Shown here piece by piece: positions 1 through 64,000 of a stretch of DNA of 64,000 nt. The notes beneath the pieces were generated by a model that made no database searches, was not told the origin of the DNA, and saw only the letters and a program-made list of their open reading frames with translations. Location: assembly GCA_016932015.1 (NCBI GenBank), contig JAFGDQ010000043.1, positions 39,454-103,453 on the forward strand, given 5' to 3'. How positions within the stretch are numbered: position 1 is the stretch's first letter; every line of letters begins with the position of its first letter. The DNA is from Spirochaetota bacterium. Its GTDB lineage: Bacteria; Spirochaetota; UBA4802; JAFGDQ01. Made by a program: the position numbers and the translations under genes.

Positions 1-129
1 GGATTCAATTCCCACGGCATGATATGAATCGACAAATCCTTTAACTATCATTTCAGCTGAATCAGCATTTCCGCCTGCTGCGGCCTGAATAAACAGCAGG
101 ATTACAGAGAAAATAAAAAAACGTTTCAT
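1..129 (-). CDS. Exported protein, N-terminal fragment
   Basis: This is the start of a minus-strand gene that runs off the left edge; it is too short for the ORF track. The 43 visible codons begin MKRFFIFSVILLFIQAAAGG, a clear signal peptide with a probable cleavage after the alanine/glycine stretch. The mature part (NADSAEMIVKGFVDSYHAVG) is too short to name. Its ATG overlaps the stop codon of the upstream LolA-like gene in an ATGA arrangement, so the two are probably translationally coupled and share a promoter. It may be another component of the same envelope system; the function is unknown. Confidence 0.75.
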   Translation of the reverse strand, partial: MKRFFIFSVILLFIQAAAGGNADSAEMIVKGFVDSYHAVGIES

Positions 130-920
130 CTGATTTGTCCTCTTTCAAGAGTTGAGACTCTGAACAGGCTGTCTTTTAAATTATTATCATAATTCATATT
201 CTCTATAATCAAAATGGTTTTATGCTTTTCCCGAGAGTTATTAACCTCCATTTTAAAATATGTCCAGTATCCCTGATGCGGGCGTATATCGCTTAAAATC
301 ATTGTCTTAAGAAGCTTGCCGTGTTTATCGTAAAATTCTCTTTTTACACCCAGATCAGAATCTTTTCTGATCCATGAAATTATCTTTGAATACATATAGT
401 CTTTATCTTTAGGGACAGACTCAACTACCCAGCAATCCGTACCATCCAGATTTTCCTCTTTGACCAGACTGTGAATATCTTCATCAACAGAGCGATTTCC
501 CATATCATCGTAAGTCAGGTCGCTTCCCATAAAATAATCATTTTTAGAAGAACCGCTGATTCTTTTAGATTTTTTAAGTGCTGGAAGATAAAGCCATCTG
601 TCATCATCCTTGCCCGGGTCATCATACCCCCACACAAGAAAACCGGTTCCTTTTACATCCGCAGGCTCTTTAAAAAAATAAACTGATTTAGTATCTTTTC
701 CATAATCTTTCGTTAAAATCATCATTGACCTGATTCTTTGCTTGCCTCTCCGGTTTTCGAGTATCATCTTCATTTCCATTTTTTTGTCATTACCATCGGG
801 GCGGTTGTCAGCCTTGATCATGATCTCTGTTCCTGTAATCGCGAACAGGCTGCTAAGAACCCCGGAGATCACGGAAAAAAATACTACAGTAATTGCCTTT
901 AATAACTTTTTACTTTTCAT
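126..920 (-). CDS. Outer membrane lipoprotein-sorting (LolA-like) periplasmic protein
   Basis: Secreted protein of about 264 residues resembling the LolA-like 'outer membrane lipoprotein-sorting protein' family (PF17131 type), which is often encoded with RND-type exporters. Visible family features are the WGYDDPGKDDDRWLYLPALKK stretch, KRISGSSKNDYFMGSDLTYDD and the ESVPKD/DYMYSK segment. I start it at 920 rather than 965 because an AGGAGG ribosome site lies about 8 bases upstream and the protein then begins with a signal peptide (MKSKKLLKAITVVFFSVISG). It is divergent from the TetR gene. A TGAACA-type palindrome lies about 33 bases upstream of the start and a DtxR-like box about 200 bases upstream. 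The cargo is unknown. Confidence 0.75.
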   Translation of the reverse strand: MKSKKLLKAITVVFFSVISGVLSSLFAITGTEIMIKADNRPDGNDKKMEMKMILENRRGKQRIRSMMILTKDYGKDTKSVYFFKEPADVKGTGFLVWGYDDPGKDDDRWLYLPALKKSKRISGSSKNDYFMGSDLTYDDMGNRSVDEDIHSLVKEENLDGTDCWVVESVPKDKDYMYSKIISWIRKDSDLGVKREFYDKHGKLLKTMILSDIRPHQGYWTYFKMEVNNSREKHKTILIIENMNYDNNLKDSLFRVSTLERGQIR

Positions 921-952
921 TTTAAAGTTCCTCCTGTATTTATTAAAATAAC

Positions 953-975
953 GAACATTGTTCACTTTTGTTCAA
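953..975 (-). promoter_or_regulatory. Putative TetR operator upstream of LolA-like gene
   Basis: GAACATTGTTC palindrome (953-963) with a third TGTTCA half-site 10 bp further on (969-974). On the minus strand it reads TTGAACA-N3-GTGAACAATGTTCG, nearly identical to the sites at 1996-2020 and 8661-8685. It lies in the leader of the LolA-like gene, a suitable place for repression. Confidence 0.6.
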
Positions 976-1121
976 AAAAAATCACCTTAATTAATAAATG
1001 ACTGCCAATCCCGGATTTGTTAATATAAATATTTCCTGAAATAATATTTTTTTCATATCCAGTATTTTTGATTCTGATATCTAAATTAAAAAATATTTAT
1101 AGTTAAAAATTAATAACAATA

Positions 1122-1157
1122 TTAGAAAAGGCTAACTTTATTGATTATTTATGTCAA
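1122..1157 (-). promoter_or_regulatory. Candidate promoter and DtxR-like box for LolA-like gene
   Basis: On the minus strand a perfect TTGACA (1157-1152) is followed after 16 bases by TTAGCCTTTTCTAA (1135-1122), a TTAG-N6-CTAA dyad placed where the -10 would be. The -10 itself is poor. The same dyad occurs at four other upstream regions of this island. Confidence 0.45.
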
Positions 1158-1203
1158 GCCTTTTTTAAAATTACTCACAAATATGAAAATTTATTAAAAA
1201 TAG

Positions 1204-1231
1204 TTGACAAAATGTTAGACAGAACTAATTT
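1204..1231 (+). promoter_or_regulatory. Candidate tetR promoter with DtxR-like box
   Basis: TTGACA (1204-1209), a 16-base spacer and TAATTT (1226-1231). The dyad TTAGACAGAACTAA (1215-1228) overlaps the -10, so binding of a DtxR-type regulator would block transcription. Apart from this promoter and the divergent one, the 921-1345 intergenic region is plain AT-rich sequence. Confidence 0.5.
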
Positions 1232-1345
1232 GAAATTGATTTTTTAATCGACCTGATTTGAATAGATTTGCAATTAAAAGAAAGACAAAATATACGCTTA
1301 ATTTTAAATCAAATAACAATTAAAGACAGCTTTTTAATACATTTA

Positions 1346-1990
1346 ATGCAGATTCAAAAAGACAACATCCGCAATTTAATTTTGCGTGAATCAAGGAAAG
1401 AGTTTCAGGAAAAAGGCTTTGCGGGAGCAAATATAAGAGATATAGCTAACAAATCAAATGTTTCCATAGGTAACATATATAACTATTTTCCAAATAAGGA
1501 TGCTATTTTTCATGAAATAGTCAAGCCAACTCTGACTGCTATTGAAAAGACAATAAAAATATATTCAGAAATGAATTACCTGGATGATGATTATCAATGG
1601 AGTCTTGAATATCATCTGAAATTTGTTGATCAGATTGCAAATTTCCTGGATTCTCACAGGGAAAACCTTAAATTAATTTTATTTAAATCTGAAAAATCAA
1701 AGCTAGGAAGTTTTAAAGAGGATTTTCTTGAATGGTATACTGAACTGATGAACAGGAACATGGCCATTTTAAAGAAAGAATTTCCTGATGAGATCAATAA
1801 TATATCGGATTTTTTTATACACACTGTAACCTCATTTTATTTGAATGTGGTTATTGAAATTTTGATGCATGATTTAAAACTTGAAGAAATGCAGAAAAAC
1901 CTGAGAGAACTCATGATGTTTTTATACCATGGTTGGGATTCGTTAATGAATAACGAAAAAATAATTCTAAGGATCAAAGCAAAAAAATAA
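1346..1990 (+). CDS. TetR/AcrR family transcriptional regulator
   Basis: One-component repressor: an N-terminal TetR helix-turn-helix (residues about 8-55, with GFAGANIRDIANKSNVSIG and the family's NIYNYFPNKDAIF) followed by a variable all-helical ligand domain. The track ORF starts at a TTG at 1268, but ATG 1346 puts the HTH at the usual distance from the N-terminus; neither start has a good ribosome site. It sits between the LolA-like gene (divergent) and the TonB receptor (same strand). A palindromic operator lies 5 bases after its stop codon, so it probably controls both neighbours and, by motif sharing, the methyltransferase genes. The ligand is unknown. Confidence 0.85.
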   Translation: MQIQKDNIRNLILRESRKEFQEKGFAGANIRDIANKSNVSIGNIYNYFPNKDAIFHEIVKPTLTAIEKTIKIYSEMNYLDDDYQWSLEYHLKFVDQIANFLDSHRENLKLILFKSEKSKLGSFKEDFLEWYTELMNRNMAILKKEFPDEINNISDFFIHTVTSFYLNVVIEILMHDLKLEEMQKNLRELMMFLYHGWDSLMNNEKIILRIKAKK

Positions 1991-1995
1991 TTTTT

Positions 1996-2020
1996 TTGAA
2001 CAGGAATGAACATTGTTCAT
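1996..2020 (+). promoter_or_regulatory. Putative TetR operator upstream of TonB receptor
   Basis: TTGAACA (1996-2002), three bases, then the perfect 15-bp palindrome ATGAACATTGTTCAT (2006-2020). The GAACA repeats are 10 bp apart, one helical turn. Same architecture as at 8661-8685. Confidence 0.6.
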
Positions 2021-2266
2021 TATTATAGATGAACTGAGAATAAAATATTTCTTTATACAGCTTCAACAGCATTATACAATAGGAGGTAATTCAATCATCA
2101 GAGCTTAAAAAACCTGTAAATAAAAATAAGTTAATAATCAGTTTTTATCCTGACCTTTAAAATCCTGAATTTATTTTAAAAGGCTAAAATCCACAGCCTA
2201 TTTTTCAAATAATTAAAAAATTATTAATTTCAAGAACATGAAAAAAGGATAATTATAAATTTCAAA

Positions 2267-2280
2267 TTAGATATTACTAA
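2267..2280 (+). promoter_or_regulatory. DtxR-like box upstream of TonB receptor
   Basis: TTAGATATTACTAA, a TTAG-N6-CTAA dyad 41 bases before the receptor start. No good -35 is visible. The rest of the 330-bp gap 1991-2320 is AT-rich apart from the operator at 1996-2020. Confidence 0.4.
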
Positions 2281-2320
2281 TAAAATTAGACATTAACAAA
2301 ATTTAAAGTGAGGTAATTTA

Positions 2321-4444
2321 ATGAAAAGAGCAAGCTTTATAATAAACTTTTTAACAATCATTTTTATTTTTTTTACTCAGGTCCTTATTTCTGCCCAGGA
2401 ATCCCTGGAAACAAAAAATGAGGAGACAACAGGGTTCACGGTAGAAGACACATCATCAAAAATATCGAGCGATGGCAGCGCAAAAGAAGGCGAAAAGAAT
2501 TTCGAATTGCATAATATTGTAGTCACTGGTCAAAAAAGAAAGCAGAAAATACAGGATGTAGCAGGAAGTATTTCCGCTATGAATTCAAGACAAGTGGAGG
2601 ATGCGGGCATAAAAGGAACTGAAGACATTTACCCTTATGTTCCGAATTTAACAGCATTTGGCCTTGAAGGCGCGGGAATGGGGTTTTCATATTACGGAAT
2701 AAGAGGCCAGACCAACTTCAACAGTTATTCCAATTCAGTTGGAATTTATATTGACGGTGTACCCAGGCTTCTTTCCGGCAATGTAACCAACTCATCTCTC
2801 TGGGATGTAGAGCAAATTGAAGTGCTTCGAGGGCCGCAGGGTAATTTATACGGGCTTAGCTCTTCAGGCGGTATTATTAATATTACCACAAAAAAACCGG
2901 ATAATTACTGGACAGGCAACGCCTCAGCTTCCTACGGAAATTACAATGCCCAAAAATACCAGGCTTCACTAAGCGGTCCTGTAATTTCCGATCAGCTGTT
3001 TTTCAATTTTTCAGGAACATACAAAAGGCTGGACAGCTATGTTGAAGAGGAAGGCAAAGACGATAGAGTCGCAAAATTCGGAGCCGGACGCGCTCAGATA
3101 AAATGGACACCTTCACAAAATCTCGATATTGTATTCAGTGCCGAAAGCGGGACCGAAGATAGAAATTATACATGGTTCACACTTCAGGATGATGATCCCT
3201 TTAAAATACCGAGCCATAATTATGATGAATATGACGACTCGGGATATCATATACAGTCTCTTCAGATAAAATACTCCACTTCCTTATTTGATATAGTATC
3301 AGTTACCGGCAATACAATCCTGAAACAGGAAGGCGATATGGAGATGTTCACAGGCGGAGCAATGTACAGACATTATGATATGCCGACTTCAAAAATGATG
3401 GAGGAACTCAGGCTGGTTTCCAACAAGGAGAGATCTCCTTTAAAATGGATGGTTGGCGGTTTTTTCCAGAAGGGTACTGAAAAATATAAAATGCTGACCA
3501 TGTATTCAGGTATGGAAATGACCAACCAGGACTCGGAAGTACAAAGAAAAACTTATGCTTTATTCGGACAGGCTTCATATACGTTTATAGAAAAACTAAC
3601 ATTAACAGCAGGAATTCGTTATGACCGCGAGAAACAGAAATATGTGGAAGACACATCAGGGCTTGATTTTTCGACAATGGATCCATACGAATATGAGATA
3701 GAAAAATCTGAAAACTGGGATGCTGTTTCTCCTAGAATGTCTGTTGATTATCGAATCAGCAAGATAGTAATGCTCTATACAAGCGCAGCGAAAGGATATA
3801 AGGCAGGCGGTTTTACAGGAGGTGACACTGCAGACCAAAAATATGACCAGGAAGAAGTATGGTCTTATGAACTTGGAACAAAGACAAACTGGCTGAATAA
3901 CAGGCTTATCTTTAATCTTTGCGGATTTTATACAAAAGCAGATAACCTTCAGACATTTTATTATGACAGTTCCTATAACTTTGTCTACGAAAATACAGCA
4001 AAAGCTGTTATGTACGGATTTGAAACAGAGGTCAGTGCACGTCCGGTTAACTGGCTGGAAGTTAGTATGCCTGTCGGTTATGTCAGCACTGAAATAAAAG
4101 AACATGAGATAGAATCAAATGAAGGAAACAAGGTTCCTATGTCACCTGAATACACAGTCGGACTTACAGCGCAATATACTCATAAATCCGGCCTTTATGT
4201 CAGAGGTGAATGGAATATGCTGGGTAAAACATTTTATAATGAAGAAAATACTGTAAGCCAGGGAGCATACAGCTTGTTTAATGCCAGGCTTGGCTACAAG
4301 AGAGAACATTTTACAGTATCAGCGTTTTTTAAGAACATATTGGATAAACAATATTACACATATATATATGAAAATTCGCCGTATAATTTTGCGTCAGTAG
4401 GCGCACCGCGCACATTTGGAGCTGAAGCATCTATCATGTTTTAA
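2321..4444 (+). CDS. TonB-dependent outer membrane receptor
   Basis: Gated outer-membrane importer of 707 residues. It has a signal peptide (MKRASFIINFLTIIFIFFTQVLISAQ), a plug domain (about residues 65-180, starting NIVVTGQKRKQKIQDVAGS and including IEVLRGPQGNLYG and GGIINITTKKP) and a 22-strand-type beta barrel ending in the terminal phenylalanine expected for BAM insertion (ASIMF). A GTGAGG ribosome site precedes the ATG. It resembles siderophore receptors of the FyuA/iron-complex group. The downstream YbtPQ-like ABC pair and feoAB, plus a DtxR-like box in front, support an iron-chelate substrate, which is an inference. No tonB-exbBD genes are in the window. Confidence 0.92.
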   Translation: MKRASFIINFLTIIFIFFTQVLISAQESLETKNEETTGFTVEDTSSKISSDGSAKEGEKNFELHNIVVTGQKRKQKIQDVAGSISAMNSRQVEDAGIKGTEDIYPYVPNLTAFGLEGAGMGFSYYGIRGQTNFNSYSNSVGIYIDGVPRLLSGNVTNSSLWDVEQIEVLRGPQGNLYGLSSSGGIINITTKKPDNYWTGNASASYGNYNAQKYQASLSGPVISDQLFFNFSGTYKRLDSYVEEEGKDDRVAKFGAGRAQIKWTPSQNLDIVFSAESGTEDRNYTWFTLQDDDPFKIPSHNYDEYDDSGYHIQSLQIKYSTSLFDIVSVTGNTILKQEGDMEMFTGGAMYRHYDMPTSKMMEELRLVSNKERSPLKWMVGGFFQKGTEKYKMLTMYSGMEMTNQDSEVQRKTYALFGQASYTFIEKLTLTAGIRYDREKQKYVEDTSGLDFSTMDPYEYEIEKSENWDAVSPRMSVDYRISKIVMLYTSAAKGYKAGGFTGGDTADQKYDQEEVWSYELGTKTNWLNNRLIFNLCGFYTKADNLQTFYYDSSYNFVYENTAKAVMYGFETEVSARPVNWLEVSMPVGYVSTEIKEHEIESNEGNKVPMSPEYTVGLTAQYTHKSGLYVRGEWNMLGKTFYNEENTVSQGAYSLFNARLGYKREHFTVSAFFKNILDKQYYTYIYENSPYNFASVGAPRTFGAEASIMF

Positions 4445-4463
4445 TTTCATATTACTCCTCCAT

Positions 4464-4499
4464 CCCCCCGGTCCTTTTAGAAATATCAGGGCCGGGGGG
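4464..4499 (+). terminator. GC-rich stem-loop after TonB receptor
   Basis: CCCCCCGG (4464-4471) pairs perfectly with CCGGGGGG (4492-4499), with further G-U/G-C pairing inside. This is striking in AT-rich sequence and lies 20 bases after the stop codon. There is no T-tract, so it may act as an mRNA 3' stabiliser or weak terminator. The following stretch to 4655 holds no convincing gene. Confidence 0.5.
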
Positions 4500-4631
4500 A
4501 AAATGGAAAAGCTTATTATTACAGATAAGTCAAAGAGTCATGGAGCAGATAACTTGTTAAACGCGAAACCGGGATATAAGACTCACCTTCAAAGGATTTT
4601 TCTGAGGAGCATGGCATAACCGTCTTGCAGT

Positions 4632-4659
4632 ATTAAACGGGATGAGAATACCGTTTAAT
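4632..4659 (-). terminator. Stem-loop at end of NmrA-like gene
   Basis: Perfect 9-bp inverted repeat ATTAAACGG/CCGTTTAAT with a 10-base loop, overlapping the stop codon of the minus-strand reductase gene. There is no T-tract on either strand. Confidence 0.35.
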
Positions 4660-5290
4660 TTGATAAACTTACTGCTTTACGTACATTGCTCCTGTCAGCT
4701 ATCTGTCCGAGCATAAAATCAGCAACATCTCCTCTGGTTATTTTTTTACCGATAGTGAGATCGTCCGCTTTAAAACTTCGCGCGTTACCTGTTTTCTTTT
4801 TACTTGTCAATATAACGGCCCTGACTATCGTCCAGTCAAGGCTGCTTTCCAATATATATTTATCCTGTACTTCTTTATCATCAAACATATTACGAATTAT
4901 ATGCGGTATAATAAAATAATTATACAGCAGTCCCAGTCTGCTCTGCTGCGCCCTGCTCTCTCCAACACCGACAGCAGACAGGCAAATGAATCTCTTTACA
5001 CCGTTATCTTCCATCGCATTAATAATATTCCTCGTTCCTTCCGAAATAACCGTGTTCTTTTTCAAAATTCTAATACCGAGTGACGAAATTACTGCATCCA
5101 TTCCTTTAACCGCGTTAAACACTTTTTCATAATCCAGAATATCGCCCTTAAAAATATCCAGATTTTTTTGCCTGTACGCAATATCTTCAGGTTTCCTGGC
5201 AAAGGCCCTTATCTCATGATTCTGTTCAATGGCCTGTTTAATAATCTCCTTCCCTGTTCTGCCTGTTGCACCAAATAATAGTACTTTCAT
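4655..5290 (-). CDS. NAD(P)-binding oxidoreductase, NmrA / atypical SDR family
   Basis: About 211-residue Rossmann protein starting MKVLLFGATGRTGKEI, which carries the GxxGxxG dinucleotide motif. It belongs to the atypical short-chain dehydrogenase group that includes NmrA-like proteins and flavin/biliverdin reductase B. Other family features are MDAVISSLG and the segment RFICLSAVGVGESR. The track start at 5443 runs into the upstream gene; ATG 5290 gives the canonical N-terminus and a 22-base gap. It is the last gene of a marR-flavodoxin/ferredoxin-reductase operon, suggesting NAD(P)H-dependent reduction of flavin, quinone or a metal-chelate ligand. The substrate cannot be read from sequence. 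Confidence 0.8.
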   Translation of the reverse strand: MKVLLFGATGRTGKEIIKQAIEQNHEIRAFARKPEDIAYRQKNLDIFKGDILDYEKVFNAVKGMDAVISSLGIRILKKNTVISEGTRNIINAMEDNGVKRFICLSAVGVGESRAQQSRLGLLYNYFIIPHIIRNMFDDKEVQDKYILESSLDWTIVRAVILTSKKKTGNARSFKADDLTIGKKITRGDVADFMLGQIADRSNVRKAVSLSN

Positions 5291-5312
5291 AACTCTTGCC
5301 TTAATTCTTATT

Positions 5313-6191
5313 TCATACTTCCGGATATATTCCTGATTTTTTTTCTTCAAGATGAATATAACCATCTTTAAGACGTTTTTTCCCCATTTCAATATAAGGA
5401 TGCTCAATAGCGTTTGCCGGACATTTATGAAAACATTCTGCACATAGAATACAGTTATCTTTATCCCGCTTCATTGTAACTATTTCATCAGAGAAATGAA
5501 ACATATCAACAGGGCATACTGATATACATTTTTTGCACTGAATACATTTGTCCTGATTTATAGATACATTCCTGAATTTTCCGTGAAGCTTATCCTGTGT
5601 GAATATCCGATACATGATTCTTTGCATTGCAGGAGAGTATTTAAAGGATTTACTCTGGTCCTCAGCAGCACTTTCGCCTTTTTCAACAATGGATATAACC
5701 CGGTCCACAGCCTTTCTGATTATTTCATTTTCTTCAGGTCCCGGTTTATCCGGATAAATAGTATTCGAATAAGTATAGGAAAGTGTATGAGCAGCAGCTA
5801 TCTTTATTCCCAAAACTGATTTTCTCTTTTGTTTCCTGAGATACCTGCCCATTTCTTCAAGAGCAACACTGCTGTGTACGCCCCCGTAAGTCACAAATGG
5901 TACAGCAAGACTGGAGTATTCTTTGCCTGCCGACGGCAGAGACTGAATAATTTTAACAAGATTTTTTTCTATATGCCCGGCGTATATTGGACCGCCAATA
6001 AAAAGAACATCATGTTCTCCCAGTACCTTAACAAGATTCTCTTTAATACAATCTCCGTACAGAAATTCTTCTTTCCCTGTAACATCATTGAGCCTGACAT
6101 TACTGTTTTTTTCTTCAAAAGCTTTCTTTATCATTTCCGCTGCTTTTAAAGTATGGCCTGAAGGGCTGAAAACTACAATTGATACATTCAT
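5313..6191 (-). CDS. EFR1-type flavodoxin-ferredoxin fusion protein
   Basis: 292 residues. The N-terminal flavodoxin-like domain (about 1-170) has an FMN phosphate loop, VFSPSGHTLKAAE, and GGPIYAGHIEKNL. The C-terminal bacterial ferredoxin domain (about 210-270) holds two [4Fe-4S] motifs, CIQCKKCISVCP and CILCAECFHKCP. This is the EFR1 family architecture: a cytoplasmic one-/two-electron transfer protein common in anaerobes. Its ATG overlaps the marR stop (ATGA), and the NmrA-type reductase follows 22 bases after. Together they could supply electrons for reductive release of imported ferric chelates, but a redox-stress role is equally possible. Confidence 0.9.
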   Translation of the reverse strand: MNVSIVVFSPSGHTLKAAEMIKKAFEEKNSNVRLNDVTGKEEFLYGDCIKENLVKVLGEHDVLFIGGPIYAGHIEKNLVKIIQSLPSAGKEYSSLAVPFVTYGGVHSSVALEEMGRYLRKQKRKSVLGIKIAAAHTLSYTYSNTIYPDKPGPEENEIIRKAVDRVISIVEKGESAAEDQSKSFKYSPAMQRIMYRIFTQDKLHGKFRNVSINQDKCIQCKKCISVCPVDMFHFSDEIVTMKRDKDNCILCAECFHKCPANAIEHPYIEMGKKRLKDGYIHLEEKKSGIYPEV

Positions 6192-6649
6192 TTCTCTTCC
6201 TCCTTTTCAATATCCGGCAGATAATTCTCAATAACATCCATTAATCCGGATATAACATCAATTTGTTCTCCGCTTAACCCTTCAAGATATTCGAGCATTC
6301 TGTCGTTTAATTCTTTATGAAACAACCTGTGATTTTCAAAGGCAATTACGCCTTCTTCTGTCAATTTTAAATAAACTTCCTTTTTATTCTCATCTTTTCT
6401 GTATTTCAGGATCAGATTCTTCTCCAGCAGCTTTGCTGCTATCTGCGTGACAGCACCGTTTGTAATTCCCAGTTTCCTGGACAATTCCGACGCGTTCAAT
6501 CCGTCACCCGGGCCTATCGCGTCAATAAAATGGATTTCCGACTGGTACATAAGATAACTCGTGCCAAATGGTCTTGGCCTTTTATTGTTTGAATCGATTC
6601 TGTACTGTATCCTGGCTGCACGGTTCAGGAGCTTTAACCTGTCTTTCAT
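6188..6649 (-). CDS. MarR family transcriptional regulator
   Basis: 153 residues with the winged helix-turn-helix of MarR proteins: LNASELSRKLGITNGAVTQIAAKLLEKNLI (recognition region about 55-85) and the wing RKDENKKEVYLKLTEEG. It is the first gene of the operon and shares an ATGA overlap with the EFR1 gene. Two palindromes built on TTTTAG-N3-CTAAAA lie upstream at 6683-6699 and 6730-6744, flanking a TTGACA -35, which points to autorepression. The inducing signal is unknown; the downstream redox proteins suggest an oxidant, flavin or metal-related cue. Confidence 0.88.
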   Translation of the reverse strand: MKDRLKLLNRAARIQYRIDSNNKRPRPFGTSYLMYQSEIHFIDAIGPGDGLNASELSRKLGITNGAVTQIAAKLLEKNLILKYRKDENKKEVYLKLTEEGVIAFENHRLFHKELNDRMLEYLEGLSGEQIDVISGLMDVIENYLPDIEKEEEK

Positions 6650-6682
6650 TAATAATTTCCCCGGAAATAATGAATATTATTT

Positions 6683-6744
6683 ATTTTAGTAACTAAAATA
6701 AATAAAAATATATCTGCTTTGTCAATATTTTTTAGCTACTAAAA
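6683..6744 (-). promoter_or_regulatory. Twin MarR-type operators and promoter
   Basis: Perfect 17-mer palindrome ATTTTAGTAACTAAAAT (6683-6699) and a second dyad TTTTAGCTACTAAAA (6730-6744), centres 46 bp apart. On the minus strand TTGACA (6725-6720) lies between them, with AT-rich -10 candidates next to the first palindrome. Confidence 0.6.
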
Positions 6745-6849
6745 TATTTTTTTATAAAAAATTATCCTAATCAATGCCAAAGATTCCACTGATTATAGTG
6801 TATCTGCAGAATATCTTACAGCCGGATAAATTAAAAAATTTAAAAATAC

Positions 6850-6879
6850 TTGACAAATAAAATTAGGCATACCTAATTT
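6850..6879 (+). promoter_or_regulatory. Candidate promoter with DtxR-like box, methyltransferase pair 1
   Basis: TTGACA (6850-6855), 18-base spacer, TAATTT (6874-6879). The dyad TTAGGCATACCTAA (6863-6876) overlaps the -10 and agrees at 12 of 14 positions with TTAGGCTAACCTAA, the right part of the classical DtxR/IdeR box as I recall it. Confidence 0.55.
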
Positions 6880-6930
6880 AAAACGTTTTTAAAGTGGTTA
6901 TTTATCAGCACAAAATTTTTTACCAGCAAG

Positions 6931-6943
6931 TGAACATAGTTCA
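6931..6943 (+). promoter_or_regulatory. Putative TetR operator upstream of methyltransferase pair 1
   Basis: TGAACATAGTTCA, the TGAACA-N-TGTTCA palindrome with one mismatch, 25 bases before the ATG. The third half-site is absent here, but the flanking CATTTTTAAAT matches the 8.68-kb site. Confidence 0.5.
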
Positions 6944-6967
6944 TTTTTAAATATAAAGGATAAAAAA

Positions 6968-7783
6968 ATGGGACACAAAATCAGTATAAATAAAGGCAAT
7001 ATTCAGGAAACTCTTTTGCTTCCCTTATGGGGCAGAGCTTATGAAACTCAAAAAACCAAACCGCGATTGATTGACAAGAAAGCTGTAGAAATTATTGACA
7101 GGCTTGATTATGATTTTTCTGAAATAGAGAAAACACAGGCTATGTCACAGCATGGCTGGGTAGCGCGAAGCCTGCATACTGACAGAATGGCACTTGATTT
7201 TATTGAGAAACATCCTGAAGCTGCAATTGTCAATATCGGCTGCGGGATGGATACGACCTTCAGCCGAATTGATAACGGCAGGATAATGTTTTACGAGCTA
7301 GATCTGCCGGATGTAATTGAACTCAGAAAAAATTTCTATAAAGACAGCGACAGGCATAAAAGCATTGCCTCTTCATTTCTTGATACTGAATGGTTTGAAG
7401 AAATAAAGGTCAGGGATGGTTTACTGTTTCTGGCCGGAGGTGTGCTGTATTATTTCAAAGAAGAACAGATCAAAAAGTTTTTCATAAAAGCAGCAGACTA
7501 TTTCAAGGAGTGTGATTTTTTCTTTGATACGCTGTCGCCCATGGGAATGAAAATAGCAAAAAAAGCAGTATTGAAAAAAGGCGGAATGGGCATGTCAATG
7601 GATGAAGGATGGGTAATAAAGCCGGTAAAGAGCCTGGAAAAATGGGACAACCGGATTAAGGTAATAAACGCGACAACAATGCATAAAGGCGTAAAAAATG
7701 GAATTCCTTTGAAATTAAAAATAATTTTAAGCATCCCGGATACACTTGGTATATGTTCTATGGTGCATATGAGAATGGAGTAA
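6968..7783 (+). CDS. Class I SAM-dependent methyltransferase, LCM family
   Basis: 271-residue soluble methyltransferase of the leucine-carboxyl-methyltransferase-like group (PF04072). The SAM motif I is VNIGCGMDTTFSR (about residues 79-91), followed by the acidic post-I motif YELDLPDVIELR typical of this family, and LFLAGGVLYYF as motif IV. In bacteria these enzymes methylate small-molecule carboxylates or natural products, not PP2A. An AAAGGA ribosome site precedes the ATG. The gene is 3 bases from an ICMT-like membrane methyltransferase and sits behind both a DtxR-like box and a TetR-type operator. Its substrate is unknown; a metallophore or iron chelate is a reasonable guess. Confidence 0.85.
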   Translation: MGHKISINKGNIQETLLLPLWGRAYETQKTKPRLIDKKAVEIIDRLDYDFSEIEKTQAMSQHGWVARSLHTDRMALDFIEKHPEAAIVNIGCGMDTTFSRIDNGRIMFYELDLPDVIELRKNFYKDSDRHKSIASSFLDTEWFEEIKVRDGLLFLAGGVLYYFKEEQIKKFFIKAADYFKECDFFFDTLSPMGMKIAKKAVLKKGGMGMSMDEGWVIKPVKSLEKWDNRIKVINATTMHKGVKNGIPLKLKIILSIPDTLGICSMVHMRME

Positions 7784-7786
7784 AAA

Positions 7787-8335
7787 ATGAGTATCTCAAA
7801 TATTGAAATCGGTAACGGCTGGATAATCAGTTTAATCTATCTGGCTGTTTCATATCTGCCTATGTTATTCGGCGGTAAAGCCGCAAAAAGGCTTGTTGAT
7901 TTTTCCTTTGCCAGTAAAAAGGGAAAAATCAATTCGCTTATATTAACGGTTCTTTTTATCTTTTTACTTGTATATCCTGTCTTTCTGCAAATACATTTCA
8001 ACTCTGTTTTCTTTTATGCCGGACTTGCAGTATTTATTTTATCCGCAATTGGAGCTGTCACAAGTTTTATAAATTATTTCTCAACACCACTGGACCAGAC
8101 AATTTGCAGGGGAATGTATAAAATATCACGGAATCCGATCTATGTTACTGTCACAGCTATGGGCTTTGGTATGGCGCTTATGCTTCATTCACCTGTTATA
8201 GCAGTTATACTTGCAATCCTTTCAATATTGCAACATTTAATTATTCTTGAAGAGGAAGAATTCTGTATTAACAGGTATGGCGAAAGTTACATAGAGTTTA
8301 GGCAGAGAGTACCAAGATATCTGCCGTTTTTTTAA
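7787..8335 (+). CDS. ICMT/PEMT-like integral membrane methyltransferase
   Basis: 182-residue membrane protein with about five hydrophobic helices and the C-terminal signature of isoprenylcysteine carboxyl methyltransferase-like enzymes: GMYKISRNPIYV, then a helix and EEEEFCINRYGESY...RVPRYLPFF. In this family those segments bind SAM and the lipophilic substrate. GGAG lies 9 bases before the ATG, overlapping the end of the LCM-type gene, so the pair is co-translated. A close paralog lies at 8866-9423, also paired with a soluble methyltransferase. Bacteria lack prenyl-CaaX proteins, so the substrate must differ, for example a membrane-bound small molecule. Confidence 0.85.
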   Translation: MSISNIEIGNGWIISLIYLAVSYLPMLFGGKAAKRLVDFSFASKKGKINSLILTVLFIFLLVYPVFLQIHFNSVFFYAGLAVFILSAIGAVTSFINYFSTPLDQTICRGMYKISRNPIYVTVTAMGFGMALMLHSPVIAVILAILSILQHLIILEEEEFCINRYGESYIEFRQRVPRYLPFF

Positions 8336-8583
8336 GGATATTTTCCGGTAGTTAACTACTTCGGATTTTAAAAAATATTTATCATCTAGTGAATTCAAGC
8401 ATCATAGAATAGTCATGAAGTTCATTTCCATAATTAACATAGAAGTCAATGCAGGACATTATTTATTTAAATGAGGGCATTCCAAAGTAATAGAATCCTC
8501 CTGTTAATTATAAGAAAAGATAAAATATCACGGGACTGATATTGAATCTGAAATCTGAATGAACGGAATATTTTAAAAAAAAC

Positions 8584-8613
8584 TTGACAATTTAAGTTAG
8601 TTAAAACTAATTA
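8584..8613 (+). promoter_or_regulatory. Candidate promoter with DtxR-like box, methyltransferase pair 2
   Basis: TTGACA (8584-8589), 18-base spacer, TAATTA (8608-8613), with TATATT just after as an alternative -10. The 19-mer at 8592-8610, TTAAGTTAGTTAAAACTAA, matches the classical DtxR box (TTAGGTTAGGCTAACCTAA) at 14 of 19 positions by eye and covers the -10. Confidence 0.55.
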
Positions 8614-8660
8614 TATTTTATAGTTAAAAATTCCACAGGATTGCAAGAGGAATTATTTTT

Positions 8661-8685
8661 TTGAACAAAAATGAACAATGTTCAT
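8661..8685 (+). promoter_or_regulatory. Putative TetR operator upstream of methyltransferase pair 2
   Basis: TTGAACA (8661-8667), three bases, then the perfect palindrome ATGAACAATGTTCAT (8671-8685). Same three-half-site layout as 1996-2020. Confidence 0.6.
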
Positions 8686-8708
8686 TTTTAAATTATTAAA
8701 TAATAAAA

Positions 8709-8818
8709 GCTCCTCGCGGCAATGCTGCAAGGTATCAAAAACTTTAATTTAGTAACCCCGCTTTTAGCGGAATTTTGCAGCATAGCTGCGGAGAATGTCC
8801 CGCAATAAATTTCGGGGA
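8709..8818. repeat. Structured palindromic (REP-like) element
   Basis: Outer arms GCTCCTCGCGGCAATGCTGCAA (8709-8730) and TTGCAGCATAGCTGCGGAGAA (8775-8795) form an imperfect long inverted repeat. It encloses the hairpin CCGC-TTTTA-GCGG (8758-8770) and is followed by TCCCG/CGGGGA (8798-8818). GC content is above the surroundings. It occupies the leader between the second promoter and the 8866 gene within the 530-bp gap 8336-8865; the rest of that gap is AT-rich with no gene. It could be an interspersed REP element or a structured leader. Confidence 0.45.
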
Positions 8819-8865
8819 TAACTCAAAGGAAATTAAATAATCTGAAGATAATAACGGAGTAAGAA

Positions 8866-9423
8866 ATGTCATTTTACACGGAACTGCACATTGGACTATG
8901 GAATGCCTGGATAGGAACCGCAATAGCCCTGGGCGCGCAAACACTGTTTACCATGCTGAAGCCGGAGGCAAGAAAGCGACTTTTTAATATGTCCTGGTAT
9001 ACGTCAAAAGACAAAATTGCAGCCTATCTCAGCATGCTGCTTATGTATGGAATGATAATATTCAGCATATGGGTTCCCTTCAAGACCGGAACCGCCTGGT
9101 TTTATACGGGGCTCGTAATATTCCTGGCAGGATTGATTTCAAGTCTTATTGCATTGAAAAATTACGCAGATACACCACAGGACGAAGCAATTGTAAAGGG
9201 TATTTACAGGATATCGCGAAACCCGCTGTATTTCTTTTATTCCGTAAAAATGCTAGGAATCTGTATTGCCTGTGCCTCGCTTCCCATGTTTATTTTCTGG
9301 ATAATATATAACATCCCCACTCATTTAATCATAATAGGAGAAGAACGCTACTGCCTTGAAACCTATGGGGACTCATTCAAGGAATACATGAAAAAGGTAC
9401 CCAGATATTTTTTATTTTTTTAG
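8866..9423 (+). CDS. ICMT/PEMT-like integral membrane methyltransferase (second copy)
   Basis: 185-residue paralog of the 7787-8335 protein with the same layout: several transmembrane helices, YADTPQDEAIVKGIYRISRNPLYF, then EERYCLETYGDSFKEY and a VPRYFLFF end. GGAG 8 bases upstream supports the start. It leads a second methyltransferase pair, followed 24 bases later by a UbiE-like soluble enzyme, mirroring the first pair in reversed order. It has its own promoter region carrying both operator types. Whether the two membrane enzymes act on the same substrate at successive positions is unknown. Confidence 0.85.
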   Translation: MSFYTELHIGLWNAWIGTAIALGAQTLFTMLKPEARKRLFNMSWYTSKDKIAAYLSMLLMYGMIIFSIWVPFKTGTAWFYTGLVIFLAGLISSLIALKNYADTPQDEAIVKGIYRISRNPLYFFYSVKMLGICIACASLPMFIFWIIYNIPTHLIIIGEERYCLETYGDSFKEYMKKVPRYFLFF

Positions 9424-9447
9424 GACATCTGTTACATGGAGGAAATC

Positions 9448-10068
9448 ATGAGTATCACCCGAATAAGAGAAAATTTTATTGACCGTACAGCCCGTAAACC
9501 TGAAGGCAAAATGGCGGTCAGAAACTACAATAATCCAAAAGCGCATTACAAATCTTTTAACGCTATTATGAAACTTCTTCAGCTGAAACCTGAAGACACA
9601 TATTGCGAAATCGGATGCGGGGGCGGAGTTCTTCTAAGAATAGCGCTTGAAAAAGCAAACAAAGCCTCAGCCATAGATCACAGCCCGGATATGGTTGACC
9701 TTGCACAAAAAAATAACGAGACCGCAGTAAAGCAGAAAAGAGCTGAAATACTGCCCGGAGATGCTGAAAAGCTGCCATGGAAGGATAATTCTTTTTCAGC
9801 ATGCGGATGCGCTAATATGTTCTTCTTTATTGAGTATCCTCAAAAAGCACTTGGAGAAATCTACCGGGTATTAAAACCCGGCGGACGCTTTGCAATGGCA
9901 ACCATGAGTAAAGGAATTTTGGGAAAATTAACCTTTGGAATTTTATATAAATTAAAAATTTACTCAAATAAAGAAATGCATCAAATGTTCACCATGGCCG
10001 GATTCTCAAATATAGTAATCAATAACAATTTGGGATGGCTGCAAATGTGCTATGCGGAAAAAACGTAA
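9448..10068 (+). CDS. Class I SAM-dependent methyltransferase, UbiE/Methyltransf_11 type
   Basis: About 206 residues with SAM motif I CEIGCGGGVLLRIAL, motif II region AIDHSPDMVDLAQ, the LPWKDNSFSACGCANMFFF motif IV and YRVLKPGGRFAMATMSKG. The ORF track starts at 9436, but that ATG is part of the GGAGG ribosome site for the ATG at 9448, which I prefer. It is coupled to the membrane methyltransferase upstream and ends inside a strong stem-loop. A small-molecule methylation role in the metal-uptake island is inferred from context only. Confidence 0.85.
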   Translation: MSITRIRENFIDRTARKPEGKMAVRNYNNPKAHYKSFNAIMKLLQLKPEDTYCEIGCGGGVLLRIALEKANKASAIDHSPDMVDLAQKNNETAVKQKRAEILPGDAEKLPWKDNSFSACGCANMFFFIEYPQKALGEIYRVLKPGGRFAMATMSKGILGKLTFGILYKLKIYSNKEMHQMFTMAGFSNIVINNNLGWLQMCYAEKT

Positions 10069-10103
10069 CCGGAGACGGGAAATAAACTTACCGGTTACGT
10101 TTT
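10060..10103 (+). terminator. Stem-loop terminator after methyltransferase pair 2
   Basis: Perfect 13-bp stem AAAACGTAACCGG (10060-10072) / CCGGTTACGTTTT (10091-10103), overlapping the stop codon and ending in a short T run. It separates the methyltransferase unit from the ABC transporter operon. Confidence 0.65.
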
Positions 10104-10188
10104 GAAAAACCGGTAGTTTAAATATTTTTAAACATTATGACAGGGTATTTCTGATTTAATAGAATATTTTGACAGAGGAGAAAATCTT

Positions 10189-12018
10189 ATGGCAGAAAAA
10201 TCAGTTTATGAAAAACATCTAACTAAAAACAAGAAAACAGGAATAACCAGGCTTCTTCAGATTGCCGGTACAAAAAAAATATATCTTATAGCAGGCGGGA
10301 TTCTCAGCATTCTTGCAGTACTAGCCCAGATTACTCCATTTATTACTATTTATCTTCTTGTAAAAGAACTCATTACAAACATCGGCAATATACATGCAAT
10401 TGATACGGATTACGTATGGCAGCTTGCGTGGGTAACAATTGCAGGAATAGGAATTTTCGGAATCCTGACATATTGCTCCGGCATGCTCTCACATATTGCT
10501 GCGTTCAATATTTTGTATGAAATCAGGACAAGTCTTGCGGAAAAACTCGCGCGAATGCCAATGGGATACTTTACTTCAAGAACCACAGGAGGAATAAAAA
10601 AAATCCTTAATGAAGATGTTGAACGCATAGAGCTTTTTGTAGCTCATCATACAATGGATATCATTCAGGCAGTAATGCTTCCGGTTGTGTCGCTTATCTT
10701 TTTGTTTATCTTCGACTGGCGCCTGGCCCTGGGCGCGTTAGTTCCTGTTCCATTAGCGTTGATAGCTCAGGGGTCAATGTATAATAAGGGGGCAGTGCAG
10801 TTATATACAAAATGGCAGGAAAAGCTATCAGCCATGAATGCAACCATTGTTGAATATGTAAGAGGCATGCCTGTTGTGAAAGTCTTTAATCAAACCGTAA
10901 ACGCATTCAAACGCTTTTCAGATGATGTCCATGCGTATCGTGACCTGACATTGTACTGGATTAAAGTTACAGCTACGTCTTTTTCAGGATTTCTCACTCT
11001 TCTAAGTTCAAGCGCTGTCTTTATTCTTCCAGTTGCAATATTCCTTTTGTATTCAGTCCCTGAAGACAGTTATTCGAGCCCAGTTACAACGATATTTCTC
11101 TTTCTTTTTATAGGGATGGGGATTGCCACACCGCTCTTCAAGCTGATGTTTTTAATGTCTTACATAACCCAGATCAGCACTGGTCTGGTTGAAATCGATA
11201 ATATCCTGAACGGTGAGGAAATTTCCGCAGCGTTAAGCCCTCTGGAACCTAAAGACACTTCTATTGAATTCAGCAATGTCAGTTTTGCTTACGGCGATGA
11301 CACGGTACTAAAGAATATTTCTTTTTCCGTTCAGCCGGGAACAGTTACAGCGCTTGTCGGCCCTTCAGGAGGAGGCAAAACAACTGTAGCAAATCTCATT
11401 GGTCGATTATGGGATATAGAAGAAGGCGAAATTAAAATCGGCAGAACAAATATCAAGAACATGGAAATAGAGAATCTGAATAATACCGTATCAATGGTAT
11501 TTCAGGATGTATTTCTTTTCTTTGATACTATCGAAGAAAACATACGCATGGGAAATATAAATGCCTCCTTTGAAGATGTAGTTTCAGCAGCAAAAGCTGC
11601 ACAAATTCACGAATTTATTGAAACTCTTCCGGAGGGATACGGCACTTTAATAGGAGAAAAAGGCACATATCTCTCAGGAGGAGAGCAGCAGAGGATATCT
11701 CTTGCCAGAGCAGTTCTTAAAGATGCTCCGATCGTCGTGCTTGACGAGGCCACCGCTTATGCGGATCCCGAAAACGAAGCAAAGATACAGGCTGGGTTGT
11801 CCAAAGTGCTTAAAAATAAAACAGTAATTATAATCGCTCATCGCCTTTATACAATCACTGACGTGGACCAGATACTTGTTATAAATAACGGCCAAATTGA
11901 AGAGTCAGGTACCCATAGGGAACTCACCTCCAGCGACGGCTTGTACAGACATCTCTGGAACATTCATACAAAAGCAAGAGACTGGAACATAAACAATGAA
12001 ACGGAGGCCTTAGCATGA
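10189..12018 (+). CDS. ABC transporter permease/ATPase half-transporter (YbtP/IrtA-like)
   Basis: 609 residues: six-helix type IV (exporter-fold) membrane domain (about 1-330) fused to an ATPase domain (about 350-600) with Walker A GPSGGGKTT, signature LSGGEQQRIS, Walker B IVVLDEAT and the H-loop IIAHRL. The D-loop reads AYADPENE rather than the usual SLDPENE. A GAGGAG ribosome site precedes the ATG, and the last codon overlaps the partner gene (ATGA), indicating a heterodimer. Paired half-transporters of this fold next to a siderophore receptor recall YbtP/YbtQ and IrtA/IrtB, which import metal-siderophore complexes. Export of a methylated product is the alternative. Confidence 0.88.
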   Translation: MAEKSVYEKHLTKNKKTGITRLLQIAGTKKIYLIAGGILSILAVLAQITPFITIYLLVKELITNIGNIHAIDTDYVWQLAWVTIAGIGIFGILTYCSGMLSHIAAFNILYEIRTSLAEKLARMPMGYFTSRTTGGIKKILNEDVERIELFVAHHTMDIIQAVMLPVVSLIFLFIFDWRLALGALVPVPLALIAQGSMYNKGAVQLYTKWQEKLSAMNATIVEYVRGMPVVKVFNQTVNAFKRFSDDVHAYRDLTLYWIKVTATSFSGFLTLLSSSAVFILPVAIFLLYSVPEDSYSSPVTTIFLFLFIGMGIATPLFKLMFLMSYITQISTGLVEIDNILNGEEISAALSPLEPKDTSIEFSNVSFAYGDDTVLKNISFSVQPGTVTALVGPSGGGKTTVANLIGRLWDIEEGEIKIGRTNIKNMEIENLNNTVSMVFQDVFLFFDTIEENIRMGNINASFEDVVSAAKAAQIHEFIETLPEGYGTLIGEKGTYLSGGEQQRISLARAVLKDAPIVVLDEATAYADPENEAKIQAGLSKVLKNKTVIIIAHRLYTITDVDQILVINNGQIEESGTHRELTSSDGLYRHLWNIHTKARDWNINNETEALA

Positions 12019-13811
12019 AAAAATTCCTTGGTACAATAACAAACAACAGCATTGGACTGATGAAAAAACCGGTAATAATGGAAATCATTCAGTCCATTCT
12101 TCAGGGGCAGCCGTATTTCATAATCCTTATGGTTATGCTTGAGCTTGTCAGGCCGCTGACCTTCCCCGGAGCAGAACTCAACTTCACAAAGCTTATTATG
12201 CTTAACATCTGGCTACTCGTATCAATTTTACTGTTATTTCTTGCTGGCAGGTCTATGTATAAAGAAGAGCACAGTGCAGCATATACAGTCGGAGCTGAAG
12301 GCCGGCTTGCTCTCGGAGAATATCTGCGAAAATTGTCAATGGGTTTTTTTAAAGGACACGACCCCGGCGACCTTACAGCCCTTATGCTTAAAGACTACGC
12401 GAACGTTGAAATCATGATCAGCCACCTGATTATGGCTGCAATTGGTGCCATCGTTCTTCCCCTGGTTTTTTTATTATTCCTTGTACCGTTTGACTGGAGA
12501 ATGACACTGATAACACTTGCTCCTGTACCGTTTTCACTGGCAGCTGCAATAATCGCCAAAACAATTGTTTTTTCTCTCGGTAAAAAACAGATAGGAGCAC
12601 AGAATGCAGCAGCCTCAAGAATGCTGGAATATCTTGATGGCATGAAAAATATAAAAGCCTTCAATCTTCACGGATCTAAATTTGTCAGACTCAAAAACGC
12701 GTTTTCAGATCTGAAAAAGAAAAGCATAAAACTGGAAGCAAGTGCGGGGCCGGCTGTAATCACAGGAATCTGGATACTGAACGCGGGAACGGCAGCTATT
12801 ATGGTTTCAGGAATATTTTTCATATTAAACGGCAGCCTAAGTATTCCCTACTTCCTCCTTTTCCTTATTATCGGTACCAGGATGTACGATCCTCTTGCAA
12901 AAGTATTAAGTACTTTTGCCGAACTAAGCTATTACTCTGTTTCTGCAAAACGTATCGCCAGCATTTTTCACACTAAACCTCTTCCTGAACCCGAAAAATC
13001 TATCAGGCCTGTTTCGTATGATATTGAATTCAGCAATGTCCGGTTTCATTACCACGAAACTGATGTTCTGAAAAATGTCAGCTTTTCTATAAATCAAAAC
13101 ACAATGACTGCCCTTGTAGGAGTGTCAGGATCAGGGAAATCCACTATCACAAGGCTCATTGCACGCTTCTGGGATGTAAATGAAGGCGAAATTAAAATCG
13201 GGGGGATTCCGGTTACTGATATAAGAACAGAAGACCTGCTTGCCGACATAAGCATGGTTTTTCAGGATGTATATCTTTTCAATGATACGATTATGGGCAA
13301 CATCAAAGTCGGCAAATCCGATGCTACAGAAGAGGAAGTCATTGCCGCGGCAGAAAAAGCACACTGTCATGAATTCATAAAAAAGCTGCCGAACGGATAC
13401 TGCACCATGGTTGGAGAAGGAGGCTCAACTCTTTCAGGCGGTGAGAAACAGAGAATCTCAATAGCCAGGGCTATTCTTAAAAACGCTCCCATTGTTCTGC
13501 TGGATGAAGCAACAGCATCTCTTGATCCTGAAAACGAATTATACATTCAGGAGGCAATAGAACAGCTGGTTAAGAGAAGAACACTTATCGTAATTGCACA
13601 CAGATTAAGCACAATTACACATGCAGATCAAATACTCGTTCTTTCGGACGGTAAAATCTCGGAGAAAGGAACACACAGCGAACTTCTTGATGCTGCAAAC
13701 GGAATATATTCAGGGATGTGGCATGAGCAGAAAAAAGCTCATTACTGGAAATTAAAATCCGATCAAACGGCATCAATAATAAATAGAAACAATAAAGGTA
13801 AAGCACTATGA
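12015..13811 (+). CDS. ABC transporter permease/ATPase half-transporter (YbtQ/IrtB-like)
   Basis: 598-residue partner of the preceding gene, with the same domain order. The membrane domain covers about residues 1-320. The ATPase has Walker A GVSGSGKST, signature LSGGEKQRIS, Walker B IVLLDEAT with a canonical D-loop SLDPENE, and H-loop VIAHRLS. The two ATPase domains thus differ in their D-loops, a common feature of heterodimeric transporters. Its start is translationally coupled to the first subunit and its stop overlaps the start of the small membrane protein at 13808. Substrate direction cannot be told from sequence. Confidence 0.88.
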   Translation: MKKFLGTITNNSIGLMKKPVIMEIIQSILQGQPYFIILMVMLELVRPLTFPGAELNFTKLIMLNIWLLVSILLLFLAGRSMYKEEHSAAYTVGAEGRLALGEYLRKLSMGFFKGHDPGDLTALMLKDYANVEIMISHLIMAAIGAIVLPLVFLLFLVPFDWRMTLITLAPVPFSLAAAIIAKTIVFSLGKKQIGAQNAAASRMLEYLDGMKNIKAFNLHGSKFVRLKNAFSDLKKKSIKLEASAGPAVITGIWILNAGTAAIMVSGIFFILNGSLSIPYFLLFLIIGTRMYDPLAKVLSTFAELSYYSVSAKRIASIFHTKPLPEPEKSIRPVSYDIEFSNVRFHYHETDVLKNVSFSINQNTMTALVGVSGSGKSTITRLIARFWDVNEGEIKIGGIPVTDIRTEDLLADISMVFQDVYLFNDTIMGNIKVGKSDATEEEVIAAAEKAHCHEFIKKLPNGYCTMVGEGGSTLSGGEKQRISIARAILKNAPIVLLDEATASLDPENELYIQEAIEQLVKRRTLIVIAHRLSTITHADQILVLSDGKISEKGTHSELLDAANGIYSGMWHEQKKAHYWKLKSDQTASIINRNNKGKAL

Positions 13812-14065
13812 CAAAAGAACTTCTAATTACGGGACTATCTTTCGGACTTTTTGTCATATGCCCGCGGATGGCGGGAATGACACATATTATCAGTAAACAT
13901 TCATCAGTTTCCATGGTAACAACAGTGTTGCTCGGTCTTGCTGTTTCAGTTCCGATCATTCTTCTTATGGTTATTGTCTTCGGGAAATTCGGAGTTTTTG
14001 GCGCGCTTACATTCTGTGTTATTACTGATCTTGGAGCAGCCTGGCTGATGAAAGAAATTGACTAA
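13808..14065 (+). CDS. Small membrane protein, apparently truncated by an in-frame stop
   Basis: 85-residue hydrophobic protein with two to three membrane helices (ELLITGLSFGLFVICP, VTTVLLGLAVSVPIILLMVIVF). Its ATG overlaps the stop of the ABC gene. After the TAA at 14063-14065 the same frame stays open for 32 more codons to 14164 and encodes another good helix, ETLIIAVFVIIGVKIAP. The original protein was therefore probably about 118 residues. This may be a recent nonsense mutation, an assembly error or a two-part product. I do not recognise the family; by position it is an accessory of the transporter. Confidence 0.6.
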   Translation: MTKELLITGLSFGLFVICPRMAGMTHIISKHSSVSMVTTVLLGLAVSVPIILLMVIVFGKFGVFGALTFCVITDLGAAWLMKEID

Positions 14066-14198
14066 AAAGCAGGTTTTGAAACCCTGATAATTGCAGTCTT
14101 TGTAATCATAGGAGTTAAAATTGCTCCAGCAGTTTCAGGATATGTTTCCGGACTTCTGAAATAATTCAGAATGATAAATCTGAAGAAGGAGAAATAAA

Positions 14199-14465
14199 AT
14201 GATAATTAAAACCCTTATGATATTAAACAAAGGAATTTTAAATACTTATGAAGATATTGCAGATGAACTTGATATCACAACAGATTTCGCAAAACATCTG
14301 GTACATGAACTGGTAAGACTGGGATATCTGCAGGAATACAGGTTCGCCTCTTGTAACTGCGGTATGAGAACATGCATACACTCAGAAAGAGGAGCAAAAT
14401 CGGTATACTGTTCAAGAGCCCCGACCATATGGGAATTAACAGAAAAAGGAAAATATGCAATTTAA
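14199..14465 (+). CDS. FeoC-like winged-helix protein with cysteine cluster
   Basis: 88-residue winged helix: NTYEDIADELDITTDFAKHLVHELVRLGYL (about 15-44) is a DNA-binding HTH, then a cysteine group (Cys52, Cys54, Cys59, Cys71) in CNCGMRTC...YC that could hold an iron-sulfur cluster or zinc, then a C-terminal strand (IWELTEKGKYAI). A good AAGGAG site precedes the ATG. Its position just before feoA-feoB suggests a FeoC-like iron or redox sensor. FeoC in enterobacteria is similar in size and also pairs a winged helix with cysteines, but it lies after feoB. Homology to true FeoC is uncertain. Confidence 0.65.
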   Translation: MIIKTLMILNKGILNTYEDIADELDITTDFAKHLVHELVRLGYLQEYRFASCNCGMRTCIHSERGAKSVYCSRAPTIWELTEKGKYAI

Positions 14466-14590
14466 GACAAAAATCGAGACAGCAATAAAAGTACTTCCCG
14501 CAGCGGGGAAAATTATACAGCAGGATTGTAAGCAGCAATCTGATTTGGAGCGCTTTCAGAAATTATGACAGCAGAATAAGAATTTTTCAT

Positions 14591-14602
14591 TGTTCTTGAA
14601 CA
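14591..14602 (+). promoter_or_regulatory. Everted TGTTC-TT-GAACA dyad upstream of feoA
   Basis: TGTTCTTGAACA uses the same half-site sequence as the TetR-type operators but in everted order, 34 bases before the feoA ATG. It may be a chance match or a variant site. Confidence 0.25.
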
Positions 14603-14635
14603 CGCTCCGAATATTTTTTATCAAGGAGATATATT

Positions 14636-14866
14636 ATGAATACACTTGATTCACTTAACAACGGAGAACAAGCAATTATTCACAAATTTTCAGGCGGAAA
14701 AAGCTTTATTAACAGAGTCGCAGCGATGGGATTTACACTTGAAGCAGAGGTAACCATGATCTCAAAACGCGGGAGAGGACCAGTAATTGTTTATATACGA
14801 GACTCTGAAGTTGCATTAGGTCGCAGTGAAGCGGAAAAAATAATAATTAAGGAGAACCTAAAATGA
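14636..14866 (+). CDS. feoA: Ferrous iron transport protein A
   Basis: 76-residue SH3-like cytoplasmic protein. It has the FeoA pattern: SLNNGEQAIIHKFSGG, then FINRVAAMGFTLEAEVTMISKRGRGPVIVYIRDSEVALGRSEAEKI. FeoA is needed for FeoB function, probably as a regulator of its G domain. The gene has a strong AAGGAG ribosome site, and its stop overlaps the feoB ATG (ATGA), as expected for a tight feoAB unit. The 170 bases before it, back to the winged-helix gene, contain an everted GAACA dyad. Confidence 0.93.
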   Translation: MNTLDSLNNGEQAIIHKFSGGKSFINRVAAMGFTLEAEVTMISKRGRGPVIVYIRDSEVALGRSEAEKIIIKENLK

Positions 14867-16905
14867 ATCCGGAAATAAATATTCCTACCATAGCACTCGC
14901 AGGCCAGCCAAATACAGGAAAATCAACAGTTTTCAACAGTCTTACCGGATCAAAACAGCATGTGGGCAACTGGCCCGGAAAAACTGTTGAAAAAAAAACA
15001 GGTACATACAGATATAACGGCAGCGCTTTAAATATCGTTGACCTGCCCGGGACATACAGCCTTACGTCAGCTTCGCTCGAAGAGAAAATCGCGCGCGATT
15101 TTCTCCTTAATGAGAGACCTGATGCTGTTGTTGTCATGGCAGACGCTTCTCAGCTTGAGCGCACTCTTTACCTTTTCACAGAAATCAGGCTGCTAAAAGT
15201 TCCTGTTGTCCTTGCACTGAACATGATGGATGTGGCCAGAGAACAGGGGAAGAATATAGATGTATCCGCGCTACAGGAAAACCTTGGAGTTCCTGTAGTT
15301 CCGATGACAGCATCAAGAGCTAAAGGACTTGATGATTTAATTTCAGTCATAAATAACTCATTAAAGAAAAAAAACGGTTCTCCAGCGTTATGCATGGAAG
15401 ATAACAAACTTCTTAACAAATACTCTGAAATCTATTCTCTGCTCGATGACGAGATTCCAAATGAATATTCAAAAGAATGGATAGCTGTAAAGCTCATAGA
15501 AAAAGATGAAGAAGCTAACCTTGTATTTAACAGATACGTATCCGGCAAAAAACTTGAAACTGCAGAAAAGCTGGTCACGGAAATAAAAGACGGGATTCTG
15601 CATGTTGCAGGTGCAAGATACAACTGGATCAGAAAAGCGATACTTAATTCAATAAAATTGCTTCCATCCGATGAAAAAAAAATCAGAAGAAAAAATTTCG
15701 ACCGCGCGGCGACTCATCCAATATGGGGAAAATTTATCGCGGTGGGAATAATCCTTCTTACTTTTATTACGGCAATGATAATAGCAATACCGGTTATGTC
15801 TGTTGCCCAGTTACTGATGGGCCCGGGTTCCGGTGCATTAAGAGATATCTTTTCAGGTGCTCCTTTGTGGGTAATATCATTTTTTGCTGATGGATTGCTT
15901 CCAGTGACAGGTGTTGCAGTCATGATGTTTTCATTTATTCTTGGCGTATATTTTGCGTTTGGAATACTTGAAGACATAGGATACCTCGCACGCCTTGCGT
16001 ATGTATTTGACAGACCGATGAACAGGATCGGGCTTCATGGCAAATCCTTTATGCCTCTTCTTATGAGCTTCGGATGCAATATTGCCGGAGTAACAGGTAC
16101 AAGAGTAATTGATTCATGGCAGCAGCGTATGGTGACCCTTGTAATGGTTTCAATCATTCCGTGTATGGCTCTCTGGGCAGTAGTAAGTTTTGTCGGCGTT
16201 ATTTTTTTCGGTGCTGCAATGCCGCTTCTTATTATTGCATTACTCGCTGTTGTAGCAGTTCATCTTACGTTTACTTCGGCCTTATTCAGAAAATTTATTG
16301 TTAAAGGTGAGAAAACAGGACTGATAATGGAACTTCCGCCATATCATAAACCAAACTGGAAAACAATCTGGAGCTATGTATGGGTGCATTCAAAAGATTT
16401 CCTGAAACGAGCTGGAACACTTATAGCCCTGATATCACTGGCAGTATGGGCTTTGTCCTATCAGCATGACGGCAATATAGAAAACAGCATCCTTGCTGCA
16501 ATAGGAAAATTCTTTGACCCTGTATCCGGCCTGATTGGGCTTGACTGGAAGCTTTTCATTGCTCTTATTGCTGCAATCGCTGCGAAGGAAGCTTCTCTTT
16601 CAGTGCTTGCCGTTCTGTACGGGATAGGCGATGGAGCTTCATCAATCACAAGCTTATTTGTTTCAGGAACAGGCGGATTTGAAAATGCTGCTCTTACGGG
16701 AGCAATAGCACAGTCAGTATCTCCTGCGTCAGCACTTGCTTTTATTTTCGCCTTTTTCTTTTCCATCCCATGCATTGGTACTGTTGCCACGATCTATTCA
16801 GAAACGCGTTCATTCAAATGGACCGCAGGATGTTCAGCTTATTATCTTCTGGCATCTTTTATAGCCGGCGGCATTGCGTACCGTATAGGACTGATGATCT
16901 TTTAA
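14863..16905 (+). CDS. feoB: Ferrous iron transporter B
   Basis: 680-residue inner-membrane Fe(II) transporter. The N-terminal G domain shows G1 GQPNTGKST (14-22), G3 DLPG, G4 NMMD and a G5 SRA-like loop. A GDI-like helical region follows, then a membrane domain with two gate repeats containing the conserved cysteine motifs GCNIAG and PCIGT. The length is at the short end for the family (700-770) because the tail after the last helix is very short (YRIGLMIF). It takes up Fe(II), complementing the apparent ferric-chelate route encoded upstream. No terminator with a clear T-tract follows. Confidence 0.96.
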   Translation: MNPEINIPTIALAGQPNTGKSTVFNSLTGSKQHVGNWPGKTVEKKTGTYRYNGSALNIVDLPGTYSLTSASLEEKIARDFLLNERPDAVVVMADASQLERTLYLFTEIRLLKVPVVLALNMMDVAREQGKNIDVSALQENLGVPVVPMTASRAKGLDDLISVINNSLKKKNGSPALCMEDNKLLNKYSEIYSLLDDEIPNEYSKEWIAVKLIEKDEEANLVFNRYVSGKKLETAEKLVTEIKDGILHVAGARYNWIRKAILNSIKLLPSDEKKIRRKNFDRAATHPIWGKFIAVGIILLTFITAMIIAIPVMSVAQLLMGPGSGALRDIFSGAPLWVISFFADGLLPVTGVAVMMFSFILGVYFAFGILEDIGYLARLAYVFDRPMNRIGLHGKSFMPLLMSFGCNIAGVTGTRVIDSWQQRMVTLVMVSIIPCMALWAVVSFVGVIFFGAAMPLLIIALLAVVAVHLTFTSALFRKFIVKGEKTGLIMELPPYHKPNWKTIWSYVWVHSKDFLKRAGTLIALISLAVWALSYQHDGNIENSILAAIGKFFDPVSGLIGLDWKLFIALIAAIAAKEASLSVLAVLYGIGDGASSITSLFVSGTGGFENAALTGAIAQSVSPASALAFIFAFFFSIPCIGTVATIYSETRSFKWTAGCSAYYLLASFIAGGIAYRIGLMIF

Positions 16906-17053
16906 AAAATATTTAAAAACTGCTTAATTGAAAATTATTCTTTTTTTTCCAGTAAAAAATGTTTCACAGCCGTATTATCAATATTATTTTTAATTTATTA
17001 TCTAAAAATAGTATGTAACAAATACATTTTAATTCTTCATAAAAGATCATTAA

Positions 17054-17335
17054 TTACTCATCATCATTCGGTGGCCTTGTACTTTTTGCATTATATGGCT
17101 CATTTAATTGGCGATCCGGACTATATTCTGCGCCACAAATTCTGCATACAAGATATGTGGCGCATTTTTCCTTACCAGCTGCTTTTCGCTCCTGTATGTC
17201 CAGTTCTCCCGCACAATAAGTAATTATTATATAACCTTTACCATTACATGATCTGCAGGTAGTGCTGTTACTATTATTACCGAATCCCTGACAGTTTCCG
17301 CATCGAATCTTTTCCACTATCGTTTGCCTTTTCAC
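17054..17335 (-). CDS. Small DnaJ-type zinc-finger protein
   Basis: 93-residue cysteine-rich protein with repeats similar to the DnaJ central zinc domain (CxxCxGxG): CGNCQGFG (12-19) and CRSCNGKG (27-34), then Cys41, Cys58 and a CRIC pair (64-67). There is no J domain and no substrate domain. Such stand-alone zinc ribbons may act as adaptors or thiol chaperones, but no function can be assigned. It is monocistronic, AT-rich at both sides and separated from the next minus-strand gene by 42 bases. Confidence 0.6.
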   Translation of the reverse strand: MKRQTIVEKIRCGNCQGFGNNSNSTTCRSCNGKGYIIITYCAGELDIQERKAAGKEKCATYLVCRICGAEYSPDRQLNEPYNAKSTRPPNDDE

Positions 17336-17377
17336 TATAAATACAATGCATTATATTTACAGTTCTATTTTAAAATA

Positions 17378-17677
17378 TTAAATAGTACTGGCTCTTACGG
17401 AATCTTTAATATAATCAATTTGAAAATTAAAACTTGTATTGTTTTTAAATTCAGTCTTATCTGAACAATTTTTAATCATATTACATAATTTTTTCTTTTC
17501 AGGTGCAGTGAAAAGCGGGCTGTCGGGTTTTATTTTGATATCATCAGCTGATGGATTCGGCATATTTAATATGCTTATTTTGTAGGTAGCATAAAAAGAT
17601 GATACTTCATATTTCCAGAAATATTTTTTATTTGTAGTTACCCATTCTTTAACAATATTTGATAATAAATTTTTCAT
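17378..17677 (-). CDS. Hypothetical protein
   Basis: 99-residue protein without signal peptide or membrane helix, rich in lysine and asparagine. It has an AGGAT ribosome-site candidate 6 bases before the ATG. I do not recognise a family. It is on the same strand as the zinc-finger protein (42-base gap) and may be co-transcribed with it. The 345 bases between it and the MarR gene are AT-rich, and I see no further gene there. Confidence 0.45.
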   Translation of the reverse strand: MKNLLSNIVKEWVTTNKKYFWKYEVSSFYATYKISILNMPNPSADDIKIKPDSPLFTAPEKKKLCNMIKNCSDKTEFKNNTSFNFQIDYIKDSVRASTI

Positions 17678-18023
17678 GATATCCTGCCTTCCATATTAGA
17701 AAGAAAATTAAAATTAAAATACTGCAGTAAGCATTCCAATGATCCTTTTGTTAACTGGAGATTTTTATACTGTTTCAATAATTAGCAAAAAACCATTAAA
17801 ATCAAAAGTTCATTAAATTTGAGATTTGAGATAATTATATTTTTCAAGTCAGGTGAGAAATTATATTTCAGAAAAAATAAAAAGAAAATAATTAATTTTT
17901 ACTTGCAATATAACACGACCAGATACGTTAAATATTGTACATTTTATAATATTATCTGCACATTTATAATTTATATCAGTATACTGATAAAGTCAATGAT
18001 TTATTTCAAGAACACGATTAAAT

Positions 18024-18452
18024 ATGAAAAAAACTTTTACACGCGGAAAGCATATCGGATTTTTAATAAAGAGGATACAGCATGAAATGCAGAAAAGAAT
18101 GGATGTAGAGCTATGGCGTCTTAAACTCACAACACCACAATATTCTGCTTTAAATCAACTCGAGGAACACCCGGGATTATCCAATGCTGAACTGGCACGC
18201 AAAAGCTTCCTGACTCCTCAGACGATGAATCAGATAATTTTAACTTTAGAAAAGAAAAATTGTATCGAAAGGAGTAAACATCCTGTTAATGCGAGAATAC
18301 AGGAAATATATTTATCCGATAAAGGAAAACAAATTCTACATGAGGCACATACAATTGTTTCTAATGTTGAAGAAAACCTTTTCAAAAATTTAACTGATAA
18401 AGAAAAAACTGAACTTACCGGATTTCTGGAAAAAGTGAAAATTGATTCATAA
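18024..18452 (+). CDS. MarR family transcriptional regulator
   Basis: 142 residues. Winged HTH: TTPQYSALNQLEEHPGLSNAELARKSFLTPQTMNQIILTLEKKNCI (about 37-82) followed by a basic wing (ERSKHPVNARIQEIYLSDKG). The start ATGAAAAAAACT lacks a strong ribosome site. The overlapping ORF 17819-18085 in another frame is rejected. No neighbour is an obvious target: the next gene downstream is a hybrid kinase 390 bases away. The 18453-18843 gap holds three tandem TTGATTTTAA-like repeats near 18661 and nothing else recognisable. Confidence 0.85.
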   Translation: MKKTFTRGKHIGFLIKRIQHEMQKRMDVELWRLKLTTPQYSALNQLEEHPGLSNAELARKSFLTPQTMNQIILTLEKKNCIERSKHPVNARIQEIYLSDKGKQILHEAHTIVSNVEENLFKNLTDKEKTELTGFLEKVKIDS

Positions 18453-18843
18453 TACTAAATGACAATGGGGATCGATTCATCCCACCATTGCACAGCTGCC
18501 CGCCATGGCGTGTAATGCGTACTTTTAACTGTTAACAACTTATGCATGGAAGATATACAAAAACTGCAAATAACTGCATATTTAGAGAAATAAACCTCCT
18601 GAATAACAGAATAGTTTAAAATCTTTTTTGACTGCAGGGATATTGTAAATAGAGTAATTTTATTGATTTTAATTGATTTTAATTGGTTTTACCTGTATGC
18701 TTTAAAACTGAAGATAAAATTGCTATTTGTATTCATTCTTAAGAATTTATTTTTGTACAGTATCTAATGCTAGTCCGTTAACCTGACTCCTATTATTTGT
18801 TTATCTATTAAAACGGTCAGAATAATTTATAAAACAATTTAAT

Positions 18844-21279
18844 ATGGGACGTCTCAACAGAACAGCAGCTGCGCTAAGAGTTATATTCATTTTATTTATC
18901 ATTTTATGCCCGTTTGTTGCTTACGCGGAAGATGTTGATTCCGGTTTTCAAAAAATCGGGAATGGTAATAAAATTATCGTGCGAGGAGACAGAGACTTTC
19001 CTCCTTATGAATTCCTGAATGAAAAAGGAGAGCCTGCAGGTTATAATGTCGATTTATTTCGCGCTGTTGCAGAAGCTGCAGGCATAAAAGCTGAAGTAAG
19101 GCTTGGGCCATGGAATATAGTCAGAACAGAACTGGAAGCAGGAACAATTGATGCCCTGATAGGGATGTTTTATTCAGAAGAAAGAGACCGGCTGGTTGAT
19201 TTCTCAACACCTCACATTATAATATACCACAGTATATTCGTACGGAAAAACTCAACGATAAAATCTGAAAGGGATATACGCGGGAAAACAATTATTGTCC
19301 AATCCGGCGATATAATGCACGATTACGTACGCGCTCAAAAAATTACAGATAAAATAATAACTGTTGAAACGCAGCCTGAAGGGCTTCAGCTTTTAGCGAC
19401 CGGGAAATATGACTGTTTTCTGGGATCACTGCGTCAGGGTATATATATCATTACAAAAAATAATATTGAAAACATTATTCCGGTAGGCAGCCCTTTCTTT
19501 CCGAGAAAATACGGCTTTGCTGTTCCCGAAGGCAGGACATTGCTGTTAAATAAACTGAATAATGGGCTTGAGATAATTAAGCAAAATGGTAAATATCATG
19601 AAATAAATGACAAATGGTTCGGTCTGAAGGAGACAGAAGAATTTTTATTTGAGAAAGCATTACGTTATGTATTAATGCTTTTATTTCCCGTATTTTTTTT
19701 GCTGTGCGTTATTTTTGTATGGAACTGGTCTTTAAGAAAAAAAGTTGCATCAAGAACAAGAGAACTTCAGGAGAGTGAAGAAAAGTACCGCTTTCTTGTT
19801 GAGAATATGAATGACATAATCTTCAGCACAGATACAAGCGGGATTATAAATTACATAAGCCCTGCTGTGAAACAAATTACAGGTTATGAAACGGATGAGG
19901 TTATTGGGCATAGTTTTTCTGATTTTATTCATCCAAAAGACCGGGATTTTATAGATGAAAAATTCAGGGAATTTTTAAATGGAACTATCGAACCGCTAGA
20001 GTTCAGAATAATCTTAAAAAACGGAGAACCCCTGTGGGGCAGAACATCGAATCAGCTGATACTTGAAGATAGAAAAGTAACAGGCCTGCAGGGAATATTG
20101 ACTGACATAAACGAAGCCAAGAAAATAGGATATCAGCTGCAGCAGGCACAGAAGATGGAGGCGATAGGCACGCTTGCCGGAGGCATAGCTCATGATTTTA
20201 ACAATATATTATCTTCCATCATGGGATATTCGGAACTTCTGCAGGATTATGTTGAAAAGAATACAACACCGCACGAATTCCTGAAGGAGATTATTGCTGC
20301 AGGCAGGAGGGCCAGAGACCTGACAATGCGTATTTTAAGGATAAGCCGATATGAAGAAGGAGACATTAAGCCTGTTTCTATAAATACGCTGCTCAGGGAT
20401 ACAATGAAGATGCTGAGGGCAACCATTCCGACATCCATTGAATTCATAGAAAGTATTCCTGAAAAGGAAATGATAATCAATGCGGATGCTGGACAAATAA
20501 GCCAGATAATAATGAATCTTGCCACTAATGCCCTGCACGCAATGTTTGAAAACGGCGGAACCCTGAGGGTAAGTCTGGCCCCGTTTATTTTTTATGAAGA
20601 TATGAATGATTCTTTTCCTGATATTTTTCCGGGCGATTATGTAATGATAACTGTAAGCGACACCGGAAAGGGAATAAAACCTGAATACCTTGATAAAATT
20701 TTTGAACCTTATTTTACAACAAAAGAAAAAGGAGAAGGTACAGGCCTGGGTTTATCCATAACACACGCAATAGTAAAAGCCCATAAAGGGCATATTACTG
20801 TTTACAGCGAAACAGGGAAAGGAACCAGTTTTAATGTATACCTGCCTTTGACTAAATCGGAATCAGAAGGCATTAAAGACAATCTGACAGCAGAAGAACT
20901 TCCCGGGGGAACAGAAAGAATTCTTCTTGTTGATGATAATTCTTCAATAGTAAGAATGCTTGAACACAGCCTGTCAAAGCTTGGATATAAGGTTACAGGC
21001 AGAACCAGCAGTCAGGAAGCTCTTGAGCTTTTTAAAAAGAATTCTGAAAATTTTGACCTTGTCATAACAGATATGACCATGCCGAAATTGACGGGAGACA
21101 GGCTTGCGGTTGAAATTAAAAAAATAAGGGCTGATATTCCGGTTATTTTATGCACCGGATTCAGCGAAAGAATAGATGAAAGCAGAAAATTAAAAGAGGT
21201 AAGCAGTATCTTGATGAAACCTGTTGATATTGCAAAGATGGCGAATACGATCAGGGAGGTACTGGAGGAAAGGGTGTAG
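18844..21279 (+). CDS. Hybrid histidine kinase with periplasmic solute-binding sensor
   Basis: 811 residues. Signal peptide (to about 29, FVAYAED), family-3 solute-binding domain (about 42-262, GDRDFPPYEFLNEKGEPAGYNVDL), one membrane helix (271-296), PAS domain (about 310-425) and a kinase core with phosphoacceptor His450 in GGIAHDFNN. The ATPase motifs are NLATNALHAM, DTGKGI and GTGLGLS. A C-terminal receiver with Asp743 (DLVITDMTMP) follows. It should sense a small polar ligand (amino-acid-like) in the periplasm, with His-to-Asp relay. No output regulator is adjacent. The ATG lacks a clear ribosome site. Confidence 0.92.
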   Translation: MGRLNRTAAALRVIFILFIILCPFVAYAEDVDSGFQKIGNGNKIIVRGDRDFPPYEFLNEKGEPAGYNVDLFRAVAEAAGIKAEVRLGPWNIVRTELEAGTIDALIGMFYSEERDRLVDFSTPHIIIYHSIFVRKNSTIKSERDIRGKTIIVQSGDIMHDYVRAQKITDKIITVETQPEGLQLLATGKYDCFLGSLRQGIYIITKNNIENIIPVGSPFFPRKYGFAVPEGRTLLLNKLNNGLEIIKQNGKYHEINDKWFGLKETEEFLFEKALRYVLMLLFPVFFLLCVIFVWNWSLRKKVASRTRELQESEEKYRFLVENMNDIIFSTDTSGIINYISPAVKQITGYETDEVIGHSFSDFIHPKDRDFIDEKFREFLNGTIEPLEFRIILKNGEPLWGRTSNQLILEDRKVTGLQGILTDINEAKKIGYQLQQAQKMEAIGTLAGGIAHDFNNILSSIMGYSELLQDYVEKNTTPHEFLKEIIAAGRRARDLTMRILRISRYEEGDIKPVSINTLLRDTMKMLRATIPTSIEFIESIPEKEMIINADAGQISQIIMNLATNALHAMFENGGTLRVSLAPFIFYEDMNDSFPDIFPGDYVMITVSDTGKGIKPEYLDKIFEPYFTTKEKGEGTGLGLSITHAIVKAHKGHITVYSETGKGTSFNVYLPLTKSESEGIKDNLTAEELPGGTERILLVDDNSSIVRMLEHSLSKLGYKVTGRTSSQEALELFKKNSENFDLVITDMTMPKLTGDRLAVEIKKIRADIPVILCTGFSERIDESRKLKEVSSILMKPVDIAKMANTIREVLEERV

Positions 21280-21455
21280 AGCAACAGGGAGAATTCTGGT
21301 TAAAGATATGCTGTTAAAGTTTAATCCTTTTTAAAAACCTTTTAACAGGCACTGATTTGGAAATATCTTGACAGAGAATTTTGATTAGAAAATGATAATA
21401 AAAATATTATTTTATTTTGTATAAAATATAGCTATTATAGAACTGAAATATAATA

Positions 21456-21721
21456 ATGATCTCTGAAAGCATTGTTCCGCAATCTGCAATAACAGTATCT
21501 GTAGCTATTTTAATTCTTCTAATGTGTGTTATACCACAGGTATCTTTCATCTTATAATTCTAATATGGTCAACCGATTACATTGCTGCGGAGAGATTTGT
21601 TTTCAAAAATTTTATCGGCTTTGCAAAGCCTTTTATTGAAGTGGACCCTGTACGTACGGGAATTTTATTTGAACTCTATACGGCTTTAACAAGTTTAACT
21701 GTAATACTATTATGGTTATAA
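21456..21721 (+). pseudogene. Possible frameshifted small membrane protein
   Basis: The short reading frame from ATG 21456 (ISESIVPQSAITVSVAILILL) stops at 21557, while the +2 frame (21524-21721) continues with IWSTDYIAAERFVFKNFIGF and a final helix. Joined by a frameshift near 21524-21550 these would make a three-helix protein of about 85 residues. No family is recognised and it may be spurious; it lies in a decayed stretch beside an integrase remnant. Confidence 0.25.
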
Positions 21722-21767
21722 CATAAATATCCTGACAAAAACCATAAAAAGTTGTTCCTTACAGGTA

Positions 21768-22088
21768 TTACTTTGGAAGACGCATTAAATCAGCACAATC
21801 CTTACAGAGCCTTTCACTTGTTCAGCGTCCTTCAACTTTCTTGTTTGTTGCCCAATTCCCGATCCATGAGAAAAAATCTTTTTAATATTCTCCAAAAGTG
21901 ATATCATGTTCAGGTATTGGTACACCATTTTTCAGGAGGTAATCTTCACATCATTGCAAAGCTGCTCTGCGTGATGTACATCGCATAGTTTTGGCTATAA
22001 AACAAATACCATTTTGTAATTTAAACTGCGCATAGAAGAAAGGTTTACCGTTTTTGCGTTTGCGGGGATAAATAGTAAAACCAGCCAT
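21768..22088 (-). pseudogene. Tyrosine integrase remnant (N-terminal part)
   Basis: One reading frame on the minus strand encodes MAGFTIYPRKRKNGKPFFYA, the start of a phage/ICE-type integrase, then AALQ-stop-CEDYLLKNG, ITFGEY-stop-KDFFSW and ATNKKVEGR-stop-TSERLCKDCADL before the final stop. That gives three internal stops with no frame change. The rest of the integrase, including the catalytic domain, is gone. It lies 113 bases downstream of tRNA-Arg(TCT) and reads in the same direction, as expected for an element that integrated in the 3' end of that tRNA. The ORF track misses it because it is broken. Confidence 0.7.
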
Positions 22089-22201
22089 TCACAATCTTCT
22101 TCGCCAGATTCATCTTACATTTATCTGACATTTAATAGATTTGAGAAACGCTGGTTTATCAGTAGTTTCCGAAAACCCGGTATTTTATCGGATATTTAAC
22201 G

Positions 22202-22275
<74 letters not shown>

Positions 22276-22280
22276 GTATT

Positions 22281-22354
22281 TCGGGGCGAGAGGATTTGAA
22301 CCTCCGGCCCTCTGGTCCCAAACCAGATGCGCTACCGGACTGCGCTACGCCCCG
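22281..22354 (-). tRNA. tRNA-Pro (anticodon TGG)
   Basis: Minus-strand cloverleaf: acceptor CGGGGCG/CGCCCCG, D-arm AGCGCAGTCCGGTAGCGC, anticodon stem-loop CTGGTTTGGGACCAG (TGG), T-arm GGAGGTTCAAATCCTC, discriminator A. CCA is not encoded. It lies 110 bases downstream of proS on the same strand. Confidence 0.95.
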
Positions 22355-22464
22355 TAAGAAAGATGTAAAATACAAACAAGCCTATTTTGAGTCAACAAAA
22401 AAATATTCAAAAAAATGCTTAATCATAAAAATATTTAAAAATCTTTTTCTATTAAAGTAAAACC

Positions 22465-24210
22465 TTATTTTAAAAAATCAGACAATTTCTGTATAGAAAC
22501 ATTACCGTCACTCAGTAATTTCCTGTATTCCGATAAAAATTCTGATATTTTTTCGACTGATATTTTCAATATATCTTTTGAATGTCTGAATTTCAACTCA
22601 ATTTCATTATTTGTAAAATAGCTTTTGCCGACTGTAATTCTGACTGGAATTCCCACAAGGTCCGCGTCCGCGAATTTAAAGCCCGGACTTACCTTTCTGT
22701 CATCATACAGTACCTCCAGGCCGGAATCCTGTATCTTATTATATATTTCTTCAACAGTTTTCACTTCCTCATCTGACTTTGCTATACCTACAAGATGAAC
22801 ATGAAACGGAGCTACGGAAAGCGGCCATATAATGCCTCTTTCATCATAATTCTGCTCAATAATTGCCGCCAGGGTTCTGTTTACTCCAATACCGTAACAG
22901 CCCATAATTGGAGTTATTTCCTGGCTCTTTTCATTCTGAACAGTAACATTCATTGCTTTTGTGTATTTATATCCCAGCTTGAATATATGCCCGACTTCAA
23001 TACCTCTTTTAACAGTCATGCTTTTTTTGCATTCAGGGCAGGGATCACCTTCTTCAGCTGTTGAAATATCAGCCTCTTCTTTTACGGCGAAATCCCTTTC
23101 AGGATTTACATTTTTAAAGTGTTTATCTTTCTCATTGGCACCGGTTATGGCGTTTGGAATATACCTGACTGAAATATCAAAAACCGTTCTGACATTTAAT
23201 CCGTTAACAGGCCCCGCAAAACCTACAGGTGCGGAGGTCACCTCCTCAACAACATTGTCAGGGGCAAGTTCAAGCTCAACTGCTCCAAGAGTATTTTTAA
23301 GCTTCAGTTCATTGATTTCACGATTACCGGGAACAACAGCCATAACAGGCTTATTATCCGCAAGGTATATTATGCTTTTCAGGAATTTCTCAGCAGAACA
23401 GTTAAAGAATGAAACCAGGTCATCTATTGTTTTTACATCCGGCGTATCGACTATCTCAATCTCTTTCTGCTCTTCACCAGACTTTGTAAGTTCCCTGTAA
23501 AAGTCCGCTCTTTCCTGATTAGCTCTGTAGCCGCATGAGCAGAGCAGCAGCGCCTCTTCGCCTATTTCCGAAGCTACCATAAACTCTTCCGAATTACTTC
23601 CGCCCATATTTCCGGTATCAGCCTGAACCGGTATGGTTTCAAGTCCGCATCTTTCAAATATGCTCCTGTATGTGGCACGCATTTTCTGATACGACTCTTC
23701 AAGGCCTTCCTCATCAATATCAAATGAATAAGCGTCCTTCATTATAAATTCCTTGCTTCTCATTACTCCGAATCTGGGTCTGATCTCATCTCTGAATTTT
23801 GTATTAATCTGATAAACATTTACAGGCAGGTCCCTGTATGATGAAATAATCGAACGCACAACATTAGTAAAAGCTTCCTCATGAGTCGGAGCAAGCGCGT
23901 ATTCAAGCTTGTTCCTGTCCTGAATCCTGAACATCTCCGGGCCCATTGTATCCCAGCGGCCGGACTCCTTCCATAAGTCTGCATTTGTAAGCTCAGGCAT
24001 CAGAAATTCAAGACCGCCTGCCTTGTCCATTTCCTCTCTTATAATATTTATTACTTTTTTCAGTACCCTGAATCCGAGAGGAAGATAAGCATACATACCT
24101 GCAGCTTCTTTTCTGATAAGCCCGGCCCTTATCATAAGCCTGTGGCTTGCGACAACAGCATCAGAAGGGTCCTCCTTCATTGTAGGTACAATATATTTCG
24201 AAATTTTCAT
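22465..24210 (-). CDS. proS: Prolyl-tRNA synthetase
   Basis: 581-residue class II synthetase of the bacterial type, charging tRNA-Pro. It starts MKISKYIVPTMKEDPSDA. The motif 2 region is FRDEIRPRFGVMRSKEFIMKDAYSF, followed by an inserted YbaK-like editing domain (about 230-385). Motif 3 (GCYGIGVNRTLAAIIEQ) and a C-terminal anticodon-binding domain complete it. The length is normal for the family. Its own substrate tRNA is encoded just downstream. A GGGGA ribosome site precedes the ATG. Confidence 0.97.
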   Translation of the reverse strand: MKISKYIVPTMKEDPSDAVVASHRLMIRAGLIRKEAAGMYAYLPLGFRVLKKVINIIREEMDKAGGLEFLMPELTNADLWKESGRWDTMGPEMFRIQDRNKLEYALAPTHEEAFTNVVRSIISSYRDLPVNVYQINTKFRDEIRPRFGVMRSKEFIMKDAYSFDIDEEGLEESYQKMRATYRSIFERCGLETIPVQADTGNMGGSNSEEFMVASEIGEEALLLCSCGYRANQERADFYRELTKSGEEQKEIEIVDTPDVKTIDDLVSFFNCSAEKFLKSIIYLADNKPVMAVVPGNREINELKLKNTLGAVELELAPDNVVEEVTSAPVGFAGPVNGLNVRTVFDISVRYIPNAITGANEKDKHFKNVNPERDFAVKEEADISTAEEGDPCPECKKSMTVKRGIEVGHIFKLGYKYTKAMNVTVQNEKSQEITPIMGCYGIGVNRTLAAIIEQNYDERGIIWPLSVAPFHVHLVGIAKSDEEVKTVEEIYNKIQDSGLEVLYDDRKVSPGFKFADADLVGIPVRITVGKSYFTNNEIELKFRHSKDILKISVEKISEFLSEYRKLLSDGNVSIQKLSDFLK

Positions 24211-24390
24211 GACAAATCCCCGGAATTTAATCTATACGCGAAAAGCTGAATTGATTCAGAACATTGCGCTTTAATCAAAATTATATTTTTGATTAATATT
24301 TCCCGTAATATCAGCCTGTATTTATATGGAAATAAGCTGTCAGGAAAAAATATATTAAACTATTGCAGTTTACGCTTAAATTAGTACATT

Positions 24391-24452
24391 CACCCGGCTT
24401 CGACTACACTCAGCCAGCGTAAAGGCCGCACCCTGAGCGCAGTCGAAGGGTG
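24391..24452. repeat. Palindromic intergenic repeat (CTTCGACT/AGTCGAAG type)
   Basis: CTTCGACTACACTCAG in the left part pairs at 14 of 16 positions with CTGAGCGCAGTCGAAG in the right part; the right part also has its own CACCCT...AGGGTG ends. This is a GC-rich island in an AT-rich 441-bp gap (24211-24651) that otherwise shows no gene. I recall very similar sequences as dispersed REP-like repeats in several genomes. Confidence 0.5.
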
Positions 24453-24651
24453 CGATATATATTAAACATTTCGTAACCCGCTATAATATTATTTCTGTTT
24501 TTATCAAAACACTGAAAAAGACTATATCGTGATCGATTACAGATTTTTATCAATGATTTAATTATAATTGTTTGTTGATTAGGAAGTATTATAAAGTCTG
24601 TCAACTATTTTAGAAAGCAGGGGCATTGAAATAACGGATGGGGGCTGTTTT

Positions 24652-25743
24652 TTACACCCGTACAGATGTCATTTTAACAATCTGTGATATAATACCTTCT
24701 ATATTTCTTATCATATCAGCAGCACCCAGCTTAATAGCCTCAGCCGGCATGCCGAAAATGATTGATGATGCTTCATCCTGTGCGATTGTGGAAATACCGG
24801 ATTCCTTTATTTCTAAAAGGCCTTTTGCTCCGTCATTTCCCATTCCTGTAAGTATTATTCCAAGGGAATTTCTGGAAGCCACCTGAGCAAATGAGCGGAA
24901 AAGAACATCTACAGATGGTTTATGCCTGTTTACAGGCGGGCCGTCATTGATTTCTATTTTATATCCCGAATGATCACTTTTCAGAAGCATGTGTTTGCCG
25001 CCCGGAGCAATAAAGACAGTACCCTTGTAAACACGGTCACCGTCTTCAGCTTCCTTTACATACAATTTTGAAATTCCGTTTATCCGGTCCGCAAAAGACC
25101 TGGTAAATTTTTCAGGCATATGCTGTGCGATTACAATTCCCGGGACATCTTCAGAAAGATTACATAAAATTTCGGCAATAACCTCCGTACCTCCTGTTGA
25201 TGCTCCTATAGCTATAACCGAATCGGATCTTATTCTGCTTGTTTCCGTGATTTTTTTTGGTATTATAACATCTGCATCATATTTTTTACTGACATTTATT
25301 TCATGAGCAGGCCGGCCTGCACTTCTCAGGTTTCTCTTGATTTTTGATTTACTCGCCGCTATTACCTTGTTTACAAGCTCTTCTGAAAACGCGTTATACT
25401 CATCTTCATTCTGAAGATTCGGCTTCAGAACAAAATCAACAGCTCCCAGAGAAAGAGCTTTCACTGTATTGTCTGCTCCGCGATCAGTAAATGAACTTAC
25501 CATAATAACCGGCATAGGGCTCGAAATCATTAGTTTTGAAAGAAATGTCAGGCCGTCCATTCTGGGCATTTCAATATCAAGAGTAAGAACATCCGGTTTT
25601 AATTTCTGAATTTTATTTACAGCAATATACGGGTCAAGAGCAGAACCCACCACATCAATATATCTGGAACGGGACAGTGCCTCAGTTAATATCTTTCGTA
25701 TAACGGCTGAATCATCGACAATTAATACTTTTATTCTTTCCAT
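24652..25743 (-). CDS. cheB: Chemotaxis methylesterase/glutamine deamidase CheB
   Basis: 363 residues: receiver domain (1-120) with phosphoacceptor Asp56 in LTLDIEMP, then a linker and the C-terminal methylesterase with catalytic Ser182 (IGASTGGTE), His208 (AQHMPEKF) and Asp304 (GMGNDGAKG). It removes methyl groups from receptor glutamates and is activated by CheA phosphorylation. It is the last gene of the che operon, one base after cheD1. Both its partner CheR and two CheD proteins are encoded alongside, but no receptor gene is. Confidence 0.96.
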   Translation of the reverse strand: MERIKVLIVDDSAVIRKILTEALSRSRYIDVVGSALDPYIAVNKIQKLKPDVLTLDIEMPRMDGLTFLSKLMISSPMPVIMVSSFTDRGADNTVKALSLGAVDFVLKPNLQNEDEYNAFSEELVNKVIAASKSKIKRNLRSAGRPAHEINVSKKYDADVIIPKKITETSRIRSDSVIAIGASTGGTEVIAEILCNLSEDVPGIVIAQHMPEKFTRSFADRINGISKLYVKEAEDGDRVYKGTVFIAPGGKHMLLKSDHSGYKIEINDGPPVNRHKPSVDVLFRSFAQVASRNSLGIILTGMGNDGAKGLLEIKESGISTIAQDEASSIIFGMPAEAIKLGAADMIRNIEGIISQIVKMTSVRV

Positions 25744-25744
25744 T

Positions 25745-26299
25745 TTATGCGAACCTGTTTATTGAGAAATCCAACTCTCTTTGTACAACCAGATTGATAA
25801 CTTCTGCTTTGGTAGTTTTCTTTAAAAAAACCTTTCCTGACCTGACATCCATGAATATTTTCCGTGTAAATTTATCACCAACATCTATATCTACTATTGG
25901 TATATCCTCAATTTCCATATAAAGTTTAGCTACCCTGATATTATCAAAAGGAATACCCTTCTTATCGGTTATCTTATCAAGAACATGTCCTCCTCCAAAA
26001 ATTTTAGCAATCAGATTCTCTTTTTTTGCACCATGTTTATATAATTGTAATAGAAGATTATAAATCGCTGATGTTCCATACTTTGCGTAATCATCATTTA
26101 TTATATCCGATTTTGTAATCCGACCGGGCAGCATAAAATGATTCATCCCTGAAACAGAATTCACCGGATCATGGAGACAAACTGCAACACATGACCCAAG
26201 CAATGTACTTATGATTTTATCTTCACCTGAAACATGAAATTCACCCGGATGTATTACAGTAATTTCTTTATTAAACTTTTTACTTGGAGTTGAATACAT
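25745..26299 (-). CDS. cheD: Chemoreceptor glutamine deamidase CheD
   Basis: 184 residues with an intact active site: Cys37 in LLGSCVAVCLHD and His54 in GMNHFMLPG, 17 residues apart as in the characterised CheD fold. It deamidates receptor glutamines and in some systems docks on CheC. It overlaps cheR by one base at its start, indicating coupling. Compare the upstream paralog cheD2, where the cysteine is replaced. Confidence 0.94.
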   Translation of the reverse strand: MYSTPSKKFNKEITVIHPGEFHVSGEDKIISTLLGSCVAVCLHDPVNSVSGMNHFMLPGRITKSDIINDDYAKYGTSAIYNLLLQLYKHGAKKENLIAKIFGGGHVLDKITDKKGIPFDNIRVAKLYMEIEDIPIVDIDVGDKFTRKIFMDVRSGKVFLKKTTKAEVINLVVQRELDFSINRFA

Positions 26300-27132
26300 T
26301 ATGTTTTTTTCTTATAAATAGTATTTCCGATTAAATAATATTTATCACTGAAATGTGATAAATTCTCTGAATGCCCTGCAAAAAAATATCCGTCATCATT
26401 TAAATAATCATAAAATCTGTTAATTACTTTATTTCTTGTATTTCCATCGAAATAAATAATTACGTTCCGGCAGAAAATTAAATCGAATTTTTTATTCATC
26501 GGATACTCTTCATCCAGTAAATTCAATCTTCTGAAATATACCATTTCTTTTATGGAATCAGAAATTATCCATGAATTTATCTTCTCATCATTATATCTTT
26601 TAAAATATTTATGCATGATATCAGTACTAACAGCCTCCAGTACCTCGTTTCTGTAAATACCTGCCTTACCTGACATTAGCACATTTGTGTCAATATCAGT
26701 TGCCAGTATTTTAATATCAGGCATTTTTTTATCTTTATAATATTCAGAAAAAATAACTGCAATTGAATACGGCTCTTCTCCAGTTGAGCATCCCGCACTC
26801 CATATTCTGATCTTTTTTATTCCGTTTTTTTCAAAATCAGGCAGAATTTTTTCTTTTATAAATTCAAAATGTTTAATTTCTCTGAAAAAATCTGTTTTAT
26901 TGGTGGTTATTGAATTTATAAGGTTTTCAATTTCATTATTATAATTCTGAATCAAATAGTCATAATAGGTTTTATAACTGTCAAGATTCAATATTCTCAG
27001 CCTTTTAATCAGCCTGGACTGGATCAGAGCCTTTTTCTTATCTGTCAGGCTGATACCGCTTTCTTTAAAAATAACATTCCTTAATAAATCAAATTCCGTA
27101 TCAGAAATTTCCTTAAAAAATGAAGTCATCAT
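26299..27132 (-). CDS. cheR: Chemotaxis protein methyltransferase CheR
   Basis: 277 residues: N-terminal helical domain (FDLLRNVIFKESGISLTDKKKALIQSRL) and SAM-binding C-terminal domain with RIWSAGCSTGEEPYSIAV (motif I), ILATDIDTNVL and FDLIFCRNVIIYFD. It methylates receptor glutamates using SAM. No C-terminal TPR or pentapeptide-binding extension is present. It lies between the two cheD genes. Confidence 0.96.
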   Translation of the reverse strand: MMTSFFKEISDTEFDLLRNVIFKESGISLTDKKKALIQSRLIKRLRILNLDSYKTYYDYLIQNYNNEIENLINSITTNKTDFFREIKHFEFIKEKILPDFEKNGIKKIRIWSAGCSTGEEPYSIAVIFSEYYKDKKMPDIKILATDIDTNVLMSGKAGIYRNEVLEAVSTDIMHKYFKRYNDEKINSWIISDSIKEMVYFRRLNLLDEEYPMNKKFDLIFCRNVIIYFDGNTRNKVINRFYDYLNDDGYFFAGHSENLSHFSDKYYLIGNTIYKKKT

Positions 27133-27156
27133 AGTTTAAATTTTCATTAGTATAAT

Positions 27157-27747
27157 TTAGTCAAAAAAGATTACCTGCCCGCCGATTCCTGTTTTATTAA
27201 AAACACTGTTAAAATACTCTTTTTCCATTACCAGAAACTCCGAAATATCTTCATTGCTTTTTTGAAACCTTCTCAGGGCTTTTCCTGTTTCTGTAAAAAA
27301 ATAAACTTTTCTTCTTTTTTCACCGCCAAGGTCTTCTCTTAAAATCTGAATATCCTCTAAAGCAAAATACTCGTGCAAAAATCTAATGTTGCTTTTCTGT
27401 ACACCTCCCATATTTGGAATGCTTTCTTTTATATACGCTGCCCCGAAAAGTTTTGCTATCAGCCGGCGTCTGTCCCCGCCCTTTTTAATAATCTCTCCGA
27501 TCAGAAGCTCCATATTCTGTATGCCGAATTTTGCTATATTATCTGATATTATTGTTTCATTGCTCATAGTACCTGGAACAATAAAATGCGCCATACCGCC
27601 TGTTTTATTGTCCTGATCATACAGGCATACAAGCAAAGTTGCCCCGGCAATACTGCCAATGATACATTTTTCAGATGACGCGAAAAACTCTCCCGGAAAT
27701 AAAATATACAGAGGCTGCCCGTAGCTGTTTTTTTCACTCTTTATCAT
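27157..27747 (-). CDS. CheD-like protein lacking the catalytic cysteine
   Basis: 196-residue CheD homologue. It aligns without gaps to CheD1 over the active site (residues 17-60). FPGEFFAS matches HPGEFHVS and GMAHFIVPG matches GMNHFMLPG, so His54 is kept. GSC at 35-37 has become GAT, so the nucleophilic Cys37 is a threonine, and Ser31 of CheD1 is a glycine. It is therefore unlikely to deamidate and may instead bind receptors, CheA or a phosphatase as a scaffold. A 37-residue extension at the C-terminus (EYFNSVFNKTGIGGQVIFFD) is not shared. It sits between cheA1 and cheR. Confidence 0.85.
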   Translation of the reverse strand: MIKSEKNSYGQPLYILFPGEFFASSEKCIIGSIAGATLLVCLYDQDNKTGGMAHFIVPGTMSNETIISDNIAKFGIQNMELLIGEIIKKGGDRRRLIAKLFGAAYIKESIPNMGGVQKSNIRFLHEYFALEDIQILREDLGGEKRRKVYFFTETGKALRRFQKSNEDISEFLVMEKEYFNSVFNKTGIGGQVIFFD

Positions 27748-27875
27748 TTCGCTGCTTCAATAGCCTGTAATATGTCTATATATGCTTTCCTGCTCTCCAG
27801 CTTTTAAATAACAGGCATAAAAACAGCCGGGGAAATAATGTATTTACCAGACTATTTTTTATTTGTTAAAAAATC

Positions 27876-29993
27876 TCAAGCTGCAAGTTCACTGACCAAA
27901 CCATGAATATCAATAATCAATGAAACCGTACCGTCTCCAAGCAAAGACGCACCGGAAATTGCCCTGTTCTTTGTTAAATCGGAATCAAGACTTTTTAAAA
28001 CAATTTGCTGCTGACCTATAAGTTCATCTACCACGATTCCCAGGCTGGTACCATTTGATTCAACTACAACTACAAGACAATCCCATGGATTTTTAAAGTC
28101 GGATTTAATATTAAAAAGATTATTAAGTCTGAGAAGAGAGATATATTCGCCCCGGACAAATATAGTTTCACCTTTACCTTCAATCGTTTTTACCGTATTT
28201 TTTTTCGGCTGAATGGATTCAATAATTGAGAGAAGAGGAATAACATATTTATTCGTTCCAACCCTTACGAGCATGCCGTCAATTATTGCAAGTGTTAATG
28301 GCAGTTTTATGATAAGCCTTGTCCCCTCACCCATATTTGTAAAAACTTTTATAGTACCGCGCAATGCTTCAATATTGGTTTTTACAACATCCATTCCAAC
28401 TCCGCGTCCCGATAATTCCCCTATCTTTTCGGCAGTGGAAAAACCCGGCATAAACATTAAAGAAAGCAGTTTATCATCTGAAATCTCTTCATTTGGTTTA
28501 ATAAACCCCATATTAAAAGCTTTTCTTCTGATTTTTTCTTTATTGATTCCTCTTCCGTCATCAACTACTTCAATATAAACACTGCCCTCCTGATGATATG
28601 CTTTAAGACAGATAACTCCTTGAGACTGTTTGCCTAACTTAGCTCTTTCTTCAGGATTTTCAATTCCATGATCAATAGAATTTCTGATCATATGCTTGAG
28701 AGGGTCGCCTATTTTTTCAATAACCGTTTTATCAAGCTCAGTTTCCGCTCCTTCAATATCAAGCCTGATATCCTTTCCATACTCTCTTGAAGTATCTCTC
28801 ACAAACCTCTTAAACTGTTCGAATGACGGCCCTATCGGTACCATCCTTATCCCCATAATCTGTTCCTGAAATACACGCGTAGTTCTGTCCAGGCCGTAAA
28901 GCGCGTTTTTAACTTTTCGGCCTGCCTCCCCGCCAATATCTTCAGCAACCCGTGAAATAGACGACTGGCCTATTACTATCTCACCGAGTAAATTCATAAG
29001 AACATCAAGTTTTTCTGTGGCTACTCTTAGGGTTGAACTTTCAAATTTTTTCTTAATTTTATTCTGCTGTTCAAGCGCATAATGCGCGTCCGTAAGTGAA
29101 GCATAACCTTTCTTAACAATTATCTCCAGAATCTTTTCATTCTTTTTATCCTGATCTTCCAAAGCATCATGCAGTTCATCTTCGGATATTATATGATTTT
29201 TTAATAAAATTTCACCGATCCTCTGGTCTTCCAATGAAGGGTGTAATTTATGTTCCGGAGTTACATCCTGCAGTATAATTTCATTATCATCTTTGACAAA
29301 AAGAAAGATATCTTTAATCTTCTGTTTACTCTCACTGGTCTTTATTGTAATTTCCCAGGTTAAATAACATTTCTCCGGATCCAGTTCGTCAAAATCAGGT
29401 AATTTATCTATATCTACCCTGAATTGAACAAGTGTATTCTGAATTGATGTAAAATCCTCTATAATTGACAGCGGATCTATTCCATTCTCAAATATTTCAG
29501 GTTTAAATTTAGCGTTCAATCTGATAAATTTATAAAGCTTTTCGTCGTCACTTTCTGTTTCCTCATCTCTTCTCAGTAATCTGACATTACCCGCGGGTTC
29601 TTCCTGATCATTAATTTCATTTTCCGATTCTCTATATGTGTCTATACTGTATAAAAGCCTTTCCTTTTCCTCACTCAAGTCAACTCCGGAGTCATTTCCG
29701 AATATTGACAGCTTAATCCAGTCAATACTTTTTAAAAGAATATCAATAAGCTTATCAGATATTCCCAGCTTACCGGACCTTACATTCTCCATCAGATTCT
29801 CAAGCTTATGAGTAAACTGTGATATCTCATTCATTCCGGCCATACCGGAACTTCCTTTGATAGTATGAACAGACCGAAAGATCCTGTTGATTACTTCAGG
29901 ATCGCTCTCCTCTTCCAGTTTAATAATATCAGGTTCAAGACACTCAAGTATTTCACGGGCTTCATTCCTGAATATATCCTTTAATCCCTCCAT
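27876..29993 (-). CDS. cheA: Chemotaxis histidine kinase CheA (copy 1)
   Basis: 705 residues. HPt domain with His43 (RSVHTIKGSSGM), an FRxxF-type regulatory domain (about 152-245, with DPEKCYLTWEI), an MshEN-like segment (256-312, RIGEILLKNHIISEDELHDAL...ALEQQ), a dimerisation helix pair (317-385) and an ATPase domain (N-box HMIRNSIDHGIE, VDDGRGI, GRGVGMDVV). A C-terminal CheW-like domain completes it. The MshEN-like piece is unusual in CheA and could bind c-di-GMP as it does in some GspE/MshE ATPases. It is followed by cheD2 after 128 bases. Confidence 0.94.
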   Translation of the reverse strand: MEGLKDIFRNEAREILECLEPDIIKLEEESDPEVINRIFRSVHTIKGSSGMAGMNEISQFTHKLENLMENVRSGKLGISDKLIDILLKSIDWIKLSIFGNDSGVDLSEEKERLLYSIDTYRESENEINDQEEPAGNVRLLRRDEETESDDEKLYKFIRLNAKFKPEIFENGIDPLSIIEDFTSIQNTLVQFRVDIDKLPDFDELDPEKCYLTWEITIKTSESKQKIKDIFLFVKDDNEIILQDVTPEHKLHPSLEDQRIGEILLKNHIISEDELHDALEDQDKKNEKILEIIVKKGYASLTDAHYALEQQNKIKKKFESSTLRVATEKLDVLMNLLGEIVIGQSSISRVAEDIGGEAGRKVKNALYGLDRTTRVFQEQIMGIRMVPIGPSFEQFKRFVRDTSREYGKDIRLDIEGAETELDKTVIEKIGDPLKHMIRNSIDHGIENPEERAKLGKQSQGVICLKAYHQEGSVYIEVVDDGRGINKEKIRRKAFNMGFIKPNEEISDDKLLSLMFMPGFSTAEKIGELSGRGVGMDVVKTNIEALRGTIKVFTNMGEGTRLIIKLPLTLAIIDGMLVRVGTNKYVIPLLSIIESIQPKKNTVKTIEGKGETIFVRGEYISLLRLNNLFNIKSDFKNPWDCLVVVVESNGTSLGIVVDELIGQQQIVLKSLDSDLTKNRAISGASLLGDGTVSLIIDIHGLVSELAA

Positions 29994-30092
29994 AAAAAAT
30001 AACTCCTGTTTTAAAAATTCCGGGCAGTATCAAACAGCCAAAATATTTAACAGAAAACAGAGGACATTTATGTTCATACAGTTAATTTAATT

Positions 30093-30653
30093 TTACTGAT
30101 CCTCATCATCACCTGTTTTTTTTTCCTTTTCATCTGAATCCGAAGACAATTCACTGTTTTCAATAGTTTCAATAGTTTCAATCTCATCTTCAGTTAATAT
30201 CATATCAACATCCAGCAGTATGATGAGATTATTTTCTATTCTTCCGATCCCTTCGATGAAATCCGTTTTGATCTTTGCAGTAAATTGAGGAGTACTTTGT
30301 ATTGATGAGACAGGAATATTTACAACATCAGAAACTGAATCAACAATCATGCCTATAAGACGATCCTTAACTTCCACGATTATTATTACAGTATAATTAT
30401 CATACTCTCGTTTATGCATTTTAAATTTTTTGCGCAAATCAACCACAGGTACGACTGACCCGCGCAGATTGATTACCCCCTCCATGAAAAAAGCCGCATT
30501 CGGCACGTGAGTAATATCCGTCATACCTATAATCTCTTTAACCTTCTCAACGCCTACCCCGTATGTCTCATCACCAATCAGGAAGGTAACGTGCTGATGT
30601 TCTCTTTCCTCATCATCATTTTGTTTTAAAATTGTACTTTTAATGTCTTCCAT
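30093..30653 (-). CDS. cheW: Chemotaxis coupling protein CheW
   Basis: 186-residue SH3-like adaptor joining CheA to receptors. The core (about 20-155) shows VTFLIGDETYGVGVEKVKEII, THVPNAAFFMEGVINLRGSVVPVVDLRKKF and DRLIGMIVDSVSDVV. An acidic tail of about 30 residues (DEIETIETIENSELSSDSDEKEKKTGDDEDQ) is longer than usual and looks disordered. It is the only stand-alone CheW in the operon despite two CheA proteins. Confidence 0.95.
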   Translation of the reverse strand: MEDIKSTILKQNDDEEREHQHVTFLIGDETYGVGVEKVKEIIGMTDITHVPNAAFFMEGVINLRGSVVPVVDLRKKFKMHKREYDNYTVIIIVEVKDRLIGMIVDSVSDVVNIPVSSIQSTPQFTAKIKTDFIEGIGRIENNLIILLDVDMILTEDEIETIETIENSELSSDSDEKEKKTGDDEDQ

Positions 30654-30716
30654 TTCAAACTCTCCATATATAAAATTTTATTCCCGGCTAATGAAGAACA
30701 GGAAACTGCACGGAAA

Positions 30717-31088
30717 TTATCTGATAAATTTTTTCACAGCATCTATCAGCTGATCAGTCCGGAAAGGCTTTACGATCCATCCTGAGGCACCGGCTTCTTT
30801 ACCTGCGTTTATAGCAGCTTCGCCGGCTTCTGTAGTAAGCATTAAGACAGGAGTAAACCTGTCATCTTTTCTAAACTCTTTGACAAAAGTAATTCCATCC
30901 ATCACCGGCATATTCACATCAGTAATACATAAAGAAAGGTTGTCTCCGGATTCTTTTATTCCTTTAATCACATTAAGAGCTTCTTTTCCATTCTGAGCAT
31001 GTTTTATGGCTACACCAAGATTTTTAATAACAAGTTCAATACTTTTACGAATAGTAACTGAATCATCAATAATCATCACATAATCCAT
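30717..31088 (-). CDS. cheY: Chemotaxis response regulator CheY
   Basis: 123-residue single-domain receiver. It has the acidic pair IIDDS, phosphoacceptor Asp57 in LCITDVNMPVMDG, TTEAG for the conserved threonine and the lysine in IVKPF. There is no output domain, so it acts by protein-protein contact at a flagellar motor or another target; no motility genes are in the window to decide. It lies between the STAS gene and cheW. Confidence 0.95.
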   Translation of the reverse strand: MDYVMIIDDSVTIRKSIELVIKNLGVAIKHAQNGKEALNVIKGIKESGDNLSLCITDVNMPVMDGITFVKEFRKDDRFTPVLMLTTEAGEAAINAGKEAGASGWIVKPFRTDQLIDAVKKFIR

Positions 31089-31114
31089 TGTATTCCCTCT
31101 TGTTTCAAATATAA

Positions 31115-31366
31115 TTAATTTGAAAAACCGGCCAGATATAATTGCCTTTTAATGTCCTTTGACACGGATTTGAGTTTGATGCTTTTATTATTTTTCATGC
31201 ATTCCCTGTTAGCTGCAATAAGCACCTGTACTACAGACAAATCGAGTCTTTTCACATTTTGCAGATCCAGAATTATTTCAGCTTCTTTTTTCAGCAGCTC
31301 TTTCAGCTCAAGATAGAATTTCTTAACGGTTTTTACTCCGATATTCTCATTCACTTCTATAGTCAT
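31115..31366 (-). CDS. STAS domain protein in che operon
   Basis: 83-residue single STAS domain, similar in size to the minimal lipid-asymmetry/anti-anti-sigma type. The conserved strand-helix region is ILDLQNVKRLDLSVVQVLIAANRE, with a serine (DLS) at the usual phosphorylation position. A STAS protein between cheA2 and cheY is found in several non-enteric chemosensory operons, where it may serve as an alternative phospho-target or scaffold. No sigma regulator is adjacent. Confidence 0.85.
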   Translation of the reverse strand: MTIEVNENIGVKTVKKFYLELKELLKKEAEIILDLQNVKRLDLSVVQVLIAANRECMKNNKSIKLKSVSKDIKRQLYLAGFSN

Positions 31367-31393
31367 TTTCTCCCCCTGAATTTAAAAAATCTA

Positions 31394-33541
31394 TCAATGT
31401 ATAACGTCGCCGGCGAGACCGTGTATATCAAGAATCAATGCAATCTTTCCATCCCCTAGTATTGATGCCCCTGAAATCGCACGGTTCTTTGTAAGTTCCG
31501 AATCCATGCTCTTTATTACAATCTGCTGCTGGCCGATTAACTCATCAACCATTAAAGCCAGCATTCCATTATTGGCTTCAACAATTACCACCAGAGAATT
31601 GCACGGATCAGTATATTCAGATTTTATTCTGAACAATTCATATAGCCTTATGAGTGACACATACTGCCCTCTTATGTAGACAACTTCACCCTGCCCTTTT
31701 ATTGTTTTCACTTCCTTTTTCGCAGGTCTAATTGATTCCACAATCGAGAGAAGAGGAATAACATATTTATGTTCTCCCACACGGATAAGCATTCCGTCAA
31801 TAATAGCGAGTGTCAGAGGCAGTTTTATGGTAAAAACAGTTCCCCTGCCTTTTTCAGATTCAATTTTAATTGTCCCCCGCAATTCATCAATATTGGTTTT
31901 AACAACGTCCATACCGACACCGCGACCGGAAAGGTCTCCTACCTTTTCCGCAGTGGAGAAACCCGGCATAAATAAAAAGCTGAATAAATTTTCATCAGAT
32001 ATCTCATCAGAATGTTTAATAAAACCAAGCTGTTCAGCCTTTTTCCTGACTCTCAGCTTATCAATGCCTCTGCCGTCATCCCTGACTTCGACATAAACGC
32101 TTCCTTCCTGATGATAGGCTTTTAAAAATATTTCAGCGTTCAGGTTTTTACCGGATTTTTTTCTTTCTTCCGTGCTTTCAATTCCGTGATCAATTGAGTT
32201 TCGAATCATATGTTTTAAAGGATCATTCAGTTTTTCAATTACAGTTTTATCAAGTTCAGTTTCCGCTCCCTCAATAACAAGTTTGATATCCTTATTAAAA
32301 ATTTTTGCAGTATCTCTGACAAATCTCCTGAACTGTTCAAACGTCGGGCCAATCGGGATCATCCTTATTCCCATCAGATTTTCCTGAAACTCACGCGTTG
32401 TCCTGTCAAGACCGTTTACAGCACTCACTACTCTTTCAGCTTCATCTCCCTCAATGCCTTCCGCTGCTCTCATAATTGCAGACTGCCCTATTATTATTTC
32501 ACCTAATAAATTAAGCAGTTTATCAAGCTTTCCGGTTGATACTCTTATACTGCTGCTTTCAATCTTTTTCTTAATCTTATCCTGTTCTTCAAGAGCGCTT
32601 TTCACTTCTTCATCCGAAGCATAGCCCTTCTCGATCATCAGCTCCGCAATTTTTTTCCCGGATTGTTTTTGAGTTTCAAGAACCTTATCAAGTTCCTGTT
32701 TATTTATAATATTTTTACTTAACATGATCTCACCCAGTTTCTGTACTTCAAGATTCCGGGGAGCATTAAATGCTTCAGTTATATCATTAATTTTAACAGT
32801 GCTGTGATCCCTTACGAAGATAAATGTATCTTCAATTTTGCTGATATCATAACCGGACCTCATTATAATATCCCAGTTTAAAAAACATTTTTCCGGATCA
32901 AGATTTTCAAAATCAGGCAATTTTCTTTTGTCTACAACACGCCGGCTTATCCGTCCAAGAGACACAAGATCTTCAATAATCATTAACGGATCAATGCCGT
33001 TTCTGAAAACTGATTCTTTAAACACAACTTTAATTCTATAAAATCTATATGCGGTTTCGTCCGAATTATCAGTTGCACTGCTCTTAACTGAAGTGTTATC
33101 TGCAATTACTTCAGAATTAATAGCAGATAGAGAATTATATGCAGGAACTTGAAGATGACCGGATAAATTACCGTTTTGCATATATGCATCAATCTGTGAA
33201 AGCAGCTGGATCTTCAATGTTTCTGTAACATCACTTTTATCAGTCCCTGCGACATTCATTCTGATCCAGTCCATGCTGTTTAAAAGAATGTCAATCAAAT
33301 CTCCATCGACCTGCAGACTCCCGCCTCTTACAGCATCCATAAGATTTTCAAGTTTGTGGGTAAATTCCGATAATTCCATTAATCCGGCCATACCTGAACT
33401 TCCCTTAAGGGTGTGAACCGATCTGAATATTTTATTTACAGCATCCGGACTTTTTGTCTCTTCAAGATTTACAATTTCCGGCTCCAGGTTCTGTAATATT
33501 TCCTGAGCCTCTCCTGTAAATATTTCTCTCAAACCTTCCAT
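31394..33541 (-). CDS. cheA: Chemotaxis histidine kinase CheA (copy 2)
   Basis: 715-residue paralog of the 27876 gene with the same domain order: HPt with His43 (RSVHTLKGSSG), a low-complexity linker (about 125-165), the FRxxF/DPEKCFLNWDI domain, MshEN-like segment (266-322, KLGEIMLSKNIINKQELDKVL), dimerisation, ATPase (HMIRNSIDHGIES, RDDGRGID) and CheW-like domain. It is the first gene of the operon. Kinase and CheW-like parts are very alike between copies while the linkers differ, which suggests duplication followed by divergence. Both keep all catalytic motifs, so both should be active. Confidence 0.94.
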   Translation of the reverse strand: MEGLREIFTGEAQEILQNLEPEIVNLEETKSPDAVNKIFRSVHTLKGSSGMAGLMELSEFTHKLENLMDAVRGGSLQVDGDLIDILLNSMDWIRMNVAGTDKSDVTETLKIQLLSQIDAYMQNGNLSGHLQVPAYNSLSAINSEVIADNTSVKSSATDNSDETAYRFYRIKVVFKESVFRNGIDPLMIIEDLVSLGRISRRVVDKRKLPDFENLDPEKCFLNWDIIMRSGYDISKIEDTFIFVRDHSTVKINDITEAFNAPRNLEVQKLGEIMLSKNIINKQELDKVLETQKQSGKKIAELMIEKGYASDEEVKSALEEQDKIKKKIESSSIRVSTGKLDKLLNLLGEIIIGQSAIMRAAEGIEGDEAERVVSAVNGLDRTTREFQENLMGIRMIPIGPTFEQFRRFVRDTAKIFNKDIKLVIEGAETELDKTVIEKLNDPLKHMIRNSIDHGIESTEERKKSGKNLNAEIFLKAYHQEGSVYVEVRDDGRGIDKLRVRKKAEQLGFIKHSDEISDENLFSFLFMPGFSTAEKVGDLSGRGVGMDVVKTNIDELRGTIKIESEKGRGTVFTIKLPLTLAIIDGMLIRVGEHKYVIPLLSIVESIRPAKKEVKTIKGQGEVVYIRGQYVSLIRLYELFRIKSEYTDPCNSLVVIVEANNGMLALMVDELIGQQQIVIKSMDSELTKNRAISGASILGDGKIALILDIHGLAGDVIH

Positions 33542-33886
33542 TTAATTAACTCACGCTCCATTAAAATATTGACTTACAAGAAAAATTTATAATTCTGCTT
33601 CTCTTAATTATATATAAGAATCTGCCAGGTTTATTTTTTGCGTTTATTGAAAAAGTATTAAATTTACTGTTAATTAAAAAAATACATTGAACACATCGAA
33701 TGCCGGAATTCCCGCTCACGGCTTATATCTTATTGTAAAACAGGATTTTAAAAAATTCAAATTTTTTATTTTTTTTATCATCAAAAAATATATTCATTTT
33801 AATAGAACAAAAAAAACGTATTTGTCCGATAATAACAATAATCCGGAATAAAACCATTATCCTTTTTTTCAGTAACAGATTATAAA

Positions 33887-35614
33887 ATGAAACTTATCAT
33901 CTTTTATTTTGATTATAGAATTTCAAAAATTTTTAAGGAGCAGATCAATGCAGAAGGTAAAACTGTTAAGGCAATTGCAACATCGAATAATTTTGTTTTC
34001 AGAAATGAAATACTTGCAAAAATAATTGAAGTTGAAGATCAAAACGAAATCAAATCCCATATAGATCCGGAATATAACTATTATCATGTTATTAAGTATT
34101 TACCTTTTAAATCCGGCGAAGGTGTTTCTTATGATGATTTCACGAAAACATTCCGGGCTTCGGAATACGGGTTTGTAAGATTTGATAAACTTAACGCAAA
34201 AATTTCTGTTTTATCACCCCTTCAGATAACAAGAGATAAGACCAAAGCTTACTTTCTTATTCATCCGTCAATTTTAAACAGAATTCCGGATTTTGAAGAT
34301 ATATCTGAACAGCTTGTAAAAAAAAATATCTATACCATTTTACCAAAAAACGAAATTGATGAAAAACTCGGTCAGATAGATGTGAACATCCAGAAGCTTT
34401 ATAAAATACTTGTAGCTGCAGGCAAAGAACCGGCAAACGGGAATCCGGAATATTTTATTCCTTTAATTAATATTGAAAAAAAAGCCGGAAAGATTCTTGA
34501 TAATGGAAGTATCGATTTCAAGGAGATAGATTCAATTATACAAATTAAACAAAGACAGGCAATTTTGAAACGAATACCGGCGAAAGCTCCTGAAGACGGA
34601 TTTAATATATATGGTGATAAAATACCGGCAATAATTGAATCACGTATCGGTTATATTAAAGGAAAAAATATTATACCTTCAGAGGATGATACTGTCTATG
34701 TCTCTGAGATTGACGGATGTCTTAGCAGGATTAGCAATATTGTTTCTGTTCTGCCTGTTGTTGTTATTAAAGGTGATATTAACTATGAAACAGGCAATAT
34801 TGATTTTAAAGGGTCAGTTGACATATTTGGTTCCGTACTTCCCGGATTCAAAGTGACAGCAAGTGACAATATCGTTATAAGGAATAACGTGGATGACGCT
34901 ACTATACAGGCCGGTGGGAATATAATTGTGCATGCCGGAATTGGAGGAAAAGGATCAACAAAAATAACTGCTGAAGGCTCAGTAAAGGCGAAATATATTC
35001 TTAATTCTACAATAGAGGCAAAAGGAGATGTTACTGCGGAAGTTTCTATTATCAACAGCAATATTTACTCAAACGGCAGAATCACTGTTACTGACGAAAA
35101 CGGCAAAATTATGGGCGGAGAAACAATGAGCCTTAATGAAGTTTCGGCATATACAATTGGAGGCCCAAAGGAAAATAAAACAATTATAACAGCAGGGAAA
35201 AATCTGATTATTGAAAATGAATTGAATTCTTTAAAAATGCAGCTGAATATTTACAAAGAAGAAGCTGAAGAGCTGGCAGAATATGCCAAATCAATGTACG
35301 GCGAAGAATTATTTATGAATACAAAAAAATTTCTTTCAATACTTCCCGAAGTTAAGAAAAAAAACTGTCTGCTGCTTCTTTCCAAGATGGCTGAGTGCAA
35401 TGAAAAGCTAAAAGAAAAAACACAGGAATATAAAGAAACAGTTGAAAGATACACTCCACCCCGTGAGCCGGTTATTACTGTTTTTAAAGATATTTTTCCA
35501 GGGACAATAATTAATATAAAAAAACGGACAAAACATATTGAAAGGAAATATTCAAATGTAAAATTCTTCGAGGACAATGAAGAAAAATTAATCAAATTTA
35601 CTTATGCTGTATAA
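33887..35614 (+). CDS. FapA/DUF342 family protein (copy 1)
   Basis: 575 residues. An N-terminal alpha/beta region (MKLIIFYFDYRISKIFKEQ, about 1-130) is followed by the DUF342 beta-solenoid core (about 160-430) with repeated turns such as INYETGNIDFKGSVDIFGSV and VKAKYILNSTIEAKGDVTAE. A coiled coil (about 445-520) and a basic C-terminal part follow. FapA proteins are soluble, bactofilin-like in their solenoid, and in Vibrio affect polar flagellum placement. There is no Shine-Dalgarno-like sequence before the ATG. It is divergent from the che operon across 345 AT-rich bases and is followed by a same-length paralog. Confidence 0.85.
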   Translation: MKLIIFYFDYRISKIFKEQINAEGKTVKAIATSNNFVFRNEILAKIIEVEDQNEIKSHIDPEYNYYHVIKYLPFKSGEGVSYDDFTKTFRASEYGFVRFDKLNAKISVLSPLQITRDKTKAYFLIHPSILNRIPDFEDISEQLVKKNIYTILPKNEIDEKLGQIDVNIQKLYKILVAAGKEPANGNPEYFIPLINIEKKAGKILDNGSIDFKEIDSIIQIKQRQAILKRIPAKAPEDGFNIYGDKIPAIIESRIGYIKGKNIIPSEDDTVYVSEIDGCLSRISNIVSVLPVVVIKGDINYETGNIDFKGSVDIFGSVLPGFKVTASDNIVIRNNVDDATIQAGGNIIVHAGIGGKGSTKITAEGSVKAKYILNSTIEAKGDVTAEVSIINSNIYSNGRITVTDENGKIMGGETMSLNEVSAYTIGGPKENKTIITAGKNLIIENELNSLKMQLNIYKEEAEELAEYAKSMYGEELFMNTKKFLSILPEVKKKNCLLLLSKMAECNEKLKEKTQEYKETVERYTPPREPVITVFKDIFPGTIINIKKRTKHIERKYSNVKFFEDNEEKLIKFTYAV

Positions 35615-35879
35615 CCTCTTTCTTTTCTTCAAATATGCAAATATGCCAATAATTATTTTATAATTCAGTCACTATTTCTATTTAAAGCTAATCTTTTACC
35701 CTGTAACATCCAATACGACATCACTTTTACTTCGAAAAAATATTTAAAAAATAAATCATATCTTCTGTTTTTTGTCTTGATATTGAAAAAATTTCATGTA
35801 AAATATTCAGTAAGAACTAGTTTTCCAATGTTAAAAAATCTTTTAATTATCTGTTTAATAAGATAAAAAAAAAATAAAT

Positions 35880-37607
35880 ATGAAATATATCATTTTCTAT
35901 TTTGATAATAAGGTCAGTAAAATATTTGAAGAGCAAACCAATGAGCATGGCCAGAAATTTATGTCACTAACGTCTCATTATAATTTTGTTTCAAAATATG
36001 AAATTGTTGCCAGGGTTGTTGATATTGATGATGTTGAAGAAATTGATTCATATATTGATGAAGGATACAATTATCATACTTACCAGAAATACAATCCATT
36101 CAAAGCCGGTGACGGTATATTATTTGATCAGACTGACCTGGTATACCGCTCAAAAGATTATGGCTTTGTTAAATATGATACAAATAAAACCGCAATTATT
36201 CTCCTCAGTCCCCTCAGAATACAAAAAGATAAAATGAAAGCATACTATATCATTCATCCTACAAAATTCGGGAAGATTCCGGCGGTAGAAGAGATTGAAG
36301 AAAATTTAACTAAACTAAAAATATACACCATGGTTGACAAGAATACACTGACAGAGGATTTAAAAAAAATAGATACTGCTAAAAACCAGCTTCACAGAGT
36401 TGTTGTTGCCCAGGGAAAAGAGCCGAAGAACGGATATGCTGAACATTTTTTTCCGCTTATCGATTTTCAGAAAAAAGCAGGAAAGCTTCTTGAGAACGGC
36501 AGCATAGACTTTAAAGAAGTAGGCAGCATTGTTGAAGTAAAGCAGCGCCAGGCAATACTGAAAAGGGTACCTGGAGAAACACCTGAAGACGGGTATAATA
36601 TTTACGGTGATAAAGTAACGGGAGAAATCACAGACCCGGGAGGATATTCAGTCGGAGATAACATTATCCCTACTATTGATGAAAATATTTACGCAGCAAG
36701 TATTGACGGCTGCATTGAAATTATAAAAAAAACAATATCCGTATCACCGGTTTCCTTCATAAAAGGAGATGTCAATTACGATTCAGGAAATATAGACTTC
36801 AGCGGAAGCGTACATGTATCAGGCTCCGTTCTGCCGGGTTTTATAGTTAAAGCTAAAGGTGATGTGATAATAGCAAAGAACGTTGATGATGCTGTTATAG
36901 AGGCTGGAGCCAATGTGGAAGTTAAGCTGGGAATCGGAGGGAAAGGACTTTCCAGGATAACTGCCGGGGGTAATGTTAAGGCAAAATTTGTTCTAAATTC
37001 CAATATTGAAGCAATGGGATCAGTTGAAGTCGAAGACTCCATTATCAACAGCGAAATTTTTTCTAATGATAAAATAACGGTGACAGACAAACATGGAAAA
37101 ATAATCGGCGGAGAATTAACAGCGCTTTATGAAATTCAGGCAAAGATATCAGGAGTACCTAAAGAGAATAAAACAATACTTGCAGTTGGAAAAAATATCA
37201 TCATTGAAATGGAACTCGCGGAACTTAGAAAACAGATAAATGAATTAAAAGAAAAAATCGAAGAACAAACCCGGAAAATTAAATCCAGTTATGGAGAGGA
37301 GGTTTTTACTAACTTAAAAGAATTCATTACCATTCTGCCTCCGGTTAAGAAGAAGGCATGTATTGAAGCTGTTACTGAATTATCTACTTTAAACAAAGAT
37401 CTTAAGGAATTATCAATACAATACGAAGCCAAGGAAAATGAACTGAAATTTGACCGGGATCCGGCAATAGAGATTATAGATAAAGTTTACCCCGGTACAC
37501 TTATAAAAATAAAAAAAAGTGTCCGTCTGATTGAAGAGCTGTTAAGAAACGTTAAATTCTACGAAGATCCCGCAGAAAAGGTAATAAGAATCACTTCCGC
37601 TAACTGA
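35880..37607 (+). CDS. FapA/DUF342 family protein (copy 2)
   Basis: Also exactly 575 residues and collinear with copy 1: MKYIIFYFDNKVSKIFEEQ start, YAEHFFPLIDFQKKAGKLLENGSIDFKE, solenoid turns VNYDSGNIDFSGSVHVSGSV and GIGGKGLSRITAGGNVKAK, coiled coil and C-terminal VYPGTLIKIKKSVR. A tandem duplication with substantial divergence. Like copy 1 it has no obvious ribosome site (poly-A before ATG). A rho-independent terminator follows at 37666. A link with polar organisation of the chemosensory array is an inference from position. Confidence 0.85.
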   Translation: MKYIIFYFDNKVSKIFEEQTNEHGQKFMSLTSHYNFVSKYEIVARVVDIDDVEEIDSYIDEGYNYHTYQKYNPFKAGDGILFDQTDLVYRSKDYGFVKYDTNKTAIILLSPLRIQKDKMKAYYIIHPTKFGKIPAVEEIEENLTKLKIYTMVDKNTLTEDLKKIDTAKNQLHRVVVAQGKEPKNGYAEHFFPLIDFQKKAGKLLENGSIDFKEVGSIVEVKQRQAILKRVPGETPEDGYNIYGDKVTGEITDPGGYSVGDNIIPTIDENIYAASIDGCIEIIKKTISVSPVSFIKGDVNYDSGNIDFSGSVHVSGSVLPGFIVKAKGDVIIAKNVDDAVIEAGANVEVKLGIGGKGLSRITAGGNVKAKFVLNSNIEAMGSVEVEDSIINSEIFSNDKITVTDKHGKIIGGELTALYEIQAKISGVPKENKTILAVGKNIIIEMELAELRKQINELKEKIEEQTRKIKSSYGEEVFTNLKEFITILPPVKKKACIEAVTELSTLNKDLKELSIQYEAKENELKFDRDPAIEIIDKVYPGTLIKIKKSVRLIEELLRNVKFYEDPAEKVIRITSAN

Positions 37608-37665
37608 ACCATCCAGGTATTTTTTTCTTGACATTCTTTAAATTAAAGAAAGAGATAGTTTAATC

Positions 37666-37688
37666 AATCGGGAAATCCCCGATTTTTT
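37666..37688 (+). terminator. Rho-independent terminator after DUF342 pair
   Basis: AATCGGG (37666-37672), loop AAATC with an extra C, CCCGATT (37678-37684), then TTTT. It ends the DUF342 unit and separates it from argF. Confidence 0.6.
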
Positions 37689-37691
37689 AAA

Positions 37692-37730
37692 TTTATAAGC
37701 CATTTTTGTAAATTTAACCGGCTTTATAAA
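37692..37730 (+). promoter_or_regulatory. Inverted repeat in argF leader
   Basis: TTTATAAGCC (37692-37701) pairs with GGCTTTATAAA (37720-37730) with one bulged base, 30 bases before the argF start. It might be an operator or a leader hairpin; it does not look like a clear ArgR box. Confidence 0.3.
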
Positions 37731-37760
37731 TAAAACTTAATTTTTACAAAAGGCAAAAAA

Positions 37761-38705
37761 TTGAGAATTCCCGTTTTAAGAACAAATCATCTTACTTCAA
37801 TTACAGATCTGTCATACGATGAGATCATCAGTCTTTTCGAACTGACCTCGCGCTTAAAGAGCTGTGTGAAGAAAAATAAAAAGCATGCGTACCTGCCGGG
37901 AAAGACACTGGCTATGATTTTTGAAAAAAGTTCTACCAGAACCAGAGTGTCATTTGAAACAGGAATTTTTCAGTTAGGCGGCCAGGGACTTTTTCTTGAT
38001 ATGAATTCTCTTCAGTTAGGCAGAGGTGAGACAATCTCAGATACAGCCAGAGTTTTTTCCAGATATGTTGATGCAATCATGATTCGGACATTCTCTCACC
38101 AGAGAGTGATAGAACTTGCCAATAACTCGAATATTCCGGTTATAAACGGATTGAGTGACACTTTTCATCCATGTCAGGCCTTAACAGATTTTTTCACTAT
38201 ATATGAAAGAAATAAAACACTTAAAGGCACTAAACTCTTATATATTGGAGACGGCAATAATGTTGCCAATTCCCTTCTTCTGGGAGCTGCTATACTGGGT
38301 ATAGATATTACAATTGCCTGCCCCAAATCATATGAACCGGATAAAGATATTATAGAGAAAGCATCTATAATAACTTTAAACAGCGGAGCAAAAATCAACA
38401 TTACATCCAGCATTGATGAAGCTGCAGAAAATGCGAATTATATATATACGGATGTATGGATCAGCATGGGCCAGGAAAAAGAGGCAGCTAAAAAGAAAAA
38501 ACTATTTAAGAAATATAAAATCTCAAAAGAAATTCTGAATAAATGTGCAAAAGACTGCCTCGTAATGCACTGCCTTCCGGCACATCGCGGAGAGGAAATA
38601 GACGCCGAAATAATGGATTCCGGCAGATCAATCATTTTTGATCAGGCGGAAAACAGACTTCACATTCAGAAAGCCGTAATGTGTTCTTTAATGAAGAACA
38701 AATAG
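37761..38705 (+). CDS. argF: Ornithine carbamoyltransferase
   Basis: 314 residues, catalysing ornithine + carbamoyl phosphate to citrulline in arginine synthesis. Carbamoyl-phosphate loop SSTRTRVSFE, HPCQAL, the DGNNVANSL stretch and the ornithine-binding HCLPAHRGEEI are all present. It uses a TTG start (TTGAGAATTCCC) with AAAAGG about 7 bases upstream; no upstream ATG gives a better protein. argG follows after 33 bases, so the two form an argFG unit for citrulline synthesis and its conversion to argininosuccinate. Confidence 0.96.
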   Translation: MRIPVLRTNHLTSITDLSYDEIISLFELTSRLKSCVKKNKKHAYLPGKTLAMIFEKSSTRTRVSFETGIFQLGGQGLFLDMNSLQLGRGETISDTARVFSRYVDAIMIRTFSHQRVIELANNSNIPVINGLSDTFHPCQALTDFFTIYERNKTLKGTKLLYIGDGNNVANSLLLGAAILGIDITIACPKSYEPDKDIIEKASIITLNSGAKINITSSIDEAAENANYIYTDVWISMGQEKEAAKKKKLFKKYKISKEILNKCAKDCLVMHCLPAHRGEEIDAEIMDSGRSIIFDQAENRLHIQKAVMCSLMKNK

Positions 38706-38738
38706 ATCTAAAACTAATCGAATACAGGTTATAACATA

Positions 38739-39953
38739 ATGAGTGACATAAAAAAAGTAGTACTCGCGTATTCAGGCGGACTGGATACTTCAATTATTGT
38801 AAAGTGGCTTATTGAAACATATAATTGCGAGGTCATATGCTTTGCCGCAGATGTAGGCCAGGAAGAGGAACTCGACGGCCTTGAAGAAAAAGCAAAATCT
38901 ACAGGTGCTTCAAAATGTTATATAGAAGACCTTACTGAAGAATTTGTACGTGATTATGTGTTCCAGGCTATTAAAGCCAACGCAATTTATGAAGACCGTT
39001 ATCTTCTCGGTACATCCATTGCAAGGCCGGTTATTGCCAAAAAGCATATTGAAATAGCTCTTAAAGAAGATGCAGACGCAGTATGCCACGGAGCTACAGG
39101 TAAAGGAAATGACCAGGTAAGATTTGAAATGGCTTTTATGTCTCTTGCACCGCATTTAAAAATAATAGCTCCCTGGCGAATATGGGATCTCAACTCAAGA
39201 GCACTGCTTTTTGATTATGCCAGCAAACATAACATACCAGTTCCGGTAACTAAAGATAAGCCGTACAGTATGGACAGAAATATTCTGCACATTTCCTATG
39301 AAGGCGGAATACTTGAAGATTCGTTCAGAGAACCTGACAAGGACATGTTCAAACTAACAAAATCACCGGAGGATGCTCCGGACAGACAGACAGTACTTGA
39401 TATAGAGTTTGAACAGGGAAATCCTGTCGCGATCAATAATAAAAAACTCGATCCGGTATCACTGATGAAGGAATTGAATAAAATTGCCGGAGAAAACGGT
39501 GTAGGAAGAATTGATATTGTCGAAAACAGGCTTGTAGGAATGAAATCCCGCGGAGTTTATGAAACCCCGGCAGGAACAGTGCTTATTATGGCACACAGAG
39601 ATCTTGAGTCAATAACACTTGATAAGGATACCCAGCATCTTAAAGATAAATTAGCATCTGAGTACGCAACTCTGGTTTATAACGGATTATGGTTCAGCAA
39701 AAAGAGAGAAGCTATGGACGCTTTTATAAATGAAACACAAAAAAATGTAAGCGGAATAGTAAGATTAAAATTATACAAAGGTCATTGTCAGGTAATCGGC
39801 AGAAAATCGGACAACTCTCTTTATAGTGAAAAACTGGCTACATTTGATGAAAGTGATTTATATGATCAGAAAGATGCATCCGGCTTTTTAAAAATTTTCG
39901 GCCTTCCATTTAAAGTTGAAGCAATATTAAAGAAAAACAAAGATAATAAATAA
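38739..39953 (+). CDS. argG: Argininosuccinate synthase
   Basis: 404 residues, joining citrulline and aspartate with ATP. N-terminal PP-loop AYSGGLDTS (10-18), [13 protein letters not shown] for citrulline/aspartate binding and the SYEGGILED segment are family hallmarks. Length is standard. Downstream, TCTCC...GGAGA (39954-39970) makes a short hairpin but without a T-run. argH is not in the window. Confidence 0.97.
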
Positions 39954-40173
39954 TCTCCTGATATCGGAGACATAAAAAAATAATTAATATAATTTTTTAT
40001 GCTTTACAAAGTTATTTATTTATTAAGAATATTTTGACTGTGAAAGAATCCTTAAATTTGTTGAGAAATAAGTAAGAATTGTTTTTTAAGGAAAAAAATT
40101 CTTTACTCGTACAAATATATATAGTAGCATTAATAATACCCCAATATTGATTTTTGGAGGCTCAGGGACATAG

Positions 40174-40497
40174 ATGGAAATAGAGTTCAAAGACATTGGT
40201 GAACATAAGGTTATTGAAGTAACCGGAGAGGTAGATCTCTATAATGTGAGTGAATTAAAGAAAGCCCTTTTCAGTATAACAGACGGTAGAGTTAAAAGCG
40301 TTATTGTTGATATGAAAAATGTTAATTATATGGACTCTTCAGGAATTGGCGCACTGGTAGCCGGGCAGAAAAAAATGAGAGCCCATAACGGCAGTTTCGC
40401 TTTGATGAATATAGCGGAAGATGTATTGAATATCCTGAAGCTTGCCACGCTGGATAAATTCTTCAAAATACTTAACGATGAAAATGATTTACTATAA
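40174..40497 (+). CDS. STAS domain anti-sigma factor antagonist
   Basis: 107-residue SpoIIAA/RsbV-like protein. The conserved region VIVDMKNVNYMDSSGIGALVAGQKKM contains the phosphorylatable serine in MDSSGIG. Such proteins bind an anti-sigma kinase when dephosphorylated. It converges on a SpoIIE-type phosphatase gene with only 3 bases between stops, and that phosphatase is the likely activator. No anti-sigma kinase is nearby. A GGAGG lies 14 bases before the ATG, farther than usual, with AGGG closer. Confidence 0.88.
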   Translation: MEIEFKDIGEHKVIEVTGEVDLYNVSELKKALFSITDGRVKSVIVDMKNVNYMDSSGIGALVAGQKKMRAHNGSFALMNIAEDVLNILKLATLDKFFKILNDENDLL

Positions 40498-40500
40498 TCG

Positions 40501-42141
40501 TTAATCTCTCTTCAAGATAAGTACTGTCATATCATCATGTGGCGGTACTTCTCCACGGAAGGAATCAACATCATTTACAATTAAATCAATCAGCTCATCA
40601 GCTTTCATATTTGAATTTTTCATAAGCAATTGCTGCAAACGCTGAAGCCCGTATTCCTCTTTATCTTTATTCCTCATCTCTGTTATACCGTCTGTATAAA
40701 GCGCAATTATATCACCTTTTGAAAGTTTAACTTTTGCCTGCTTGTATTCAACATCCTCCATAATCCCTATCGGCATGCCGTCGAGTTTTGTAATGCTGCA
40801 GGCATCCAGCGAAGACCTATAGCAGAAAAGCGGCCCGTGGCCGGCATTGGAAAATGCAATTTCTTCAGTCGCCCTGTTATATATCATAAAGAAAAGAGTG
40901 GCAAATTTATCAATCGCAAAGTCTGCGCTTAATGAATCATTAATAGCTCTTACAACACTTGCACACTGGACATCCTTCCGGCTGATATAGGAAACGAAAA
41001 CTGTTCTGATCATAACCATAACAAGAGACGCGGGAACACCTTTACCGGATACGTCACTGATCAAGGCCCCTACCCTGTTTTTATCTATGTCAATATAATC
41101 GAAATAGTCCCCCCCGACGCCTTTTGCAGCCCTGGTAAATCCTTTAATCTGTACGCCGTCTTTTTCATAAAAGCCCATCGGGTTAAGACCTTCCTGAATC
41201 TCCTTCGCGAGTTCAAGCTGCTCTTCCATGACCCTGGACTCGACTTCTCTTTCCTTTGCTTTTTTCAGATGCTCGGTCATTTCATTGAATTCATGCGCAA
41301 GCCTTCCAAGCTCATCAGAGGTACTTATCCTGATTTTGTAATCCAGGTCGCCTGAACCGATCATGCTCGCACCATAGGAAAGTTTTCTTACCGGCCCGAT
41401 TGTCATTCTTGCCAGAATAATGGCTCCGATAATTGCTATTATAAGAAATGCGGCAGCAATCATTGAAATCGTTTTTGTAATCTTCTTTGTTGCATCCCTG
41501 ATTATTTTATCTGAGAAGCCCAGCCTGACTGTACCGGTTCTCTGGTCTTTAAAGATTGGATGCATTACAGGAATGGAAAAATCATATATCATTCCGGAAG
41601 TATCATCCGGGTCCGGATACTGAAGAAGCAGCGGTTTTTCTATATCAGTATTCGCGACAGCTTTCTTTGTAATTTCATCCGATAATATGTTTTTATCCGG
41701 TTCCGAAATTCCCTTTTCTATACTGTAAGCCTGAACAATTTCCTTTTCCGCATTAAAAATATAGGCGTATTTTATTGACGGGACGTTCTCCAGATTCCTT
41801 AATGCATCGATTAAAGACAAAATATCGGCATCCGGCAATAAAGAAAGACTTGCCTGACTTCCCAGGTGTTCAATCTCTCTTTCAGCAAATTTTACAATCT
41901 CGTTTGTAAGAAGTGAGGTTTCCTCTCTTATAAAGTAATATGACATTGTAAAGATAATAATGCCAACAAGAGGGATAAGTATAATATAAAATTTATTCCT
42001 TAAACTGAATTTGACTTTTGCGGCTTTCTTCGCTTCCTTTTCCGCATCAGCAGCTTCTTTGGCTGATTTTTTGTCAGCTTTTGTTGAGTTCTTCTTTTCT
42101 TCAGGTTTGCTTGTATTTTCTGTTTTTTCTTTTTTACTCAT
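40501..42141 (-). CDS. Membrane SpoIIE-type PP2C phosphatase with HAMP
   Basis: 546 residues. A lysine/alanine-rich cytoplasmic N-tail (1-48), TM1 (50-70), periplasmic sensor domain (about 70-220), TM2 (about 223-247, IAAAFLIIAIIGAIILARM), HAMP (about 250-300) and a SpoIIE-like PP2C domain (about 325-545) with metal-binding aspartates in GGDYFDYIDI, LISDVSGKG and DGITEM. It should dephosphorylate STAS antagonists in response to an envelope signal. The STAS gene converges on it. The highly charged repetitive N-terminus (KADKKSAKEAADAEKEAKK) is unusual. Confidence 0.9.
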   Translation of the reverse strand: MSKKEKTENTSKPEEKKNSTKADKKSAKEAADAEKEAKKAAKVKFSLRNKFYIILIPLVGIIIFTMSYYFIREETSLLTNEIVKFAEREIEHLGSQASLSLLPDADILSLIDALRNLENVPSIKYAYIFNAEKEIVQAYSIEKGISEPDKNILSDEITKKAVANTDIEKPLLLQYPDPDDTSGMIYDFSIPVMHPIFKDQRTGTVRLGFSDKIIRDATKKITKTISMIAAAFLIIAIIGAIILARMTIGPVRKLSYGASMIGSGDLDYKIRISTSDELGRLAHEFNEMTEHLKKAKEREVESRVMEEQLELAKEIQEGLNPMGFYEKDGVQIKGFTRAAKGVGGDYFDYIDIDKNRVGALISDVSGKGVPASLVMVMIRTVFVSYISRKDVQCASVVRAINDSLSADFAIDKFATLFFMIYNRATEEIAFSNAGHGPLFCYRSSLDACSITKLDGMPIGIMEDVEYKQAKVKLSKGDIIALYTDGITEMRNKDKEEYGLQRLQQLLMKNSNMKADELIDLIVNDVDSFRGEVPPHDDMTVLILKRD

Positions 42142-42232
42142 TTTATGAATTATTAAATTGAATTTATATTTTTATCAACACATATATCTTATGTTTTTAC
42201 GAATTTATTTAAAAATTTATCAAGAACAGAAA

Positions 42233-44167
42233 TTATCGTTTAAGAAGTACAAGACATTTTCTGATCGCATTTTTAGCTTTTTCATGTTTCGGATCAATAA
42301 GTAAAACTTTTTGAAATTCAGCAATAGCCTTATTAAGATCTTCATTCGAGTAATACAAAATCCCTTTAAAATAATATGACCTTACAAGTTTTCGCTGCCG
42401 ATCCGTTAATTTTCCGGCTGTATCCTGAGCAACAGTTGTTCCTACCCTTAACTGCGATTCAATTTTATTAATATATATCAGAGCATTAGTATTTTCAGGA
42501 TCATTTGATGTTATCCATTTAAACTGATCAAGCGCCAGTTTAAGATTGTTCTCCCCGCCTTTTCTGTAATATTCAATTCCCGAAGCAATTTTATCCTCTA
42601 TCTGTTCCGGCGATATATCCTTATTTACAGGCTTAGGCTTTTTAACAAGTCCGGCTTTGGCACTTGCAATCAAAGTATCGATTCCGGGATACCCGGAAGA
42701 GATCGATTTAATCATCTCAAACTTTAATAAAGCATCCCTGTACCGGTTCTGGTTTAATAATTTTTTTCCTTCGTTTACATAAATTCTTGAAAAATCATCA
42801 AACGTATCTGGATTTATCTTTAAATTGCATTTTAACAGGTATTCAGTTGCAATTCTGTTCTTTGGAAAAAGATCAAGAATTCTCTCCCACTGTTTTCTTG
42901 ATTCGGTATAATCGCCTTTTTCATAAAGCAGTTTACCGGATACGATCAAAGGATTAACAAGGCCGTAGTACGGGGAATCTCTGGTAATCATCTCCTCCTC
43001 AAGCTGTTCCTGTGCCTCCTTGGCTAACTGAATATATTTTTTCGCAAGGCTGTTAACAGGATCCAGTGAAAGCACAGCACCCAAAGCAACAATTGCATCT
43101 TTATATCTGCTATCAGACAAAGCAATAAGGCCGTTCTGGAATTCTTTATCAATAGTTTTCAGCTTTGAAATTTTCTGCTGTTCTTCATATTCCTTTTTTA
43201 ACCTGTCGAGACTTTTCAGTCTGTTTGCCGTATCCTTATAATTATCAATTAAAGAAAGGACGTTCTCAAAATCCTCTTCAGCCTGGTCGAATCTTTTATT
43301 TTTAACATTATCAATACCGCTCGTATACAGGCGTTCCGCCTGCAGTCTGAGCAGTTCATAATTTCTTTTTTCTTCAAGTATGTCTTTAATCTGATCAAGA
43401 TAGTCCTCAGCTTCACCGTTATCCTTATCAAGACCTATTACCTGCTTAAACTCAAGCTCAGCTTCTGTATATTTTTTCTGGTTAAAGTACGCTACTCCAG
43501 AATTTAATAAAGCAAGAATCCTTTCATATTTCAATCTGTTCTGGATAGCAAGTTCTGCCTGTCTTTTTCCTTCGCTGGCTACTTTATCAAGAGGTACGAT
43601 AGAAAGCAGTTCTTTCCAGTGCTGAAGAGCCTGTTCATATTCTTTTGATTTCATTTTTTCGCGGGCTAACGGAAGAATTTCATAATATCTTTTCTTCAAG
43701 GCTTCGGAAAGTCTTTTCTTTCTGTTTTCTACTTCAAGTATGTCCCTGAATTCTCTCATTTCCTCCTTTAATATCTGCAGTTCCGGATCTTTGGGATCGA
43801 TGCGGTAGGCCACAACAAACTTTTCCCACGCGAAATCGGCTTTTTTATTGCTGGCTTTCAGGTTGGAATCAAGAGATCTTTTAGCCAGTTTTAACTGAAC
43901 TTTCGCGATCTGAAGGGATACATCTTTTTCATGTTTTTCATCATATACGGATTCTATTCTTTTCTGAATATCCTCATTTTCAGGATCAAGTTCAAGTGCA
44001 GACAGCCATTCGGCAATGGCCCTGTTAAAATCCTTCTGTTTATAATATTCTTCTGCTCTCTCAGTTATAGCTTCTACACTCTGGGAAAAAGCATCCCCCG
44101 GAAACATTATTGTTCCTGAAAGTAATACGCATAAGATTATATTTTTTATTTTTCCTGAAATTTTCAT
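42233..44167 (-). CDS. Exported TPR-repeat protein
   Basis: 644 residues with a signal peptide (ILCVLLSGTIMFPGDAFSQ) and many tetratricopeptide-like repeats from about residue 30 to the end, for example EEYYKQKDFNRAIAEWLSALELDPENE near the start and GILYYSNEDLNKAIAEFQKVLLIDPKHE near the end. Long helical linkers rich in K/E lie between. It is likely a periplasmic scaffold for an envelope complex. It precedes a small lipoprotein gene on the same strand (33 bases), possibly a partner. No enzymatic domain is seen. Confidence 0.85.
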   Translation of the reverse strand: MKISGKIKNIILCVLLSGTIMFPGDAFSQSVEAITERAEEYYKQKDFNRAIAEWLSALELDPENEDIQKRIESVYDEKHEKDVSLQIAKVQLKLAKRSLDSNLKASNKKADFAWEKFVVAYRIDPKDPELQILKEEMREFRDILEVENRKKRLSEALKKRYYEILPLAREKMKSKEYEQALQHWKELLSIVPLDKVASEGKRQAELAIQNRLKYERILALLNSGVAYFNQKKYTEAELEFKQVIGLDKDNGEAEDYLDQIKDILEEKRNYELLRLQAERLYTSGIDNVKNKRFDQAEEDFENVLSLIDNYKDTANRLKSLDRLKKEYEEQQKISKLKTIDKEFQNGLIALSDSRYKDAIVALGAVLSLDPVNSLAKKYIQLAKEAQEQLEEEMITRDSPYYGLVNPLIVSGKLLYEKGDYTESRKQWERILDLFPKNRIATEYLLKCNLKINPDTFDDFSRIYVNEGKKLLNQNRYRDALLKFEMIKSISSGYPGIDTLIASAKAGLVKKPKPVNKDISPEQIEDKIASGIEYYRKGGENNLKLALDQFKWITSNDPENTNALIYINKIESQLRVGTTVAQDTAGKLTDRQRKLVRSYYFKGILYYSNEDLNKAIAEFQKVLLIDPKHEKAKNAIRKCLVLLKR

Positions 44168-44200
44168 TTTAATAATGCCAATTATTATCAGTAAAATTAT

Positions 44201-44647
44201 TTACCTGTTAATCCTGATTATTGATCTGTTGGATATCAGCCATCCGTCATTTTTCCTTTCTCCTTCAATGAACTGTATAAATAATACATCGCCTCTTATC
44301 AACTGATAGGGTTTATTATCCTCACGTTTAACAGCAGTTCCTTCAAAGGTGACAGAACAGCTGATATATGAATTATGGTTATAATCTTTATCAATTTTTT
44401 CATAATCAACATCTTCAATTCCGGTAACCATTATATCCGTAAAATATTCATCTTTATACATTTCCATAAAAACATCACTGGTTCTGGGATAAGCTTCACA
44501 TTTTTTATAATTAGTGTAATCCAGTTTCTCAAGAGCAGCGGTCCATTTTTTCAATACATAACCCGGCTCAGGTATTTTTTCCTTCTCCTTGCACATTATC
44601 ATAAAGATGCAAAAAATAATTAAAGAAAAAGCTAATAATCTGCGCAT
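44201..44647 (-). CDS. Small lipoprotein
   Basis: 148 residues beginning MRRLLAFSLIIFCIFMIMCKE, a lipoprotein signal with a likely lipidated Cys19. The mature part contains TAALEKLDYTNYKKCEAYPRT and ends with NDGWLISNRSIIRINR; its overall look (small alpha+beta, WL.s end) resembles SnoaL/DUF4878-type domains, but I cannot assign a family. It is upstream of the TPR gene on the minus strand, so probably co-transcribed. Confidence 0.7.
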   Translation of the reverse strand: MRRLLAFSLIIFCIFMIMCKEKEKIPEPGYVLKKWTAALEKLDYTNYKKCEAYPRTSDVFMEMYKDEYFTDIMVTGIEDVDYEKIDKDYNHNSYISCSVTFEGTAVKREDNKPYQLIRGDVLFIQFIEGERKNDGWLISNRSIIRINR

Positions 44648-44712
44648 TAGTCATTCCTTCCATAGAATTATACTAATATATACCTTATTTAACAACACAG
44701 GGACTGAACTTT

Positions 44713-45285
44713 TTATATTATGCCCATTTCCTTTTCACCGAATACCTGTGCAGAAAATTTTTCAATTTTTGTATCTTCCTGCTTCCATGCGTCTGACGGC
44801 AGTCCCGCCTTATAGCATGTATGTTCAAGAAATTGAGTCAAATTCCAGTTATTTTCGGTCGCAACCTGCGGGAGCAGCAGCCCTGACCTGCCCCGACCGG
44901 AAATAATCAGACCATCTCTTCCAACTACAATTTCTGAAATTTTTTTCACTTCTTCAATTGGTGAAAGCACTGAAATTTCAATATCAATATTTTCATATTC
45001 ACTCATTGTTAAAGACGTAAATCTCGGGTCTCTGAATGCTGAAGCTTTTGACATATCAATAACAGTTTCAGGGATTGTCTTTATCCCTTCAATATAGCCG
45101 ATACATCCTCTCAGAGAACCATTTATATGAATTGTTACAAAAGCTCCGCATTTTGTCTTATATATAGTATCGGTAAATTCATCCATGGAAGGCCCGTCAA
45201 ATTTATTCTTACTCAGGTTTTCATAAATTGTCTTTCTTGCCAGTTTCAGCAGTTTGAGCTTTTGATCTTTATTCAATTCCTGCAT
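44713..45285 (-). CDS. AMMECR1 family protein (AmmeMemoRadiSam system protein A)
   Basis: 190 residues of the AMMECR1 domain: GAFVTIHINGSLRGCIGYIE, DPRFTSLTMSEYENIDIEISVLSPIEE and LPQVATENNWNLTQFLEHTCYKAGLP. The conserved LRGCIG motif is the presumed active-site region. Bacterial members usually neighbour a MEMO protein and a radical SAM enzyme; MEMO is directly upstream here, but the radical SAM partner is missing from the window. The biochemical function of the system is not established. Confidence 0.93.
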   Translation of the reverse strand: MQELNKDQKLKLLKLARKTIYENLSKNKFDGPSMDEFTDTIYKTKCGAFVTIHINGSLRGCIGYIEGIKTIPETVIDMSKASAFRDPRFTSLTMSEYENIDIEISVLSPIEEVKKISEIVVGRDGLIISGRGRSGLLLPQVATENNWNLTQFLEHTCYKAGLPSDAWKQEDTKIEKFSAQVFGEKEMGII

Positions 45286-45303
45286 AATTTTCCTCCCGAT
45301 CTG

Positions 45304-46125
45304 TTATTTTGTAATCGCCGCCGCCAGATACCCTACAACCTCTCTTTTATTTCCCGAAGTATCTCCGGAATTGGCATAACGCAAAATATCAACTTTTCCT
45401 GCTCCCATTTTTTTGCATAGAAAAAGGCCTGTCATTACAGGTCCGTGCCCGCATGCCTCAGCTCCTCTTGAAGCAATTATATTATCTATTTTTCCGATAT
45501 CAAAACCGGCCAAAGCATCGGCATAAGTGTTATCCAGTTCCCTGGCAGTATCATATGAATGATAATGTGAAAGATCAGTTGAAATCACAATAACGGTTTT
45601 TCTTCTGTCATCTTTAAGTACATTATAAAGTCCGTCTGCAAGTATTCGGGCTGAATTGATATCATAGGCGCTTACTATAACAGGAACAATACTGAAAGTT
45701 CCGAGCACGTACTGAAGGAAAGGCACCTGAACTTCGAGAGAATGCTCCATGGTGTGTGCTTCCTGAAAAAAAGAAAAATAACTCTCGCTAAGCAATGCTC
45801 TACCTGTTTTTTCATCAATCTCAACCCCGCCCAGCGGTGTTTCATAAATACCGGAATCAATTACGGAAGCTCCTGTAAACCTTGCCCTGTGTGAAGGAGC
45901 CAGAACAATAACAAGTTCAGCTCCGGAACCTATCAGCTGTTTATACGCGTGTGCAGCAATCTGGCCGGAATACATATATCCTGCGTGAGGACTTATAACT
46001 CCGGTTATTTCTCCGCTCAGTTTTGTATCAGGCACATTATTTAAATACAGTTCAATATCCCTTTTTAACTGTTCAGGATTTGACGGATAAAATGAACCGG
46101 CCACTGCCGGTTTTCTGTGCCACAT
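45304..46125 (-). CDS. MEMO family protein (AmmeMemoRadiSam system protein B)
   Basis: 273 residues resembling class III extradiol dioxygenase folds. It starts WHRKPAVAGSFYPSNPEQL, then ISPHAGYMYSGQIAAHAY, VLAPSHRARFTG, HTMEHSLEVQVPFLQ and VVISTDLSHYHSY, including the histidines typical of MEMO (PHAGY, EHS, LSHY). Mammalian MEMO1 binds metal/copper and affects redox; the bacterial role is unknown. It is followed after 18 bases by the AMMECR1 gene, so the two form an operon. Confidence 0.93.
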   Translation of the reverse strand: MWHRKPAVAGSFYPSNPEQLKRDIELYLNNVPDTKLSGEITGVISPHAGYMYSGQIAAHAYKQLIGSGAELVIVLAPSHRARFTGASVIDSGIYETPLGGVEIDEKTGRALLSESYFSFFQEAHTMEHSLEVQVPFLQYVLGTFSIVPVIVSAYDINSARILADGLYNVLKDDRRKTVIVISTDLSHYHSYDTARELDNTYADALAGFDIGKIDNIIASRGAEACGHGPVMTGLFLCKKMGAGKVDILRYANSGDTSGNKREVVGYLAAAITK

Positions 46126-46192
46126 AATATACCTCCTCTTTAATAGACAGTAAATTATTTATAAATTGTCATATTGATCAGTATGCATTGTT

Positions 46193-47146
46193 CTAAAGAA
46201 TATTTTTTAAAGGCTCATACATTATTTCCGTGAGATCAATATCCAGACATTCCCTGTCTTTTTTTTCGCTAATAAGTGATGCCTTAAAAATATCCGAAAC
46301 TTTTGCTCCGTCTTTTAACTCGATTATACCGTACTGAATCAGCTTAAGTAAATATGTTCTTATTATTCCGAAGGACATTTTCTGAATATTCAGATCAGGA
46401 TGATGCTCATGATCGTACAGCCCGAGATTAACATCGGTTATTTTAAAGCTGCCGAAACATGCATCCAGGTTTATTCCGGTTTCCACTCCGTAAATCTGCC
46501 AGAAATTAACTGAATTGAAGAATTCAAGACTGCCTGCCACCTCTCCAGATAAAGGATATGCCAGTTTTGTCATTTCACTCAATACCGGATGATCAATAAG
46601 CGAAAACAGTGGCTGGGCAACATATTTCTTTACTCTGCCCATTTCCCGCCAGAAACTAGCCTTTGCGAAATCCGCGCCATTTAGTACAGCCCCGGCCAGG
46701 CCCAGTACAAAGTGCTCACCGAAATACTCCGCCACAACGTCTGAATCCAGAAATACCGCAACAATATCTTCAGGATTTGAGTCCCCGATAAACGAAATAT
46801 TTATTGCATAAAGCGCTCTTCTCATATCAGCGCCTTTGCCTTTTTCATCACTCATATCCGGAACATCCAGAAAATTGCACAACAAAATTTCAGCCTCTTT
46901 ATCCGCATTTTTTGCCTTTTTTTCTGTGATATCCTCTTTGTCTTTATCTTCGCGTCTGTGCGAAACGAATATCTTATCTACAAATGATTCTGTGGCAGAT
47001 CTGATCAGTGAAATTTTATCATAAATCAGGTCTGCCTCTCTTTCACCGAAAGTCGAAAAGATGACAAAGATCTTCTTGTTTTTCTTTAAAGAGAGTACTT
47101 TATCAAGACTGTAATCCGCTGCTGAGGCAAAGCTGATCTTTTCCAT
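46193..47146 (-). CDS. GpgS-like (GT81) glycosyltransferase
   Basis: 317-residue GT-A enzyme resembling glucosyl-3-phosphoglycerate synthase. Family landmarks: KGKGADMRRALY, catalytic DSD (AVFLDSDVV), FAKASFWREMGRVKKYVAQPLFSLI, YPLSGEVAGS and YGVETGINLDA, with the divalent-metal histidine DHEHH. The nucleotide-binding entry is atypical (VIFSTFGEREADL instead of PALNE) and an acidic/basic insert (RREDKDKEDITEKKAKNADKEAE) lies at about 75-97. Known enzymes make glucosylglycerate or polymethylated polysaccharide precursors. No phosphatase partner (GpgP) is adjacent. Confidence 0.75.
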   Translation of the reverse strand: MEKISFASAADYSLDKVLSLKKNKKIFVIFSTFGEREADLIYDKISLIRSATESFVDKIFVSHRREDKDKEDITEKKAKNADKEAEILLCNFLDVPDMSDEKGKGADMRRALYAINISFIGDSNPEDIVAVFLDSDVVAEYFGEHFVLGLAGAVLNGADFAKASFWREMGRVKKYVAQPLFSLIDHPVLSEMTKLAYPLSGEVAGSLEFFNSVNFWQIYGVETGINLDACFGSFKITDVNLGLYDHEHHPDLNIQKMSFGIIRTYLLKLIQYGIIELKDGAKVSDIFKASLISEKKDRECLDIDLTEIMYEPLKNIL

Positions 47147-47507
47147 ATTTCTTCTTATCTGAAAATAAAATTTATACTATACTCAAAGCATATTAATATC
47201 TTTTATACTTAATAAATAATACCCTCTTTTGCTCCTGTCAATAGAAATTAAAAGATATAATCAGCCACTGCAAATAACAGTTGCTTTAATAAACTAATTG
47301 ACCTTAAATATATTTAAAAATATATAATATGTTTCGGTTTTTTAAAACATTCAGCTTGTAAAATAAGGTACTATATACTTGGCATTCATTTGTCAGATAA
47401 AATACATTTACTGAATTAAGCTTATTCAAAGCTGACGGCAGCAATCAAATAAATAAAAACTTAGATTTAGTTATCAACAGGGTACTATTTTTTAAAGAGG
47501 ATAAATA

Positions 47508-50228
47508 ATGATTAAAAAAATAATATGGCTTCTTGTAATTCTTTCTATAGCATATTTACTGTTACAACTGGTATCATATTTCTTCCTGGATTTTGAATGG
47601 TTCAGAATAAATAACGGTCTTAATATTTTCTGGACACTACTATTTACGAAATCAAGAGTACATGCCCTGTTTGCAGTCTTTTTCATTGCGCTGTTCTTTC
47701 TGAATTTTCTTCTGATGAGAGCTCTTGGCGGAAAAGGACGAATCTTCACCAATAATATATTAGACAGAATAAAAATCCCGCTGTTTGGATCAACCAGAAG
47801 AGCCCTTTTTGCTTTTCTTGCTACAGGTGTTATAGCAGCAGGAGTTATAATGGGATTCGGCGCATCAGCCTACTGGAAAGAATATATGATGTTCACTCAT
47901 TCCGTCCCTTTCTCTGAATTCCCGCATGATCCGGTATTTAATCTTGATATTGGATTTTATATCTTTTCACTTCCTTTTTATGAATTCTTATATAAATGGT
48001 TAATGACCTCTCTTGTTGTAATAACCGCTTTTTCCGTTGTCTTTCACATTATTAACGGCGGAATTATGACGGATAAAAAAATAAGCCTTTCGCTTTTTAC
48101 CAGAGCTCATCTTTCAACGCTGACTGCACTTATTGTTCTTTTATTTGGAATAGGTTACAGACTATCAGCATATCAGCTGCTGTTTTCACAGCGGGGAAAA
48201 TTTTTTGGCGCGGGTTATACTGCGGTCAATGCCGAGCTTCTTGCATTTAATGTCTGTATGATAATATCTTTTATAGCAGCCGCACTGCTTCTTTTTAATA
48301 TATTTAAAAGAAGCTTTCTGCTTCCTGCAATTGTTCTCGTAACACTTATACCTGCGTACTTTATTCTGGGAACTCTATTCCCATCTCTTCAGCAGCGTTA
48401 TATTGTTGAACCAAATGAGCTCGATAAGGAAAGACCGTATATAGAAAATAATATCAAATTCACAAGAATTGCCTACGGAATTGGAGAACTGATTGAGAAG
48501 CAGTTTGCCAATGACAGTAATCTTGTATACAAGGATATTGTTAAAAACAGAAATACAATCAGAAATATAAGGCTGTGGGACTGGCGTCCTCTCAGACTCA
48601 CTTATAAACAGCTGCAGGAATTGAAGCCCTACTATCAGTTTAATGATGTTGATGTTGACAGGTACATGATAGACGGCAATAAAACAGCTGTAAATATATC
48701 CGCAAGAGAACTTGCAATTGAGCAGCTTTCTCAAAACAGTCAGACATGGCTTAATCAGCATCTTATTTACACTCACGGTTATGGTATGGTCTTAAGCCGA
48801 GTTGATAAAATAACCCCCGAAGGGCTTCCTGAAATGCTTATTTACGATATTCCGCCTAAGACCAAAATCGATATTGCTATTACACAGCCCAGAATCTATT
48901 ACGGGGAACACAAAAATCCGTATATTATTACGAACACTACCGTAACTCCCGGAGAATTTGACTATCCTTACGGTGATCAGAACAAATATACCAAATATTC
49001 CGGTACAGGCGGATCGTCAATTGATTCTATTTTCAAGAGGCTTCTTTTCGCGATAACTTTCAATGATATTAATATCTTAATTTCAAACAGCATACACAAT
49101 GAAAGCAGGATTCTCTACCGGAGAAATATAAAGGAAATGGTGACAAAATTTACTCCGTTTCTTGAATTTGAGGAAGACCCGTATATAGCAATTGCAGACG
49201 GAAGACTTTTCTGGATTATTGACGCATATACAACAACTGACAGGTTTCCATACTCCACGCCAATTAAAACCAAAACTGCAAATAAGAACATCAACTACAT
49301 CAGAAATTCAGTTAAGGTAATTATTGACGCATATAATGGAACAATGAATTATTATATATCCGACAATAACGACCCTATTGTAAAAACATACGCGAATATT
49401 TTTCCCGGTCTTTTTAAAAAATTCAAAGAAATGCCCGATTATTTAAAATCGCATATCCGCTACCCTGAAACTATTTTCAACATTCAGGCAAATATCCTGC
49501 TTAGATATCACATGACAGATGTTAATGTATTTTACAATAATGAAGATACATGGGATATACCTAAGCAAATTTACGAAAACAATGAAGAACCTGTTCAGAG
49601 TTATTACCTTGTTACAAATCTGCCAGGCGAAGACAGAAGTGAATTTATTCTTATGATGCCATTCACACCTGTAAATAAAGATAATATGACAGCTTTTCTT
49701 GTCACGAAATGCGATCCGCCTCATTACGGACAGATGACACTATTTACACTTCCAAAAGAAAAATTGAGCTACGGGCCAATGCAGATTGAAGCAAGAATAG
49801 ACCAGGATGCCGAAATTTCCAAACAGCTGTCACTCTGGAGTCAGAAAGGATCAAGCGTTATCAGAGGAAATATGCTGATAATACCGATTGAAGAGTCTCT
49901 CTTGTTTATTGAAGCTTTATATCTAAAAGCTGAAACAAGTGAAATGCCGGAGTTAAAAAGGGTTGTACTTTCTTTTGAAGATAAAATTGTAATGGAAGAA
50001 AACCTTGGAAAAGCTATTGAAAAAATATTCGTACAGGGTAAATATTTCACTGAAACTGTTTCAGAAGAACATTCTACTGATGAAAAATTCAGGGAATATG
50101 CGGCAAAAGCCTATATGTATTTAAACCAGGCAGAAGAAAATCAGCGTAAGGGTGACTGGGCAAAATACGGAGAAGAGATCAACAAGCTTAAAGAAATTCT
50201 GACACTTATGAAAGAACTTACAAATTAA
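47508..50228 (+). CDS. UPF0182 family integral membrane protein
   Basis: 906-residue protein of the UPF0182 family (COG1615). About seven transmembrane helices lie in the first 290 residues (IIWLLVILSIAYLLLQLVSYFFLDFEWF, ALFAFLATGVIAAGVIMGF). A large extracytoplasmic domain follows (LQQRYIVEPNELDKERPYIENNIKFTRIAYG, and YGEHKNPYIITNT). The sequence around KTYANIFPGLFKKFKEMPDYLKSHIRYPE is the usual conserved block. Function is unknown for the family. AAAGAGGA precedes the ATG. The 361-bp gap before it (47147-47507) is a divergent promoter region with no gene seen. Confidence 0.93.
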   Translation: MIKKIIWLLVILSIAYLLLQLVSYFFLDFEWFRINNGLNIFWTLLFTKSRVHALFAVFFIALFFLNFLLMRALGGKGRIFTNNILDRIKIPLFGSTRRALFAFLATGVIAAGVIMGFGASAYWKEYMMFTHSVPFSEFPHDPVFNLDIGFYIFSLPFYEFLYKWLMTSLVVITAFSVVFHIINGGIMTDKKISLSLFTRAHLSTLTALIVLLFGIGYRLSAYQLLFSQRGKFFGAGYTAVNAELLAFNVCMIISFIAAALLLFNIFKRSFLLPAIVLVTLIPAYFILGTLFPSLQQRYIVEPNELDKERPYIENNIKFTRIAYGIGELIEKQFANDSNLVYKDIVKNRNTIRNIRLWDWRPLRLTYKQLQELKPYYQFNDVDVDRYMIDGNKTAVNISARELAIEQLSQNSQTWLNQHLIYTHGYGMVLSRVDKITPEGLPEMLIYDIPPKTKIDIAITQPRIYYGEHKNPYIITNTTVTPGEFDYPYGDQNKYTKYSGTGGSSIDSIFKRLLFAITFNDINILISNSIHNESRILYRRNIKEMVTKFTPFLEFEEDPYIAIADGRLFWIIDAYTTTDRFPYSTPIKTKTANKNINYIRNSVKVIIDAYNGTMNYYISDNNDPIVKTYANIFPGLFKKFKEMPDYLKSHIRYPETIFNIQANILLRYHMTDVNVFYNNEDTWDIPKQIYENNEEPVQSYYLVTNLPGEDRSEFILMMPFTPVNKDNMTAFLVTKCDPPHYGQMTLFTLPKEKLSYGPMQIEARIDQDAEISKQLSLWSQKGSSVIRGNMLIIPIEESLLFIEALYLKAETSEMPELKRVVLSFEDKIVMEENLGKAIEKIFVQGKYFTETVSEEHSTDEKFREYAAKAYMYLNQAEENQRKGDWAKYGEEINKLKEILTLMKELTN

Positions 50229-50232
50229 TAGA

Positions 50233-51573
50233 TTAACTGAATCCAAGCTCTTCAGCAAACCTTGATAATCCTCCGTCATTTGTTTTGTGATGTATAATAT
50301 ACAGTTTTTCCATAGCTCTTGTGAGTGCTACATATAAAAGCCTTCTTTCCTCTTCAATATCTGTGGATGTATCAGGTATTATTTCATCAGATAGTCCGGC
50401 TATAATAACAGAGTCGAACTCCAGTCCTTTGGATGCGTGCATTGTCATTAATTTAACAGAAGCCCCATGCAAATCATCCGGCTTCAATCTTTCTGATAAA
50501 AAACTGCCCTGCCTGTTATTGCGGTAAAGGATAGCAGCAGTTCCCTGCCCGCGGAATTCCTTACTCTTCAATATCGCGGTTATTACTTCTGCTTCTTCAG
50601 CAAAACTTTCAACAGAGAAATTTCTTATTATACCTCCCCTGCCTTTAAATGACTTCAGCTTTTTACCGGTTCTGTATTTATTTGTTCTTATAAATTTATT
50701 GGAAAGCTTAACAATCTCTTTTTTTGAGCGGTAATTTTTATCAAGTTTATGAATTTTCACCTTTGAGAAATATTTCTTCATATTGATCAGATAATCAATT
50801 TTTGCTCCGCGGAATCCGTAAATTGACTGCCAGTCATCTCCCACTAAAAATAAATTCGGGTTCTTTTTATTTAGCAGCAGTTTTATCAGTCTGAAATTAT
50901 CTTCAGAAGTATCCTGAAATTCATCAACAAATATATATTTAATGCTCTTATGGACATCCTCTCTTATTTTTTTGTCTTTTTCAAGAATTTCGACAGTAAA
51001 ATCAATCATGTCGCCAAAATCGATCAGATTATTTAATATTTTATACTCCATGAATTTATTTTCTATTTTTTTTAATTCATCAATAATGCCCAGACGGTAA
51101 AGTTTCCTGTACATTTTTTTACTCAGGCTGATGGTATTTTCAAGCAATCCGGATATAATGTCCATTGGCAGACCGTAAAATTCAGGCAAAAATTCCCTGA
51201 TAAAATTATTCCTTATAGAAGTTTTTTTTGTATTGTCTATAATCTCCGGGAATATTTTATATCCATATTCCGAAAAAAGCAACCGGCTGTTTCTCCTTAA
51301 AAATCCAAGGCAAAAAGAATGAAAAGTACCGGAGATGATCCTTTCTGCATCCATTCCAATTTGACTTTGAACACGATCTTTTATTTCCTGAGCAGCTTTA
51401 TTGCTGAAAGTGAGAATAAGCAGCTCTGCAGGTTTTGCTGTATTGCTTCGTAAAATATTATTAACCTTCTCAATAAGAGTCTTTGTCTTTCCGGTACCGG
51501 CCCCTGCTATTACGAGTTCAATTCCGCATACCGGAAGGGAGGCTTTATGTTGTTTTTTATTTAATTTATTCAT
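50233..51573 (-). CDS. Compact UvrD/Rep-like superfamily 1 helicase
   Basis: 446 residues, much shorter than typical UvrD/PcrA (650-750). Motif I GAGTGKT, motif Ia ILTFSNKAA, motif II VDEFQDTS, motif III LVGDDWQSIYGFRGA, motif V MTMHASKGLEFDSVII and motif VI YVALTRAMEKLYI are all intact, so a working translocase is likely. Most of the 2B subdomain and the C-terminal tail are missing, not the catalytic core. It converges on UPF0182 (4 bases). A role in DNA repair or replication restart is presumed. Confidence 0.9.
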   Translation of the reverse strand: MNKLNKKQHKASLPVCGIELVIAGAGTGKTKTLIEKVNNILRSNTAKPAELLILTFSNKAAQEIKDRVQSQIGMDAERIISGTFHSFCLGFLRRNSRLLFSEYGYKIFPEIIDNTKKTSIRNNFIREFLPEFYGLPMDIISGLLENTISLSKKMYRKLYRLGIIDELKKIENKFMEYKILNNLIDFGDMIDFTVEILEKDKKIREDVHKSIKYIFVDEFQDTSEDNFRLIKLLLNKKNPNLFLVGDDWQSIYGFRGAKIDYLINMKKYFSKVKIHKLDKNYRSKKEIVKLSNKFIRTNKYRTGKKLKSFKGRGGIIRNFSVESFAEEAEVITAILKSKEFRGQGTAAILYRNNRQGSFLSERLKPDDLHGASVKLMTMHASKGLEFDSVIIAGLSDEIIPDTSTDIEEERRLLYVALTRAMEKLYIIHHKTNDGGLSRFAEELGFS

Positions 51574-51860
51574 AATAAGGTGAGTTTCCTGTATTAAATT
51601 AATTATATGATAATTTTATCAAGTACAATTCGCAATTTTTCTGTTTTGGATTAATGAATAAATCATAATTTGAAACCTGCAAAGAAATTAATCGTCAGAA
51701 TATTAATCTTAAAATTGTTGACGATTTCATTTCAATATTTCAAAATGTTGTTATGAGAAATCAAATTATTGCTATAAAATGTCTTTCAATTGTAAATCTC
51801 CTGATTTCACACATACAGAAAAAAAATATTCTAAAAAAATAAATAAAATAGGAGAAAAAG

Positions 51861-52955
51861 ATGGAAATCAAGGCCGCTGTTACTTATGAAAAATCTGCTC
51901 CTTTTAAAATTGAACAGATAGAAATCGACGATCCAAGGGACAATGAGGTACTCGTACGCATAGTCGGCTCAGGTATATGTCACACAGACCTGGCTGCAAG
52001 AGAGCAGATGATACCTTATCCGCTACCCGGAGTTCTCGGTCATGAAGGTTCCGGAATAGTGGAAAAAGTCGGAAAAAATGTTAAAAGATTAAAACCGGGT
52101 GATCATGTGGCAATGTCATGGGACTGCTGTCATCAATGCAAAGCCTGCAGATCAGGAATGGATCCTTATTGCGAAGTCTGGCTGCCGACAAACTTTGCAG
52201 GTCTAAGATCTGACGGAAGTACTTCTTTCAAAAAAGACGGCAAGGTTATTCATGGAGCTTTTTTCTGCCAGTCAGCTTTTGCAACTCATGCTCTTACAAA
52301 TGAAACAAGTGCAGTAAAAGTAAGAGAAGATGTGCCGCTCGAAATGCTTGCTCCTCTCGGATGCGGAGTACAGACCGGTGTCGGAGCCGTATTTAATTCA
52401 CTAAAGCCGAATCCCGGTGATTCCATCGCTGTATTCGGATGCGGAACAGTCGGCATGAGCGCCATACTTGGAGCTGTTATTAAAGGTTGTACAACTATTG
52501 TTGCAATAGACCTTGTTCCTGAACGACTTGAACTGGCAAAAGAGCTTGGAGCAACACATGTGATAAACGCAAAAGATACGGATCCCGTACAGGCTATAAT
52601 GGATATTACCAAAACCGGTATCAATTTTGCACTTGAGTGTGTCGGTAATCCAAATATTCTCAATCAGGCTGTTAATTCTTTAGGTATTCTCGGTGTATGC
52701 GGCCAGGTGGGCGCAGTAGCTCCAGGTACACCTGTAACACTTAACATGGATCAGGTAATGAACGGACGAACAGTAAAAGGAATTATTGAAGGAGATTCTG
52801 TTCCCGAAATTTTCATTCCGATTCTAATTGAGCTTTATATGCAGGGTAAATTACCTTTTGACCGTCTTATAAAATATTATGATTTTGATGATATTAACAA
52901 AGCGGTTGAAGATATGGAGAAAGGGATTGTTATTAAACCTGTTTTAAAACCGTAG
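51861..52955 (+). CDS. Zinc-dependent alcohol dehydrogenase (MDR family)
   Basis: 364 residues. Catalytic-zinc ligands in GICHTDLAAREQ and GHEGSGIVEKVG, structural-zinc cysteines in CHQCKACRSGMDPYC, and the Rossmann motif FGCGTVGMSAILGAV with AIDL after beta-2 suggesting NAD. The overall pattern (VRILEC-like start, GVQTGVGAVFNSLKPNPGD) is that of the class III/aryl-alcohol dehydrogenase group. AGGAG precedes the ATG. It is monocistronic, ending at a strong bidirectional terminator; the alcohol substrate is not known. Confidence 0.93.
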   Translation: MEIKAAVTYEKSAPFKIEQIEIDDPRDNEVLVRIVGSGICHTDLAAREQMIPYPLPGVLGHEGSGIVEKVGKNVKRLKPGDHVAMSWDCCHQCKACRSGMDPYCEVWLPTNFAGLRSDGSTSFKKDGKVIHGAFFCQSAFATHALTNETSAVKVREDVPLEMLAPLGCGVQTGVGAVFNSLKPNPGDSIAVFGCGTVGMSAILGAVIKGCTTIVAIDLVPERLELAKELGATHVINAKDTDPVQAIMDITKTGINFALECVGNPNILNQAVNSLGILGVCGQVGAVAPGTPVTLNMDQVMNGRTVKGIIEGDSVPEIFIPILIELYMQGKLPFDRLIKYYDFDDINKAVEDMEKGIVIKPVLKP

Positions 52956-52966
52956 GTAATTATTTG

Positions 52967-52999
52967 CAGGTAAAGGCGGGAATTATCCGCCTTTACCTG
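52967..52999. terminator. Bidirectional stem-loop terminator
   Basis: Perfect 13-bp stem CAGGTAAAGGCGG/CCGCCTTTACCTG with a 7-base loop between the convergent ADH and queH genes. The tails are A/T-rich but not a pure T-run on either strand. Confidence 0.7.
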
Positions 53000-53012
53000 A
53001 TTTAAAAAAAAA

Positions 53013-53594
53013 TTATTCAGATTTATATTTTTTATACCACAGAGAATTTTTATCCCGCTCAAGTTTTGAATAAATACATCCGCAATAATTTTGCCGGTAA
53101 AAACCCTCGGCATTCGAAATCTCGATCGATTTCCTGAAACCATCATTTTTTTTAAAATCAGCTTCAAGAAATTCTATTCCGAATTCATTTTCCAGCTTTT
53201 TGCCAATGCCGTTTATTTTTTCTGCGTCTTTATGAGGACTTATGGAAAGAGTTGTAGCAACAATATCGCATCTTTTCTCAGCGGCAAATTCAAAAGATCT
53301 TCTCAAGCGGAATTCATAACATACCCAGCATCTTTCAGATTTTTCACCTGAAAATCTGTATTTCTTCACAACTTTCACCCAGTCACGAACATTATAATCA
53401 GAACAATAAAATTTACAACCGAGCTTTCCGCAGTATTTTTCAATTTCAATTAATCTTTTTTTATATTCTTTTTTGGGAGCTATGTTGGGATTGTAGAAGA
53501 AAGGCAGCACATCAAAAGCGGTTTTCAGTAATTCATATACATAGCCGAAACATGGCGCGCAGCAGCAGTGTAATAATAAACTCTTGTTACTCAA
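53013..53594 (-). CDS. queH: Epoxyqueuosine reductase QueH
   Basis: 193 residues of the DUF208/QueH family, reducing epoxyqueuosine to queuosine in tRNA without cobalamin. Cysteine motifs typical of the iron-sulfur/metal centre: LHCCCAPC at the N-terminus, CWVCYEFRL (ERCWVCYEFRLRRSFEFA) and YCGC near the end. FYNPNIAPKKEYKKR and TTLSISPHKDAEKI are conserved blocks. It is one base downstream of a hypothetical gene. The non-orthologous QueG is not seen in the window. Confidence 0.94.
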   Translation of the reverse strand: MSNKSLLLHCCCAPCFGYVYELLKTAFDVLPFFYNPNIAPKKEYKKRLIEIEKYCGKLGCKFYCSDYNVRDWVKVVKKYRFSGEKSERCWVCYEFRLRRSFEFAAEKRCDIVATTLSISPHKDAEKINGIGKKLENEFGIEFLEADFKKNDGFRKSIEISNAEGFYRQNYCGCIYSKLERDKNSLWYKKYKSE

Positions 53595-53595
53595 A

Positions 53596-53952
53596 TTATT
53601 TCATGTACCTGGATATAAATTTATTCAATTTTCTGGAATTTGCAGAATCGGATTGTGAATCCAGCCATAACAATAAATCTGTACTTATTCCTTTGCAGGA
53701 ATTATACTCATGATTAATTATATAATTAGCTATTAAATATTTCATTCTATTAAATATTCTTTCCGCTTTTCCCAATTCATAAGGAGTAGAGCCAAGCATT
53801 TCAGCAATTTTTACAATAATTTCATGTTTGTTTATTTCTTTTAATTCGCCTCTATATTCGTCACCAAATATGCAATTATCTAAAGAAACATTTTCAGATG
53901 TTTCCATGGAATACCCGGAAGAATCTTTTAATTTTTTTCTTTTCATTTTCAT
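53596..53952 (-). CDS. Hypothetical protein upstream of queH
   Basis: 118-residue soluble, charged protein. No recognisable family. The region KHEIIVKIAEMLGSTPYELGKAERIFNRMKYLI looks helical and could be a small helix-turn-helix-like segment. Its stop is one base from the queH start, so it is probably co-transcribed and coupled. The 397-bp gap 53953-54349 upstream is AT-rich, and I see no other gene in it. Confidence 0.55.
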   Translation of the reverse strand: MKMKRKKLKDSSGYSMETSENVSLDNCIFGDEYRGELKEINKHEIIVKIAEMLGSTPYELGKAERIFNRMKYLIANYIINHEYNSCKGISTDLLLWLDSQSDSANSRKLNKFISRYMK

Positions 53953-54349
53953 CGCATTTCTTTGTAATAATTAAAATCCTGTCTTATTTTATATAAGAAT
54001 GATTTTATTGAATCCATACTTAAATATTCTTAATAATTTTATCAGATACTGTAAAAATTTCCCATATCTAATTATTATAATCAAAATTACTCTTATTGTC
54101 AATTAATTATGAAGCACTTATAATATGCTGTAATTAAAAGCTGCTTTAATAAATCAGTAAAATCTATGAATTCAAATTTCTCAATTCCGGCTGTAATATG
54201 TCCGGCATTCAGTCCTGTTTTGTGTTACTACAATCTATAATAAAACAGATTATAAAGTAAAAATTACAGTATTATATCTTTTTTATTAATAATTTTTTTA
54301 CATAAGTCGATAAATTAAATGAGACATAAAATATCACAGGAATAAAGCT

Positions 54350-54571
54350 ATGAAAAATACTAAAGAAAAAACAAATTTTAAATCATTATTAACAAAATAC
54401 TTAAATATTAAAGGCCTTGATATAGTAGTATTTCTTAATGACGGGAAAGAGGTAGAGCTTCAAAAAAACCGTAAACTAATAAAAAATGAAATAGTTTATT
54501 CTGATAAAAATAATAACGAAATAAGAATTAAAATTTCTCAAATAAAATCAATAGATCTTTACGCTGCCTGA
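54350..54571 (+). CDS. Hypothetical small protein
   Basis: 73-residue lysine/asparagine-rich protein, beta-rich by appearance (IVVFLNDGKEVELQKN, EIRIKISQIKSIDLYAA). AGGA lies 10 bases before the ATG. No family recognised; the end resembles small Sm-like or PilZ-adjacent strands, but this is not assignable. It is separated by 212 bases and a perfect hairpin from gspC. Confidence 0.5.
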   Translation: MKNTKEKTNFKSLLTKYLNIKGLDIVVFLNDGKEVELQKNRKLIKNEIVYSDKNNNEIRIKISQIKSIDLYAA

Positions 54572-54696
54572 TTCCGCTATAAATATTTAATAAAATTCCC
54601 CGGCATATGTCTTTATAAAATTTTCATACATGAAATATACCTTTCGATTAAATAATTAGTAATTGACAATATCTAAAAATGAGAAAATCTGTTGAT

Positions 54697-54736
54697 TATT
54701 TTTAATGAAATAATATTTATTATTTCATTAAAAATA
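54697..54736. repeat. Perfect 18-bp inverted repeat upstream of gspC
   Basis: TATTTTTAATGAAATAAT, four-base loop ATTT, then ATTATTTCATTAAAAATA: arms match at all 18 positions. It lies 47 bases before the gspC start and after a TTGACA (54663-54668) without an obvious -10. It may be an operator, an attenuator-like hairpin or a small repeat. Confidence 0.6.
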
Positions 54737-54783
54737 CTAAAATTACTGGAAATTTACACTCATTTCCCGGGTATATTATTGTA

Positions 54784-55644
54784 ATGCAAAACCTGAAATT
54801 CCATATAATAAATACTGCCGCTGTTGTACTTTTTTCCTATATACTGGCATTTACAATCAGTCAGTTTATAAGGTTAAATATTACTCCTGCATACACCGAT
54901 TCCATAGACAAACGTCAAAGGCCGTCAGGCAAATCAAAAGAAAAAACATTCGAAGATTATAAAGCAATACTTGATGCTACTTTTTTCAAAGTACCGGGAG
55001 AAACCGTTACCTCCGAAGACAGTGAAACACCGGTGGTATATACTATGGAAAATTCAAATAACCTTATTTTACTTGGAACAATTACCGGACCGTCAAGCAT
55101 AGCACGTGCTTTGATAAAGAAAAAAGGCGAAAAAGATTCACAGGTTTTCAAATTATGGAGTGATGTTTACGGCTTTAAACTTGTTCGAATAGATAACTCA
55201 AAGATATATTTAAAACAAAATGAAAATATTGAAATCATCGATATGTATACCCAGAAAGAGGATAATCAGTCTTCAAACAGAATAACGAATACAAAACCGG
55301 ATTCAGATTCAGGCCCGCCTAAAAGTCAGACTATCAGCAGATCCGAGATTCAGCAGAAAGTACTTAATAACCTGGATAATGCGCTTAAAGGCTTAAGAGC
55401 CGGACCTTACAGAGTAAACGGTAAAGTTGAAGGTTATAAACTATTTCGAGTAAGTCCAAGCAATATACTGTACAGGCTTGGAGCCAGGAGTGGTGATATA
55501 GCAAGAAGAATTAACGGCCATGCTATTGACAGCACTGAGAAGCTGATGGGCCTGTGGCAGTCTATTCAGGGTGAATCAAAAATTTCCATTGATCTTGAAC
55601 GGGGTGGAAAAATTGAAACTTTTGAAATTAATTTAACTGATTAA
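54784..55644 (+). CDS. gspC: Type II secretion system protein GspC
   Basis: 286-residue inner-membrane clamp protein linking the secretin to the platform. One N-terminal TM (VVLFSYILAFTISQFI), HR domain (about 95-160: NNLILLGTITGPSSIARALIKKKGEKDSQVFKLWSDVYGFKLVRIDNSKIYL) and C-terminal PDZ (about 215-286: YKLFRVSPSNILYRLGARSGDIARRINGHAI). It is the first gene of the gsp operon, with gspD 15 bases downstream. The ATG has no strong ribosome site. Confidence 0.9.
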   Translation: MQNLKFHIINTAAVVLFSYILAFTISQFIRLNITPAYTDSIDKRQRPSGKSKEKTFEDYKAILDATFFKVPGETVTSEDSETPVVYTMENSNNLILLGTITGPSSIARALIKKKGEKDSQVFKLWSDVYGFKLVRIDNSKIYLKQNENIEIIDMYTQKEDNQSSNRITNTKPDSDSGPPKSQTISRSEIQQKVLNNLDNALKGLRAGPYRVNGKVEGYKLFRVSPSNILYRLGARSGDIARRINGHAIDSTEKLMGLWQSIQGESKISIDLERGGKIETFEINLTD

Positions 55645-55659
55645 TACAAGGAAATATAA

Positions 55660-57438
55660 ATGAAAGCTGACAAGAGATTTCGAAAAAGCAGGATTCCCGG
55701 TATTTTAATGCTGATTTTATGTACTGCTTTTTTTCGTGCGGATACGATTATAAATAATATATCCCTTAAAACTTCCGGTAACTCAATACTGTTTGCGAAA
55801 ACAAAATATTTTACTCTAAACTTCAAGGATGCGGATATAACCGAATTCCTTAATGTAATGAGCCAGTTAATAGGCAAAAACATTATAGTTGATGATAAAG
55901 TCAGAGGAAAAATCACAATCAGTTCAGTGAAGAAATTCCCTGTTTCCGAGGCATATGAAATTTTAAAATCAATACTTGAAGTTAAGGGACTGGCTGTAAT
56001 AGAGACTCCATCATTAATTAAAATAATCCCTGTAAAAGAAGCCATTAAGAAAAATGCTGAAATAATAATAGACGGGGAAAAACAGGAAATGAAGCTAGGC
56101 GAAGAGAAAACTCAGACCTATCTTCTAACTATTGAAAATACTGACGCAAATGATATTGCTTCCGCCCTTAAATCTTTAAAATCCAGCCAGGTTGATGTTG
56201 TTCTTGTACGTACACAAAACATGATCATATTAAGCGGCATATCATCGGAAATAAACGGCCTTGTTAAAATTGCGAAGGAGCTCGACAAAAAACCTGAGGA
56301 AGAAGAAGAGGAAAAAATAGTAAAAGGTAATATACACATAGTTCATCTTGAGAATGCTGATGCGGAACAGCTTGCCGGGGTTCTTGCAAGAATTCCTTTT
56401 TCGGAAAACGCGAAGATTGACACTTCACCTCAAACACCAAAACCTGCAGCAAGAACATCAGCTAAGGCCAGAAGAACAACAGGAACTCAGCAGGTAGCAA
56501 CTCCCAAAAAAGATACAACAAAACTGTCTATAATTGCCAATAAAGAAACTAATTCACTGATCATTACAGCAACTCCTGAAGAATTCAGGGAAATAAGGCG
56601 TGTTATTAAAGAACTGGATACAGTCAGAGAACAGGTACTGATAGAAGCCTTGATTGTTGAAATTTCGGCTGATAAGTCATGGGGCCTCGGCATTGACTGG
56701 ATGCTTGGAGCCGAAGCCGGAGGAGATATGATTGGCGGATCATCCATAATGGGAGTACCTCCGAATTACACAAGCACGACAGGGGTTCCTGACGGGAAAA
56801 AACTTGCATTACCGCTTGCACAGGGATTTCAGCTGGGTTTCCTGAGTGGTGAAAGCGCTCTGGGGTTTGCGCTGTTAAGTCTTTCTGAGACAGACCAGAA
56901 TTTTAATGTACTGTCCACACCTCAAATTCTTACCATTGATAATCATGAAGCTGAACTGAATATTGGAGAGGAAATTCCTGTTACCTCAAATACAAGAATT
57001 ACAGACACTGGAACACAGTATGATTCCTATGAATATAAATCAGTCGGCATAAAGTTAAAGCTTACACCGCATATTACACAGAACAGCAGAATAACACTCG
57101 ATCTGTATCAGGAAGCCAACGATGTTCTTTCAAGCGGAAGCACTACAACATTGCCAACCCTTACCAAGAGAGACATACAGACTAAAGTTACAATTACTGA
57201 CGGTAAAACAATAGTAATCGGCGGACTCATTAAAAACAATAAAAGCGAAGTTGTTGTAAAGGTTCCGTTTCTCGGGGATATTCCGATTTTAGGCTGGCTT
57301 TTTAAAAGAAAAGATGTTTCATATAAAAAGACAAATCTGCTTGTATTCATAACACCGCATATTGTCACCCAACAGGATAGAATAGACGCTATAACTGAAC
57401 AGAAAAGGGAAGAACAAAAAAGACTGAGAATAAAATAA
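55660..57438 (+). CDS. gspD: Type II secretion system secretin GspD
   Basis: 592-residue outer-membrane secretin. Signal-like N-terminus, N0 domain (KYFTLNFKDADITEFLNVMSQLIGKNIIVDDKVRGKITI), N1-N3 domains (about 155-330, with a low-complexity PKPAARTSAKARRTTG loop in N3) and the secretin C-domain (about 340-570, VLIEALIVEISADKSWGLGIDW, LSTPQILTIDNHEAEL, VGIKLKLTPHI, VPFLGDIPILGWLFK, LLVFITPHIV). It is slightly shorter than enteric GspD and ends soon after the barrel, so it carries no obvious pilotin-binding S domain. Confidence 0.95.
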   Translation: MKADKRFRKSRIPGILMLILCTAFFRADTIINNISLKTSGNSILFAKTKYFTLNFKDADITEFLNVMSQLIGKNIIVDDKVRGKITISSVKKFPVSEAYEILKSILEVKGLAVIETPSLIKIIPVKEAIKKNAEIIIDGEKQEMKLGEEKTQTYLLTIENTDANDIASALKSLKSSQVDVVLVRTQNMIILSGISSEINGLVKIAKELDKKPEEEEEEKIVKGNIHIVHLENADAEQLAGVLARIPFSENAKIDTSPQTPKPAARTSAKARRTTGTQQVATPKKDTTKLSIIANKETNSLIITATPEEFREIRRVIKELDTVREQVLIEALIVEISADKSWGLGIDWMLGAEAGGDMIGGSSIMGVPPNYTSTTGVPDGKKLALPLAQGFQLGFLSGESALGFALLSLSETDQNFNVLSTPQILTIDNHEAELNIGEEIPVTSNTRITDTGTQYDSYEYKSVGIKLKLTPHITQNSRITLDLYQEANDVLSSGSTTTLPTLTKRDIQTKVTITDGKTIVIGGLIKNNKSEVVVKVPFLGDIPILGWLFKRKDVSYKKTNLLVFITPHIVTQQDRIDAITEQKREEQKRLRIK

Positions 57439-57457
57439 CAGTTTTTGATACCAAACT

Positions 57458-59164
57458 ATGTCCAACAGAAAAACAACTCAATCATTCGGTCAAATCCTTA
57501 TTGATAAGAATCTGCTGAAAGCAGAAGAGCTTCAGGAAGCTTTTCTGGCGCAGAAAGATGCTTCAGTAAGTCAGCTTGGCCAGTTTCTTTTAAAGAAAGG
57601 GATAGTAAAAAATGAAGATATTCTTTCGGCACTTGCCGAATATTTTGGAATACCATATCAGAAAAAAATAGATTTTCATGATCCGGATAATACTTTCGCC
57701 GGTATCGCACTGCATTTTTTAAAAAAGAATAAAATCGTCCCTTTTAAAAAGAATAAAGATATTATATATGTTGCAGTTGCAGATCCTTTAAATATACGCC
57801 CTTTTGATGATTTGAAAATGATTTTCCCGGATCATACCTTTGAAGTTGTTCTGACTTCCGAAGAAGAAATTTCAAAAATTATCAGAACGCACTTTGATTC
57901 TCTGAAAGCAGATACAAGCGAAGATGCTATGGAGGATCTGGAATATGAAGATATAGAAATTCTCTCCTCACAGATTGCGGAAACCGAAGATATTCTTGAT
58001 ATGGCCAATGAAGCGCCTATCATCAGACTTGTCAATACAATATTAACAGAAGCTGTCAACGACAGGGCAAGTGATATTCATATTGAACCCTATGAAAAAG
58101 ATCTTATTGTAAGATACAGAATTGACGGAATACTTTACCAGACTCTTACTCCTTCCAAAAAATTTCACGGAGCAATTGTATCCCGTATCAAAATAATGGC
58201 AAATCTGAACATTGCCGAGAACAGGCTTCCTCAGGACGGCCGTATTCAGATTAAAATAGGCGGCAAGGATATTGATATTCGTGTTTCTATTTTTCCAACT
58301 TATTACGGGGAAAGGGTTGTTCTCAGACTTCTTAACAAAACAGACATGAAATTTGATCTTGAGAGTATCGGATTTTCACAGTCAACTCTCAAGCTGTTCG
58401 ATTCTCAAATAAAGAAAACACACGGAATCATTCTGGTTACCGGGCCTACTGGCAGCGGTAAAACCACTACCCTGTACAGCGTTCTTACTAAGATCAATAC
58501 AACAGATGTAAACACGCTTACAGTTGAAGATCCTATTGAATACCAGCTGCCGGGTGTCGGGCAGATGCAGGTTAAACCCAAAATTGATCTTACTTTTGCC
58601 AACGGGCTTCGTTCTATTCTTCGTCAGGACCCTGACATTGTAATGATCGGAGAAATCCGCGACCTTGAAACTGCAGAAATAGCTGTTCAGGCAGCATTGA
58701 CAGGACACCGTGTTTTTTCCACAATTCATACAAATGATGCAGCAAGTTCAATTACACGGCTTATTGACATGGGAATAGAACCATTTCTAATCGCATCCGC
58801 GTTTAATGCTTTTCTGGCACAAAGGCTGGTAAGAACAATCTGCCCTGATTGCAGAACTTCAATCAGACCTACACAAAAAATGCTGAAGGAACTTGGAATT
58901 AAACAGACTGAGATTAAAGGAAATAAACTCGCGTACGGGAAAGGATGTGAAAAATGCCTTAATACAGGTTATTTAGGCAGAATGGGAATTTATGAACTTC
59001 TTCCTATTGACAAGAACATCAGACAAATGATCATGGATCAGGCTGACGCGAACCTTATTAAGGAAACTGCAATTAAAAACGGTATGCTTACCCTTCGCCA
59101 GGATGGAATTCAGAAAGCAATTGCCGGCCTGACTACTATTGAAGAGGTATTGAGAGTAAGTTAA
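57458..59164 (+). CDS. gspE: Type II secretion ATPase GspE
   Basis: 568-residue cytoplasmic motor. N-terminal MshEN/T2SSE_N domain (about 9-67 and onward: SFGQILIDKNLLKAEELQEAF...LSALAEYFGIPY), then the ATPase with Walker A GPTGSGKTTT, Asp box VEDPIEY, Walker B RQDPDIVMIGEIRD and His box. A tetracysteine zinc motif (CPDCRTS...CEKCLNTGY) is present. This supports a full PulE-type ATPase. gspF follows after 1 base. Confidence 0.96.
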   Translation: MSNRKTTQSFGQILIDKNLLKAEELQEAFLAQKDASVSQLGQFLLKKGIVKNEDILSALAEYFGIPYQKKIDFHDPDNTFAGIALHFLKKNKIVPFKKNKDIIYVAVADPLNIRPFDDLKMIFPDHTFEVVLTSEEEISKIIRTHFDSLKADTSEDAMEDLEYEDIEILSSQIAETEDILDMANEAPIIRLVNTILTEAVNDRASDIHIEPYEKDLIVRYRIDGILYQTLTPSKKFHGAIVSRIKIMANLNIAENRLPQDGRIQIKIGGKDIDIRVSIFPTYYGERVVLRLLNKTDMKFDLESIGFSQSTLKLFDSQIKKTHGIILVTGPTGSGKTTTLYSVLTKINTTDVNTLTVEDPIEYQLPGVGQMQVKPKIDLTFANGLRSILRQDPDIVMIGEIRDLETAEIAVQAALTGHRVFSTIHTNDAASSITRLIDMGIEPFLIASAFNAFLAQRLVRTICPDCRTSIRPTQKMLKELGIKQTEIKGNKLAYGKGCEKCLNTGYLGRMGIYELLPIDKNIRQMIMDQADANLIKETAIKNGMLTLRQDGIQKAIAGLTTIEEVLRVS

Positions 59165-59165
59165 T

Positions 59166-60419
59166 ATGATTTATGAATACCAGGCTCTGAACAGGCAGGG
59201 AGAAAAAATATCCGACCTTATTGACGCACCTTCCGAATTATCAGCTAAACAAAAACTGAAAGCAAAAGGACTATACCCTGTAAAAATATCCAGACACGAT
59301 GTAATTAAAAAAGACACATCATCAGGCAGCGGCGGAAAATTCCATGAATTTTATAACAAAGTTACCAATTACTTTTCACTGAAATTGAGTACAAAACAGA
59401 TAGGTGTTTTTTCAAGACAGCTTTCAACACTGCTCCATGCAGGCATGCCTCTACTTGTAGCAATTACAGACATTATTGATCAGATTGAAAATAAAAACTT
59501 TAAGCGCATAGTTGTAGATATTAAGGAAAAACTTGAAGAAGGTACCTCATTATCAAATGCACTTGCAAGACACAGCATTATTTTTTCTGATATGTATATA
59601 AATATGGTCAGGGTTGGAGAAAACCTGGGATCTCTTGACCATGTAATTGAAAGGCTTGCGGATATTGAAGAAAAGAAAAATCTGCTGAAAGGAAAAATTC
59701 AGTCGGCATTATTTTATCCCGCGTTTCTTTGTCTGTTTTCCTTTGGAGTAATACTCTTTCTTATGGTCAGTGCTGTTCCTGCGCTTGAAAGAATTTTCGT
59801 TGAAATGGGAAAAGAGCTTCCCCTTCCCACCAGGATAATTCTGGGAGTCAGTAATATCCTTACAAGTTTATATTTTGTAATTCCTTTTATCCTTGCAGTT
59901 GTTCTGGCCGTTTATCTTATACTCAGGTATAAAAAAACTCCTGAAGGAAAAATGAAATTTGACGAAATCAAGCTGAAAATGCCGTTATTCAGCAATCTTT
60001 ACAAGAAACAGATTGTATTTAATTTTACACAAAACCTTGGTGTTCTATTAAATAACAGGGTTGATATCCTGAAATCATTTGAAATTGTGAAGAAACTCGT
60101 AAAAAATACTATTATCGAAAATCAGATTGAAGAAGTCGCAAAAAAAGTCAGAGAAGGAGCTTCAGTTGCCAACTCGCTATCAAAATCAAACTTTCTGCCG
60201 AAACTTGTGCTAGGTATGATTAATGCAGGCGAATCAAGCGATCAGCTTGATACAATGCTGATTAGAATCGGTAATGTTTATGAGACAGAGCTTGATATGA
60301 CATTATCCGGCTTAACGAGTTTAATTCAGCCTGTTATAATGTTGTTTTTAGGAGCAGTGCTTGCATTAATAATTATTTCAGTACTGATGCCAATATTCGA
60401 AATGAACCTGATGGTATGA
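59166..60419 (+). CDS. gspF: Type II secretion inner-membrane platform protein GspF
   Basis: 417 residues with two T2SSF repeats: KQIGVFSRQLSTLLHAGMPLLVAI (about 75-200) and FNFTQNLGVLLNNRVDILKSFEIV (about 280-400). Transmembrane helices sit at about 185-205, 233-257 and 390-410. It anchors the ATPase and organises pseudopilus assembly. It starts one base after gspE. The next gene, gspG, begins 62 bases later with its own AAGGAG site. Confidence 0.95.
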   Translation: MIYEYQALNRQGEKISDLIDAPSELSAKQKLKAKGLYPVKISRHDVIKKDTSSGSGGKFHEFYNKVTNYFSLKLSTKQIGVFSRQLSTLLHAGMPLLVAITDIIDQIENKNFKRIVVDIKEKLEEGTSLSNALARHSIIFSDMYINMVRVGENLGSLDHVIERLADIEEKKNLLKGKIQSALFYPAFLCLFSFGVILFLMVSAVPALERIFVEMGKELPLPTRIILGVSNILTSLYFVIPFILAVVLAVYLILRYKKTPEGKMKFDEIKLKMPLFSNLYKKQIVFNFTQNLGVLLNNRVDILKSFEIVKKLVKNTIIENQIEEVAKKVREGASVANSLSKSNFLPKLVLGMINAGESSDQLDTMLIRIGNVYETELDMTLSGLTSLIQPVIMLFLGAVLALIIISVLMPIFEMNLMV

Positions 60420-60481
60420 TCTGTTTTTATTATAAAGCCGATCTTTAAATATTTACTTACTACATTGAAAAGGAGATTAAA

Positions 60482-60964
60482 ATGAACAGATTCTTTAAAA
60501 TTATTATCAATAGAATAACAGCACTAATTCATGAGCTCAGGTCAAAAGCAGGTATAACACTTATAGAAATAATGATCGCAATCACTATCATTGCGATTAT
60601 TGGTATAGTTGTATATCCTATGATAATGGACTTGCCTCAAAAAGCACGTATACAGGCAGCTAAGCAGCAAATGCTGAGCTTCGGACTTGCTCTTGACAGA
60701 TATTCATTGGATAACGGCTTTTATCCGACTACTGAGCAGGGCTTGCAGGCGCTGGTTCAAAAACCCGATTCAGAACCCAGCCCGATGAACTACAATGAAG
60801 GCGGTTACATGAAAAGTAAAAATGTCCCGAAAGATCCATGGGGCAGAGAGTATATTTATGTCTCCCCCGGAGAGAATGGAAATGACTATGAAATTATGAG
60901 CTTCGGAGCAGACGGGCAGGAAGGCGGCGAAGGAAAGAATGCTGATATTAAAAGCTGGGAATGA
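60482..60964 (+). CDS. gspG: Type II secretion major pseudopilin GspG
   Basis: 160 residues. A prepilin leader of 24 residues ends SKAG; the mature part begins ITLIEIMIAITIIAIIGIVV with the required Glu at +5. The C-terminal half has the GspG signature LDRYSLDNGFYPTTEQGLQALVQKP and DPWGREYIYVSPG, and the calcium-site region FGADGQEGGEG. The +1 residue is Ile instead of the usual Phe/Met. The long charged leader (MNRFFKIIINRITALIHELRSKAG) is unusual. Confidence 0.94.
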   Translation: MNRFFKIIINRITALIHELRSKAGITLIEIMIAITIIAIIGIVVYPMIMDLPQKARIQAAKQQMLSFGLALDRYSLDNGFYPTTEQGLQALVQKPDSEPSPMNYNEGGYMKSKNVPKDPWGREYIYVSPGENGNDYEIMSFGADGQEGGEGKNADIKSWE

Positions 60965-61530
60965 TTCAATTGAGAGGAAACCAGGGATTTACGCTTGTAG
61001 AATTATTAATTGTAATAGTAATAATTTCTATCATGTCTCTTGTAGTTGTTCCCCGTATATCAGACATCTTTGATAATAAAAGAAGCAGCTTTGTTATTCT
61101 TACAGCAATGATTGCGAAAACCTTTGACGATTCATTTATCAATGAACGTCAGAATTTTCTGCTGATACATTTATATGACTCTTTGGAAAGTACCGATCTT
61201 GAAGATGAAGTATTTTCCAGGGATAACGGTATTTCCATAGTTATCAGAAATGAAGACGGGAAATTCAGAGACAATCCCAATAAAATGCTCCAGTATAAAA
61301 AATTTTCCGATTCATTTAGAATTGAAGAAGTCGTTCTTTCCACAGGAGAACAAATCACCGCAGGAAATGTACTGATCCCTTTTTATCCTTCAGGATATTC
61401 CGACAATGTTATACTGCACATCCTTGTTAATGATGATGAAAGATGGTCAGTCAGAATATACAAGATGAGAAAAGAACCTGAGATATTCCCTGAATATATT
61501 TCTTTTTCCGGTTCAGAAAATGGCTTATAA
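60961..61530 (+). CDS. gspH: Type II secretion minor pseudopilin GspH
   Basis: 189 residues. The prepilin leader MIQLRGNQG is followed by FTLVELLIVIVIISIMSLVVVPRI with Glu at +5, then a beta-rich domain. The start overlaps the gspG stop (ATGA). Assignment to H rests on order and the N-terminal helix; the globular part is divergent. Prepilin peptidase GspO is not encoded in the window. Confidence 0.82.
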   Translation: MIQLRGNQGFTLVELLIVIVIISIMSLVVVPRISDIFDNKRSSFVILTAMIAKTFDDSFINERQNFLLIHLYDSLESTDLEDEVFSRDNGISIVIRNEDGKFRDNPNKMLQYKKFSDSFRIEEVVLSTGEQITAGNVLIPFYPSGYSDNVILHILVNDDERWSVRIYKMRKEPEIFPEYISFSGSENGL

Positions 61531-61942
61531 AAATCATTCGAATAAAATGAATGACAAATTTCTTAACGCGTTGCCCGGACAAGGTTTCGCATTAATTGAA
61601 ATACTTATCGCTTTAACGATTCTTTCAATTTCACTTGTAAGTATTATTTCAGGTGTTTCATCCGGTATTCTTGCAATTTCAGGAAATAAAAACCTGACAA
61701 GAGCAATGATCATAGCAAGAAGCAAACTGCATGAATTTGAAATGGTCAACATGAGAGGGGCTGATATTTCCGAAAAGGACGTCGAAGGATATGAGGGTTT
61801 TAAATACAGCAGGGAAGTCAAACGGTTTGAACATGAACTGCTGGGTCCACTGGATGCGAACAGGGTTCTGATAACTGTTCAATGGCTGGAACGCGGACGC
61901 GAAAAAAATTATTCTGTCTCATATATTTACCCGGTACAATGA
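61520..61942 (+). CDS. gspI: Type II secretion minor pseudopilin GspI
   Basis: 140 residues. The prepilin cleavage site GQG is followed by FALIEILIALTILSISLVSII with Glu at +5. Its small globular end includes ARSKLHEFEM and QWLERGREKNYSVSYI, typical of GspI, which starts the pseudopilus tip with J and K. The ATG overlaps the end of gspH by 11 bases and the stop overlaps gspJ (ATGA). Confidence 0.87.
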   Translation: MAYKNHSNKMNDKFLNALPGQGFALIEILIALTILSISLVSIISGVSSGILAISGNKNLTRAMIIARSKLHEFEMVNMRGADISEKDVEGYEGFKYSREVKRFEHELLGPLDANRVLITVQWLERGREKNYSVSYIYPVQ

Positions 61943-62631
61943 AAATTAAGAGCTTAATCAAAAAAATTAAATACAGATTACTGCATTGTATATCTGATGA
62001 ATCAGGCTTAACCTTGTTCGAGGTTGTGGTAGCTGTTGCAGTGTCTTCCCTCATTCTTATTATGGTATACTCTTCACACAGCTCCATCACAAAATCTGTA
62101 CAGCAGTTAACCGGAGTTGCCGACTTTTATGAGAATGTTAATCTTGCTATTAACAGAATACAGACAGATGTTTCATGCGCTTACTTTTCAAGGGATAATA
62201 ACAACGTAACTTTTATAAGCGAAAGTAATTATGAACCGCCATTTAACGGGAAATTGAATTTTATAACCACTGATCATAAACTTTTTTCCATGATGGATGA
62301 TCCCGGAAAGCCATATCCTGAGAGCGACATTAAAGAAGTCGGTTATTATTTAAGGCCTGATGAGGAATATCAGGACCTGTATTTTTTAATCAGAAGAGAA
62401 GAAAATCATTACGATGAAGAGCCTGAGACAGGAGGAGAGCATGATATTCTCCTTGAAAATGTTACTGACATTAAATTTGAATTCAGACAGGGCAATACGT
62501 GGACAAATACCTGGGATTCACGTGAAACAAAAAGATTTCCGGTAATAGTCAGAACAATATTAAATCTGAAAAATTATAACAATGAAAATGAAGAATTTGA
62601 ATTCATTACCAGATTAAATATTGATAAATAA
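61939..62631 (+). CDS. gspJ: Type II secretion minor pseudopilin GspJ
   Basis: 230 residues from the ATG at 61939, which overlaps the gspI stop; the longer track ORF (61882) would run back into gspI. The prepilin site DESG is followed by LTLFEVVVAVAVSSLILIMVYSS with Glu at +5. The later part holds LYFLIRREENHYDE and DIKFEFRQGNTWTNTWDS, consistent with the GspJ globular domain. It forms the tip complex with GspI and GspK. Confidence 0.85.
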   Translation: MKIKSLIKKIKYRLLHCISDESGLTLFEVVVAVAVSSLILIMVYSSHSSITKSVQQLTGVADFYENVNLAINRIQTDVSCAYFSRDNNNVTFISESNYEPPFNGKLNFITTDHKLFSMMDDPGKPYPESDIKEVGYYLRPDEEYQDLYFLIRREENHYDEEPETGGEHDILLENVTDIKFEFRQGNTWTNTWDSRETKRFPVIVRTILNLKNYNNENEEFEFITRLNIDK

Positions 62632-62642
62632 TAAATTACCTT

Positions 62643-63851
62643 ATGTTTGATATAATAAAAAGATTTAAAAAAAATTACAGGAAAAGACAAACTTTTCTTA
62701 TAAAAAACGGGTTATTTAAGTATATCAGGAATTCTTCGGGATATGTATTAATCATTGTCCTCCTGATTATTACGCTTCTTGTTACAATGTCGACTGAATT
62801 TCTGATGGTAGCACAGACTAACATCAATTACATCAGAAAATTCAGTGAAAAATTAAAAGCTGGAATGATTGCAAAGGCAGGGATGTCTTTATCGGCCATG
62901 ATTCTGAAAGCAGACAAGATGGGGCTTACACAGTCATTTCTGGGCAAACAGGGAGTAAGCAAGAACATAGACTGCTATGAGGATGTCTGGGCAATTAATT
63001 TCCCTGAGCTTCCGCTGGAAGAAGGTACTTTAAAACTTGAAATTGAAGATGAAAATTCCAAAATAAACCTTAGCGTACTGTCTAATGAGATAGTTGAGGA
63101 AACTCCTTATTACGGTATTCTGCAGAGATTTCTTTTAAACATGGAGCTTTCCATGGATATTGCAGATACGATTAAAGACTGGGTGGATGCAGACGATGCC
63201 ACCTCGCCCTACGGCGCGGAATCGTCGGATTATTACCGGAATCTGGATGCTCCGTATAAAGCGAAAAACGCGGCCATGGACAGTATTGATGAACTATTAA
63301 TGATAAAAGATATTACACCGGCAATATTCTACGGCCTTACAAGAGCCGGATATGAACCGGAGATAAATTTTGTTGACCATAATAAAGGTGAGGTTGACCT
63401 TGACTTTGGAGTAATATCGGAAATAGCGCCCGATCAGGCGCTGGACCGGTTTAAGGATGACAAGGATTTATCGGAAGTAAATATTGCAAGAGAAAGAAGC
63501 AGAAAACTGGCCGATTATCTTAGAGTTAACGGAGAAAGATCGGACTTTACAAATGATCTTAATAAAATCAATATAAATACCGCATCATACAGGGTATTAT
63601 CAGCATTGACAGGAAATATTACCGATGATATTGTGTCTGAAATAATAAGACGAAGACTCACTCAACCGTATAAAGATGTTGAAGAGATAAAAGATCTGGT
63701 TGAAGACGAAAGCATAAGAAAAAATATTCTGACAGTTAAATCCTATTTATTTAAAATTACAGCTACAGGTACAATTAATAAAACAAGTGTCAGGATTACA
63801 GGTATTTATTACAGAGACAGGAAAAGATTTTTATACTGGAGCGAAGAATAA
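62643..63851 (+). CDS. gspK: Type II secretion tip pseudopilin GspK
   Basis: 402-residue large minor pseudopilin. The cleavage region SSG is followed by YVLIIVLLIITLLVTMSTEF without the +5 Glu, as is normal for GspK. The body has the family's LKLEIEDENSKINLSVL, DTIKDWVDADDATSPYGAES and helix-hairpin-helix region NKININTASYRVLSALTG. It caps the pseudopilus. The leader is long (about 33 residues, KRFKKNYRKRQTFLIKNG). The operon should continue with gspL/M beyond the window. Confidence 0.92.
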   Translation: MFDIIKRFKKNYRKRQTFLIKNGLFKYIRNSSGYVLIIVLLIITLLVTMSTEFLMVAQTNINYIRKFSEKLKAGMIAKAGMSLSAMILKADKMGLTQSFLGKQGVSKNIDCYEDVWAINFPELPLEEGTLKLEIEDENSKINLSVLSNEIVEETPYYGILQRFLLNMELSMDIADTIKDWVDADDATSPYGAESSDYYRNLDAPYKAKNAAMDSIDELLMIKDITPAIFYGLTRAGYEPEINFVDHNKGEVDLDFGVISEIAPDQALDRFKDDKDLSEVNIARERSRKLADYLRVNGERSDFTNDLNKININTASYRVLSALTGNITDDIVSEIIRRRLTQPYKDVEEIKDLVEDESIRKNILTVKSYLFKITATGTINKTSVRITGIYYRDRKRFLYWSEE

Positions 63852-63977
63852 TCTCGGCCTCCGGATTAAAAATAGTGCCGATTTCTGATGAATATATTTA
63901 TTTTTAAATTTTTTTAGTAACTACTCAGCTATTCAAGAGACATTTTGCTAATAAGTCAAACTATAATTGCCGATATT

Positions 63978-64000
63978 ATGTCACATGAAGCGAGAAGAAA
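63978..64000 (+). CDS. Possible start of next gene, cut by window end
   Basis: ATGTCACATGAAGCG opens a frame (MSHEARR) running off the right edge, on the gsp strand. There is no clear ribosome site, and seven codons cannot show identity; gspL would be expected by operon order. The preceding 127 bases have no gene. Confidence 0.2.

Follow-up and report, generated by a model that had tools for sequence, protein, structure and literature searches.

A tandem MshEN_N domain in spirochaete CheA kinases, with altered ligand-contact residues in a duplicated pair

The locus described here raises the question of whether c-di-GMP might act on the chemotaxis kinase itself, as a sequence-only reading of the 64,000 nucleotides of Spirochaetota DNA analysed (the window) had proposed that two CheA proteins encoded in one chemotaxis operon carry an MshEN-like segment which would couple chemosensory signalling to the second messenger. 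In Pseudomonas aeruginosa, c-di-GMP acts on the chemotaxis pathway via MapZ, a separate PilZ adaptor on CheR; the action of c-di-GMP on chemotaxis would be shared by the two systems, but MapZ is a separate adaptor and not a domain inside CheA.

Both cheA genes were found where that reading had placed them, with intact catalytic boxes (see Table 1 for the features of the locus). CheA-A has the layout P1(Hpt)–P2-like–MshEN_N–P3–P4–P5, with phospho-acceptor His43 and the N, G1 and G2 boxes all intact by motif reading, and both proteins have a P1 domain with a phospho-acceptor His, P3, P4 ATPase boxes and a CheW-like P5 in Pfam searches (the motifs read in the two are HTLKG/HTIKG, NSIDH, DDGRG and GRGVGMDVV). 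Pfam is silent at the place of P2, where the AF2 model of CheA-B has an alpha/beta domain for which CheA P2 (1u0s) is one among many ferredoxin-like Foldseek matches.

Table 1. Features of the chemotaxis operon and of gspE in the window, with the evidence for each.
Feature	Position	Strand	Evidence
cheA-A, 715 aa	31394..33541	(-)	ORF; Pfam Hpt, H-kinase_dim, HATPase_c, CheW
P2-like ferredoxin-fold domain of CheA-A, preceding MshEN	32768..33052	(-)	alignment with CheA-B
MshEN_N of CheA-A, residues 268-320	32582..32740	(-)	NF053729, phmmer PDB, AF2, Foldseek, codons
P3 dimerisation helices of CheA-A, immediately following helix 4 of MshEN	32369..32557	(-)	Pfam H-kinase_dim, residues 329-391
STAS-domain protein, 83 aa	31115..31366	(-)	Pfam STAS_2 3e-11
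CheY, single receiver domain	30717..31088	(-)	Pfam Response_reg 2.9e-25
CheW	30093..30653	(-)	Pfam CheW 1.2e-39
cheA-B, 705 aa, architecture as CheA-A	27876..29993	(-)	ORF; Pfam; tree; synteny
MshEN_N of CheA-B, residues 258-310	29064..29222	(-)	NF053729, phmmer PDB, AF2, Foldseek, codons
P3 dimerisation helices of CheA-B	28851..29039	(-)	Pfam H-kinase_dim, residues 319-381
CheD-like 1	27157..27747	(-)	Pfam CheD 1.5e-19
CheR	26299..27132	(-)	ORF; identity by sequence reading; tblastn synteny
CheD 2	25745..26299	(-)	Pfam CheD 3.5e-21
CheB	24652..25743	(-)	ORF; identity by sequence reading; tblastn synteny
gspE	57458-59164	(+)	Pfam T2SSE 1.3e-143, MshEN 8.6e-14
MshEN motif in GspE N-terminus, likewise imperfect	57485..57640	(+)	NF053729 39.4 bits, 2.4e-9

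Between the P2-like domain and P3, both kinases contain a full 53-residue tandem MshEN_N motif of 24+5+24 residues, which reads KLGEIMLSKNIINKQELDKVLETQ-KQSGK-KIAELMIEKGYASDEEVKSALEEQ in CheA-A and RIGEILLKNHIISEDELHDALEDQ-DKKNE-KILEIIVKKGYASLTDAHYALEQQ in CheA-B. The NCBIfam model NF053729 (c-di-GMP_motif, MshE-related; cut-off 38 bits) matched at positions 1–53 of 53 with 46.7 bits for CheA-A and 39.3 bits for CheA-B, and all 22 CheA inserts that we aligned match it too. When single sequences were searched against the PDB with phmmer, the best match was PilF (5.8e-13 for CheA-A and 1.5e-8 for CheA-B), followed for both by PilB and MshE/GSPII entries, and a profile of the 22 inserts found PilF at 7e-27 and MshE at 9.5e-12, with only solved MshE/PilB/PilF-type domains and no other family at E < 0.001. 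The Pfam MshEN model (PF05157) is silent on every CheA insert, which might be taken to favour a chance likeness of amphipathic helices. However, this silence is not counter-evidence, because PF05157 covers residues 63–149 of GspE, downstream of the first motif, and misses even the perfect inserts; the domain is invisible to Pfam in the CheAs because the model misses the tandem part. Against a chance likeness, to which we give a negligible probability, stand the curated model passed at all 53 positions, the PDB E-values, the fold match described below and the 24+5+24 register, which dozens of orthologs keep exactly. Pfam matches on the inserts to the fumarase C-terminus, CARD, nitrile hydratase and DUF4388 were partial, helical and below cut-offs, and were rejected.

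The predicted fold is MshEN-like as well. The MshEN_N domain of CheA-A was modelled by AF2 as four helices with a pLDDT of 87.7, and Foldseek superposed it on c-di-GMP-bound MshE (5htl) with an rmsd of 0.7 Å over 54 columns; its top 11 matches were all MshEN/GSPII domains, mostly with c-di-GMP bound. The model of the CheA-B region likewise forms a four-helix bundle (helices 107–113, 119–132, 136–143 and 148–166) with an rmsd of 0.8 to 5htl over 56 columns. As AF2 was run without ligand, these models do not distinguish a binder from a non-binder. Together, the searches and models show the CheA insert to be a homologue of the c-di-GMP receptor domain of MshE and PilF, with a predicted fold like theirs, and the segment noted by the sequence-only reading is borne out in both kinases, the motif lying within the ranges given there and being well beyond chance. 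The same holds for its remark on the N-terminus of GspE, where NF053729 and Pfam both match. GspE and two stand-alone proteins of the same genome (C67 and C100) have the 53-residue motif in common with the CheAs but, unlike them, are not kinases.

The residues expected to contact the ligand are less well preserved. In MshE numbering these are R9, L10, G11, L25, L29 and Q32 in motif I and R38, L39, G40, L54, L58 and Q61 in motif II, and neither kinase has the full set. CheA-A deviates by R9K, G18N, R38K, L39I, G40A and L54V, so that 10 of the 12 contacts are acceptable if Lys is counted as Arg and Ile or Val as Leu, but G40 is Ala (codon GCG); CheA-B deviates by L10I, G18H, R38K, L39I, G40L (codon CTG) and L54A, and fails at both G40 and L54. 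Both kinases have therefore lost G40 in motif II and the turn glycine G18 in motif I, and the absence of ligand-contacting residues, which the sequence-only reading had listed as evidence against its proposal, was found by half. This speaks against a perfect binder and not against membership of the MshEN_N fold. Since CheA-A retains G11, Q32, Q61, L25, L29 and L58, with Lys at both arginine sites, it may still bind c-di-GMP usefully. A Lys at position 1 is tolerated in PilF GSPII-B, which has a KD of 6 nM (PMC11731258), whereas the Gly-to-Ala change equivalent to G40A lowers the affinity of PilF about 10–30-fold, and restoring A41 to Gly in PilF GSPII-A improved the KD from 19 to 1.8 uM (PMC12002112). 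G40L is given among the changes in the non-binding XpsE (PMC5013675). In view of this cost and of the replaced G40 and G18, we expect c-di-GMP binding to be probably weak in CheA-A (micromolar or weaker) and probably lost in CheA-B, which would place the pair among the MshEN-CheAs least likely to bind c-di-GMP well. Two further CheAs of the same genome retain G11, G40, Q32 and Q61.

The domain is widespread among spirochaete CheAs: 107 of the 296 Spirochaetota genomes sampled have a match, and in at least 80 of these 296 (counted among the matches listed) the aligned region extends across MshEN as well as P3 within a reading frame of CheA size. Of those sampled beyond the order, 20 of 20 show the two motifs in the expected register. 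Averaged over the 12 contact columns, the entropy was 0.76 vs 1.77 in the order and 0.90 vs 1.98 in the rest of the phylum, and random column sets were of equally low entropy in only 32 and 3 of 20000 cases, respectively. G11, G40 and Q61 are invariant in 54/54 relatives, and Gly is found at both G40 and G18 in every one of the 34 orthologs of the order. By this comparison the window's two kinases are exceptions to the strongly conserved contact positions of the family. The sister genome (L055) likewise has Ala at G40 and Asn at G18, a genome of the same family (G002) has kept both glycines, and in the tree CheA-A, CheA-B and the sister protein form one clade (support 100/99). CheA-B, placed between cheW and cheD1, is a recent, lineage-specific duplicate of cheA within the operon, and the alignment shows G40 (and G18) to have been lost in the window's lineage.

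The strong conservation of the ligand-contact positions makes it plausible that, in the spirochaete CheA family, this domain couples chemosensory signalling to c-di-GMP; this part of the original proposal stands, together with the MshEN identity, but it is weakened for the window's own kinases by the G40, G18 and L54 changes. We consider it rather likely that MshEN_N is a c-di-GMP input in the relatives which is attenuated or lost in the duplicated pair. In the relatives, c-di-GMP would clamp the four-helix bundle, the last helix of which continues directly into the dimerisation helices of P3, and this could bias the access of P1 to P4 and so autophosphorylation, CheY-P and the flagellar motor. 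The input would probably be attenuated in CheA-A and probably lost in CheA-B, and in both kinases the domain may persist mainly as a module with a structural or an interaction role, placed between the P2-like domain and P3. Our literature search found no binding or kinase test of any CheA MshEN domain.

Two other readings were weighed against this. That both window CheAs are working c-di-GMP receptors which couple the second messenger to kinase activity seems unlikely: both pass the curated motif model, motif I is almost complete, the 6 nM binder also has Lys for Arg, a PilF construct in which Ala stands for G40 retained binding at 19 uM, and the 34 GGDEF matches in the genome would supply c-di-GMP, but the replacement of G40 by Ala or Leu and of G18 by Asn or His, where the order's orthologs have kept the two glycines, argues against it, as do L54A in CheA-B and the precedent of XpsE. 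Alternatively, the conserved residues might serve packing or a protein partner and not a nucleotide, and the domain would then be a purely structural or docking module (a spacer, a determinant of dimer geometry, or a docking site for another protein, for instance the STAS protein or CheD). The retention of the fold despite the lost glycines, the junction of helix 4 with P3 (among the best-conserved stretches in the alignment of CheAs) and the STAS gene, which is kept in relatives' operons and adjoins cheA in most of those sampled, are consistent with this, but we regard it as quite improbable, as the columns conserved phylum-wide are specifically the ligand contacts, beyond the hydrophobic core alone, and include the Gly that binds guanine through its backbone amide and the Gln that binds ribose/phosphate. 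Returning to the reading that we prefer, we suggest only tentatively, and with some doubt, that c-di-GMP input to CheA is widespread and ancestral in spirochaete chemotaxis, and that duplication of the kinase in the window's lineage was accompanied by re-tuning or loss of the sensor in both copies. Re-tuning could possibly have shifted affinity, or specificity via one guanine pocket.

As had been read from the sequence, the operon has, besides the CheAs, a single CheW and a STAS protein and, within the window, no receptor (ORFs and Pfam). It also holds CheY, CheR, CheB and two CheDs, which that reading had not listed among its genes. The lack of a receptor carries no weight, however, because the genome has 29 receptor-domain (MCPsignal) matches and the syntenic operon of the sister genome has an MCP upstream of cheA, as do many relatives' operons; we therefore reject it as a special feature. 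The F2 spirochaete chemotaxis system is marked by a CheW-CheR-like fusion protein (PMC7666581), and the 186 aa CheW of this operon consists of the CheW domain alone. As for what the CheY controls, the flagellar motor is most likely, since FliG is present in the genome and GspE is the only type II secretion/pilus-class ATPase (T2SSE) above cut-off, which makes a pilus less likely.

MshEN-CheA fusions as such are not new, as Wang 2016 names them in one clause of the main text, with a supplementary table, and the domain combination is that of the window CheAs; in that main text the CheA case comes without organism, position or test, and neither phylum-wide spread in spirochaetes nor lineage-specific G40 loss is mentioned (PMC5013675). 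A 2023 survey covering thousands of CheAs describes CheA, in its text, as without a sensor domain and gives P2, receiver and CheC/CheX as its auxiliary domains, with MshEN unmentioned (PMC10782961). The window CheAs resemble V. cholerae MshE (5HTL) and T. thermophilus PilF GSPII-B (8PDK) and GSPII-C in the two 24-residue motifs set 5 residues apart, the four-helix bundle, a Gln at the end of each motif, Gly11 and the hydrophobic clusters. They differ in the host (CheA and not an assembly ATPase), in having P3 instead of the MshEN_C subdomain after MshEN_N, and in the replacement of G40 and G18. CheA-A is also like PilF GSPII-A (9G1W) in its near-perfect motif I and degenerate motif II with Ala for the motif II glycine, although GSPII-A has lost both Gln and the motif II Arg, whereas in CheA-A both Gln are retained and Lys stands in place of the Arg. 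If the intact orthologs bind c-di-GMP, many spirochaetes would have a second-messenger input for the control of motility direction built into the kinase. The naturally occurring variants G40A and G40L, together with the intact paralogs encoded in the same genome, offer ready-made comparisons.

The inserts that lie between the P2-like domain and the P3 dimerisation helices of CheA-A and CheA-B, the two chemotaxis kinases of the window, are genuine MshEN_N domains, as the sequence-only reading had suspected. In each, a 5-residue spacer separates a pair of 24-residue motifs (CheA-A residues 268–320, CheA-B residues 258–310), which is the tandem-motif architecture defined by Wang et al. 2016 (PMC5013675), and each is matched over all 53 positions and above the curated cut-off by NCBIfam NF053729 (MshE-related c-di-GMP motif); the same model also matches all 22 aligned inserts. 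A profile of these 22 found PilF (7e-27), MshE (9.5e-12) and PilB in the PDB with no unrelated entries below E = 0.001, and the CheA-A and CheA-B inserts as single queries likewise find entries of these types. Structure prediction returned the MshEN fold: the AlphaFold2 model of the insert has four helices (pLDDT 87.7), its top eleven Foldseek matches are all MshEN/GSPII domains, and over 54 columns it overlays MshE with c-di-GMP (5htl) at 0.7 Å. Helix 4 of the CheA-B model reaches residue 166 of the modelled part, and P3, with its strand and helices, follows immediately. The Pfam MshEN model did not match the CheA inserts; PF05157 is blind to the tandem four-helix part alone, which NF053729 detects, and Pfam-based surveys miss MshEN_N fusions.

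Features of the window operon (in gene order) and of related loci in the same genome (C41, C66, C67, C71 and C100) and in the sister genome (L055)
Feature	Location	Strand	Remarks
cheA-A	33541-31394	minus	intact catalytic motifs; Pfam
STAS	31366-31115	minus	Pfam
cheY	31088-30717	minus	Pfam
cheW	30653-30093	minus	Pfam
cheA-B	29993-27876	minus	intact catalytic motifs; Pfam
cheD1	27747-27157	minus	Pfam
cheR	27132-26299	minus	named from sequence and synteny
cheD2	26299-25745	minus	Pfam
cheB	25743-24652	minus	named from sequence and synteny
fapA paralogs	33887-35614, 35880-37607		tandem, divergent from operon; flagellar assembly protein A
CheA paralog	C41:115771-116475 (L010/L052)		MshEN motifs
CheA paralog	C71:57845-58564 (L011/L053)		MshEN motifs
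Fifth CheA	C66:32500-38500 (L054)		1123-aa open frame; CheX-like C-terminal domain, no MshEN
Stand-alone MshEN_N	C67:40599-40754 (L133)		small
Stand-alone MshEN_N	C100:96153-96305 (L135)		small
Sister fapA	L055:933-2660		single
Sister receptor	L055:3645-5819		periplasmic-type sensor region

The proposal that the insert couples chemotaxis to c-di-GMP fits the wider family better than the window pair. Across 54 non-redundant relatives, conservation is far higher in the twelve ligand-contact columns than elsewhere, with G11, G40 and Q61 (MshE numbering) invariant and Q32 a Gln in 44 of the 51 having that column. This pattern supports, but does not prove, that the family has been selected for nucleotide binding. 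CheA-A and CheA-B depart from these relatives at G40 (Ala, GCG, and Leu, CTG, respectively) and G18 (Asn and His), whereas a genome of the same family (G002) retains both glycines. An assembly error in a single MAG is ruled out because the sister genome shows the CheA-A-like changes. PilF GSPII-A likewise has Ala at the G40-equivalent position in a construct that bound at 19 µM, and restoring Gly improved affinity about tenfold (PMC12002112); Lys in position 1 does not impair binding (PilF GSPII-B, 6 nM; PMC11731258). The changes in non-binding XpsE include G40L, as in CheA-B, and an altered L54 (PMC5013675). By analogy, weak c-di-GMP binding would be expected in CheA-A and none in CheA-B.

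One clade (100/99) unites CheA-A and CheA-B with the CheA of the sister genome; G002 falls outside it, and the tree resolves no branching order within it. Of the named genomes, Spirochaetota MAGs come closest. The sister's syntenic operon (fapA / cheW-mcp-cheA-STAS-cheY-cheR-cheB) has a receptor between cheW and cheA and lacks a second cheA; in the window this receptor is absent and cheA-B sits between cheW and cheD1. An MCP lies directly upstream of cheA in many other relatives, and there are 29 MCPsignal matches in the window's genome, so the missing receptor, correctly noted earlier, is a local rearrangement and receptors are not missing from the genome. The two cheD genes are conserved in the order and missing from the sister operon, and the sister retains a single fapA.

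Of 59 relatives, 45 carry the insert region (almost all members of the order), and most of 28 named loci have the operon cheA-STAS-cheY-cheW-cheD-cheR-cheD-cheB with one cheA. A profile spanning the MshEN–P3 junction matched 107 of 296 Spirochaetota genomes, part of these being GspE only, with alignments stopping near position 60 of 90; by our own count of the matches listed, at least 80 of the 296 align through both MshEN and P3 in a CheA-sized frame. Beyond the order, each of the 20 loci retrieved has the tandem motif in register in its CheA. The domain combination itself was known: Wang 2016 (PMC5013675) already stated that MshEN occurs together with CheA and CheX. The text of a 2023 CheA survey (PMC10782961) does not mention MshEN; the phylum-wide extent, conservation statistics and lineage-specific glycine loss are new relative to the Wang 2016 main text.

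The CheY most likely acts on flagella, since the genome has FliG twice and its sole T2SSE ATPase above the cut-off is GspE, and the 34 GGDEF matches make c-di-GMP synthesis plausible. The seven MshEN matches in the genome are GspE, four of the five CheAs and two stand-alone proteins. The CheAs on C41 and C71 keep G11, G40, Q32 and Q61 with a longer spacer and further changes, and on these residues are likelier c-di-GMP binders than the window pair. The stand-alone proteins (open frames of 69 and 93 aa, mostly one MshEN_N motif pair) are candidate free c-di-GMP adaptors, L133 having the top MshEN score in the genome (61.6 bits); a comparable 63-aa protein occurs at another locus (L048).
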